Positions 1-43,880 of a stretch of DNA of 43,880 bases are shown here, in pieces. Source of the DNA: Legionella sp. (GTDB lineage: Bacteria; Pseudomonadota; Gammaproteobacteria; Legionellales; Legionellaceae); the NCBI GenBank assembly GCA_009995425.1, contig JAACPN010000011.1:1-43880 (forward strand). The letters run 5' to 3'. The position numbers were made by a program, and so were the translations under genes. How positions within the stretch are numbered: position 1 is the stretch's first letter; the number at the start of each line of letters is the position of its first letter. The notes under the pieces were generated by a model, which worked only from the letters and a program-made list of their open reading frames with translations, ran no database searches and was not told the origin of the DNA.

Positions 1-27
1 AGAGATTTTTCCATGCCCTCTCCCCAT

Positions 28-80
28 CCCTCTCCCGAAAAAAGCGAGGAGCACTGCTCATACTCCGCGTCGGGAGAGGG
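28..80. repeat. Palindromic repeat (REP-like hairpin)
   Basis: A 10-bp perfect inverted repeat (CCCTCTCCCG at 28-37 and CGGGAGAGGG at 71-80) encloses 33 nt that contain a weaker inner pairing between AGGAG and CTCC. A further CCCTCTCC copy lies just upstream at 16-23. The G/C-rich arms contrast with the A/T-rich DNA that follows. This looks like a dispersed intergenic palindrome or REP-like unit. Only one copy is in the window, so dispersal cannot be shown here. Confidence 0.5.
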
Positions 81-400
81 GGTATCCGTGCCACATTAAG
101 CTCGGCACCCCAATCAAATTCTAAGATGGTTTACGAAAAAATAACTTTCAAATGCACCAAAAGACCCCTAAATTACTGAGATTTTTTTATAAGCGGGAAT
201 TGCTGGCCAATTGCTAGTACAAGTATTGTTGGTCAAGGGAAGGTTATAAAATATAAAATGACATTCTGTCTTCTACTAAATCAGGGAAGAAATAACTTAT
301 GATGTTAACTCCTATGGGTTTATATAGGTTGAAGCATATCATACCCAAAATTGTTATGCAATAAAACTGTTCTTATTGGCCTTTAATTGACGTCCCGAAA
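81..400. other. Gene-free A/T-rich stretch
   Basis: No convincing gene, RNA or terminator is seen between the left-edge palindrome and the end of the toxin gene. The only local structure is a short direct repeat (AATTGCT twice, around 197-216). It could be decayed accessory DNA. Confidence 0.4.
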
Positions 401-763
401 TTATATCATGCCTTCGATCAGTTTATCTGCACCGATCAGGGGAAGGATGCGGAAGAGAACGTTGTTGATAACGCCCTCTTCTGCCTGGGTAAGGAATTTA
501 ATTTTACGCTCTTTCCAGGCAAGTGTTTGAATTAAACTCGCCGCAACGACAGAAGGCTTGTCCATGTTATGAATTAAAACCTCGGTTGCGCCACCTCGAA
601 TACTTGTGCTGATGGGGCAGCAGATAACAAGACCTGTTTTTTGATTATATGTTTTTGATGATAAAATAAAGGCAGGTCGATATTTTCCAATCTCACGGCC
701 TTTTGTTGGCTCAAAATCTATCCATACGATATGATTGCGCTCAGGGATATAGCTTGTGCTCAT
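401..763 (-). CDS. mazF: MazF/PemK-family endoribonuclease toxin
   Basis: A 120-residue protein of the MazF/PemK toxin family, which cleaves mRNA at short specific sequences and is neutralised by a cognate antitoxin. The N-terminal block IVWIDFEPTKGREIGKYRPA (residues 12-31) matches the MazF core strand with the conserved Arg-Pro (29-30). YNQKTGL follows at 39-45 and a typical Ile/Leu-rich C-terminal helix ends the protein. The usual RGD near the N terminus reads RNH here. The ATG overlaps the stop of the antitoxin gene by 4 bp (ATGA), as in co-translated toxin-antitoxin operons. Length is normal for the family and the gene looks intact. The exact RNA target cannot be read from sequence. Confidence 0.88.
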   Translation of the reverse strand: MSTSYIPERNHIVWIDFEPTKGREIGKYRPAFILSSKTYNQKTGLVICCPISTSIRGGATEVLIHNMDKPSVVAASLIQTLAWKERKIKFLTQAEEGVINNVLFRILPLIGADKLIEGMI

Positions 764-1026
764 GATTCACCAACCTCTTTTGCGATGGGCTTGGCAAGTA
801 AGTCGGCATGGGCAAGTTCAGGTGTTAAGCCTTTAAGTAATTGCTCTTCATCAAATGGAAAGCGTGCCTGTTTTTGAGATACGCGTTTTTTTAGCACGAA
901 ACCCTCTTCGTTAACATCAATTTCAACGAGCATTCCTTCTTTAAAGTGAGGAATATCGCGCAAAGCACCTGAAACCCTGAGTGCTAAGCCATTACCCCAT
1001 TTTTGAATTTTAGCTTCTACTTTCAT
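760..1026 (-). CDS. mazE: MazE-like AbrB-fold antitoxin
   Basis: An 88-residue antitoxin with an N-terminal swapped-hairpin (AbrB/MazE) DNA-binding domain. The diagnostic block is KIQKWGNGLALRV (residues 6-18), followed by a GMLVEID strand near 31-37. The acidic C-terminal tail (about 55-88) would wrap the toxin. It lies immediately upstream of the toxin and overlaps it by 4 bp. In this family the antitoxin, alone or with the toxin, represses its own promoter. A purine-rich ribosome site (AGAGG, minus strand of 1034-1038) precedes the ATG. Confidence 0.88.
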   Translation of the reverse strand: MKVEAKIQKWGNGLALRVSGALRDIPHFKEGMLVEIDVNEEGFVLKKRVSQKQARFPFDEEQLLKGLTPELAHADLLAKPIAKEVGES

Positions 1027-1054
1027 GTGATGACCTCTGTTATGGGATAATTAA

Positions 1055-1082
1055 AGTATATACAATGTTGAAACAAAATCAA
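1055..1082 (-). promoter_or_regulatory. Probable promoter of the mazEF operon
   Basis: On the minus strand TTGATT (1077-1082) and TATACT (1055-1060) are separated by 16 bp, which places the start site near 1048, about 20 nt before the mazE ATG. The -10 lies in a small palindrome (GTATATAC) that could serve autorepression. The -35 abuts the 19-bp tandem repeat at 1083-1120. Confidence 0.45.
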
Positions 1083-1120
1083 CATGTGTATTTAGCTCAA
1101 TCATGTGTATTTAGCTCAAT
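1083..1120. repeat. Perfect 19-bp tandem duplication
   Basis: The 19-nt unit CATGTGTATTTAGCTCAAT occurs twice in immediate succession (1083-1101, 1102-1120) with no mismatch. It sits between the divergent mazE and tRNA-fMet promoters. It may be a recent slippage duplication or a paired operator. A run of eight G follows at 1132-1139. Confidence 0.9.
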
Positions 1121-1139
1121 AAAGAATACAAGGGGGGGG

Positions 1140-1168
1140 TTGTGCCAAATAAACATTTTAGGTATACT
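1140..1168 (+). promoter_or_regulatory. Probable promoter of tRNA-fMet
   Basis: TTGTGC (1140-1145) and TATACT (1163-1168) are separated by 17 bp. The predicted start is about 1175, a few nt before the mature tRNA 5' end at 1181. The -10 is near consensus and the -35 is weak. An eight-G run lies directly upstream of the -35. Confidence 0.5.
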
Positions 1169-1180
1169 TCCTTCAGTTGA

Positions 1181-1257
<77 letters not shown>

Positions 1258-1267
1258 CTTCTATATG

Positions 1268-1290
1268 AACCTCATTTATGAGGTTTTTTA
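1268..1290 (+). terminator. Rho-independent terminator after tRNA-fMet
   Basis: A 7-bp perfect stem (AACCTCA 1268-1274, TGAGGTT 1279-1285) with loop TTTA is followed by TTTT. It lies 11 nt after the tRNA CCA. It overlaps the longer upstream reading of the rimP frame, which supports starting rimP at 1328. Some read-through would let the tRNA promoter feed the nusA operon. Confidence 0.8.
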
Positions 1291-1327
1291 TTACCTAATA
1301 TTTTTTAAAATTTTACGAAGCCAATTT

Positions 1328-1786
1328 ATGATCCAACAGGAAATAGAAGCACTCATACGCCCAAGTATCGAAAGCATGGGCATTGAATTTTGGGGCTGTG
1401 AATATCACCGGCAAGGGCGGCATAGTCTTTTACGCATCTATATTGATACACCTGAAGGGGTTGTGGTCGATGACTGTGAGCGCGTAAGTCGTCAAGTCAG
1501 TGCTTTACTTGATGTGCATGATCCAATTCCTGAGCAATATAATTTAGAAATATCATCACCTGGGGAGCCGCGACCTCTGTTTTATCCCGAGCAATACGCG
1601 CGCTATCTTGGCGAAGAAGTTCAGATTCGTTTAGGGCGCCCCATGGGCGACAGGCGAAACATTACGGGGACGATTACAGCAGTTCAGGATGACGCCCTAA
1701 TTTTGCAGGAAGGGGATATAGAGCATACCTTTCCTTTCTCAAACATTGTGAAAGCACATTTGACTGTTGAACGAGGCGAAGCATGA
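1328..1786 (+). CDS. rimP: Ribosome maturation factor RimP
   Basis: A 152-residue protein needed for maturation of the 30S subunit. The RimP_N region contains [14 protein letters not shown] and [11 protein letters not shown], with the family block [20 protein letters not shown] and [10 protein letters not shown]. The C-terminal SH3-like part follows ([16 protein letters not shown]). An in-frame ATG exists at 1265, but that extension is hydrophobic, unlike RimP, and runs through the tRNA terminator, so 1328 ([12 protein letters not shown]) is preferred. The stop overlaps the nusA ATG by 4 bp. Confidence 0.95.
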
Positions 1787-3276
1787 GCAAAGAATTGTTA
1801 TTGGTTGCTGAGGCACTATCGAACGAAAAAGGTGTCACCAAAGCTACAGTTTTGGAAGCGATTCAAGCGGGCCTTGAGTCTGCAACACGTAAACTTTCGG
1901 GTATGGATACAGGTGTTCGCGTAAAAGTCGATCCACGAACCGGTCATTATGAAACGTTTCGTTACTGGGATGTGGTTGCTGATGATGAAGTCATGTTTCC
2001 TGAGCGTCAGTTGACGTTAGCAGAAGCCCAAAAGCGTGCTCCAGATATTGAGCTCGGTGGTCGAATTGAAGAATTGGTACCGTCCGTTGAGTTTGGACGT
2101 ATTTCTGCACAAAGTGCACGTCAAGCCATTGCTCAAAAAATGCGGGAAGCAGAACGTAAACTTGTTGAAGATCAATTCAAAGACAAACTTGGCCAGCTTG
2201 TGTACGGAACGGTTAAGAAAGTAACGCGTGAGCATGTGATTATTGATTTAGGTGGAAAGGCCGAGGCCTTTTTGTCGCGTAAAGAAATGCTTTCGCAAGA
2301 AATGTTTCGTACAAATGATCGTGTGCGTGCTTATCTTTATGCAATTTCTGAGCAAACACGGGGACCGCAGCTATTGGTTAGCCGAACTCATGATGGAATG
2401 TTAGTCGAATTGTTTCGCATTGAAGTGCCCGAAATTGGTGAAGCTGTGATTGAAATTAAAGCTGCAGCACGTGATCCAGGTAGTCGTGCTAAAATCGCCG
2501 TTAAAACCAATGATGGGCGTATTGATCCCGTTGGTGCCTGTGTGGGTATGCGTGGTGCTCGCGTGCAAGCCGTTTCTAGTGAGTTAGGTGGTGAGCGCGT
2601 CGATATTATTTTATGGGACGATAACCCTGCACAATTGGTGATTAATGCGATGGCACCTGCTGAAGTCTCATCGATTGTTGTGGATGAAGATTCACACACC
2701 ATGGACTTAGCCGTACACAGTTCGCAGCTATCTCAAGCCATCGGTCGAAGCGGACAAAACGTACGCCTTGCAAGTCAATTAACCGGTTGGTCGCTTAATG
2801 TCATGACGATAGAAGATTTTGAAAGCAAGAACAAAGAAGAAGCCTCCAAAATTATCCAATCATTTACAACGGCATTAGAAATTGATGAAGAAGTGGCTCA
2901 GTTGCTTGTCGATCATGGTTTTTCTTCGTTAGAAGAAGTGGCGTATGTGCCTAAAGAAGAGCTATTGGAAATTGAAGCGTTTGATGACGAAATTGTAGAT
3001 GAACTGCGTAATCGAGCCAATGATACACTTCTAACACAAGCCTTGCTTGGAGAAAAAATAAGTGAAGGCGACACGGATTTAGCTTCGATGGACGGTGTGA
3101 CGCCAGCATTGTTTGAAGGTTTGATGGCTGCAGGCATTACCACACGTGATGATTTAGCAGAGCTTGCAGTCGATGAGTTACTCGATGTGCCTGGGATGAC
3201 GGAAGAAAAAGCTGGAGCCTTAATTATGAAGGCTCGGGAAGCATGGTTTGAGTCTGACGACGCGTCTGAGGCTTGA
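1783..3276 (+). CDS. nusA: Transcription termination/antitermination factor NusA
   Basis: A 497-residue RNA polymerase-associated factor that controls pausing, termination and rRNA antitermination. The order is N-terminal RNAP-binding domain (about 1-125), S1 domain (about 135-200, with [18 protein letters not shown]), two KH domains (about 230-345, with VGMRGARVQ and [13 protein letters not shown]), then two acidic C-terminal repeats (about 365-490). Length equals that of the E. coli protein (495), so both acidic repeats are present as in other gammaproteobacteria. It is translationally coupled to rimP and followed by infB. Confidence 0.98.
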
Positions 3277-3328
3277 TGAGTTGCTGAATGTGAATGTGAG
3301 TGCGAGTTGCAGAGAGGGGAAATAAAAC

Positions 3329-5947
3329 ATGGCTGATGTAACGGTGAAGCAATTAGCAAGTGTCGTTGGGATCCCAGTTGAACGGTTGTTAAGCCAATTG
3401 AAAAGTGCTGGCTTATCAATAACGTCAGAAGAGCAGCTGGTCAATGAAGATCAAAAACGAATCTTGATTAATCATTTAAAAGGCAATCGTGCGCAAGAAG
3501 ATGTCGCCAAGCCTGAACGTATCACCTTACGCCGAAAAAGTATTTCTCAAATGCCTCTTGGGCAAGATGCTCAGCGCGGTAAAACAGTGAATATTGAAGT
3601 ACGTAAAAAACGCACGTATGTGAAGCGTACAGCATTACAGGAAGCCGAGGTTGAGCCTGTTGAATCAGTTGAGCCTGTTGAATCAGTTGAGCCTGTTGAA
3701 TCAGTTGAAGCCATTGAGTCAGTTAACGTTATGATAGAACAGGTCGATGTGCTAGATTCACCTGCAGAAGCGGCGGTTCTGCAAATCGATGCTGCTGTAG
3801 AAGCGGAGAGCACATCTCAATCTGAGGTTGGATCTGAACCTGAGCAAACTCCTGAGTCTTCATCGGTTGAAGATACATCTGAACCATCTGAGTTGAGTCA
3901 AATGACGCCAGAGTTACATCTTGAGCTCGAGTTAGATCTTGAGCCCAAATCTGAGCCTAAGCGTGCGCGTACAGATGCACCCTCTCATGATAAGAAAAAA
4001 ACCAATGCCGATGCTAAACGTGGTCATAAAAAATCAAAATATGATGCGTCATCACGAAATGAAGGGGATGGTTTTTCTGGGAACGGGCGACGTCATAATA
4101 AATCGAAGAAAAAACGAGGCCATGAAAAATCTGAGCGTTATCTTGAAGCTGAGGAAGCGTTAACACATGGCTTTGCGAAACCAACAGCACCCATAAAACA
4201 TGATGTTGCCGTACCTGAAACCATCACCGTTGCTGAGCTTGCCAACCGTATGTCGGTCAAAGGCGTTGAGGTGATTAAAGTGATGATGGGGCTTGGCGCT
4301 ATGGCGACTATCAATCAAGTGATTGACCAAGAAACAGCTATGATTGTGGTTGAAGAGATGGGGCATACGCCACGCGCTCTCAGTGATAATGCGATTGAAG
4401 AAGGCTTAAATCATGCGCATACTCACACGGGAGAAAAAACAACACGCGCACCGGTTGTCACCATTATGGGGCATGTTGATCACGGTAAAACCTCGTTGCT
4501 TGATTATATTCGTCGAACGAAAGTCGCTGTAGGCGAAGCCGGTGGTATTACGCAGCATATTGGTGCGTATCATGTTTCAACAGATAAAGGGGATTTAACC
4601 TTTCTTGATACACCAGGTCACGCGGCATTTACAGCCATGCGTTCGCGTGGTGCAAAGTCAACTGATATCGTCATTTTGGTGGTTGCGGGTGATGATGGTG
4701 TGAAGCCACAAACCATCGAAGCCGTTCAACATGCGAAAGCTGCAAACGTGCCGATGATTGTTGCAGTGAATAAGATGGATAAAGACGGTGTGGATCCCGA
4801 TCGCGTGATGACCGAATTATCAAGTCATGATGTGTTACCCGAGGCATGGGGTGGTGACACACAATTTGTTCAGATCTCAGCGAAAACAGGCATGGGTGTC
4901 GATGATCTTTTAGATGCGCTTTTATTGCAGTCCGAAGTTTTAGAGCTTGAGGCTCATCAAGAAGGTCCTGCGCGTGGTGTGGTGATTGAATCTCGTCTTG
5001 ATAAAGGCCGCGGTCCTGTGGCAACCATTCTTGTTCAAAGCGGCACGTTACAGAAAGGCGATATGTTGCTTGCAGGCCAACAGTATGGTCGTGTGCGTGC
5101 ACTGGTTCGTGATAATGGCGAAAGTGTATCTTCCGTGGGTCCATCAATACCTGTTGAGGTGCTGGGGTTATCCGCGATTCCTCATGCCGGTGATGAAGCG
5201 ATTGTGGTTGCTGATGAAAAACGCGCACGTGAAGTGGCTTTGTTTAGACAAGGAAAGTTCCGTGATGTAAAACTTGCGAGACGTCAACGCAGCAGCTTAG
5301 AAAATATGTTCGATGACATGCAAGCCGGTGAAGTTAAAACGCTGAACATTGCACTTAAGGCTGATGTTCAAGGCTCGGTTGAAGCCATTGCTGATGCATT
5401 AACGAACTTGTCTAACAATGAAGTCAAAGTGAACGTTATTGCGACCGGTGTTGGTGGTATTACCGAATCTGATGTGCATTTAGCGATTGCCTCTGATGCA
5501 CTGTTAATTGGTTTTAACGTACGAGCCGATTCTGCCGCAAGACGTTTAGCTGAAGTGGAATCTGTTGCTTTAAATTATTACAGTGTTATTTATGATATTG
5601 TCGACCAAGTCAAAGCCGCCCTAACAGGTATGCTTGCGCCGACGTTCAAAGAAAACATTATTGGACTCGCTGAAGTGCGTGATGTGTTTCGCTCACCCAA
5701 ACTTGGCGCAATTGCAGGATGTATGGTGGTTGAAGGTTCGCTTAAGCGTAATAGACCGATTCGTGTGTTACGTGATCATGTGGTTATTTATGAAGGTGAG
5801 CTTGAATCGTTACGTCGATTTAAAGATGATGCATCTGAAGTACGTCAAGGCATGGAGTGTGGTGTCGGCGTTAAAAACTATAATGATGTTAAAGTGGGTG
5901 ACATGATTGAAGTATTCGAAACAGTTGAGGTCAAGCGCGAGTTATGA
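3329..5947 (+). CDS. infB: Translation initiation factor IF-2
   Basis: An 872-residue GTPase that brings fMet-tRNA to the 30S P site. There is an IF2_N domain at the start ([18 protein letters not shown]), a long charged linker, a second IF2_N region near 290-350 ([20 protein letters not shown]), the G domain (GHVDHGKT at 381-388, DTPGH at 427-431, NKMD at 481-484), and then domains II-IV. The linker holds a tandem VEPVES repeat encoded by 18-bp units. A good ribosome site (AGAGGGGAAA) lies just before the ATG. The gene shares the operon with tRNA-fMet-proximal rimP-nusA and overlaps rbfA by 4 bp. Confidence 0.98.
3650..3721 (+). repeat. 18-bp minisatellite inside infB
   Basis: Three exact 18-bp copies (3650-3667, 3668-3685, 3686-3703; unit GTTGAGCCTGTTGAATCA) and one diverged copy (3704-3721) encode a VEPVES array in the variable linker of IF-2. 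The unit is a multiple of three, so copy-number change keeps the frame. Confidence 0.95.
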
Positions 5948-6306
5948 ATCACAACGGTAGACGACCCGATCGCGTGGCTGAATTGATGCAGCGCAAGCTT
6001 GCACATTTAATTCAGCACGAAGTGGATGATCCACGGCTCCCACAATGGATGACCATTTTAGCTGTGAATATTTCAAAAGATTTAAGTCATGCGCGGGTGT
6101 ATTTTACAGCCATCAGTGATGCACCCGATGAAGTCACAGCTTTACTCAACGAGTCGGCGGTATTTTTACGTACAGCGCTTGCTCGTAGCTTGAGTTTGCG
6201 TAAAGTTCCCAAGCTTTCGTTTGTTTATGATACCTCAGTTGAGTACGGTAAGCGTCTGACGCGATTGATTGATGATGCGAACAATTTTGATGAGCCAGAC
6301 GCCTAA
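5944..6306 (+). CDS. rbfA: Ribosome-binding factor A
   Basis: A 120-residue cold-shock 30S maturation factor with a KH-like fold. Recognisable blocks are [44 protein letters not shown] and the C-terminal [21 protein letters not shown]. It overlaps infB by 4 bp and its last codons overlap truB, as in the standard nusA operon. Length is typical. Confidence 0.96.
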
Positions 6307-7210
6307 AATTACTCCTGCATGCATTGACGGTATTTTATTGATTGATAAACCCCTAGGGTTATCGAGTAATGCTGTTTTGCAGCGTGTCAAACGCTTGCTG
6401 GGTGCAAAAAAAGCAGGACACACCGGAAGTTTAGATCCACTCGCCACAGGCATGCTGCCTATTTGTTTTGGCGAAGCCACTAAGTTTTCTCACTATCTGT
6501 TAGATGCCGATAAAACCTATGAAGCTTCAGGTTTGTTAGGTGCAACTTCAAATACGGGAGATGCTGAAGGTGATATTACGCCATGTGTTGAACGCGTTGA
6601 TATCTCGTATGAAGCACTCATGGATGTTTTGCCTGGTTTTACAGGTGATATTCAACAAGTGCCCCCCATGTATTCTGCGCTCAAGCACCAAGGTAAGCCT
6701 TTGTATGACTACGCAAGACGCGGCGAAAATATTTCAAGATCTGCACGAAATTTACATATTCATGAACTGCGGTGTCGTGGGTTTGATGGGTATACCATGG
6801 ATCTCACGGTTACGTGCAGCAAAGGGACTTATATTCGTTCGTTAGTTGAATCCATTGGCGAAGCTTTAGGCGTGGGTGCTTATGTGACCAAACTTCATCG
6901 CGTGCATACGGCTGGGTTTGAGCATCAGCCTATGTGGTCGCTTGAGGCCTTGGAGGCCGAAACGTTGGAGGCTCGACGAGCTCATTTATTGCCTGTTGAT
7001 TATGCGATAACCCAATTTCCACGTTTTGATTTGGATGCTGATGCTGTATTGGCGTTGAGCCAAGGCAAAGTGATTTCTCATGTGTTTGATGCGGTAGAAA
7101 CCTCTGAATACCTCCGGCTTTATGCATCTGAAGGTAATTTTTTTGGACTGGGTGAGCGAACACCTGAGGGTGAGCTTAAGGTCAAGCGGCTTGTGGCACA
7201 AGCGCACTAA
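6290..7210 (+). CDS. truB: tRNA pseudouridine(55) synthase
   Basis: A 306-residue enzyme that makes pseudouridine 55 in the T loop of tRNAs. The catalytic motif GHTGSLDPLATGMLP carries the active-site Asp. GDIQQVPPMYSALKHQGKPL and CSKGTYIRSL are further family blocks, and a C-terminal PUA-like region ends in GLGERTPEGELKVKRLV. The frame is open from 6269 (MMMRTIL), but starting at 6290 ([14 protein letters not shown]) matches the usual short N terminus before DG-LLIDKP. Either start lies inside the end of rbfA and lacks a strong ribosome site, so coupling is likely. Confidence 0.95.
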   Translation: MSQTPKITPACIDGILLIDKPLGLSSNAVLQRVKRLLGAKKAGHTGSLDPLATGMLPICFGEATKFSHYLLDADKTYEASGLLGATSNTGDAEGDITPCVERVDISYEALMDVLPGFTGDIQQVPPMYSALKHQGKPLYDYARRGENISRSARNLHIHELRCRGFDGYTMDLTVTCSKGTYIRSLVESIGEALGVGAYVTKLHRVHTAGFEHQPMWSLEALEAETLEARRAHLLPVDYAITQFPRFDLDADAVLALSQGKVISHVFDAVETSEYLRLYASEGNFFGLGERTPEGELKVKRLVAQAH

Positions 7211-7283
7211 AGTTTGCTTTTACACTGGTTTTTATGTATTATATTTGCTCAGATAAGGTTGGGTCACGTCATAGGGGCCGAGC

Positions 7284-8135
7284 ATGACATATTCTCGCTA
7301 TTTTTCATCAGAGTTTGATGTTTTCAACGACAGGGTCGGAATTTTCCCTAGCGTATCGAGCTGTATGCGTGAGTTAGAAGGCTATGGCAATGTCATACGT
7401 AAACATACACCTGATGTTGATTTTGTCCGTGTACTCTTGGTACGATCGCGACGGATGGTGTTGTTGTCGGTGGCGTTGATGGAGCAAAATATCGAGCAGT
7501 ATGGCCCATGGCTTAGATTTTTAGATAGTTTTTTCGAAATATTTGCATTGTATCATGCCGTTATTTTACTTCCTCGATTTTGGATGAATACGCTGTATGT
7601 TTTTAATCATATAGGTGATGAAACACCGGCCGATATGCAGGCTCGCCTCTGGGAAATGGCGTATGATTTTGGCTGGCTTGTGACGGGCGTGTTGAGTTTG
7701 TTTGTTTTGGTGGGGCCTTTGGCGCCTTGCGCGCTTTTCCTCTCGGTTGCAACCCCCAGTTATCATTTGTTCATGCATTTGACGCGTATGACCCTAGCGC
7801 TTTCTGAAGGCAAAACACTCGAGCATCACTACGCTGAATTAATGCCTTTGATGGTGCGTATCGGGGTAAGTATTTGTGTGGTATCAGCGGCTGTTGTGAT
7901 TCTGCTGTGCTGTACAAGTCCTGTTTTAGCTTTTGCTGCTGCAGCTGTGGCTGTGCTTGCGACCATAGCTGGTAAATTGCTTTCTGATTATTTAGCAAAG
8001 CCAGACGTGGGCCAAGCCTCAACAACGTCGTTGGCTGCACACAGCCTATTTAATGTTAATGCGGATGCAGGTGTTCAAACTCAACCCTATGAGAATACAC
8101 GGGTTTTAGTTGCCAGTTTAGAGAGGCCCGTGTAA
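7284..8135 (+). CDS. Membrane protein of unknown function (paralogue A)
   Basis: A 283-residue protein I do not recognise. It has an amphipathic N-terminal part with ELEGYGNVIR (30-39) and a basic RSRRM patch (54-58), then predicted membrane helices at about 84-107, 131-155, 193-212 and 213-232, and a soluble tail. It is clearly paralogous to the protein at 9452-10177: both share LEGYG, a basic RSRRM patch, LPRF/IPRF, WEMAYDFGW, LVG-LAP and PVLAF at matching spacing. The two copies flank a transporter gene, which suggests a common role. The family is probably lineage-specific; effector or envelope functions are guesses. Confidence 0.75.
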   Translation: MTYSRYFSSEFDVFNDRVGIFPSVSSCMRELEGYGNVIRKHTPDVDFVRVLLVRSRRMVLLSVALMEQNIEQYGPWLRFLDSFFEIFALYHAVILLPRFWMNTLYVFNHIGDETPADMQARLWEMAYDFGWLVTGVLSLFVLVGPLAPCALFLSVATPSYHLFMHLTRMTLALSEGKTLEHHYAELMPLMVRIGVSICVVSAAVVILLCCTSPVLAFAAAAVAVLATIAGKLLSDYLAKPDVGQASTTSLAAHSLFNVNADAGVQTQPYENTRVLVASLERPV

Positions 8136-8171
8136 AGTGCTTTGATTTTCAAATTATGAGGTTAGCACGGC

Positions 8172-9455
8172 GTGAACACAAAAAATCGTATTAAATCAAT
8201 TTTCGGCGGTGCACTGGGTAATTTGATTGAGTGGTATGACTGGTATATTTATTCCGCATTTTCGTTATATTTTGCAGCGTCTTTTTTTCCTAAAGGAAAT
8301 CTAACGGCACAATTACTCCATACAGCGGCTATTTTTGCGGTAGGCTTTCTGATGCGCCCAGTGGGTGGTTTACTGATGGGGGTGTATGCTGACAAAAAAG
8401 GGCGCCGAGCGGCTCTTGTTGCGTCGGTTATGCTGATGTGTTTCGGTTCACTTTTAATCGCTTTGGCGCCTACGTATCATATGGTGGGTATCTGGTCGCC
8501 TGCAATCCTTGTTTTTGCGCGCTTAATCCAAGGAATTAGTGTGGGGGGCGAGTATGGTGTGAGTGCTACGTATTTGAGTGAAATGGCCAGCAGTCGTTAT
8601 CGAGGCTTTTATTCCAGTTTTCAGTACGTGACGTTGATTATGGGGCAACTGATAGCACTTTTAGTGCTGATTGTTTTACAACGTTATGTCTTAACACAGG
8701 AGCAATTATACAGCTGGGGTTGGAGAATACCGTTTTTAATTGGTGCCTTGGGGGCCTACGTTGGGTTTTATTTACGTTGCCGAATTAACGAAACGGATTC
8801 TTTTGAGCATGAAAGTCCAACGAAACTGAAACAAAATCCACTGGTGGGGCTGATTAAGCACCCCAAAGAAGTGTTGGTTGTTATTGGGCTTACCATGGGG
8901 GGGACGTTGGCGTTTTACACGTATTCGACCTACATGCAAAAATTTATCGTGAATACCATAGGTCTTAGCCGTGATACCGCAACACTGCTTTCGGCTTCTA
9001 CGCTTGTGGTGTTTATGGTTGTTCAGCCTTTATTTGGTTTATTATCTGACATCATTGGTCGTCGGCGCTTGCTGATAACGTTTGGAATTTTAGGGAGCGT
9101 GACGACCGTACCCATTTTAACCACGTTAAGTTCTACGCAAAACCCTTGGTTGATCTTTGCACTCATCACCACCGCACTCTTAATCGTGTCAACGTATACA
9201 TCTATTTCGGCTATTGTCAAAGCCGAGCTTTTTCCTGTTGAAATTCGCGCGTTGGGTGTGAGTTTGCCATACGCCATTGCGGTGTCGGTATTTGGTGGGA
9301 CCGCTGAGTATATTGCGCTTTGGTCGAAAAGCATGGGGCATGAGGCATGGTTTTTTTGGTATGTTTCTTTTTGTATTATGCTTTCGCTCGTGGTGTATAT
9401 TAAAATGCCGGATACTAAAGAAAACTCCTGTCTTGATCATGATGAAGAGCCATGA
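8172..9455 (+). CDS. MFS transporter, metabolite:H+ symporter (MHS/KgtP-ProP) family
   Basis: A 427-residue, 12-helix inner-membrane transporter. The N-terminal signature GNLIEWYDWYIY (16-27), the loop 2-3 motif DKKGRR (74-79) and ARLIQGISVGGEYG (about 118-131) place it in the metabolite:H+ symporter group, which includes KgtP (2-oxoglutarate), ProP and citrate carriers. Substrate cannot be fixed from sequence. Translation starts at GTG (8172) after a GAGG site about 10 nt upstream. The stop overlaps the start of the following paralogue B by 4 bp (ATGA), so they are co-translated. Confidence 0.88.
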   Translation: MNTKNRIKSIFGGALGNLIEWYDWYIYSAFSLYFAASFFPKGNLTAQLLHTAAIFAVGFLMRPVGGLLMGVYADKKGRRAALVASVMLMCFGSLLIALAPTYHMVGIWSPAILVFARLIQGISVGGEYGVSATYLSEMASSRYRGFYSSFQYVTLIMGQLIALLVLIVLQRYVLTQEQLYSWGWRIPFLIGALGAYVGFYLRCRINETDSFEHESPTKLKQNPLVGLIKHPKEVLVVIGLTMGGTLAFYTYSTYMQKFIVNTIGLSRDTATLLSASTLVVFMVVQPLFGLLSDIIGRRRLLITFGILGSVTTVPILTTLSSTQNPWLIFALITTALLIVSTYTSISAIVKAELFPVEIRALGVSLPYAIAVSVFGGTAEYIALWSKSMGHEAWFFWYVSFCIMLSLVVYIKMPDTKENSCLDHDEEP

Positions 9456-10177
9456 TTGATTTTGATGATCTAGAAGGCTACGGACGTACAATACGCCCGA
9501 TGACACAACAAGCCGATTTTTGGCGCTTGCTGTTTATTCGTAGTCGTCGTATGTTGCTGCTCTCAACCAAGCTCGTTGAGAGCTTTGAAACCTATGCGGC
9601 TTGGGTTAACTATTTAGATCAGTTTATGCGTGTTTTAGCGCTGTACCAAGCGTGTGTGCTGATTCCTCGGTTTGTGATTAATGTTATCTATGTTGCCCGA
9701 CACCTGCTGGAGGAGGTGCCTGATGACATGATCGTGCGTTGTTGGGAGATGGCCTATGATTTTGGTTGGATCATGAACGGTGTTTTAGCTGCGTTTATTT
9801 TAGTCGGCGCATTAGCGCCTCTTGCGGTTTACTTGCCCGTACTGACCTCAAGCTATCAACTTTGCGTGCATACGAGCCGCTTTTTATTGGAAAAATATTC
9901 CGGTAAAGCCATGGATGAGAAATTAGCCATACGTATAGGCGTGAGTGTTTGTATTATAGCCACGGGGTTGGTGATGTTGCTTGGAGGATTAAATCCTGTC
10001 TTGGCGTTTACTGCGGCCGTATTAGCGGTTACTGTGACGTTGCTCGGCAAATGGCTTGCAACAAACCCTACGCCGCTGAGTCATACGCTTGGGCGATTGA
10101 GCATATTTGCTTTTAATTCAGCCACAAATGAAAATGAGCATGGTGAGCCTCTTGTTCTTCACGAGAAGCCATGTTAA
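9452..10177 (+). CDS. Membrane protein of unknown function (paralogue B)
   Basis: A 241-residue paralogue of the protein at 7284-8135, with about 25 fewer N-terminal and shorter C-terminal residues. Shared blocks are DLEGYG (6-11), RSRRM (30-34), LALYQACVLIPRF (62-74), WEMAYDFGW (98-106), LVGALAP (117-123), RIGVSVCII (161-169) and NPVLAF (181-186). Hydrophobic helices lie at about 60-82, 106-130, 162-180 and 181-200. Overlap with the transporter by 4 bp indicates one operon. Its function is not recognised. Confidence 0.75.
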   Translation: MIDFDDLEGYGRTIRPMTQQADFWRLLFIRSRRMLLLSTKLVESFETYAAWVNYLDQFMRVLALYQACVLIPRFVINVIYVARHLLEEVPDDMIVRCWEMAYDFGWIMNGVLAAFILVGALAPLAVYLPVLTSSYQLCVHTSRFLLEKYSGKAMDEKLAIRIGVSVCIIATGLVMLLGGLNPVLAFTAAVLAVTVTLLGKWLATNPTPLSHTLGRLSIFAFNSATNENEHGEPLVLHEKPC

Positions 10178-10228
10178 TATTCTTCTCTTTCCTATATACA
10201 TCCAAATCTTCGAATCCGGGAGTGTACG

Positions 10229-10504
10229 ATGTCGCTATCAAGCGCACAAAAAGCAGAAATTGTAAATGACTTCAAGCAGGCAGCTAACGATACAGGCTCT
10301 CCTGAAGTGCAAGTGTCTCTTATGACGGGTCGTATTAAATACCTGACAGAGCATTTTAAAGAACATAAAAAAGACATGCATTCACGTCGAGGCTTACAAA
10401 CCTTAGTGAATAAACGTCGTAAATTACTCATGTATTTAAAACGTAATGATCAAGGTCGTTATGCGACGTTGATTAAATCATTAGGTTTGAGAGATTCATA
10501 CTGA
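10229..10504 (+). CDS. rpsO: 30S ribosomal protein S15
   Basis: A 91-residue S15 (usual size 89). The family core [22 protein letters not shown] is followed by [19 protein letters not shown] and LLMYLKRND. It binds the three-way junction of 16S rRNA and bridges the subunits. A GGGAG ribosome site lies a few nt before the ATG. It is followed by a terminator and pnp, the classical arrangement. Confidence 0.98.
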
Positions 10505-10511
10505 TTTAACG

Positions 10512-10556
10512 TCTCCCGGTAGGGGTAGGTTTTGATCAGCCAACACATGTGGGAGA
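10512..10556 (+). other. Long-range hairpin between rpsO and pnp
   Basis: TCTCCC (10512-10517) can pair with GGGAGA (10551-10556), enclosing a 33-nt loop region. In E. coli this intergenic region holds an RNase III-cleaved stem that lets PNPase autoregulate. This stem is short, so a similar role is only suggested by position. Confidence 0.3.
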
Positions 10557-10558
10557 AA

Positions 10559-10586
10559 AAGGCGCGATTTTTGTGCCTTTTTTTTT
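10559..10586 (+). terminator. Rho-independent terminator after rpsO
   Basis: A 7-bp stem (AAGGCGC 10559-10565 with GTGCCTT 10573-10579, one G-T pair) with a 7-nt loop is followed by seven T. It lies 55 nt after rpsO and 30 nt before pnp, so it probably attenuates rather than blocks transcription into pnp. Confidence 0.75.
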
Positions 10587-10615
10587 GCCCGCGACAATGA
10601 TGAGAGGCAGCGACT

Positions 10616-12724
10616 ATGACGAAAATAGTTAAAGAAATACCCTTGGGTGAGCATACCCTAGTTTTAGAAACCGGCGAAATTGCACGCCAAGCAAGCGGGG
10701 CAGTATTTGTAAGTATGAGTGGGACCCAGGTACTGGTCACGGTTGTGGGGTGTCAGACCGTGTCTCCGGGCGCAGATTTTTTCCCATTAACCGTTGATTA
10801 TATCGAAAAAACATATGCGGCCGGTAAAATTCCTGGTGGATTTAAAAAACGTGAAGGGGCTCCAAGTGAGCACGAAACGTTAACGTCCCGTTTGATTGAC
10901 CGCCCTATTCGCCCACTCTTTCCTGAAGGTTTTCGAAACGAAATTCAAATCGTCGCTACCGTGATGTCGCTGAATCCAGAAGTCCCTGCTGATATGTTAG
11001 CTATGATAGGTGCATCGGCAGCATTATCGCTTTCAGGCGTGCCATTCGCTGGGCCTATTGGCGGAGTGCGTGTGGGTTATCAAGACGGTGTGTATTTATT
11101 AAATCCAGGTAAAACCGCACTTGAAACATCTGAGCTTGATCTTGTTGTTGCAGGAACAAAAGACGCGGTCCTCATGGTGGAGTCAGAAGCTTCTGAGCTG
11201 AGTGAAGATGTGATGCTGGGTGCTGTTATGTTTGGTCATGACGCCATGCAACCGGTTATTCAGGCGATTCAAGCGATGGCCGAAGAAGGTGGGAAAGCAG
11301 CTTGGACGTGGACACCTCCTGTAAAAGATGATGCATTGCAAGCTCGGGTTGAAGCGTTGGCTGCCGATAGCATTCGGGCGGCTTATCTTTCAAAAGACAA
11401 AACGGAGCGTTATAGCGCACTCAGCGACATTCGCCAAGGTGTGATGGATACGTTGCTTGCTGAAGATGAAGCGTTGGATGCAGGAGCTATTTCAAATTGC
11501 ATCGCCTCATTTGAAAAGCGTTTGGTACGGGATCGTATTTTAGATGGCGAGCCTCGTATTGATGGACGTGATCGCACCACCGTTCGACCTATTTCTATTC
11601 GTACCGGTTTGCTTCATCGAGCACATGGCTCAGTCTTGTTTACACGGGGTGAAACGCAAGCGATTGTGTCTGCAACGCTCGGCAACGATCGTGACGCCCA
11701 AATTTTAGACAAGCTGGATGGTGAAATTCGCGACAGATTTATGTTGCATTATAATTTTCCTCCTTATTCTGTCGGAGAAACAGGCCGCATGGGTAACCCA
11801 AAACGTCGTGAAATTGGGCATGGCCGTTTGGCACGTCGTGGTATTTCTGCTGTCCTGCCTAAAATCGAAGACTTTCCTTATGTGTTGCGTATTGTTTCTG
11901 AAATTACAGAATCCAACGGCTCAAGCTCGATGGCGACCTTATGTGGTGCAAGTCTTGCGTTAATGGACGCAGGCGTTCCGTTAAAAGCACCGGTTGCGGG
12001 CGTTGCGATGGGTTTAATTAAAGAAGGCGAGCGATTTGCTGTTTTGACTGATATTTTAGGTGATGAAGATCACTTAGGTGATATGGACTTTAAAGTTGCA
12101 GGTACTGCCGCGGGTATTACGGCACTTCAAATGGATATTAAAATCACAGGCATCACAAAAGACATTATGGAAGAAGCTTTAGAGCAAGCATTAGCCGGTC
12201 GACAGCATATTCTTGGCGTGATGAACACGACGTTAGGTGAGGCCCGCACAGAGCTTTCAACACATGCGCCTCGTATCGTGACCATGAAAGTGGCTGAAGA
12301 CAAAATTCGAACCATCATCGGTAAAGGTGGCGCGACCATCAAAGGCTTAACCGAAAGCACAGGTGTTTCGATTGATATCGATGATACCGGTATTTTGAAG
12401 TTATTCTCACCCGACGGTGATGCTTTGATTGAAGCAGAACGCCAAATCAAAGAACTGATTGCTGAAGTTGAGATAGGCAAAAGTTATACCGGAAAAGTGC
12501 TTAAAATTGTCGATTTTGGTGCGTTTATTCAGTTACTTCCGAATAAAGATGGTTTATTGCATATTTCCCAGATTTGCGAAAACCGAACACAAAAAGTAGA
12601 AGAAGTGATTAAAGAAGGCCAGCCAATCACCGTATTTGTTGCCGGTGTCGACAAGCAAGGTCGTGTGAAGCTTGAGTGGAAAGAAAAACCCTCTGCGGCT
12701 GTTGCGCCGGCTGAAACTGCGTAA
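10616..12724 (+). CDS. pnp: Polyribonucleotide nucleotidyltransferase (PNPase)
   Basis: A 702-residue 3'-5' phosphorolytic exoribonuclease of the degradosome. Two RNase PH-like halves are seen (first with [20 protein letters not shown], second with [20 protein letters not shown] and the active-site [18 protein letters not shown]), then a KH domain ([14 protein letters not shown] at 569-572) and a C-terminal S1 domain ([20 protein letters not shown]). Length is as in E. coli (711). It follows rpsO. Confidence 0.98.
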
Positions 12725-12825
12725 ACAGAAGGTTCAGACGGCGTATCTTGATCGGTTAAGAAGCTTTTGACGCATTGGCTGAAAAAGCAGGGCATCTAAA
12801 ATGAAAAAACACGGATAAAACATAC

Positions 12826-12864
12826 GGCTCTTAACCTGCTGGTTGATGTTGCAGGTTAAGAGCC
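12826..12864. terminator. Strong hairpin between convergent pnp and folE
   Basis: A perfect 14-bp inverted repeat (GGCTCTTAACCTGC at 12826-12839, GCAGGTTAAGAGCC at 12851-12864) encloses an 11-nt loop. It lies between convergent genes, 100 nt after pnp and 10 nt beyond the folE stop. The T-tract is poor on the plus strand and interrupted (GTATGTTTTA) on the minus strand. It is best read as a terminator or 3'-end stabiliser serving both. Confidence 0.6.
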
Positions 12865-12873
12865 TCAATCGGG

Positions 12874-13413
12874 CTATTTGATTAAATTTAAAAATTCCAT
12901 ACGGCTGCTAGGGTTATTACGCATTTCCCCGAGCATGACCGATGTTTTCATGGTTGAGTTTTGTTTTTCAACACCACGCATCATCATGCATAAGTGGTTT
13001 GCCTCAATGACGACAGCCACACCGCGTGCGCCGGTGATGTCTGCGATGCAGGTCGCAATTTCATGCGTGAGGCCTTCTTGAATTTGTAAACGACGTGCAT
13101 AAAAATCAATGATGCGTGCAATTTTAGATAAACCTAAGACTTTACCGTTGGGTAAATAGCCCACATGGCATCGCCCGAAAAATGGAAGTAAATGATGTTC
13201 GCAAAGTGAGTACAGCTCGACATCTTGGACGATCACCATTTCACTCATCTCAGACTCAAATAATGCGCCGTTGATGATGTCATCGATATTTTCTTGGTAG
13301 CCCTTGGTGAGGTAACGAAAAGCTTCTGCAGCGCGTTCAGGGGTGTCACGCAAGCCTTCACGCGTGACATCTTCACCAATCGCTTGAATAATTTTTTTAA
13401 ATGCAGTGTTCAT
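12874..13413 (-). CDS. folE: GTP cyclohydrolase I
   Basis: A 179-residue enzyme converting GTP to 7,8-dihydroneopterin triphosphate, the entry to folate and pterins. It carries the zinc ligands Cys71 and His74 in [12 protein letters not shown], and Cys142 in [13 protein letters not shown], plus [10 protein letters not shown] near the start and [20 protein letters not shown]. It is slightly shorter than E. coli FolE at the N terminus. The HIT gene lies 10 nt upstream, in an operon-like arrangement. A FolM/PTR1-type reductase and a PTPS-family protein elsewhere in the window fit the same pathway. Confidence 0.97.
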
Positions 13414-13423
13414 GTGTTATGCC

Positions 13424-13765
13424 TTATCCTGGAGGCCAGGTCATTTGCCGGCCACCTAATACATGTAAATGAATATGATACACCATTTGACCGCCATGGT
13501 TATTAATATTAAACACTAGGCGATAACCGTTATCGCGCAAACCTTCTTGTGCAGCGACGTGCTTGGCTGCAAGCAGCATACTCCCCAGCAATTCAACATC
13601 ATCAGCTGTGGCATGATTCATGCTATCTATATGTTTTTTAGGTATCACCAGCACGTGTGTGGGCGCCTGTGGGTTAATATCGCGAAACGCTAAGACCGTA
13701 TCGTTTTCGTAAACGATTTCGGTGGGTAGTTCTCCATGCGCAACGCGACAAAATAAGCAATCCAT
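13424..13765 (-). CDS. hinT: HIT-family purine nucleoside phosphoramidase (HinT-like)
   Basis: A 113-residue histidine-triad hydrolase. The triad YHIHLHVLGG supplies His97, His99 and His101. CLFC at 3-6, FRDINPQAPTHVLVIPKKH and the C-terminal WPPG are typical of HinT/PKCI-1 proteins, which act on AMP-lysine-type phosphoramidates and adenylated intermediates. It is intact and of normal length. It lies just upstream of folE on the same strand. Confidence 0.92.
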   Translation of the reverse strand: MDCLFCRVAHGELPTEIVYENDTVLAFRDINPQAPTHVLVIPKKHIDSMNHATADDVELLGSMLLAAKHVAAQEGLRDNGYRLVFNINNHGGQMVYHIHLHVLGGRQMTWPPG

Positions 13766-13801
13766 GATTTATCCTTTTGATTTATTTTTTATTTAATATG
13801 A

Positions 13802-14290
13802 TTAACGCCGTTTTTCAAAATTACTTAAAATGACATCGGCATTTAACGCACCTTCAACATCATGTTGATACATTTTAATATTAAAAGAAATCGTAGGTGA
13901 ATAAGTTTCATGAACTTCACCGCCTGAAACGGTCGTAATGCGTTCGTTTTCTTTGATTTTTCCATATTCATAATGATAAGTATCGGTGCTGGATGCTGTA
14001 CGCTTGGTAATCGGGGTTGTGTACGTATTTTTTGTTTTGCTCACGGATGAATGTGTGATCTTAAAATATTGAAAACCTTGGGCTTTGGTGATTTCTGCTG
14101 AACGTCGTAGAGCATATTGATAGGCGCGATTTTCGCTGGTGTATTCGTTACCCGAGAATTGAACCCTGTATTGGTTGGGAGCAAGTTTAAATTCGTCATA
14201 ACCGCTCATCAAGAACCCCGAGGCGTGATATCCCGTAGAGCAAGAGATTAAGCTTAATAAACAACAAGCAAGCATCAGTAATTTCGTCAT
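13802..14290 (-). CDS. CC0125/CC1285-type lipoprotein
   Basis: A 162-residue predicted lipoprotein. The signal peptide from the ATG at 14290 ends in a lipobox (LISC, Cys17). The mature part has GYDEFKLAPNQYRVQFSGNEYT followed by AYQYALRRSAEITKAQGFQYF, the pattern of the CC0125/CC1285 lipoprotein group found across proteobacteria, of unknown role. The frame is open 11 codons further, but that would bury the signal peptide, so 14290 is chosen. Serine at position +2 suggests outer-membrane sorting. Confidence 0.8.
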   Translation of the reverse strand: MTKLLMLACCLLSLISCSTGYHASGFLMSGYDEFKLAPNQYRVQFSGNEYTSENRAYQYALRRSAEITKAQGFQYFKITHSSVSKTKNTYTTPITKRTASSTDTYHYEYGKIKENERITTVSGGEVHETYSPTISFNIKMYQHDVEGALNADVILSNFEKRR

Positions 14291-14356
14291 GGTGAAGCCT
14301 CTATCTGTGTCGTAAGAAATCAAGTGACGGAATTGTAATGCTTGCTTATTTTTTTG

Positions 14357-17128
14357 TCAAAGCCGTGGCGTTGCTGTTTCTTCGACTTGGTTTTCTTTTT
14401 TTATGAATGCTTCATGACGAGCCGGGCATGTGAGTGTTGCAATACACTCGGGACCTGCTGCAATTGGAGCGAAGCCTCGTAAAGCTAATTGAGCATTCTC
14501 AAGCGTTTCTGGGGTTGGGTTTGCCTCATAAGCATCAACGGCTTTAGTCGCACACGCATAATGCGGTAAAAGTTCACGCGTTTCTTGAGCCAAACGCTCC
14601 AGACCGAGTGCATCCATGACGCCTAATGCCATCTCATGAATTGGGCATTTATTTTTGCATGCCTCGTCTAAGTAGGTCTGAGCGTTTTTTTGTTGCTCGG
14701 GCGAAAAGTATCGAGTGCTTTGCATGAGTATGCGTACAGCACATGCTTGAATATGGGCGAGTGTTGCGTGAATATTTGGATTGTTTTCTTCACGAATACG
14801 TTCCCATGCTCTTGGGAAGTTACTGGCAGCAAGGGTGAATAATAGCTTGTATACAATATCTTTCATGACCGTCAGCTCGTTGAATAAGCATGAAAAATGC
14901 TGCGTGGTCTCTTGGGGTAGATCCAATAACCCTGCAGCACTCATGAACACATCCCATTGAATGCCGGTGATTAAATAAAGATTGACGACACCGATGGCGC
15001 GTACGTTGGTAGGGTCTTCTAGATTAATTTTTGCTCCGGCACGTGAGCTGATGTTTAAACGCTTTTCAAGGGATAACGAGGTTAATTTAATCAAGAGATC
15101 TTTATTCGCTTGGCTTTCAATAAACGATTGATACATCGCCGTGGCTTGGGTTTCTATAAGATTTAAGGCCTCAAAGGCTTCTGGGTGCTGGATTTCAAGT
15201 TGCCTGAGCTCTTGCGCTCTCAAATAGCTTTCTGAAGGCTGTCCTAGCACACGATGCAAAAAGGCCGGATAGGCGCCGGTTGCAGCGAGTACACGCCATG
15301 CTTCTAAGCCTTGCTGTGTTGAGTGCAACTCGTTGGCTGAAGAGCCATGACGGCGCTTCATATCACCACCAAAACCAAGTAAAACCCGCAATTGTACATG
15401 CTTGAGTTCGGGGTAGGTTTGTTGGTAGGCATCGAGTAAAGCGAGGGCCTGATTGTGCGCACGTAATAAAGAAATATAGACGAAAATGCCGCCTTTTTTT
15501 CCGAGATCGCTGGGTCCCGAGACGTAAGATACAAAGCCACTTTCAATCATTTTGTTTCGAATGGAGGTATCATCCAGCATCGCTTTGAATAATGTACCAA
15601 AATGCTTCAAATCTTTGGGGGTTTCGCATAAGGGAATGGGATTGAGTGCATGCTCTCGTATTTGGCCTATACGTAATGTACCTGATAAAAACGAGGCAAA
15701 CCGGAAGAGAAGCAAGGCTTCATCAAAATTGGTTTTATTTTCTGTATCTGAGGTAATGTAATTAGGAAATAAATCAGCGTGTTCTCGTACAAACGATAAG
15801 CGATCCAATTCGCGTTGTGTTTCTTCTTGAAAGCGATGTTGCTCTTCGGCTTGTTTCAGTGTTTTAAAATAGCGTGGTTCGGTGCGTAGCCATCGGAGCA
15901 CCGTATGTTTTTCATCTGAATCGAGTTTGTTGTAGCTGCGGTTATTCATAAGCAATTGAATGTCGCTATGCTTGTCTGATAACAGTGTTAATAAATCGTT
16001 CAGCACACGTTGATTGAGTTGTGTTGTTTGGCGCATGTATTGTTTCAAGCCACCAAAAAATCCCGCTAAATTAATCAAATCATGCAGTTCTGAAAGTTCT
16101 TGTTTGATTGCATGTGCTCGCGTTGATTCATGGGGCAATTTTTCTTGAAGTGTTGTCTGTAATTTTTTTAAGCGAGGAAGAATACGTTGCTGCGTTTTTT
16201 TACTGCTTGCTACATCAAACCAAATGCCTTCGCTTATTGAACGAGCACATCGCTGAAAATAATGGTGTAGGTTTTGCAGTGTTTTGCTTTCGGATGCATG
16301 CTGGGCTTTGTTGAGCTTCTGTAAGATGGATTGAAGTCTTGCAATATAAAGTTCTAAAATTGCGTTTTGTTGTAAAGGAATGATTGAGCTCATGGTTTTA
16401 TCGGTGATGTTACGATTACCATCGCAGTCGGCCCAAACCCAGTTAAGTATCGATTGATAAGCATTCATGATGGGGGCGTTGAGTGCTGAGGCGATGTAGG
16501 TTTCTGAGCCGCCGTGCGTTTGTTTAAATTTTTGAATGACTTGCTGACGAAAGTCAGGAAAGGTTGCAAGCATGCGTTTGTATATAAACAATGCAAATTC
16601 AGCTTCTTCTCCTGGTGTTAAGTTTGTGCTGGGTACCGATGGGGTATGGACCCACGTTTGAATGGACTCCGAAAGTTGCGCTTTAAATGCGGGAATATCT
16701 TCAAAAGAAACTTTATTTTGCTCAAGCTTGAGTAATTCATCCGTGATATGGGTCAGTGTCATCATCGCTTCGTTCGATAAAATACGTGTTGGATGCGCTG
16801 TGATGACAGGCATGACAGGATGAGAAAGTAATTTATTGCTCAGCCATGCTAATTTTTCGTCGAGCGATAATGTGTGGGGTGCAGATTCAATCAGCTTAAA
16901 AAGTAAGCTGGGTGCTTTTATGTTTTGAAGCGCGGCTTGGTAAGTCTGCTGCAAGATCGCAAATTTGAGGCTAATATACGTCGCCTGGTGTGGTGGTAGG
17001 TTATTTTGTTTAAAGTGATCGTAGGATGTTGGTTCGATTAAAGGTCGCACGTGGGGTGTATTGCGTACGAGAGATCGTGTCGCTCGAAATGAACGTTGAA
17101 ACAAACTTGTCCTTGAGAATGGATACAC
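14357..17128 (-). CDS. Divergent phosphoenolpyruvate carboxylase family protein
   Basis: A 923-residue protein of the PEPC fold. Recognisable family blocks are VITAHPTR (108-115, catalytic His), WADCDGNRNIT (232-242; usual G-DRDGNP), YMRQTTQLNQRV (364-375), VSGPSDLGKKGG (536-547; usual GYSDS-KD-G), LLGFGGDMKRRHG (583-595; usual FHGRGG-GRGG) and LNISSRAGAK (usual IGSRP-KR). Several positions central to catalysis are changed, including the Arg of FHGRGG, which is Phe or Gly here, and the family C-terminal RNTG is absent. It is longer than E. coli Ppc (883). It may be a low-activity or repurposed homologue; the family assignment is secure, the activity is not. Confidence 0.75.
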   Translation of the reverse strand: MYPFSRTSLFQRSFRATRSLVRNTPHVRPLIEPTSYDHFKQNNLPPHQATYISLKFAILQQTYQAALQNIKAPSLLFKLIESAPHTLSLDEKLAWLSNKLLSHPVMPVITAHPTRILSNEAMMTLTHITDELLKLEQNKVSFEDIPAFKAQLSESIQTWVHTPSVPSTNLTPGEEAEFALFIYKRMLATFPDFRQQVIQKFKQTHGGSETYIASALNAPIMNAYQSILNWVWADCDGNRNITDKTMSSIIPLQQNAILELYIARLQSILQKLNKAQHASESKTLQNLHHYFQRCARSISEGIWFDVASSKKTQQRILPRLKKLQTTLQEKLPHESTRAHAIKQELSELHDLINLAGFFGGLKQYMRQTTQLNQRVLNDLLTLLSDKHSDIQLLMNNRSYNKLDSDEKHTVLRWLRTEPRYFKTLKQAEEQHRFQEETQRELDRLSFVREHADLFPNYITSDTENKTNFDEALLLFRFASFLSGTLRIGQIREHALNPIPLCETPKDLKHFGTLFKAMLDDTSIRNKMIESGFVSYVSGPSDLGKKGGIFVYISLLRAHNQALALLDAYQQTYPELKHVQLRVLLGFGGDMKRRHGSSANELHSTQQGLEAWRVLAATGAYPAFLHRVLGQPSESYLRAQELRQLEIQHPEAFEALNLIETQATAMYQSFIESQANKDLLIKLTSLSLEKRLNISSRAGAKINLEDPTNVRAIGVVNLYLITGIQWDVFMSAAGLLDLPQETTQHFSCLFNELTVMKDIVYKLLFTLAASNFPRAWERIREENNPNIHATLAHIQACAVRILMQSTRYFSPEQQKNAQTYLDEACKNKCPIHEMALGVMDALGLERLAQETRELLPHYACATKAVDAYEANPTPETLENAQLALRGFAPIAAGPECIATLTCPARHEAFIKKENQVEETATPRL

Positions 17129-17258
17129 AGCTACTCCTGTAGGTTATTTCTAATAATATATGTCATAATATGGTTCAAATTTTTCATGCATATTTTATGC
17201 TTATTTTAGCAAAGAAATCAGGCTCTGTCTGAGATTTTTCTGATACGCGAGACTTTTT

Positions 17259-18239
17259 ATGAAGCAATCATTATCACCTTTACTTTCCGTTGTTGCGCCG
17301 ATGTACAATGAAGAATCCGTCATTGGACATTTTATTGAAGCGACGACGGCTGTGTTAAGTGATAAATTTAGCCAGTACGAATTAATTTTGGTAGATGACG
17401 GTTCAAGTGATCAAACGGTACAGGCATGTTTAGAATATATTACGCCAGATAGTAAGATTCGCTTGATTAAATTATCCCGAAATTATGGGCATGAAATGGC
17501 ATCAACAGCGGGTCTTGAGGCTGCACGTGGTGACTATGTTGTTCTCATGGACAGTGATATGCAGCACCCGCCGGAGCTTATTCCTGAGATGGTTCACTGG
17601 GCTGAAGAAGGGTATGATGTGGTGTCTGCGTCACGTATGAACCGCTCGGATGAGCCTTGGCTTAAACGTAAGCTTGCGCAGCTATTTTACAAATTGTCAT
17701 CACGTATGACCGGGTTTAAGCTTACGGGTAACGAAGGCAATTTTCGTTTATTAAAACGCCGGGTCGTTGATGAACTCATGAAGATGAAAGAGACCAATCG
17801 ACATCTGATCATGATGTTTTCGTATTTAGGGTTTAAAACGAAAACACTGCCTTATTATTGCCAAGAGCGAAAAGCAGGCAAAAGCAAATACTCTATTTTT
17901 AAACTCATCAGTTTATCGATTGATTCGGTGATTTGCTTTTCGCCGCATCCGTTGCGATTGATGTCATGTGGTTCGCTTTTGATAAGCGTCGTGATGATGT
18001 TTTACGCAGGCTTTATTGTATTTCAAACGTTATTTACTCAAAGTGATTTATCGAACGGCATTGCCTCGGTTATTTTTCTGACGGCAGGCTTGTTTTCGGT
18101 TTTGTTTTTATTCTTAGCGGTGATTTCGGAGTATATTAGTCGCATCTTATTAGAAGTAAAAAAACGACCGTTGTATTACATACAAAAAGAAATCAGTTAT
18201 CAAGATGAGGCTGTCTGTGAGCGTGAGGCGAAGGTATGA
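17259..18239 (+). CDS. Family 2 polyprenyl-phosphate glycosyltransferase (ArnC/FlmF-like)
   Basis: A 326-residue GT2 enzyme of the DPM1/GtrB/ArnC type. It transfers a sugar from a nucleotide donor to undecaprenyl phosphate on the cytoplasmic face. VVAPMYNEE (11-19), VDDGSSD (45-51) and MDSDMQHPPE (97-106) form the GT-A active site, and two C-terminal membrane helices lie at about 228-256 and 264-292. The last 4 bp overlap the deacetylase gene, and an ArnT-like gene follows. That order mirrors FlmF2-NaxD-FlmK of Francisella and the ArnC-ArnD-ArnT logic of enterics. Donor sugar is unknown; an N-acetylated hexosamine is suggested by the deacetylase. Confidence 0.88.
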   Translation: MKQSLSPLLSVVAPMYNEESVIGHFIEATTAVLSDKFSQYELILVDDGSSDQTVQACLEYITPDSKIRLIKLSRNYGHEMASTAGLEAARGDYVVLMDSDMQHPPELIPEMVHWAEEGYDVVSASRMNRSDEPWLKRKLAQLFYKLSSRMTGFKLTGNEGNFRLLKRRVVDELMKMKETNRHLIMMFSYLGFKTKTLPYYCQERKAGKSKYSIFKLISLSIDSVICFSPHPLRLMSCGSLLISVVMMFYAGFIVFQTLFTQSDLSNGIASVIFLTAGLFSVLFLFLAVISEYISRILLEVKKRPLYYIQKEISYQDEAVCEREAKV

Positions 18240-19054
18240 GCCGCGAGTTATATCTTTGTGCAGATGATTATGGTCAAAACGAAGGAATCAGCCGCGGTAT
18301 TGAGGCGCTTGCGCGAGAAAAGCGCATTAACGCGATTTCATGCATGGTGACTACGCCGGTTTGGGAGGCTCGTGCCTCGTGCTTAGAGACTTACGCTGCG
18401 TCATGCTATGTTGGCTTGCATGTGAATTTAACCGAAGGCGCACCTTTAAGTCAGGCATGGATTAATCAATATGGCTTAAAGTTTAAGCCACTGTCTTGGT
18501 TAATTGCGATGAGTTTTTCAAACCGGCTGGATAAGCAGGTTATTGCCTTAGAATTAGAGCAGCAATGGGATGCTTTTATGGCACAAACAGGGCGCTTACC
18601 TGAGTTTATTGATGGGCATCAGCATGTGCATCAATTTCCCGTGATACGTGAGTATTTGATGGCGAAACAACACGTGAATACCTCACTGCGTTTTAGGAAT
18701 ACAAGCCCAGGTATAAAATTAAGGCATATATTGGACGGAATGCCCAAAAAACACATTATTTCCTGCTTGGGGGGCGCGCGATTTAATCAAATGCTCTCAG
18801 TAAAGCAAGCCATGTTCAACAGCAGTTTTTCGGGGGTGTATAACTTTAAGCATGCGAATCATTACCGGCAGCACTTTAGACAATTTTTAAAAAACAGTAC
18901 GTCGCAGGGGCTTATCATGTGTCATCCAGGGCATGATGTAAACGATAAGACCGATCCGTTGCGCTTGAGTCGTCATCATGAATTTGATTATCTGATGAGC
19001 GATGCTTATCGTGATGATCTGCGTGCGATGGGTTGCGCCTTAATTAAAAAATAA
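18236..19054 (+). CDS. YdjC/ChbG-family carbohydrate deacetylase (NaxD-like)
   Basis: A 272-residue metal-dependent deacetylase. CADDYG (8-13), GLHVNLTEG (60-68), DGHQHVH (126-132) and MCHPGHD (228-234) carry the Asp and His metal and acid/base residues of the YdjC fold. In Francisella, NaxD of this family removes acetate from undecaprenyl-phosphate-GalNAc before ArnT-type transfer to lipid A. Here the gene sits between the glycosyltransferase (4-bp overlap) and an ArnT-like gene (6 nt gap), which supports that role over chitooligosaccharide or hopanoid deacetylation. Confidence 0.88.
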   Translation: MSRELYLCADDYGQNEGISRGIEALAREKRINAISCMVTTPVWEARASCLETYAASCYVGLHVNLTEGAPLSQAWINQYGLKFKPLSWLIAMSFSNRLDKQVIALELEQQWDAFMAQTGRLPEFIDGHQHVHQFPVIREYLMAKQHVNTSLRFRNTSPGIKLRHILDGMPKKHIISCLGGARFNQMLSVKQAMFNSSFSGVYNFKHANHYRQHFRQFLKNSTSQGLIMCHPGHDVNDKTDPLRLSRHHEFDYLMSDAYRDDLRAMGCALIKK

Positions 19055-19060
19055 TAGAGT

Positions 19061-20605
19061 ATGTTTTTTATGGAAGTAATAAAAAAATTAGGCATGAAAC
19101 AACGGAGCTTTGAACAAAAAATCATGCTTGTCTGCGTGTTTTTATTGCTTTGCCGTGTGCTCAGTATGTCGTTGATGCCTTTGAATGATTCGACGGAGGC
19201 GCGCTATGCTGAAATAGCGCGAGAAATGGCGGAGACCGGTCAATGGATAACACCCATGCTGGATTACACCACGCCTTTTTTAGGTAAGCCGCCACTTTCT
19301 TTTTGGTTTACAGCGGGTTTTATCAAGTTATTTGGCCTCAGCGAGGGGATTGTGCGCCTGTCGTCGCTGGTGCTTTCTATGCTTACGCTTGTATGTGTTG
19401 GCATGGTTTATGATAAAAAAAATCGTACAAAATCATGGGTTGCGGTGCTTGCTTTAGCATCCTCCGTTTTTTTCTTGATTGATGCCGGGGCGGTGATGAC
19501 CGATCCAACCTTAATTTTTTCAACAACGCTCGCCATGGTCGCATTTTGGCACGTGATGACAAAAAAGCGCGCCCGAGATAGTCATCTGTATTTTGTTGCC
19601 TTAGGTATTGGCCTGCTGGCTAAAGGCCCGGTTGCCTTAGTATTGACTGTGGGATCGGTTTTGCTCTGGGTTGCCTTTCAGAATCAATGGCGTGAAATGG
19701 CTCACAATATTCGTTGGATTTCCGGAATACTGATCACAACGGCGATAGCACTGCCCTGGTATATTTTAGCGGAAATACATAACCCGGGATTTTTAAATTA
19801 TTTTATTATTGGCGAGCATTTTGGCCGTTACCTGCAATCATCATGGCAAGGCGATAAATACGGCTACGTGCATGCCGTGCCACAAGGCATGATTTGGTTG
19901 TATGCCCTGGCTGGCACGTTCCCATGGACGCCGGTTGCGATTCATGGTTTGGTCTCAAATCATGTGAGTTTGATGCCTAAAAAAATATACATGTATTTAA
20001 AACAATCCGCATGGATAAGTTATCTTGTGGCTTTTATTCTTTTTCCGCTGATGTTTTTTAGCTTGTCGAAAAATATTTTGTATACGTATGCTTTTCCTGT
20101 GTTGCCGCCGCTTGCGCTGTTATTTTCAGAACTGATGACCAAACAACTCAAGCAAGAAGCGCGTTTACAACAACTATGGCTTATTTTGTCGGCATGCATA
20201 GGGCTTATTTTTCTTGGTGTGACTTGGTGTTTTTTCGCTCATCCAGCGTGGATCTCTAAATCTCAAAAAGATGTGGTGCGTGCTTGGGAGGCGAGTAAAA
20301 CGCCGTCGAGTCAGCATTTATATTATTGGTCACCTAAAGCTGCACCTTATTCAGCTTGGTTTTATGCGCGAGGTAGGGTTTCGTCACTGAGTGATGCTTC
20401 ACACTTGTGCCGACTGATAGAGCGGCCTGATGATGTTTATGTTGTTGTTAATCTACGCGAAGCATTTGGTTTACCAGCGTGTGTTGATAAGAAATTAAAG
20501 CTGATTCAAACGTTTTCAATCGGTAAAAAATCAAATTATCTTTTGTATTCCACCAAAGATGCACGCATAATAACGGGCAATTTAATATTTCAACATGACG
20601 ATTAG
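19061..20605 (+). CDS. ArnT/PMT-family lipid A glycosyltransferase
   Basis: A 514-residue integral membrane GT-C enzyme. The first periplasmic loop has the family signature [14 protein letters not shown] (43-56), followed by [11 protein letters not shown] and LGKPPLSFW. About a dozen hydrophobic helices follow and a soluble C-terminal part of about 100 residues. ArnT enzymes move an amino sugar from undecaprenyl phosphate to lipid A phosphates in the periplasm. The start is uncertain: ATGs at 19061, 19070 and 19094 are in frame and none has a strong ribosome site. It is the last gene of the three-gene operon. Confidence 0.88.
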
Positions 20606-20613
20606 GTGAAAAC

Positions 20614-21159
20614 ATGAGTTTATTGGCAGTAAAAAGTGGTCGAGATGTACCCAACGATGTAAATGTGGTGATTGAAATTCCCATGCATGCTGCACCGGTT
20701 AAATATGAAGTGGATAAAGAAACGGGCGCATTATTTGTTGATCGGTTTATGGCGACCGCGATGTTTTATCCTGCTAATTATGGCTATATCCCTCAAACAC
20801 TTTCTGATGATGGCGATCCGGTTGATGTATTGGTTGTGGCACCTACACCGCTTGTGAGTGGCTCAGTGATTCGTTGCCGTATGGTGGGTATGTTGAAGAT
20901 GACGGACGAGTCGGGTGTGGATGCAAAATTGCTTGCAGTGCCTGTTGACAAGCTTTCTAAAGCTTACCGTCATGTTCAAACGCATCAAGATCTACCCGAG
21001 TCTTTATTGCAGTCGCTAGAACATTTTTTCAAGCACTATAAAGATTTAGAAGACGGGAAGTGGGTTAAAGTTGACGGATGGGAAGGACCTGAGGCAGCAC
21101 GTCAAGAAATTATGAGCAGCGTTGAGCGGTATCAGGCTGAAGAAACCACCGTTGTGTAA
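20614..21159 (+). CDS. ppa: Inorganic pyrophosphatase
   Basis: A 181-residue family I soluble pyrophosphatase that hydrolyses PPi to drive biosynthesis. The signature [10 protein letters not shown] carries metal-binding Asp residues. [28 protein letters not shown] and [16 protein letters not shown] complete the active site. Length is close to E. coli Ppa (176). It lies 8 nt after the ArnT-like gene and is followed by a terminator. Confidence 0.97.
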
Positions 21160-21168
21160 GGGAGGTTT

Positions 21169-21837
21169 TTACTCGTCCGATGGAAGAGGGGCTTGTTTTC
21201 GGCCCCTTTTTCGTGTGCGCATACTGCTTTCAGCGTAATCAAATTTAGGTATTTCAATGTGACGCCAAATAGCCATGAGCCGCACGAGAAAAATAGCGAG
21301 TACGGTGATGAATATATTCCAGCTAGGTGTGACTTGAACGTGCTCAAGCGCGACATAAAGCACAGAGCCACCGAGTGCAATCACCGCGTATAGCTCACTC
21401 CGGAGTACAATCGGAATATCGTTGCATAAAATATCGCGTAGCATACCACCTGAAATTCCCGTCACAAGCCCCCCCATAATCGCCACCACCTCGGGCATGC
21501 CGTAAATCAATAAGCGCTGGGTTCCAATAATGGTAAAGGCGGCAAGCCCAAGTGCATCAAGTACGAGGAATAGTTTGGTCGCACGTGTGAGTTGGGCGGG
21601 GATGCATATGGTTAATAACGCCGCGCCCGAGGTATAAAGCAGGTAATGCGGGTGTGCAACCCACGTAATTGGATGCGTATTAAATAGAACGTCTCGCACT
21701 GTCCCGCCACCGAGACCAGTAATGCAGCCAATGAACATCACGCCAAAAAAATCCATGCGTTTTCGACCGGCGGCAATGGCACCACTGATGGCCTCTACGG
21801 AAATACCCATAAGGAAAATATAATGTAAGAGCATCAT
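21169..21837 (-). CDS. TRIC/YadS (UPF0126) family membrane channel
   Basis: A 222-residue inner-membrane protein with seven hydrophobic helices in the two-repeat UPF0126 layout. The hallmark motifs are GLGGGTVRDVL near residues 41-51 and GISGGMLRDIL in the second repeat. Members related to TRIC channels form monovalent cation pores; the physiological role of YadS and YicG in bacteria is unclear. The C terminus is basic and soluble (MRTRKRGRKQ). The gene ends 9 nt from ppa, convergently. Confidence 0.88.
   Translation of the reverse strand: MMLLHYIFLMGISVEAISGAIAAGRKRMDFFGVMFIGCITGLGGGTVRDVLFNTHPITWVAHPHYLLYTSGAALLTICIPAQLTRATKLFLVLDALGLAAFTIIGTQRLLIYGMPEVVAIMGGLVTGISGGMLRDILCNDIPIVLRSELYAVIALGGSVLYVALEHVQVTPSWNIFITVLAIFLVRLMAIWRHIEIPKFDYAESSMRTRKRGRKQAPLPSDE
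21187..21211 (+). terminator. Terminator of ppa inside the convergent gene
   Basis: A 6-bp G/C stem (AGGGGC 21187-21192, GCCCCT 21202-21207) with a 9-nt loop is followed by TTTT, 28 nt after the ppa stop. The hairpin lies inside the last codons of the convergent TRIC-type gene, so DNA is shared by a coding end and a terminator. Confidence 0.75.
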
Positions 21838-21910
21838 AGGCGGTGCCAGCTCGATTGCGAATAACGATCTAAAAACGCTAGTTTAACACAAAACGCCTTG
21901 TGTCTATATA

Positions 21911-23146
21911 TCACCCATGAAAAGCAATGCCAAAGGGAGAGTTAAAGCCAGTGGCAGCCGCCCCGCAATTTGAGAGTGCGCCTGTTACGGTATTGATCGT
22001 ACATTTAATTACTGCTTGACTGGTATAAAGGGCGATGTATGCAAAGCCATGGTTAATGGCTATTCCTACGGGGTTGTTTAAACCGCTCGTTGATGCGCAA
22101 TTTGACAATGCGCCGGTGATTGGGTCCACCGTGCATTGGGAAACGGTATTGTCATTTACGTGAGTTATATAGGCGAAACCATTGCTCAGTGTGATACCTG
22201 CTGACGCACCCATTTCACCACCAGTTGGCACGCAGTTTGAAAATTCACCTGTTGTTGCATCCACGGCGCACTGGGTTATAAAGTCTTCATCTAGGTTAGT
22301 AATATATGCAAAGCCATGGTTAAGGGCTATGCCAGCGGGAGAACCAAAGTTACTGCCCGTAGGCGTACAATCTGAAAATTCGCCTGTTGTTGGATGGACA
22401 GTACACTGACAGACCAGAGAGTTTTCGGTGGTGGCGTATGCAAATCCGTGATGAATAGCTATGAATAAAGGGGCACTAAAATGACTGCCAGCAGACGTGC
22501 AATCTGAGAGTGCGCCCGTCATTGCATTGACGGTACATTTGGAGATAACATTACTGAAAGCATGAGCAATGTATGCAAATCCATTGCTAAACGTGATGCC
22601 TGCGGGAGCTTCAAAGCTGCTCGTAGTTGATACACAGTTTGATAAGTCGCCCGTTGTGGTGTCTATCGAGCACTGCGATATCTGATTATTAAACACATTG
22701 GTAATGTATGCGTAGTTAGGTGTGGTGGGTGTCTCTGATAACGTAATGTTTAGCATATCGCGTGGACTAGGTTGATAGCATTGTAACGCATTGCCTTCTT
22801 CACAAACGGTTGGGCCACGTTGAATATTGCCGCTCATGGCACTGCCGGTGATGTTCAACGTAAGCGTACATGATCCTTGATAATTCAGTGTTACAGGGTT
22901 TGTGCAATTTCCTGCGCTTGTGTCTTGCGTGACTCCAGGGATCTGTGTGACTGAGAGCGTGTGCTGCTTCCTGGATTGATTGGTTAAGGTGTACTGCACG
23001 ACAGCTGTATCCGTCGTTGTGATGGTCAAGGTGGTGGGTGTTAAGGGCGTAAAGGTCCATAGCGGGCTACCGGCCTCTGCTGTACTAAATAAGCAAAACG
23101 TTGCAGCGCTGAAGAATAATCGAAGGGCAACTACGTTAAATTTCAT
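21911..23146 (-). CDS. Secreted six-repeat beta-propeller protein
   Basis: A 411-residue exported protein. A signal peptide (about 1-25, ending AEA) is followed by a beta-sandwich-like region with Cys pairs (about 30-145), then six repeats of about 44-46 residues. Each repeat is built on FAYI(T/A)...Q/KC(T)VD..TG..S(N/D)C...PAGI...NG, so each blade carries a Cys pair. This matches a 6-bladed YVTN/NHL-like propeller seen in Legionella-type genomes. The chosen ATG at 23146 has a good AAGGA site 8-9 nt upstream; the longer frame start would bury the signal peptide. The barrel gene lies 10 nt upstream, so they form an operon. Its ligand is unknown. Confidence 0.75.
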   Translation of the reverse strand: MKFNVVALRLFFSAATFCLFSTAEAGSPLWTFTPLTPTTLTITTTDTAVVQYTLTNQSRKQHTLSVTQIPGVTQDTSAGNCTNPVTLNYQGSCTLTLNITGSAMSGNIQRGPTVCEEGNALQCYQPSPRDMLNITLSETPTTPNYAYITNVFNNQISQCSIDTTTGDLSNCVSTTSSFEAPAGITFSNGFAYIAHAFSNVISKCTVNAMTGALSDCTSAGSHFSAPLFIAIHHGFAYATTENSLVCQCTVHPTTGEFSDCTPTGSNFGSPAGIALNHGFAYITNLDEDFITQCAVDATTGEFSNCVPTGGEMGASAGITLSNGFAYITHVNDNTVSQCTVDPITGALSNCASTSGLNNPVGIAINHGFAYIALYTSQAVIKCTINTVTGALSNCGAAATGFNSPFGIAFHG

Positions 23147-23156
23147 GAAAAAGTCC

Positions 23157-23942
23157 TTAAGCTGCATAAGTAAGATTGAATAAAAATCCATTTGTGTATA
23201 AATGAGGTAAAGATAAGCCGTTATTTAAGGTTTGTCCTGATGCCCGATTTAACTGACTTTTTCCCCAGTCAGCAAATTCATAACCGATCCCTGCCTGCCA
23301 ATGTTGATCTAAACGACGTTGAAAACCAGCGCCTACCGTGTACGTAAATGCCGTTGTTGTATTGCTTGAAAAATTAGGCATGACAACGGCTTCACTTAAG
23401 GTGGGGGTGTTGCCGAAATGATGTGCTTGGTTAAATCCAACCCCCAAGCTACCACTTACCCAAGGAATTATGCTATGTGCTTGATCACTTAATATTTTGC
23501 CTTTCAAAGCGATATGTGTATGTTTTATTTTATAAGCATAATCATAGTTATTAAACGTTGAATCTGCATCATCCCAAATATCTCCCGATAAATAAGCGTT
23601 GCCGGTTGTGGCAATAGCCAGGCCAATTTGACCATCTAATTTTTTACGTAGATTTTTTTGAATGCCTAGAAAAATTTCTCCGTCAACCAAGGCATGTGAT
23701 GCATGATTCGCTGCGTAGGTTTTTATGATATTAGGTGTTAAATAAAGAGTCTGTGTGTTCCCAGTATTTTCCCATACAGGGCCAATGCTGAGTGTTGCCA
23801 CGCCTGATGATTTCAATTGCTGAGATAAGCGAGCGAGCGTCGTAGTATTTTGACCAACGAGCCCTGAGGTAAATCCTGGCGATGCATTTGTGACCAATAT
23901 AGCTATGAGGAAGGCATGGTTACGCCGATTTTTTCTTGTCAT
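23157..23942 (-). CDS. Outer-membrane beta-barrel protein
   Basis: A 261-residue protein with a basic signal peptide (about 1-26), then alternating polar/hydrophobic strands rich in aromatic and Gly residues. Typical blocks are WVSGSLGVGFNQAH, FTYTVGAGFQRRLDQHWQAG and IGYEFADWGKSQLN, which resemble OmpA/OprF-type small barrels as common in Legionella. It ends FLFNLTYAA rather than in a terminal Phe. An AAGGAT site precedes the ATG at 23942. It is followed after 10 nt by the secreted propeller gene. Function is unknown. Confidence 0.75.
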   Translation of the reverse strand: MTRKNRRNHAFLIAILVTNASPGFTSGLVGQNTTTLARLSQQLKSSGVATLSIGPVWENTGNTQTLYLTPNIIKTYAANHASHALVDGEIFLGIQKNLRKKLDGQIGLAIATTGNAYLSGDIWDDADSTFNNYDYAYKIKHTHIALKGKILSDQAHSIIPWVSGSLGVGFNQAHHFGNTPTLSEAVVMPNFSSNTTTAFTYTVGAGFQRRLDQHWQAGIGYEFADWGKSQLNRASGQTLNNGLSLPHLYTNGFLFNLTYAA

Positions 23943-23986
23943 CGTTAATATCCTTATCAATCTGTATAAAGCTGTCCATCGCCTTT

Positions 23987-24015
23987 AAGATAATTATCAT
24001 AACATAATAAGGCAA
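23987..24015 (-). promoter_or_regulatory. Possible promoter of the barrel-propeller operon
   Basis: On the minus strand TTGCCT (24010-24015) and TATCTT (23987-23992) are separated by 17 bp, about 45 nt before the barrel ATG. The -35 lies inside the tandem repeat at 24004-24034. Confidence 0.3.
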
Positions 24016-24034
24016 TAAGATAATAAGGCAATAG
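24004..24034. repeat. 16-bp tandem repeat upstream of the barrel gene
   Basis: The unit ATAATAAGGCAATAAG (24004-24019) is followed directly by a copy lacking one A (24020-24034). It overlaps the putative -35 box of the barrel gene and lies just after the HTH-regulator stop, so it could be an operator or a slippage tract. Confidence 0.8.
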
Positions 24035-24045
24035 ATTTATAAAAA

Positions 24046-24531
24046 TTAAGCGCGCTTGACGTGTTGAAAACGGCTGGCGGATGAGAGAGCAAGGTCGATA
24101 ATATGCTTTGATTGCGTTTCGTCGGCGGCAATTTGGCTGATGTTATCTGCCAGTGATGTTAAAAACGAGGGTACTTCAGGGTTATCCGGTTCGGCTTGAT
24201 ACATGGGGGCGGCTTGCTTTAATAAATAATGTAATAAAGTTTTACTCAGCATGACGTGGTTTTCTGGTGGGGTGAAGGGTGTTTGTGCCTCCCCAAACAA
24301 AAGCCAGCCTGCTGTTGTATCGAGCGCTTGCGCAATGTCCAGAAGCTTGCTGGGTTCTGGAATGGCTTCGCCACGTAAATATTTTCTGCAAATCTGAGAA
24401 GAATAGCCCGTGATTTCAACCAATGCATTGACATCAACGCCGGAAGACGAGCGCGTAGCATGATGACCTGCTTCATGCATGGCGTCGAGGAGGCGCTTTG
24501 AAAAGTGTTCGGCAAACGGTGTTTTATTCAT
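24046..24531 (-). CDS. XRE/Cro-type helix-turn-helix regulator
   Basis: A protein of 161 residues from the ATG at 24531 (a TTG lies one codon earlier). The N-terminal region contains an HTH of the lambda-repressor type: FSKRLLDAMHEAG, then VDVNALVEITGYSSQICRKY with the recognition helix, and LRGEAIPEPSKLLDIAQALD, then WLLFGE. The C-terminal half is helical with no protease or peptidase motif, so it is not a LexA-like cleavable repressor. It lies upstream of the barrel-propeller operon on the same strand, with 103 nt between, and may regulate it or itself. Confidence 0.8.
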   Translation of the reverse strand: MNKTPFAEHFSKRLLDAMHEAGHHATRSSSGVDVNALVEITGYSSQICRKYLRGEAIPEPSKLLDIAQALDTTAGWLLFGEAQTPFTPPENHVMLSKTLLHYLLKQAAPMYQAEPDNPEVPSFLTSLADNISQIAADETQSKHIIDLALSSASRFQHVKRA

Positions 24532-24537
24532 CAATAT

Positions 24538-24566
24538 AATTTAACAAATACTTTGATGCCCTGCAA
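24538..24566 (-). promoter_or_regulatory. Possible leaderless promoter of the HTH regulator
   Basis: On the minus strand TTGCAG (24561-24566) and TAAATT (24538-24543) are spaced by exactly 17 bp. The -10 ends 6 nt before the ATG, so the transcript would begin at or near the start codon. No Shine-Dalgarno is present, which fits leaderless translation. Confidence 0.35.
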
Positions 24567-24724
24567 TTTAAAAATTTTTTATGAAACTTTTAGTTTCTTT
24601 TCGAAATTATGAGTTGACTTGCTGGTGAATTTATAAGAAAATGTGTTTAAAGCAAGTTACATCGCGTTGACTTGATTTGAAGGAGCAGTGGTTTGACACA
24701 TAGCCGCGAACCTCGCAATAGCCT

Positions 24725-24763
24725 GGCTGGAATCACGGAAGAAGTTCCGGCCTTTTTATTTTT
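24725..24763 (+). terminator. Strong orphan terminator, possible small RNA 3' end
   Basis: An 8-bp stem (GGCTGGAA 24725-24732, TTCCGGCC 24745-24752, one G-T pair) is followed by TTTTTATTTTT. No gene on the plus strand precedes it: the upstream neighbour is the HTH regulator on the minus strand. The sequence upstream has several -35-like TTGAC elements at 24614, 24667 and 24693, and GGA motifs in single-stranded positions. A short untranslated transcript of up to about 130 nt is possible. Confidence 0.6.
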
Positions 24764-24783
24764 ACGCGTTTTGCATTCATGCA

Positions 24784-24812
24784 TTGCAGGAGCTTTATCT
24801 TTTCGTTATACT
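24784..24812 (+). promoter_or_regulatory. Probable promoter of tRNA-Val
   Basis: TTGCAG (24784-24789) and TATACT (24807-24812) are separated by 17 bp. The predicted start is about 24819, 10 nt before the tRNA 5' end. Confidence 0.5.
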
Positions 24813-24828
24813 CTCGCCTGTTAATTAT

Positions 24829-24903
24829 AGGCACGTAGCTCAGTGGTAGAGCACCACCTTGACATGGTGGTGGTCGGTGGTTCGATCCCACTCGTGCCTA
24901 CCA
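24829..24903 (+). tRNA. tRNA-Val (GAC)
   Basis: A 75-nt cloverleaf with encoded CCA. The acceptor stem AGGCACG/CGTGCCT is fully paired, the anticodon stem CCACC/GGTGG encloses the loop TTGACAT with anticodon GAC at 24861-24863, and the T-arm holds GGTTCGATCCC. It has its own promoter and terminator and lies upstream of thrS. Confidence 0.97.
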
Positions 24904-24907
24904 CATC

Positions 24908-24930
24908 AACCCTGCGCTGCAGGGTTTTTT
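24908..24930 (+). terminator. Rho-independent terminator of tRNA-Val
   Basis: An 8-bp perfect stem (AACCCTGC 24908-24915, GCAGGGTT 24919-24926) with a 3-nt loop is followed by TTTT, 4 nt after the tRNA CCA. Confidence 0.85.
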
Positions 24931-24970
24931 GTATGCGTTCACATACTATGGGCGATGGAGATAAGCAAAC

Positions 24971-26899
24971 ATGCTAGCAATCACATTACCAGACGGCAAA
25001 TGCCTTTCATTTGATGGTCCTACAACGGTTCATGCTGTGGCGGAACATATTGGCCCAGGGCTTGCTAAAGCCGCGATTGCTGCACGTGTGAATGGTCAAT
25101 TAGTCGATACCAGCTCTTTAATCACGACCGATAGCTCGCTTGCTATTTTAACCGATAAATCCCCAGAGAGCGTTGAGATTATTCGACACTCAACCGCGCA
25201 TTTGCTCGCGCAAGCGGTCAAAGAGCTTTTTCCGCAAGCACAAGTCACCATTGGCCCTGTAATTGATGATGGCTTTTTTTATGATTTTGCCTTTGAACGA
25301 CCGTTTACACCGGATGATTTGACTCGTATTGAAGCAAAAATGCAGGAGCTTGCCGAGCAAGCGTTGCCTGTTACACGTCGTGAATTGCCACGCGACGAAG
25401 CCATTGCTTATTTTGAAAGCTTGGGTGAAGCCTATAAAGCAGAAATTATTAAAGATATTCCTGAGAACGAAGTTTTATCGCTGTATCGCCAAGGTGAATT
25501 TGAAGATTTATGTCGGGGGCCGCATGTGCCGTCAACGGCGTTTTTGAAAGCATTTAAACTCACGAAGCTTGCTGGTGCCTATTGGCGTGGTGATTCAAAT
25601 AATGCGATGCTACAACGCGTGTATGGTACGGCGTGGGCGGATAAAAAAGCACTCAAAGCTTATTTATTTCGTTTAGAAGAAGCCGACAAGCGCGATCATC
25701 GCAAGCTGGGTAAGGCATTGGACTTATTCCATTTTCAAGATATTGCACCGGGTATGGTGTTTTGGCACGCGAAAGGCTGGGCGATTTATCAAGTGCTCGA
25801 ATCTTATATACGTGATCGCTTAATAAAATATAATTATCAAGAGGTTAAGACGCCGCAGTTAGTTGATAAAGTTTTATGGGAAAAATCAGGGCATTGGGAT
25901 AACTTTCAAGAAAATATGTTTTTGACAGAAACTGAGCATCGCGAATATGCCGTGAAACCCATGAACTGCCCGTGTCATATACAAATTTATAATCAAGGCT
26001 TAAAAAGCTACCGTGATTTACCGTTGCGTTATGCCGAGCATGGCAACTGTCATCGCTGTGAGCCATCCGGTGCTTTGCATGGTTTATTGCGCGTGCGTAA
26101 TTTTGTGCAAGATGATGGGCATATTTTTTGTACCGAAGAGCAAATTCAGTCTGAAGTAGCGCACTTACTTGTGTTAGTTCAGTCGGTGTATGCTGATTTT
26201 GGTTTTACTGAGATGACGTATCGCCTCGCGCGTCGCCCTGAAAAACGGGTGGGGAGCGATGAAGTTTGGGATAAAGCAGAACGTGCATTATCGGATGCGT
26301 TGAAAGAGCAAGGTCTTGTGTGGGAAGATGCGCCAGGCGAAGGCGCTTTTTATGGCCCTAAAATTGAATGTTCATTGACCGATTCTTTGGGGCGTGTTTG
26401 GCAGTGTGGAACATTTCAAGTTGATTTTTCGATGCCTGAACGGCTTGAAGCTCAGTATATTGCTGAAGACGGCAGTAAAAAAACACCCGTTATGTTGCAT
26501 CGTGCGATTTTAGGATCGTTTGAGCGCTTTATGGGGATTTTAATCGAGCATTACGCCGGAAAGCTCCCGCTGTGGTTGGCTCCTATCCAAGTTGCCGTGA
26601 TTACTGTGAGTGAAAAACAGCATGATTTTGCTGAAAAAATGCATCAAATTTTGCAAAAAAATCATATTCGTGCAAAATTTGACTTGAGAAATGAGAAGAT
26701 AGGCTTTAAAATTCGCGAGCATACTTTACAAAAAGTCCCTTATTTTTTGATCGTGGGTGATAAAGAAGTTGCAGAAAAGCTTGTAAGCGTTCGATCACAT
26801 GATGGTACTGATTTTGGCCAGATGACGATCGATGCTTTTTATTTGAAGTTAAAACATGAGATTGATGCGAAAAGTCGTGTCAAATCAATTGGAGGATAA
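24971..26899 (+). CDS. thrS: Threonyl-tRNA synthetase
   Basis: A 642-residue class II synthetase, the same length as E. coli ThrS. An N-terminal TGS domain (about 1-62), an editing domain with [16 protein letters not shown] (hydrolysis of Ser-tRNA-Thr), a catalytic domain with the zinc ligand Cys in MNCPCHI and [10 protein letters not shown], and a C-terminal anticodon-binding domain (about 540-640) are in order. The last codons contain the ribosome site of infC. It begins the thrS-infC-rpmI-rplT-pheS-pheT cluster. Confidence 0.98.
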
Positions 26900-26906
26900 A
26901 ACCATT
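26891..26906 (+). promoter_or_regulatory. infC ribosome site and AUU start codon
   Basis: GGAGGA (26891-26896) lies in the final codons of thrS, and the ATT at 26904-26906 is 7 nt downstream in the infC frame. The AUU start lets IF3 repress its own translation in E. coli. No ATG or GTG lies at the homologous place. Confidence 0.85.
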
Positions 26907-27437
26907 AGTGCACCAGTCAAGCGTGAGGGTGATCGCGCCCGCATCAACGAGCAAATTAAAGTCCCAGAAGTTCGTTTAATCGATGCTGAGGGAGAACAAG
27001 CCGGTATTGTTTCTATACGAGCCGCGTTACACGCAGCCGAAGAAAGTGGTCTTGATCTTGTCGAAATTTCGCCAACAGCTAAACCGCCCGTCTGTCGCAT
27101 TATGGATTATGGTAAGTTTTTATTTGAAGCCAGTAAGCGTCAAGCTGAGGCACGAAAAAAACAAAAACAGATCCAAATCAAAGAAGTGAAGTTTCGTCCG
27201 GCAACGGAAGAAGGGGATTATCAGGTCAAGCTACGCAACCTGACACGTTTCCTTGAACATGGTGACAAAGTCAAAGTAACACTTCGGTTTCGAGGACGTG
27301 AAATGGCTCACCAAGAGCTTGGTATGAACATTCTCGAGCGTGTAAAAACAGACACGGCGGATTTTGCTGTGGTTGAGCAGCACGCCAAACGAGAAGGTCG
27401 TCAATTGCTCATGGTTTTGTCGCCTAAAAAAAGCTAG
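26904..27437 (+). CDS. infC: Translation initiation factor IF-3 (AUU start)
   Basis: A 177-residue factor that binds the 30S subunit and proofreads initiator tRNA and start codon. The N domain has [21 protein letters not shown] and [20 protein letters not shown]; the C domain has [20 protein letters not shown] and [15 protein letters not shown], ending in VLSPKKS. An in-frame ATG exists at 26856 inside thrS, but the extension is not IF3-like. The ATT at 26904 has a near-perfect ribosome site, as in E. coli, and gives the expected length (E. coli 180). A gene finder restricted to ATG/GTG/TTG would misplace this start. Confidence 0.95.
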
Positions 27438-27447
27438 GGTTGTTCGC

Positions 27448-27466
27448 TTTAGTTTTTAAAACTAAA
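27448..27466. other. A/T-rich inverted repeat in infC-rpmI gap
   Basis: TTTAGTTTT and AAAACTAAA form an inverted repeat about 10 nt after infC. It lies in the region where L20 represses rpmI-rplT in other bacteria, but it is weak, has little room for a loop and lacks a T tail, so it may have no function. Confidence 0.3.
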
Positions 27467-27520
27467 CAGCAATCTTTATTTAATTAAGTTTAATTGATTT
27501 AATGCGGAGTTATTGAAGTT

Positions 27521-27721
27521 ATGCCAAAGTTAAAAACACATCGCGGAGCAGCTAAACGCTTCCGTAAGATGGCCAGTGGGGCGATTAAACGCCGAGGGGC
27601 TAATCGAAATCATATTCTCACCAAACACACCAGCAAGAAAAAACGTGATGCACGAGTTCAAGCACGCACGTTGAAGCCTTGTGATGCTCGCTTGGCCAAA
27701 CGTATGTTGCACGGTAGTTAG
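27521..27721 (+). CDS. rpmI: 50S ribosomal protein L35
   Basis: A 66-residue basic protein with the L35 block [20 protein letters not shown], then [17 protein letters not shown]. Length is normal (65). It precedes rplT by 14 nt with a GGAGAGG ribosome site for the next gene. Confidence 0.98.
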
Positions 27722-27735
27722 GAGAGGAATAAATT

Positions 27736-28095
27736 ATGCCAAGAGTAAAACGCGGTGTGACAGCAAAAGCACGTCACAAAAAAGTCTTAGATCAAGCCAA
27801 AGGTTATTACGGTGCACGTAGTCGTGTTTATCGTGTAGCTAAACAAGCGGTGATTAAAGCCGGCCAATATGCGTATCGTGATCGTCGTCAGAAAAAACGA
27901 CAATTCCGTGCATTATGGATCACACGTATTAATGCCGAAGCTCGTGTAAGCGGCCTTTCATACAGCCGTTTAATTGACGGTTTGAAAAAAGCTGAAATTG
28001 AGCTGGATCGTAAAGTACTGGCTGATATGGCGGTTCGCGACAAACAAGCATTTGCAGCGATTGCACAACAAGCCAAAGAAGCGCTGGGTTTATAA
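27736..28095 (+). CDS. rplT: 50S ribosomal protein L20
   Basis: A 119-residue basic protein needed for early 50S assembly and an autoregulator of this operon in E. coli. [40 protein letters not shown] and [14 protein letters not shown] are L20 blocks. It is intact and of normal length. Confidence 0.98.
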
Positions 28096-28120
28096 GTTAA
28101 TCCCAATGTTTCGTGAGGGG

Positions 28121-28159
28121 GGGGCCATTTTGCCATGCGCAAGGACTGGCCCCTTTTTT
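28121..28159 (+). terminator. Terminator/attenuator between rplT and pheS
   Basis: GGGGCCA (28121-28127) pairs with TGGCCCC (28147-28153) and is followed by six T (28154-28159), 12 nt before the pheS start. An eight-G run (28117-28124) overlaps the left arm. The position matches the E. coli pheST attenuator. A small frame (28106-28180, 24 codons) runs through it with Phe at 2, 17 and 18, but its Phe codons partly fall in the T tract, so a pheM-type leader is not established. Confidence 0.7.
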
Positions 28160-28170
28160 GTTTCTGACGC

Positions 28171-29208
28171 ATGGACCTAATTCACATGCTTGATAAAATT
28201 AATGTATTACAACAAGACGCCTTGCAAGCCATTGCAGAGGCTCCTACGCTTGATGCGCTCGACGCGGTTCGTGTTGATTTTCTTGGAAAGAAAGGCAAAC
28301 TCACGGATATTCTAAAAGGTGTGTCGTCGCTTCCCGTTGCAGAAAAACCACACGTTGGACAAGCGGTGAATCAAGCCAAACGTGCGATTCAAGCGGTTTT
28401 AGATGAAAAACACGAGCAGCTCAAAGATAAGCTATTGCAGGAAAAACTTGTCAGCGAGCAATTGGACGTTACCTTGCCGGGTCGGCAGCGTGCGTGCGGT
28501 AGTATGCACCCTGTCACCCAAGTGCGCGACCGTATCATCGATTATTTTAGCCAGCTTGGCTTTGATGTAGTGGATGGCCCTGAAATCGAAACAGAAGCCT
28601 ATAATTTTGAAGCGCTTAATATTCCTTCACATCATCCCGCACGTGCCATGCATGACACGTTTTATTTTGGTGATGGAACGTTGTTACGCACCCATACATC
28701 ACCGGTTCAAATTCGAGCGATGCAAGCAGCCGATGCTGCGCCACCGTTTCGTTTGATTGCACCGGGGCGTGTGTATCGTCGAGATTCTGACGTCACGCAT
28801 ACCCCCATGTTTCATCAGGTCGAAGGTTTGTTTATTGGTCAAGATGTGACGTTAGCCGGCTTAAAAGGTGTGTTGCAAGATTTTTTCACGTTCTTTTTTG
28901 AAGGGCCTTGTAATGTACGTTTTCGACCCTCTTATTTTCCATTCACCGAACCCTCCGCTGAAGTTGATGTGAGTTGCACGGCATGTCAAGGCCAAGGTTG
29001 CAGAGCGTGTGGCTTGACCGGCTGGCTCGAGGTTTTGGGGTGTGGCATGGTTCATCCGCATGTTTTAAAATCGGTAGGATTATCGCCAGAAACACACCAA
29101 GGTTGGGCGTTTGGTATGGGCATTGATCGCTTAGCGATGTTGTATTTTGGCATCACTGATTTACGTATGATGTTCGAGAATGATCTGAATTTTTTAAACC
29201 AGTTTTAA
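28171..29208 (+). CDS. pheS: Phenylalanyl-tRNA synthetase alpha subunit
   Basis: A 345-residue catalytic subunit (E. coli 327). An N-terminal coiled coil has [15 protein letters not shown]; motif 2 and 3 regions include [34 protein letters not shown], and the C-terminal [15 protein letters not shown] Cys cluster ([14 protein letters not shown], about 267-280) looks like a zinc-binding insert, seen in some PheS proteins. ATGs at 28171 and 28186 are both possible starts; neither has a clear ribosome site. Confidence 0.97.
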
Positions 29209-29224
29209 GTTTTAGGATACTCCA

Positions 29225-31609
29225 ATGAAAGTGAGCGAATCCTGGCTACGTGAGTGGGTGAATACCCCCGTCGCGGGAGCTGAATTAGCAGCGCAGTTAA
29301 CCATGGCTGGACTTGAAGTCGATGAAATAAGTCCCGCTTCAGGTGATTTTAAGCAGGTTGTGGTGGGTTTTGTGCGTACAGCACGCCCTCACCCCGAGGC
29401 AAATAAACTGACTATCTGTGAAGTGGATGCAGGATTTGATGCGCCGCTTCAAATTGTATGCGGAGCTTCTAACGTTCGGGCTAATCTCAAAGTCGCTTTG
29501 GCGATTCCAGGCGCGTCTTTGCCTGGCGGGATGTCCATTCAAAAAACCGAACTACGGGGTGAGCTTTCAGAAGGGATGATTTGCTCTTCGGTTGAGTTAG
29601 GGCTTGAGGCCACGTCAGACGGCATATTAGAGCTTCCTGATGATGCGCCGGTAGGCCAAGCCATCGAGCACTACTTAAAATTAAACGATCAGATTTTAAC
29701 CGTTGAGCTAACACCGAATCGTGCGGATTGCTTTAGTATGCGCGGTATTGCGCGCGAAGTTGCCGCACTCAATCAATGCGCTTTAAACACGCCCGAAGTT
29801 GCCGTACAAAACTCAAGTATTGATGATGTATGTTCGGTTATAATTCACGCAGAAGATGCGTGCCCTGGTTATGCTGTGCGTCTGATTCGCGGGGTAGACC
29901 GCACTGCGGTCACGCCACTTTGGATGAAGGAACGTCTACGTCGCGCCGGCATTCGCTCGCTGAATCCTGTGGTTGATGTAACACAATACGTTATGCTTGA
30001 ATTCGGTCAACCCATGCATGCGTTTGATGCACAAAAAATTTCAGGTCACGTGCAGGTTCGTATGAGCCAAGCTGGCGAAAAACTTACGCTGTTAGATGGT
30101 CAAGAAATTACACTGGAAGCCGGTGTATTATTGATTGCTGATGAGCATAAGCCCTTGGCGATGGCCGGTATTATGGGGGGCTCCGATAGCGCCGTTAACG
30201 GCGATACCACCGATATCTTATTGGAAAGCGCTTATTTTACGCCCGAGCTGATTGCAGGCGTTGCCCGAACCTACGGTTTGTGCACCGATGCGTCTCAGCG
30301 CTTTGAACGTGGTGTTGATCCAGCGTTGCATCCGCTCATGCTTGAGCGTGCAACAGCATTATTGTTAGATATATCAGGCGGTAACGCCGGGCCTGTGACC
30401 TGGGTGCATACTAAAAATTATCTACCGACAGTCACCATTGCCTTTAACCCAGCACGGGTTCAAAGCTTAACGGGCTTGGTTGTGTCTAAGGCACGCATGC
30501 AAAGCATGCTGGAAGCGTTGGGGATGACCGTTGATGCACCAGAAGACGCGCAATGGCACGTCAGCGTACCCTCGTATCGGTTTGATTTGCGTTTAGATGT
30601 TGATTTAGTTGAAGAAATCGCACGTTTGCATGGATATGGTAATCTTCGGCCGGAGCCGACCGTTGGGGCACTTCAAGCAGGAACAATCAGCCCGTTTCAT
30701 CGTCAAAGCCGGGCCGTTTCACGAGTGCTTTGCGCGCGTGGTTATCATGAGGTGATTACGTATAGCTTTGTTGACCCAGCTGTTCAAGAAGTGTTTTATC
30801 CGGATGTGGCCACTAAAACATTGGTTAATCCACTGTCGTCTGAGCTTGCAAGCATGCGTGTTGGCCTGTGGCCTGGCTTAATTTCGGCGTTATTACGCAA
30901 TGCGTCACGCCAACAGGGCGCGATGAAATGCTTCGAAACCGGGGTTGTGTTTGATATGCAAGGTGAGCAGCTTAAAGAGCGTGCGATGCTTGCAGGATTG
31001 ATGACCGGCGAGACAGGTTCGCTCAACTGGTCTGAGCCTACACGTGTGTATGATTTTTATGATCTGAAAGGTACCGTTGAGGCGTTATTTGCTGATATCA
31101 CAGGAGCTGGAAAACTTACGTTTTCTCCTGAAGCTTTGAGCGCATTACATCCTGGAAAATCGGCACGCATCATGCTTGGCGAGCGTGCCGTTGGTTGGAT
31201 GGGTGCCTTGCATCCGGCACTGGCCGAAGTGTTTGGTCTAGATACCGAAGTGTTGTTGTTTGAAATCAAACTGGATGCATTTGAAGCCACACAAACACCC
31301 TTGTATCGCGCGATTTCAAAATATCCGCAGGTGCAACGTGATTTATCTTTATTAGTGGACCAAACCATATCGGCGTCGCAAATTGAAACCGTGGTTCGCA
31401 GAAAGAGCGCTGAATTATTAAAAGCGTTTCATGTGTTTGATCACTACACCGGCACGTCGATTCCTGAAAATAAAAAAAGCTTAGGCATTGCGTTAATTCT
31501 TCAAGATGAACATCGAACCTTGACTGAGCAAGATATCACACCACTGATGGAAAACGTGATGGCGGCACTTGAAAGCGAGCTAGGCATTCATGTGCGGGAC
31601 GGTGTGTGA
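29225..31609 (+). CDS. pheT: Phenylalanyl-tRNA synthetase beta subunit
   Basis: A 794-residue subunit (E. coli 795). It begins with the B1 region MKVSESWLREWVNTPVAG, a tRNA-binding EMAP-like region with VVGFVRTARPHPEANKLTIC, the B3/B4 editing region, the B5 helix-turn-helix area with DLVEEIARLHGYGNL, and a C-terminal ferredoxin-fold anticodon domain with YPQVQRDLSLLV. It lies 16 nt after pheS. In many gammaproteobacteria ihfA follows; here a ferredoxin gene overlaps the stop by one base. Confidence 0.98.
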   Translation: MKVSESWLREWVNTPVAGAELAAQLTMAGLEVDEISPASGDFKQVVVGFVRTARPHPEANKLTICEVDAGFDAPLQIVCGASNVRANLKVALAIPGASLPGGMSIQKTELRGELSEGMICSSVELGLEATSDGILELPDDAPVGQAIEHYLKLNDQILTVELTPNRADCFSMRGIAREVAALNQCALNTPEVAVQNSSIDDVCSVIIHAEDACPGYAVRLIRGVDRTAVTPLWMKERLRRAGIRSLNPVVDVTQYVMLEFGQPMHAFDAQKISGHVQVRMSQAGEKLTLLDGQEITLEAGVLLIADEHKPLAMAGIMGGSDSAVNGDTTDILLESAYFTPELIAGVARTYGLCTDASQRFERGVDPALHPLMLERATALLLDISGGNAGPVTWVHTKNYLPTVTIAFNPARVQSLTGLVVSKARMQSMLEALGMTVDAPEDAQWHVSVPSYRFDLRLDVDLVEEIARLHGYGNLRPEPTVGALQAGTISPFHRQSRAVSRVLCARGYHEVITYSFVDPAVQEVFYPDVATKTLVNPLSSELASMRVGLWPGLISALLRNASRQQGAMKCFETGVVFDMQGEQLKERAMLAGLMTGETGSLNWSEPTRVYDFYDLKGTVEALFADITGAGKLTFSPEALSALHPGKSARIMLGERAVGWMGALHPALAEVFGLDTEVLLFEIKLDAFEATQTPLYRAISKYPQVQRDLSLLVDQTISASQIETVVRRKSAELLKAFHVFDHYTGTSIPENKKSLGIALILQDEHRTLTEQDITPLMENVMAALESELGIHVRDGV

Positions 31610-31944
31610 TGACAACGCCATTTTATACGCATCATGTTTTTATCTGTGCTAATCAAAAGGCTCCCGGAAAAGTTTGCTGTGCAAACACCGGTGGCGAGCC
31701 GTTTTTTGAGTACATGAAGTCGCGTTTGGCTGCATTGGATATGCATGGTCCGGGCAAAGTTCGTATAACACAGTCAGGTTGCTTGGGTCGCTGTAAACTC
31801 GGCCCGGGTCTTGTGATCTATCCTGATAATGTGTGGTATCGCTACGCTTCAGAGGCTGATATTGATGAAATTATTCAAACACATTTAATCGATGGTCATG
31901 TTGTTGAACGTTTGTTGATGGAGCGTTCACCTGATGCTGCTTAG
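31609..31944 (+). CDS. Thioredoxin-like [2Fe-2S] ferredoxin
   Basis: A 111-residue protein of the COG3411-type (2Fe-2S) thioredoxin-like ferredoxin family. The cluster ligands are one Cys near FICANQKAPGKVCCAN (about residues 12-27) and the pair in SGCLGRCKLGPG. The family carries electrons; its partner here is unknown. The ATG shares a base with the pheT stop (TGATG), so it is coupled to pheT, which is unusual. A GTG one codon earlier (31606) is possible. Confidence 0.85.
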   Translation: MTTPFYTHHVFICANQKAPGKVCCANTGGEPFFEYMKSRLAALDMHGPGKVRITQSGCLGRCKLGPGLVIYPDNVWYRYASEADIDEIIQTHLIDGHVVERLLMERSPDAA

Positions 31945-32485
31945 AAACTATTTGAACGTTTATGCATGGGCTTTGATGCTTGCCTATTTGGCTACAATAT
32001 TTGCTATGAATCATCATGCTACGGGTTTTGCTTGGCAGGAAGCGGTGTTTGTTTTGCCCATTATATTTGGCATGATTTTTTTTTCTTCACGAAGAGTGTC
32101 AAATAAACTACAAAGCCATGAGCACGATATATTTATCATCAGCTATAGCTTTGTTCTTGCTGCGTTAGTTTCTATCATCACGCAATACGATAATAGCGAT
32201 ATTAGGGGCTGGTGGGGAATAGCTCTGTATTTTTATACGTTCATAGGTATTTTATTTGCTTTGTATTTTGCCTATTTTAATCAGCTCAAGCGTGGTCATC
32301 AGGTGTATACCCATCTGTTTGCTGTCTTGATTCTTGTTGTTTTTGCTTTACCGAATCTATGGCCTCGATATATTACGCTGAAATATTTGGGACGTGTTGA
32401 ATTTTATTGGTTTTCTCTCGCATTGATAGGCCTGTTACACGTTGCTTTCTTTGGGCTTAATAAATACTACAAAAAAATTTTTTGA
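31934..32485 (+). CDS. Six-helix membrane protein of unknown function
   Basis: A 183-residue protein with hydrophobic helices at about 9-26, 35-52, 66-84, 94-116, 125-143 and 157-175, and short basic loops (RR at 53-54, KR near 119). I do not recognise a family. It overlaps the ferredoxin gene by 11 bp, and its stop is 14 nt before the exported NlpC/P60-like protein start, so the three appear co-transcribed. Confidence 0.6.
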   Translation: MLLRNYLNVYAWALMLAYLATIFAMNHHATGFAWQEAVFVLPIIFGMIFFSSRRVSNKLQSHEHDIFIISYSFVLAALVSIITQYDNSDIRGWWGIALYFYTFIGILFALYFAYFNQLKRGHQVYTHLFAVLILVVFALPNLWPRYITLKYLGRVEFYWFSLALIGLLHVAFFGLNKYYKKIF

Positions 32486-32499
32486 AAAGAGTTCGTTTG

Positions 32500-34029
32500 A
32501 TGAAAAAGATGTACCTTGCAGGATTGATCGCTTTAGGCTCCATGGCAGGAAATGCCGAAAAACCTATTTATCCGGCTGAAATTATGGGAAGAGATCTCAT
32601 GACGCCAGGGCTCGGTTGGCTAGGACACGTGGGCGTGAGCACAGCGCCTGATGTTCATGAGGATGCGCATCATGTGATAGAAGTGTTAAGAGGCGAGACG
32701 CCCATTATTCAAACAAACAGTATTGCCAGTTTTAAATCAAAATCATCGTATTGGGGAAGTCGCTACGGTATTGCCGATCGCGGTGAGCATGCGTTAAGAA
32801 TCTTGCAGGAAGCTAATTTTCAAAAAGATCTTTTTTGTTCAACTTACACAGCAACACCCAATTATACGCCTGGTAGGGGCTATTATGATGATACAGGTCA
32901 TGCGATTCCTACATCGTGTGGTTATTTTCGATGCGATACCTTTGTCAATCATGTGTTTCATGCCGGTGGGTATTCACTACCGACGTATAATCCTCCAGGG
33001 CCCGATGTTGTTGTTTCTACTTTGCCGCGCTTAGTTTTTAAAGCCTTTCCTTATCTTAATAGCCAAGAAAATAGGTTGGATGCGGCTTCTGTAGATCAAA
33101 ATCAGGCGCATTTATCGCTTCAAGATCTTGATTTTACGTCGAGTGAAGCGTTCGTCTTGATGCCACTCGACCAATTTATTTCAGTCATCGATGCAGCCAC
33201 AAAAGATCAGCAACGCGCTCAGTATTTTTTAAGCTTGGCGCAAGATCAAGCGTTAGATGCTCAAAAGCGGCAGTATTTATTTGATGTTGTGGGGTTTGTT
33301 GGGGATTTATCAAACATTTCTGAATTAGTGAATACTTATCATGAAGAACAAAACGTCACGATTAAGCAGCAAATATTAGCAACACTTCAAAATATTCGAC
33401 AACGATTGCTTGAATCAGGCAATCATGACCTAGAAAAACATAAACTTCATCATTTTTATGCTTCTATCCTCGAGAGCAAATTATTGTCAAATGAGAGGGA
33501 AATGGCGCTTAGAGGCTATATTGCACTAAGTACTCACGAAGAAATATTATCTAATCAATTCAAGCTGAATAATTCGAGACTGTATGCTGATATGCATCCA
33601 AGAATAGCACTCGGGCTAAAGTTGGAGCTTTTGCATAAAACCTCTGATTTGGAAGATGTTTTGATTCCAGATATTCTTCATTTTTTAAGCTTGCAAGATG
33701 ATGTTGAGTTGGAAGAAGTCTTCCATGTTTATTTAGTGAATCGCTTTATGCGCGCAGGGCTCAATAGCTTTAAGCCTAGCTCAAAAATACAGATAAAAAA
33801 TCACTTAAACTCAATCAAGCATCAATATCTTCCAGATTTTGCTAAGAAAACGGCTGATAACATGTCGTTTGTAAGCCGTCGCGTATGGTTAGAAGCCTTT
33901 GCTTTGGCTGGGGCTCGGTCCATGGATGAAGCTAAAGCAGAAATACTTAGCGTGCTTGGTTCGATGGACGCATCCTACCATGAACATTATACACGTGGCT
34001 TATCAAAAGCACTTATGAGTACGACATAA
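32500..34029 (+). CDS. Exported permuted NlpC/P60-like (papain-fold) protein with helical C-terminal domain
   Basis: A 509-residue protein from the ATG at 32500 (AAAGAG site 9 nt upstream). A signal peptide (about 1-20) is followed by MTPGLGWLGHVGV with His43, IQTNSIASFKSKS, SSYWGSRYGI and CGYFRCDTFVNHVF with Cys145. The His precedes the Cys, the order of the permuted NlpC/P60 (YiiX/YebB, LRAT-like) superfamily. The rest (about 220-509) is helix-rich and may be an armadillo/HEAT-like superhelix. Members act as amidases, peptidases or acyltransferases; the substrate is unknown. It could be periplasmic or a secreted effector. Confidence 0.65.
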   Translation: MKKMYLAGLIALGSMAGNAEKPIYPAEIMGRDLMTPGLGWLGHVGVSTAPDVHEDAHHVIEVLRGETPIIQTNSIASFKSKSSYWGSRYGIADRGEHALRILQEANFQKDLFCSTYTATPNYTPGRGYYDDTGHAIPTSCGYFRCDTFVNHVFHAGGYSLPTYNPPGPDVVVSTLPRLVFKAFPYLNSQENRLDAASVDQNQAHLSLQDLDFTSSEAFVLMPLDQFISVIDAATKDQQRAQYFLSLAQDQALDAQKRQYLFDVVGFVGDLSNISELVNTYHEEQNVTIKQQILATLQNIRQRLLESGNHDLEKHKLHHFYASILESKLLSNEREMALRGYIALSTHEEILSNQFKLNNSRLYADMHPRIALGLKLELLHKTSDLEDVLIPDILHFLSLQDDVELEEVFHVYLVNRFMRAGLNSFKPSSKIQIKNHLNSIKHQYLPDFAKKTADNMSFVSRRVWLEAFALAGARSMDEAKAEILSVLGSMDASYHEHYTRGLSKALMSTT

Positions 34030-34031
34030 AA

Positions 34032-34065
34032 TCTAAAGGCAATAAGCTCAATTATCGCCTTTAGA
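34032..34065. terminator. Bidirectional hairpin between convergent genes
   Basis: TCTAAAGGC (34032-34040) pairs with GCCTTTAGA (34057-34065), with an inner ATAA/TTAT pair closing a small loop. It lies between the NlpC/P60-like gene end (34029) and the convergent hsp20 end (34081). The T tail is weak, so the terminator call is moderate. Confidence 0.5.
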
Positions 34066-34080
34066 ACCGTAAGTTTCACG

Positions 34081-34524
34081 TTACTTGCTGTTAACGTTAA
34101 CCTCGATGCGCTGAGGTTTTGCTGATACTTTTTTGGGTATGATAACTTCAAGTACGCCGTGATTGAAATGAGCAGAAATTTCACTGCTGCTCGCACTATC
34201 CGGTAATTTAAACTGTCGATTAAAACGACCATGCTCGCGTTCAATGCGCGCAAAACCTTCTTTGCTTTCTTTGGATTCGTGTACTCTTTCACCTGAGATG
34301 CTTAAAAGATTATTTTCAATCGAAACATGGATGTCTTCTGGTTTGACGCCAGGAATATCGGCATAGACAACATAGCGCGTATCTTCCTCTTTTAAGTCAA
34401 CCAGAGGCCTCCAGGCGCATGTATCCAGAGGTGCTTGGTCATGACCACTGTTTTCTAAAAAATTATCGAAAAAAGCGTCCAACTCACGTGAAAAGCTTAC
34501 AGGTCTACGTGTTATAAGATTCAT
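34081..34524 (-). CDS. Hsp20 small heat-shock protein
   Basis: A 147-residue alpha-crystallin-domain chaperone. WRPLVDLKEEDTRYVVYADI starts the domain, then GVKPEDIHVSIENNLLSISGE, REHGRFNRQFKLPD and the diagnostic GVLEVIIPKK. The tail has the I-x-V anchoring motif (IEV). The ribosome site AAGGAGG is strong and 7 nt before the ATG. It holds unfolded proteins under stress. No sigma-32 promoter is evident. Confidence 0.95.
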   Translation of the reverse strand: MNLITRRPVSFSRELDAFFDNFLENSGHDQAPLDTCAWRPLVDLKEEDTRYVVYADIPGVKPEDIHVSIENNLLSISGERVHESKESKEGFARIEREHGRFNRQFKLPDSASSSEISAHFNHGVLEVIIPKKVSAKPQRIEVNVNSK

Positions 34525-34625
34525 GTGTTTCCTCCTTGTTGAAAGATGATTAGGTTCAATAACATAGATAAGGTGCTTTGAAAAAAAAACAAGAAGATGA
34601 AGAAAAATTATTTGCAGGCTAAAAG

Positions 34626-34700
34626 AACATTAAGGGTCAAATCTCTTTATAATGCTATAAAACAATCTATTTTATATGGCATTATAAAGAGATTTGACCC
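34626..34700. repeat. Hairpin repeat, copy 1
   Basis: The core 34634-34700 is a 67-nt palindrome. Arms of 22 nt (34634-34655 and 34679-34700, starting GGGTCAAATC and ending GATTTGACCC) pair perfectly. Inner arms TATAAAA/TTTTATA enclose the loop CAATCTA. With AACATTAA on the left, copy 2 at 36532-36606 matches except for a few bases. It lies between hsp20 and the 588-residue orphan. Confidence 0.95.
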
Positions 34701-34764
34701 CTATTCTATTTAATTGCCATATATGTTAATATGTGCGCATGATAAACAAATTTGGAGCACTAAC

Positions 34765-36531
34765 ATGCCTCGACGAATTGCCGTCTTAACATCCTATATG
34801 CACCAACGTGGTGGAGACATCGTGTCAGCAATGAGTTTTATTAAATCGGTTTTAGCAACGGATCCAGCTGCCCAATTTGAATGGGTGGTCAAGCGTGATA
34901 TTAGTAGTTTTAATCGCGATCTTGAGGCATTTAAAGCGACCGAATTAGGTGCCTTTAGCAATCAGGTTTATTTAACATGTATTGACAGTAGCGATTATCA
35001 GAATTTTGATGTTAGGCCCTTTGGCGTTTTCAACAAATTAACAGAACAACAACTAAAACCGGACGAGCTCACCAGATTATCCGACACCAATTGGGGAGTG
35101 CAACCAAGATGGCTTGGTTGGCAAGACATCCATCAAAAAATAGAGACTAAGCAGACAGCCGACCGATTGCGTGCGTGCGACATGATTGCTATGGTTGCGA
35201 ATCCGCACCGGATGGTGAAGGCTGACCATCAATTTTTACATAACCAATTTAAAAAACCGATTAAGTTAATTCCTGAATATGATTTATATCATACTAATTG
35301 TCAAACGTGGGGTTATCGTAATGCTGAGGTGATTCAAACAGGTCTTAATGGAGCAGGTGTGTATATCGATGAGACCATTACTGCAAGGAATGGATTGGAT
35401 GACTCAGCGCCTGAAGATGCTGCTTTTATAACGTATCTGATGGCGGATGATGTTGAGCAATACCGACAAAACAACCGCTTATATTATGGTTATTTCTTTG
35501 ATAACGAACAATTGTCACCGGCGAATTTCACGGTAAAAACAGCGTTCTACCTGAGCAATAGCATCATGTTGGCGATAGATAGTGGTGAGAAGTATAATAT
35601 TGATATTGTCATTCCAGGATTTAAATGCGACCAAGCATTGCAAGACATTTTCAAGCAGGTGTTGAGCGCTTTGCCTAAGCAATATAAAGACGCATTAAGC
35701 TCCATTTATTATGATACAAAGCAGCAAGATGGCACGTTTAACCGAGTCCAAATGCCGACGGATCAAAATGATGGCTTATATCAATTGCGTCTGATTAACC
35801 CTCGGCGATTAGAGCGAAAAACAGTGCAGTCGTTATTAAACGATTCGGAACCATGGGTCGGTCTAACGGGCGATGCTTCATGGATAGAGGGGCTCATGAA
35901 AGGAAAAATAGTTTGCTATCAGGTTGTGGTCTGGAAACAGTCTTTTTTTAATGCTTTTATACAGTATTTAACCAAAAAAATGCCACACGACAGCTATCTG
36001 TTGAAGTTCTATCTTTTGCAAAAGTGTGATCGGATTAATTCTGAGCGTAATTTTGAGCAAATGCGCCTGCTTTATCGCAACCATCTTCCTGAGATGCGGG
36101 CTGATGCTCGTAAGCTCGCAGAATTTATTATTCAAGAGAAAAATCTCAGCATCACGATGAGTAAAGCGCTGGTTGAAAGCATAAAGGTAAGAAATCAATC
36201 AGCTCCAGGTCAGCAAACAAATATAGATATAGAGAGTATAGGTAGGGACTCAGGAGAGGCTGATGATTCAGCTTATCATTGGTATTTTGAAATGCTCAAT
36301 AGCCCTGCATTCAAAGAAGGAGGTGCTGCATTGATAGCGGCTGGGTTAATTGCTATTGCATTGAGCACATGCGTCCCAGGTGTTTTGGGAGCGGTTCTGT
36401 TGGCAGGTGGAGTTTGTGGGGTTGGTTTGGGGGCTACTGGATTAGGCGCATCATTATTATATGGTTTCTTTAAACCAGTCGAGCCCATTCATCTAGAGCA
36501 AAACGCGCCAAACATGAACCTTTTTTGCTAA
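34765..36531 (+). CDS. Orphan 588-residue protein with C-terminal membrane hairpin
   Basis: A protein of 588 residues from the ATG at 34765 (GGAGC site 6 nt upstream); an upstream in-frame ATG at 34714 lacks support. I do not recognise a family. It opens with PRRIAVLTSYMHQRGGDIVS, an alpha/beta start recalling GT-B glycosyltransferases, and has a Gly-rich GLTGDASWIEGLMKGKIV block late in the soluble part (about 370-390). The end holds two Gly/Ala-rich hydrophobic helices (about 519-569) with a short soluble tail. It is bracketed by copies of one hairpin repeat and stands alone. It is a candidate host-targeted or envelope protein; function is a guess. Confidence 0.65.
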   Translation: MPRRIAVLTSYMHQRGGDIVSAMSFIKSVLATDPAAQFEWVVKRDISSFNRDLEAFKATELGAFSNQVYLTCIDSSDYQNFDVRPFGVFNKLTEQQLKPDELTRLSDTNWGVQPRWLGWQDIHQKIETKQTADRLRACDMIAMVANPHRMVKADHQFLHNQFKKPIKLIPEYDLYHTNCQTWGYRNAEVIQTGLNGAGVYIDETITARNGLDDSAPEDAAFITYLMADDVEQYRQNNRLYYGYFFDNEQLSPANFTVKTAFYLSNSIMLAIDSGEKYNIDIVIPGFKCDQALQDIFKQVLSALPKQYKDALSSIYYDTKQQDGTFNRVQMPTDQNDGLYQLRLINPRRLERKTVQSLLNDSEPWVGLTGDASWIEGLMKGKIVCYQVVVWKQSFFNAFIQYLTKKMPHDSYLLKFYLLQKCDRINSERNFEQMRLLYRNHLPEMRADARKLAEFIIQEKNLSITMSKALVESIKVRNQSAPGQQTNIDIESIGRDSGEADDSAYHWYFEMLNSPAFKEGGAALIAAGLIAIALSTCVPGVLGAVLLAGGVCGVGLGATGLGASLLYGFFKPVEPIHLEQNAPNMNLFC

Positions 36532-36606
36532 AACATTAAGGGTCAAGTCTCTTTATTATGCTATAAAACAATCTATTTTATATGGCATTATAAAGAGACT
36601 TGACCC
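36532..36606. repeat. Hairpin repeat, copy 2
   Basis: The core 36540-36606 repeats copy 1. Left arm begins GGGTCAAGTC, right arm ends GACTTGACCC: the A-T pair of copy 1 is a G-C pair here, a compensatory change. One further base (T for A in the left arm) gives a mismatch. The inner TATAAAA/CAATCTA/TTTTATA is unchanged. It abuts the stop codon of the orphan gene and lies 11 nt from the priA end, so it may also act as a two-way terminator. Confidence 0.95.
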
Positions 36607-36617
36607 TATTTTTGGGT

Positions 36618-38585
36618 TTAAGCTAAATCAATCGGATCCACATCCATCGCCCAGCGTACGCCGTTTTGTTTCGCATGCGGTGGGTAGGTGTGTTGAATAA
36701 AAGCTAATGCTTGATGAAGCTTGGCGCGTGAGGCCGATTTAAGCAGCAGTTGCATATGGTACTCTGTCGCTTTGCGTGCAAGCGGGGCGGGAGCTGGGCC
36801 TAACAGCATCACGCTCATATGCGCCAGTTGGCTTTTAACCACGGTTAAGAAATGCCTGACACTGCGTTCATTTTTCCCTGATGCACGAAGCAAAGCTAAA
36901 TAATGATAAGGTGGCCAAGCGGCTTGTTCTCGTAGCGGTAATAAAGCATCGGTAAACGCAGAATAGCCGTTTTGAATCAAGCGATTCAGCAAAGCATTAT
37001 CTGGAAAATGCGTTTGAATGAGTACTTCACCCGGAAGCTCGGCGCGTCCCGCGCGCCCGGATACTTGGGTGATAAGCTGGCCTAAGCGTTCGAGTGCTCT
37101 AAAATCTTGGTTATAAAACCCTGCATCCGTATCTAAGATAACCACCAACGTTAATTTCGGAAAGTGATGTCCTTTGGCCAGCATTTGTGTACCAATAAGA
37201 ATTTGAGATTGACCCGATTCAATTTTAGCCAAGACTTCAAGCAGGTGTTTGCTTTGTCGAATTTCATCGCGATCAATGCGATCGATGTGAATATTAGGAA
37301 AATAGTGACTTAAATATTCATGCACGCGTTGGGTGCCTGAGCCGACAGGCACTAAATCTTGACTTTTACAGGCATCGCAAGCCACGGGTACAGGGATTTT
37401 TAAGCCGCAGTGATGACAAATCAAGCGATTGCTTTGACGATGCAGGGTCAGGTGGCTATCACAGGCTTTGCAGTCGGCCATCCAGCCACAGGCGTGACAA
37501 AGAAGTACTGGGGAAAATCCACGGCGATTAATAAACACTAAGGCTTGATTACCTTGGTCAATATGCTGCTTAATCGCTTTTAACGTAGGTTCTGCTAACC
37601 CATGGGTTAATTTTTGTTGGCGTAAATCAATGATGCTGTAGCGCAGGGCTGTTTCGCTCTCCGCTTTTTGTGTGAGTTTTAAGTGCGTGTATTTTTTAAG
37701 CTTACAGTTATGTAAGCTTTCAAGGCTTGGTGTCGCTGAACCTAAAACAATAGGGACATGCTGCTGATGTGCACGGATTAACGCCGCGTCGCGTGCAGAA
37801 TAACGCACGCCATCTTGTTGCTTAAGCGAAGCGTCGTGTTCTTCATCGATAATCATGAGCCCTAAATGAGGCATGGGGGTGAATAATGCGGTACGTGTGC
37901 CTATCACAATTTTAGCAGCTCCAGTACGTGCGAGCTCCCAAGCTTCTGCGCGTTTTTTATCGGACACATGCGAATGGATCATCACGATAAGATCTGGAAA
38001 ACGTGCTTCAAAACGCGTGAAAAGCTGCGGTGTTAAACCGATTTCAGGCACTAAAATTAAAATTTGTTGGTTTTTGGCAAGTACCTGCGCCGCAAGTTGC
38101 AGATACACTTCGGTTTTACCGCTTCCAGTGACGCCATGCAGTACAAAGGCATGGTAGTGATTTAATGCATGACGCATGGCTTCGAGGGCTACGGCTTGTT
38201 CCTGGTTTAATACAAGCGGTGGGCTTGGAGGTTTTGTGTTGGGTTTCGGCAGTTTAGGCTCAATCATCTGCCCTGCGCGAATTTTTTTAGGCAGTGCGAT
38301 GGCCAGCACTTCAGACAGGGGCGCATGATAATAGCGGTTAATCCAGCGACATAGTTTAAGAAAAGCTTCAGAGAGCAGAGGCGTTTCGTCAATGACTTCC
38401 GTGATGGATTTAAGTTTACGTTGGGCATCTTCAGGCGTACCAATACCAACAATCACACCCAGTTTTTGCGTGTTTCGAAACGATACCCACACACGTGAAC
38501 CTATCGGGGCGGGCGTGTCAGGAAGGGCGAGGTAGTCGAAGTAATCCCGCTTGGTGTTGGGAATGCAAACATGTAAAACCGTCAC
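36618..38585 (-). CDS. priA: Primosomal protein N' (replication restart helicase)
   Basis: A 655-residue 3'-5' helicase that restarts stalled forks. There is an N-terminal 3'-DNA-binding region (FDYLALPDTPAPIGSRVWV), Walker A GVTGSGKT (151-158), the DEEHD box, a zinc-binding set of Cys residues (CHACGWMADCKAC, CHHCG, CDAC) and RAGRAELPGEVLIQT. A GTG at 38603 is in frame, but the GTG at 38585 overlaps the upstream stop as GTGA and begins TVLHVCIPN, close to E. coli PriA. It ends next to hairpin copy 2. Confidence 0.96.
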   Translation of the reverse strand: MTVLHVCIPNTKRDYFDYLALPDTPAPIGSRVWVSFRNTQKLGVIVGIGTPEDAQRKLKSITEVIDETPLLSEAFLKLCRWINRYYHAPLSEVLAIALPKKIRAGQMIEPKLPKPNTKPPSPPLVLNQEQAVALEAMRHALNHYHAFVLHGVTGSGKTEVYLQLAAQVLAKNQQILILVPEIGLTPQLFTRFEARFPDLIVMIHSHVSDKKRAEAWELARTGAAKIVIGTRTALFTPMPHLGLMIIDEEHDASLKQQDGVRYSARDAALIRAHQQHVPIVLGSATPSLESLHNCKLKKYTHLKLTQKAESETALRYSIIDLRQQKLTHGLAEPTLKAIKQHIDQGNQALVFINRRGFSPVLLCHACGWMADCKACDSHLTLHRQSNRLICHHCGLKIPVPVACDACKSQDLVPVGSGTQRVHEYLSHYFPNIHIDRIDRDEIRQSKHLLEVLAKIESGQSQILIGTQMLAKGHHFPKLTLVVILDTDAGFYNQDFRALERLGQLITQVSGRAGRAELPGEVLIQTHFPDNALLNRLIQNGYSAFTDALLPLREQAAWPPYHYLALLRASGKNERSVRHFLTVVKSQLAHMSVMLLGPAPAPLARKATEYHMQLLLKSASRAKLHQALAFIQHTYPPHAKQNGVRWAMDVDPIDLA

Positions 38586-39082
38586 GTGGCGGCTCGTTCC
38601 CACGTGTGACTGGCTGATTGCCCGGGTGCAGAAAAAACTTGAACAACCAATTTGTCAATATGATGTCGCTCGAGTGCTACTTCGTCTTGAATAAGTTCTT
38701 GAACAAACCAACGAGAGAGCTCTTCAATGGTAATGTTGGCAAGGGGCATCAACGTCACATCTTCTTTTAGAAACGGCATTTTCTTGTGATTAAATAAAAA
38801 ATAATAATATTCATCATCTTCGGAAAATTCTAAATAAGGTGAGTGCATGGGCATTAAAAAAGTCTGATGCAAGTGCTTGCATAACACCTGAATTTTTTCT
38901 TTGTAATAACGATAATCAAACGTGAGGCCGTTTTTTTCAATCTGCGTGCTGATGGCTAGCGCAACATCATAACGATGACCATGAAGCGGCTCGCGATCGG
39001 TCGCCGAAAAAATGGTGGTGTGCCCAGCTGAAAAGTTCATCGAGGGTTTTTGAAGTGTCACCGTGGTTTTGTATGTGCTCAT
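38582..39082 (-). CDS. PTPS-family protein lacking the catalytic Cys (PTPS-III-like)
   Basis: A 166-residue 6-pyruvoyl-tetrahydropterin synthase/QueD-fold protein. Zinc ligands are His21 (FSAGH) and His34, His36 (HGH). QueD and mammalian PTPS carry a Cys before HGH; here the segment is DREPLHGHRYDV with Glu31 at -3 and no Cys. Glu in this place marks the PTPS-III subgroup, which can supply hydroxymethyl-dihydropterin for folate in organisms without FolB. That assignment is by motif and is inference. It overlaps both midA-like (4 bp) and priA. Confidence 0.8.
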   Translation of the reverse strand: MSTYKTTVTLQKPSMNFSAGHTTIFSATDREPLHGHRYDVALAISTQIEKNGLTFDYRYYKEKIQVLCKHLHQTFLMPMHSPYLEFSEDDEYYYFLFNHKKMPFLKEDVTLMPLANITIEELSRWFVQELIQDEVALERHHIDKLVVQVFSAPGQSASHTWERAAT

Positions 39083-40203
39083 AAGCTCGCTCGTTTGTCG
39101 TGTAATTGAAAACCGGTTAGGCTAAAATCAAGTTGTTTGGTGAGTGCAATCACTTTAAATAATTCACCCATTTCATGGGGTTGCAGCAGTTTTTTTACGG
39201 CTTCTTGCTGTTTGATTTGGTCTAGACCATCTAGCTTATCCTGCGCATGTTCTTGCAGTAAGCTTAGCAAACCGTTCGCGAGTAAGAAAGAGGCTTGATT
39301 GGTATACCCTGACACCTCAAACCCTGCGTTGAGTGCGGCGTCGGCAACGTGGGTAAAATCAACATGCGCGGTGATGTCTTCTTCACCGGGGTGCAATAAG
39401 GGGTTTGGATGGGCCTTGTGCTGGTAATGGCACATCAGCGTACCTTGAGCGCGTGAGGGATGATAATACTCATGTTCAGGAAAGCCATAATCTATCAGCA
39501 AAACTGCACCTCGCTTGAGCATGGCATGGCAGGCTTCAATCCAGCCATCGATTAATAAATTAGCCTCCGATGCATACGGTACGGTGTCATGTTTGAGTAC
39601 ACGTTCAACATGATTGTTTAAGTACGTATGGGTGCACGGCACAAAGTTTTCTATAAGTTCGTTATTTTTATCAAGCGCAATCATGCTTTCAAATAAGCCT
39701 TGCTCAGTTTTTAAAAAACGATGCACGGGCATCGCGTCTAGCACCTCGTTGGCAATCACAACGCCCTCAAATGCGTGCTCAGGCCATGCCGATAACCATT
39801 GGACGCGATCAGCTAAGTGCGGAATTTTAGTTTGAATATGATCTTTTTGTCGGGCTTGTAACGACGTACTGACTTCAAGAATATGATAGGCATGAGGCAG
39901 AGCGCCCAAGTGCTCAAGTCGTGTTAAGATATCAATGCATAATTGGCCAGAGCCCGCCCCAAATTCGAATACAATGGGTTGATTTAAATGCCGTAACACT
40001 TGTTCGCATTGCTGTGCGAGCGTATGGCCGAACAAAGGCGTGAGTTCGGGGGCTGTGATGAAATCGCCCGAGGCTCCGAGTGGGGAGCGCTGTCGTGTAT
40101 AATAACCCCAAATAGGCGCATAAAGGGCTTGTTGCATAAAATCAACAAACGGTATGGAACCGTGTTGGTTGATGTACTGACGTAAATGGTCGAGGGGGCT
40201 CAT
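39079..40203 (-). CDS. MidA-type SAM-dependent methyltransferase (DUF185)
   Basis: A 374-residue protein related to NDUFAF7/MidA, the mitochondrial factor that methylates an Arg of complex I. GDFITAPE (46-53), the SAM-binding EFGAGSGQL (80-88), VIANEVLDAMPVHRF and LLIDYGFPEHEYYHP are family blocks. Its bacterial substrate is not established. The ATG at 40203 is preferred (MSPLDHLRQYINQHG); the longer frame would run into the divergent folM gene. The stop overlaps the PTPS gene by 4 bp. Confidence 0.88.
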   Translation of the reverse strand: MSPLDHLRQYINQHGSIPFVDFMQQALYAPIWGYYTRQRSPLGASGDFITAPELTPLFGHTLAQQCEQVLRHLNQPIVFEFGAGSGQLCIDILTRLEHLGALPHAYHILEVSTSLQARQKDHIQTKIPHLADRVQWLSAWPEHAFEGVVIANEVLDAMPVHRFLKTEQGLFESMIALDKNNELIENFVPCTHTYLNNHVERVLKHDTVPYASEANLLIDGWIEACHAMLKRGAVLLIDYGFPEHEYYHPSRAQGTLMCHYQHKAHPNPLLHPGEEDITAHVDFTHVADAALNAGFEVSGYTNQASFLLANGLLSLLQEHAQDKLDGLDQIKQQEAVKKLLQPHEMGELFKVIALTKQLDFSLTGFQLHDKRASL

Positions 40204-40250
40204 ACTACCTACCATCCCATAATAATGATGACTAAAAAGAGGACAATACC

Positions 40251-41003
40251 GTGAATCGAGACAGGACACAAGATGTTCGGGTGGTGTTGGTGACTGGAGC
40301 TGCTCGACGTATTGGGGCGGCCATTGCAAAATGCCTGCATCAATCCGGTTTTAACGTAGTCATTCATTGCCATCAGTCCAGACAAGAAGCTGAGGCGTTA
40401 TCTATAAAATTAAATCATGCACGCTCAAATAGCGCGTGTGTTTTAGTGGCTGATTTAAGCTTAAAAAATCAGGCATCAGCCTTAATCAAACAAGTGATTG
40501 ATTGGCAAGGGCGTTTAGATGTTTTAGTCAATAATGCCTCATGTTTTATTAAAACGCCTGTGGGGTGTATTGATGAAGCCGTGTGCGATAAGCTTTGGAT
40601 AACCAACGTGAAAGCGCCGTTGTGGCTAAGTGAGGCAGCCTATGCAAGCTTGGCTCAGCATAACGGCTCAATTATTAATCTTACGGATATTCATGCTGAA
40701 AAGCCTTTGTCTGATTATGCTGTGTATTCACAAACAAAAGCGGCTCTTAAAATGCAAACAGAGGCGTTGGCACGGGAATATGCGCCAAACATACGTGTGA
40801 ATGCGGTGGCTCCTGGAGCGATTGTATGGCCTGAAGGTGAGAATGCATTAAGTCCTGAAATGCAGGCGAAGATTATTTCAAAAACCTTATTAAAAAAACA
40901 GGGTGAGCCGAAGTGGATTGCCGAGGCGGTGTTGAGTTTGGTTTTAAACGCGTTTATAACCGGCCAAACACTACGCGTGGATGGTGGGCGGAGTGTGGCT
41001 TAA
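40251..41003 (+). CDS. FolM/PTR1-type pteridine reductase
   Basis: A 250-residue short-chain dehydrogenase. TGAARRIG (15-22) is the TGxxxRxG nucleotide motif of PTR1 and FolM. The catalytic set is Asp146, Tyr159 and Lys163, with Asp in place of the usual SDR Ser at exactly the PTR1/FolM spacing. NNAS (94-97) and the C-terminal RVDGGRSV complete the fold. It would reduce dihydromonapterin, dihydrobiopterin or dihydrofolate with NADPH. It starts with GTG after AGAGGA and is divergent from midA. Its last 20 nt recur at 42344-42363. Confidence 0.88.
   Translation: MNRDRTQDVRVVLVTGAARRIGAAIAKCLHQSGFNVVIHCHQSRQEAEALSIKLNHARSNSACVLVADLSLKNQASALIKQVIDWQGRLDVLVNNASCFIKTPVGCIDEAVCDKLWITNVKAPLWLSEAAYASLAQHNGSIINLTDIHAEKPLSDYAVYSQTKAALKMQTEALAREYAPNIRVNAVAPGAIVWPEGENALSPEMQAKIISKTLLKKQGEPKWIAEAVLSLVLNAFITGQTLRVDGGRSVA
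40975..40994 (+). repeat. Direct repeat, left copy (3' end of folM-like gene)
   Basis: GCGTGGATGGTGGGCGGAGT lies in the last codons of the reductase gene (RVDGGRS). A copy with one mismatch occurs at 42344-42363. The repeats bracket the gene at 41038-42219. Confidence 0.8.
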
Positions 41004-41037
41004 TCTCTGAACACGTTCATGGGGCATGATTAAGTCT

Positions 41038-42219
41038 CTAATTGATTACAATGCGATCGCTATGACGGTAGTTTAATATACGCCAGGTGGACGATGATGC
41101 TTGTGTTTCACCTGTATAAACTACATAACCATGTGGTACGCGATCGGCTGCGATTTTTTTAAGGTAAGCGAGGTTTTTTGTAAAATTAGCATGGAACGTT
41201 TGGCCGTATTTTATTTCAATGGGAATTAAGTCGCGGCCTTGCTGCCAAATGATATCAATTTCGTGTTGGCCTTGATCTCGATAGTAGTAAAATCGTGCTT
41301 CTTTTCCTTGATTAAGCCGTGCTTTATGTAAATCTAAAACAACGAGATTTTCGAACAAGTTACCTTTTAGAGGATCGCGGCTGAGTTGATGTGTGTTTTC
41401 AATACCCAATAAGTAACTGGCGAGACCTACATCTGTAAAATAAAGTTTCGGTGATTTTATGGCTCGTTTACCAAAATTCTCATAATAAGGCTGAAGACGA
41501 AAAATAACGTAGGACGCCTCTAAAACAGAGAGCCACGACTGAATGGTGTGATAGGACACACCCAATTCATTTCCAAGGTGACTTGCGACAAATTCAGAGC
41601 CAATTCTTGCCGCCATCAATTGCATGAAACGTTGAAATTGGGTCAGATCTTTAATTTGAATAAGTTGTCGCATATCACGTTCAAGATAAGTTTTAACATA
41701 ATTTTTGTAAACAAGCGTGGGGTTAATGTTATCACGAAAGATGCGAGGCAACCCCCCATAGTATATCAATTCATCCGTAGATAGGGTGATGTTAGCTTGT
41801 TCTAGTTCTTGTGTGCTCATAGGGAGTAGTTCAAGTAAACCGACACGCCCTGCAAGCGACTGTGTCATGGATTCTATGAGCGCAAGATTATAGCTTCCTG
41901 TAATAATAAAACGTCCTTTTATTGGGTTTTTGTCGGTCTCGACCTGCAAATAAGATAATAGTTCTGGAAAATGTTGTACCGCGTCAAAAATAGCTCCATC
42001 TTTTCCTAGCGACATAAGTAGCCCTTTTGGATCATCGATAAGCTGGGCTCTCAAGCTAGGATCTTCTAAGTTGAAATACATTTTTTCAGGGCAGTAATAT
42101 TTTGCAAGCGTGGTTTTTCCCGACTGTCGTGGACCCGTAAGACAAATAATGGGAAAGCTATCCATTAATTCTTGTAATGCGGGCTCAATGGTTCGTTGAA
42201 AGTCATCTGAAGACGTCAT
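41038..42219 (-). CDS. AAA+ ATPase of the DUF4143 family, variant Walker B
   Basis: A 393-residue protein from the ATG at 42219. Walker A is GPRQSGKTTL (29-38). Walker B, usually FDEVQ, reads FDAVQ (78-82), so the catalytic Glu is Ala80. The C-terminal DUF4143 part has FYYYRDQGQHEIDIIWQQ and a PD-(D/E)xK-like LIPIEIKYG. A winged helix with SEFVASHLGNELGVSYHTI lies between. The frame is open to 42285 but no ribosome site favours that. It may bind but not hydrolyse ATP. Such genes are common in accessory islands, with unclear function. Confidence 0.8.
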   Translation of the reverse strand: MTSSDDFQRTIEPALQELMDSFPIICLTGPRQSGKTTLAKYYCPEKMYFNLEDPSLRAQLIDDPKGLLMSLGKDGAIFDAVQHFPELLSYLQVETDKNPIKGRFIITGSYNLALIESMTQSLAGRVGLLELLPMSTQELEQANITLSTDELIYYGGLPRIFRDNINPTLVYKNYVKTYLERDMRQLIQIKDLTQFQRFMQLMAARIGSEFVASHLGNELGVSYHTIQSWLSVLEASYVIFRLQPYYENFGKRAIKSPKLYFTDVGLASYLLGIENTHQLSRDPLKGNLFENLVVLDLHKARLNQGKEARFYYYRDQGQHEIDIIWQQGRDLIPIEIKYGQTFHANFTKNLAYLKKIAADRVPHGYVVYTGETQASSSTWRILNYRHSDRIVIN

Positions 42220-42343
42220 AGCGCATTTTGTTTGACAATATAGAAGTTGTGGTTCTATATTGTCATGAAAATACGTTAAGTTCAATATTTTTTATAAAAG
42301 CGTCGCAACACCTTGTTCAATTTTCCCAAAGGATAAAATACGG

Positions 42344-42363
42344 GCGTGGATGGCGGGCGGAGT
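42344..42363 (+). repeat. Direct repeat, right copy
   Basis: GCGTGGATGGCGGGCGGAGT matches the folM-like gene end at 40975-40994 in 19 of 20 bases. It directly abuts the stop codon of the next ATPase gene (42364). It may be a remnant of a reductase gene end or an integration-type duplication. Confidence 0.8.
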
Positions 42364-43569
42364 TTATATTAATTGCGATAGAAAGGTTTTGATGGGTACA
42401 ATATGTATTTTATCTAACGTAAATAAATTCATATCGATGTAGTCCATATCCAAAGCGAGTTGGAAGGCATGGGGTGCATTTAATTGCTCTTGAAAAAATC
42501 TTAGATTATCGCTGAGGGGTTGCTTTGCACTGGATTTCACTTCGGCTAAAAACCAAGGTTGATTGTGTTTCGTTACTAAAAAATCAACTTCACGTTTATC
42601 TTTGTTTCTCAAATAAAACAAACCAAACTCACCTTGACCTGTATTGTTCCAAAAAGAGATGGCTTTTAATAAATGTAATGCTATTAAGTTTTCTACCATC
42701 GCGCCTTTATCGGCACACAGTGACCAATCATATAAGTAAGTTTTGGGAGCTTTTAAAATCGAACGATGAATATTTTTAGTCCAAGGGTAAATATTAAAGC
42801 AGAAGTAAGTGTTGTCTAATAATGTAAACCAACTCCTCACGGTTGTTTCGGATACCCTGATTTTTGTTGCTAAATTCGAGTAATTGGTTTGGCTACCGGT
42901 TTGATGTGTTATAAGCTGCCCTAATAACTCTAATTGATCGATGTTTTGAATGTTTGCATAGTCTCTTATTTCCTCTCTAAATAGTTGTGAGCGTCGCGAC
43001 GTTTGCCAGAGCGTTGTAAATTCATCGTCATTTTTTAGATAGGGCTCGGGATATCCGCCTCGTTGGATTAATGTTTGCCAAGCTTTCTGATTTAATTCGC
43101 TTGGTGGGTGAATTAAATTTTTTTGATAGGGGCGTTGTAATAATTCATACACAGATAGGGGAAAAATTTGATAATTAAAATATCGCCCCATCAAACTATC
43201 ACCTCCTTTGTTATAGACATCAAGTTTTGCTGAGCCCGTAACAATTATTGTTAGTTTTTCTTTGTGTTGGTCATAAATTCCTTTAATTAAATTTTTCCAA
43301 TGTTTAAATTTATGAATTTCATCCAAGATAATGCAGGGCTTTGTTTTGGTTAACGTGCTTAATAACTTGCTTTCTATGTAGTTAAAAATATCACCTAAGA
43401 TGATTTTTCGATGAATAATATTATCCCAATTTAAGTAGCTATATTCGCTGGTTTGAAAGGTTTTAGCGATGGTGGTTTTGCCTACTTGACGCGATCCAGA
43501 GATAAAAATCATCTGAGAATATGCATCGATATGATGTTGTATTATTTTTTCATAAAATCGTCTAATCAT
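42364..43569 (-). CDS. AAA+ ATPase of the DUF4143 family
   Basis: A 401-residue paralogue-level relative of the preceding ATPase, with intact motifs: Walker A GSRQVGKTT (25-33), Walker B CIILDEIHK (79-87), a sensor-like TGSAKLD, a winged helix with ATKIRVSETTVRSWFTLLD, and the C-terminal nuclease-like EVDFLVTKHNQPWFLAEVKS. The two proteins share fold and order but little sequence, so they were probably acquired separately. It ends at the folM-end repeat and begins next to IS remnants. Confidence 0.85.
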   Translation of the reverse strand: MIRRFYEKIIQHHIDAYSQMIFISGSRQVGKTTIAKTFQTSEYSYLNWDNIIHRKIILGDIFNYIESKLLSTLTKTKPCIILDEIHKFKHWKNLIKGIYDQHKEKLTIIVTGSAKLDVYNKGGDSLMGRYFNYQIFPLSVYELLQRPYQKNLIHPPSELNQKAWQTLIQRGGYPEPYLKNDDEFTTLWQTSRRSQLFREEIRDYANIQNIDQLELLGQLITHQTGSQTNYSNLATKIRVSETTVRSWFTLLDNTYFCFNIYPWTKNIHRSILKAPKTYLYDWSLCADKGAMVENLIALHLLKAISFWNNTGQGEFGLFYLRNKDKREVDFLVTKHNQPWFLAEVKSSAKQPLSDNLRFFQEQLNAPHAFQLALDMDYIDMNLFTLDKIHIVPIKTFLSQLI

Positions 43570-43662
43570 GAGCTTGTTTTGAATTGGTCGCGACTAATTC
43601 AAAGTTTAGTGTCTTTTGGATGGTTATTCAAGGCGCTGTGTTTGGTTGTGTCGCAAATGATT
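43570..43662. other. Decayed DNA between ATPase and IS remnant
   Basis: This 93-bp stretch has no supported gene. It may hold the decayed 3' part of the IS6-type transposase, since an open frame continues after the stop on the minus strand. Confidence 0.3.
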
Positions 43663-43880
43663 TCACGAGCGATGGTCGGACTTATTTTGGACAAACTTAT
43701 GCTGCAAGCCATTCGAATTGATTGCTTTGTTGAAAAAGGCCCGCGCAGCCGGTTCATCGCGCTTTTCTGATAACATGAAATCAATCGTCTGGCCTTCCTT
43801 GTCAACGGCTCGATACAGATAAACCCAATTGCGAAAAGATTCCTCCAACTGCGGCGCATAATCAATGACCCAGCGATTGA
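43663..43880 (-). pseudogene. IS6-family transposase remnant, continues past the window
   Basis: On the minus strand the frame reads [15 protein letters not shown], then [33 protein letters not shown] and KAINSNG before a stop near 43663. IS6/IS26/IS240 transposases have about 20 residues, including the first catalytic Asp (MDETY), between the LLEE-FR and W-YLYRAVD blocks. They are missing here, and the second DKSG block reads QNKS. The element is therefore inactive. The 5' end lies beyond the window. Confidence 0.8.

What the first reader, a model, noticed from the sequence alone, without database searches (positions are those of the whole stretch)
34626..36606. Orphan gene bracketed by two 67-nt hairpins with a compensatory base pair
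The two repeats are 67-nt palindromes, same orientation, about 1.9 kb apart, differing in the outer arm by an A-T to G-C pair swap (AAATC/GATTT versus AAGTC/GACTT). A double change that keeps pairing points to selection on the folded form, as RNA or as single-stranded DNA recognised by a REP-associated or IS200-type transposase. Copy 2 abuts the orphan stop and copy 1 sits upstream of its start. The unit could be a mobile cargo, a MITE pair, or a structured leader plus terminator.
Basis: partly seen in the sequence, partly recalled or inferred. Interest (0 to 1): 0.75.

Follow-up and report, generated by a model that had tools for sequence, protein, structure and literature searches.

The report
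Palindromic mini-transposons bracketing an accessory gene
The two hairpins look like copies of a small passenger element whose ends match those of a known kind of bacterial jumping gene present in a sister species; they sit on either side of a gene that is new to this genome but not unique to it, and nothing shows that they carried it.

Summary
Two 69-bp palindromes (34633-34701, 36539-36607), same orientation, 1906 bp apart, are the only full copies found in the genome. They differ at four bases: two make the A-T to G-C swap; one (34651/36557) breaks a stem pair in copy 2; the outermost base (34701/36607) pairs only in copy 2. Their ends (GGGTCAARTCTCTTTATAA) match the terminal inverted repeats of a 1.05-kb element in congener G005 whose 323-aa protein has Y1_Tnp and Bac_DnaA_C domains. 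That is the published TIRtron/TIRYT kind (PMC3733652, PMC6006769). Best reading: non-autonomous palindromic derivatives (MITEs) of such an element. The own assembly has no TIRYT match at E<=1e-20. The 'orphan' has relatives in 30 of 143 other genomes of its family; its three best relatives have no recognisable TIR in the flanks held. Gene and neighbouring hsp20 lie in a variable slot before priA; hsp20 has no match in seven congeners, the gene one weak one. Mobility of the gene and selection on the fold are unproven. New member of a known kind; modest interest.

The parts
34633..34701 (+). Palindromic element, copy 1 (MITE-like; GGGTCAAATCTCTTTATAATG at both ends), TA at 34631-34632 and 34702-34703; between the divergent hsp20 and accessory gene
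36539..36607 (+). Palindromic element, copy 2 (ends with AAGTC/GACTT), TA at 36537-36538 and at 36607-36608 (the latter overlaps the last base); between the convergent accessory gene and priA; followed by ATTTTT on the + strand, terminator-like by eye only
   Evidence: the simple terminator scan did not list it
34626..34632 (+). AACATTA, identical to 36532-36538: similarity of the two copies continues 7 nt beyond the palindrome on the left
34765..36531 (+). Bracketed 588-aa gene, no Pfam or NCBIfam family at E<=1; relatives seen in genomes of the same family, two of them in named Legionellaceae records; C-terminal hydrophobic stretch (by eye)
34081..34524 (-). Hsp20/alpha-crystallin family gene (PF00011, E 2.3e-23); no match in the 7 other genomes of the genus
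36618..38603 (-). priA, the conserved right border of the variable slot; homology with G005 resumes at 36613

Best explanation
The hairpins are two copies of a 69-bp non-autonomous palindromic element built from the terminal inverted repeats of a TIRtron, a transposable element whose HUH/Y1 tyrosine transposase (TIRYT, a relative of REP-associated transposases with a DnaA-type HTH) is flanked by GGGGTCA-type inverted repeats. Shown: shared ends with a Y1_Tnp/Bac_DnaA_C element in a congener, other short elements with similar ends and different middles in five other genomes and once more in the own genome, and no TIRYT match in the own assembly. Inferred: the transposase recognised the folded single strand and spread the element in trans; one copy arose nearby from the other, because two independent random insertions would lie this close with a chance of about 0.2% and the copies share 7 nt of left flank. 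The bracketed gene is part of an accessory block in a variable slot before priA; the elements probably landed beside it rather than carried it. Copy 2 may now serve as a terminator for the gene (position and sequence only).
For: G005:C12 carries TAGGGGTCAAGTCTATTTATAAT and TAGGGGTCAAGTCTGTTTATAAT as inverted ends 1046 bp apart around a 323-aa Y1_Tnp + Bac_DnaA_C gene. Over the 19 nt from GGGTC, window arms differ from the G005 left end at one base (C for A) besides the A/G site; the left arm of copy 2 at one more. Of 39 TIRYT matches, the 30 given as loci were examined: 20 have a strong inverted repeat with GGTC on both sides of the gene, the 5 closest full-length ones among them. The TIR pattern with up to 2 mismatches hits 7 times in the own genome, 14 in G005 and 8 in G124, against 0 for the reversed pattern in each. 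13 short elements (43-175 bp), 2 in the window and 11 in 9 other fetched loci, have such ends. A near-identical pair also lies 970 bp apart in G005.
Against: Outside G000, G005 and G124 the pattern has 43 hits in 35 genomes against 35 hits of the reversed control over the listed genomes, so near chance by count (my sums). No intact cognate transposase in the own draft assembly; its only Y1_Tnp match is a fragment with stops. No empty site or target duplication could be shown. The middle of the element occurs in no other of 143 genomes at fewer than 3 mismatches; the 5 three-mismatch hits have no TIR with fewer than 5 mismatches nearby.
Confidence: 0.8

Rival explanations
1. Composite mobile cassette: the two same-orientation elements act as the outer ends of a unit that moved the gene between them, as single-stranded DNA or by recombination.
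For: No match to the gene in 6 of 7 congeners and a weak 27% partial one in G004; both copies bracket exactly this gene; copy 2 lies at the right border of the accessory block; similar same-orientation bracketing of open frames in G005:C20, G124:C6 and own C48.
Against: hsp20, outside the bracket, is equally private to this genome, so the accessory block is larger than the bracket. The three best relatives (G060, G130, G059) have no TIR with fewer than 5 mismatches in the stretches held; G060 has only 278 bp upstream and G059 is cut by the contig end. No empty site.
Confidence: 0.1
2. Expression element: structured leader (copy 1) plus terminator (copy 2), kept by selection on the RNA fold.
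For: Position between divergent and convergent genes; folds of -38 to -41 kcal/mol; one compensatory pair; ATTTTT after copy 2; family-wide arm pairing 230 of 260 cells against a shuffle mean of 222.7, p 0.017.
Against: Two other differences pair in only one copy; arm agreement at the A/G site 9 of 13, p 0.22; the pairing excess is not significant without the two window copies (191 of 220 against 187.4, p 0.13). The terminator scan does not list the hairpins (3 found, 2.7 expected) and promoter-like hits are at chance level, 7 against 7.4. The identical loop in both places points to copying, not to two separate RNA roles.
Confidence: 0.15
3. The compensatory pair was made by mutation, not selection: template switching between the arms during replication copied one arm on to the other. 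(Compatible with the best explanation.)
For: Arms in the window pair at 23 and 22 of 24 positions plus one G-T each; of the 11 other short elements 10 have 16-21 and L093 all 24; the mechanism is described in PMC8794818 (abstract read).
Against: A single event; two ordinary substitutions through a G-T intermediate, which three other elements show at this site, also explain it.
Confidence: 0.5
4. Segmental duplication or assembly accident unrelated to transposition.
For: Flank similarity AACATTA shared on the left.
Against: Similarity stops near the palindrome on the right and after 7 nt (plus a gapped GCTAAA, by eye) on the left; four differences between copies on one contig; ends match a transposase element.
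Confidence: 0.07

Closest known systems
TIRtron / TIRYT elements and their repeated TIR families (PMC3733652; passages read)
   Same: TIRs, some sharing a GGGGWSAS motif, flank a Y1 tyrosine transposase; TIR copies occur singly, as dimers and in clusters, some self-complementary.
   Different: Here GGGGTCAA/AGGGTCAA (eighth base A, not C/G); only two full copies in the genome; no TIRYT match left in the own assembly; the word Legionella does not occur in that paper's main text.
TnpAREP subclass 2.1 with Bac_DnaA_C or other HTH C-terminus (PMC6006769; section 20 and passages read; 291 of 292 RAYT group 1 sequences fall there)
   Same: The G005 protein has Y1_Tnp (E 4.9e-17) and Bac_DnaA_C (E 7e-10).
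   Different: Below the NCBIfam REP_Tyr_transpos cut-off (70.1 of 80 bits); subclass membership not tested by a tree.
REPINs / GTAG REPs with RAYTs (PMC3116915, search listing only; PMC3733652, passages)
   Same: Short palindromes thought to be mobilised in trans by a Y1 transposase.
   Different: No GTAG tag; the repeat is the TIR itself; two full copies instead of a high copy number.
QMITE1 and QMITE2 of Coxiella burnetii (PMC5896051; abstract and passages read)
   Same: MITEs with structured TIRs in another gammaproteobacterium, often beside gene ends.
   Different: 150-400 bp, some 50 or more copies, direct repeats; no shared sequence was tested here.

Membership tests
TIRtron-derived TIR element (MITE) | Ends match the TIRs of an element with a Y1 transposase | tested here: met
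   G005:C12 TIRs, one mismatch plus the A/G site over 19 nt
TIRtron-derived TIR element (MITE) | Other short copies with similar ends | tested here: met
   13 short elements of 43-175 bp: 2 in the window, 11 in 9 other fetched loci from G000, G005, G011, G012, G124 and G162
TIRtron-derived TIR element (MITE) | GGGGWSAS motif at the end | tested here: inconclusive
   GGGGTCAA: 7 of 8 positions fit; many relatives at about 35-40% identity have GGGTCAG
TIRtron-derived TIR element (MITE) | Mobilised by the transposase; empty site known | tested here: inconclusive
   no clean empty site in congeners; movement itself not testable here
TIRYT / TnpAREP subclass 2.1 | Y1_Tnp domain plus Bac_DnaA_C/HTH C-terminal domain in the candidate helper | tested here: met
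TIRYT / TnpAREP subclass 2.1 | Groups with published members in a tree | not tested
   no published members were at hand
GTAG REP / REPIN | GTAG tag beside a 20-40 nt palindrome, high copy number | tested here: not met
   no GTAG at the palindrome edges; two full copies
IS200/IS605 end | Subterminal hairpins instead of terminal inverted repeats (PMC6006769 abstract; absence of TIRs recalled) | tested here: not met
   terminal inverted repeats around the candidate helper gene
Rfam RNA family | Match over the gathering score | tested here: not met
   best is mir-1 at 43.7 of 45.6 bits, with hits on both strands
Structured RNA under selection | Covariation across homologous copies beyond shuffles | tested here: inconclusive
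   p 0.017 with, 0.13 without the window copies; A/G site p 0.22

The most novel reading that the evidence does not exclude
Palindromic TIR elements of a TIRYT family bracket accessory genes in the same orientation repeatedly (window; G005:C20; G124:C6; own C48) because a Y1 transposase acting in trans can mobilise the bracketed unit as one single-stranded cassette: a composite-transposon mode for tyrosine (HUH) transposases that would help explain turnover of accessory genes in this family of bacteria.
Probability: 0.08. Interest if true: 0.65.

Novelty: new member of a known kind. Interest (0 to 1): 0.27.

Why it matters
It ties an unexplained pair of hairpins to a transposase family of a known but little-studied kind and records TIRtrons and small derivatives in genomes of the window's family. 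It is also a warning that one compensatory base pair in a mobile palindrome is weak evidence for a functional RNA. If the bracketing pattern proved to be cassette transfer, it would be a route by which accessory genes move in this family.

Tried and rejected
Rfam: only sub-threshold miRNA hits, the best on both strands, rejected as chance matches of an A+U-rich hairpin. Viral contigs: no exact TIR match. Plasmids: no relative of the gene. PDB by sequence: nothing meaningful (E 0.27 and 0.83). Empty-site hunt in congeners with the slot before priA, a 78-bp element in G005 and a 338-bp pair of ends in G005:C9: homology breaks before the element or covers one side only. The 338-bp case holds other repeated sequence inside and is over 180 bp, so it was not counted as a short element. 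Five three-mismatch hits to the hairpin middle were read: no TIR with fewer than 5 mismatches near any; one (L179) has CGGTTAAATCTATTT, a faint resemblance. An outward -35-like TTGACC in the right arm of copy 1 has no fitting -10 box by eye and is dropped. Rows dropped before the pairing counts: 12 of 25 rows, those longer than 180 bp (complete elements and long combinations), leaving 13. In the homologue check, a looser consensus gave chance hits of 4 mismatches in L033 and 5 in several others, none starting GGGTC.

Full report
OBSERVATION. The window is a whole contig (G000:C58) of a 1.86-Mb, 83-contig draft genome. Two palindromes lie at 34633-34701 and 36539-36607, in the same orientation, as part of a 75-nt direct repeat of 96% identity. 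They are the only inverted repeats of this quality in the window and each folds far better than shuffles on either strand. A search of the own genome finds no further full copy, and the 25-nt middle has two exact copies there and none at fewer than three mismatches in the other 143 of 144 genomes searched.

THE COMPENSATORY PAIR. The copies differ at four places over 69 bp. Two are the A-T to G-C swap. The third breaks a pair in copy 2, the fourth is the outermost base, paired only in copy 2. In 13 short elements with such ends, the arms agree at the A/G site in 9; three are G-T (two of them near-identical copies) and one is A-C. Shuffling right arms among elements gives agreement as high in 22% of trials. 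Over 20 arm positions pairing is 230 of 260 against a mean of 222.7 (p 0.017), but 191 of 220 against 187.4 (p 0.13) without the two window copies. The elements are related, few, and were picked by likeness to the consensus, so the test is weak in both directions; it gives no clear support for selection on the fold as a family trait. Template switching between arms is a mutational route to the same double change (PMC8794818, abstract read).

WHAT THE ENDS MATCH. A scan for GGGTCAARTCTMTTTATAA with up to two mismatches hits 38 of 141 genomes. By my sums there are 72 hits, 29 of them in G000 (7), G005 (14) and G124 (8), where the reversed control has 0; the other 43 are not clearly above the control, 35 hits in all. 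G005 is a congener whose PriA is 94% identical. In G005:C12 the pattern stands as inverted ends 1046 bp apart around a gene with a PF01797 match. The 323-aa product has Y1_Tnp and Bac_DnaA_C domains and resembles the REP-associated tyrosine transposase model just below its cut-off. Relatives at E<=1e-20 occur in 30 of 144 family genomes, not in G000. Of the 39 matches, 30 came as loci and were examined: 20 have a strong inverted repeat with GGTC on both sides, among them the five closest full-length genes; L128 shows it only in part, L145 has different ends, and eight, truncated genes or genes cut by contig ends for the most part, show none at that score. The own genome keeps only a Y1_Tnp fragment with stops, at C74.

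KNOWN KIND. Such units have been named TIRtrons and the proteins TIRYT, with moderately repeated TIR families in dimers or clusters and, in part of them, the motif GGGGWSAS (PMC3733652, passages). Most TIRYT examples were later placed in TnpAREP subclass 2.1, with a DnaA-type or other HTH C-terminus (PMC6006769, section 20 and passages). A search of the held paper library for 'TIRYT' gives these two papers only. A search for papers with at least two of Legionella, miniature inverted-repeat transposable, and tyrosine transposase listed 13; none of the listings (titles and abstract starts) describes this element. The hairpins therefore look like a new member of a known kind.

THE BRACKETED GENE. 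The 588-aa product has no Pfam or NCBIfam family at E<=1. It is not an orphan: 31 of 144 genomes of its family, own included, match at E<=0.001, the best in G060 (77%), G130 (48%) and G059 (41%); the rest are mostly 22-36% over parts, or short matches at the C-terminus. The G060 and G059 contigs have the lengths of two records titled Legionellaceae bacterium and Legionella sp., from which I infer the family name. In the four best sequences the first 480 residues or so are conserved, the C-terminus is not. A role as a secreted effector would be a guess from the family it occurs in. The three best relatives, one cut by its contig end, show no TIR with fewer than five mismatches in the stretches held.

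THE SITE. Among eight genomes of the genus the gene has a full match only here (G004 has a 27% partial match) and hsp20 (PF00011) only here. In G005 nucleotide homology to the window stops at 34028 and resumes at 36613, with other sequence between; G004 and the other five differ again in the 1.5 kb held. So the slot before priA is variable, the accessory block includes hsp20 as well as the bracketed gene, and copy 2 lies at its right edge. The last point is weak, because homology resumes near the priA stop codon, where conservation is expected to begin.

MECHANISM. Best reading: a TIRYT, now not found in this assembly, recognised the folded TIRs and spread a minimal palindromic element; one copy gave rise to the other nearby (chance of two independent, evenly spread sites this close about 0.2%; shared AACATTA). 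Whether the TA beside the window copies is part of the TIR or a target duplication is open: of the five closest complete elements two (G005, G128) have TAG at both ends, G150 at one, and no empty site was found. Copy 2, right after the stop codon and followed by ATTTTT, may act as a terminator, by position and sequence only.

Noticed in passing
L048 9515-9630 and 10485-10600 (G005:C20): Two 116-bp elements with the same kind of TIRs, 98% identical and 970 bp apart in the same orientation, bracket a 204-aa open frame: a second case of the bracketing pattern.
   Followed up: partly
L094 945-4071 (G124:C6): Cluster of TIR elements (168-170 bp and partial ones) interspersed with a 197-aa frame and an ATPase-type frame (PF13304 AAA_21).
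   Followed up: partly
L091 206-1520 (G000:C48): Identical 20-nt TIR starts in the same orientation on both sides of a 404-residue AAA_14/DUF4143 frame in the own genome.
   Followed up: partly
L047 4963-5038; G000:C74:9786-9860; G005:C9:72723-72796: A different repeat of about 75 bp, beside Y1_Tnp fragments in two genomes and nested between two TIR-like ends in G005:C9: perhaps an IS200-like end.
   Followed up: partly
L089 1805 and 1921 (G128:C18): A complete TIRtron with a second, near-identical right end 116 bp further out.
   Followed up: no
L109 1477-1491 (G005): GAGGTCAGATCCCTC just outside priA in G005, where copy 2 lies in the window; possibly a decayed end of a related element.
   Followed up: no
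L145 1350-1392: A Y1 gene with quite different, self-complementary ends (GGGGACGGTCCGGGACGGACCCC).
   Followed up: no
window 31934-34029: 183-aa and 515-aa frames with no family over a cut-off; part of the latter is shared with G005 beside the variable slot.
   Followed up: no
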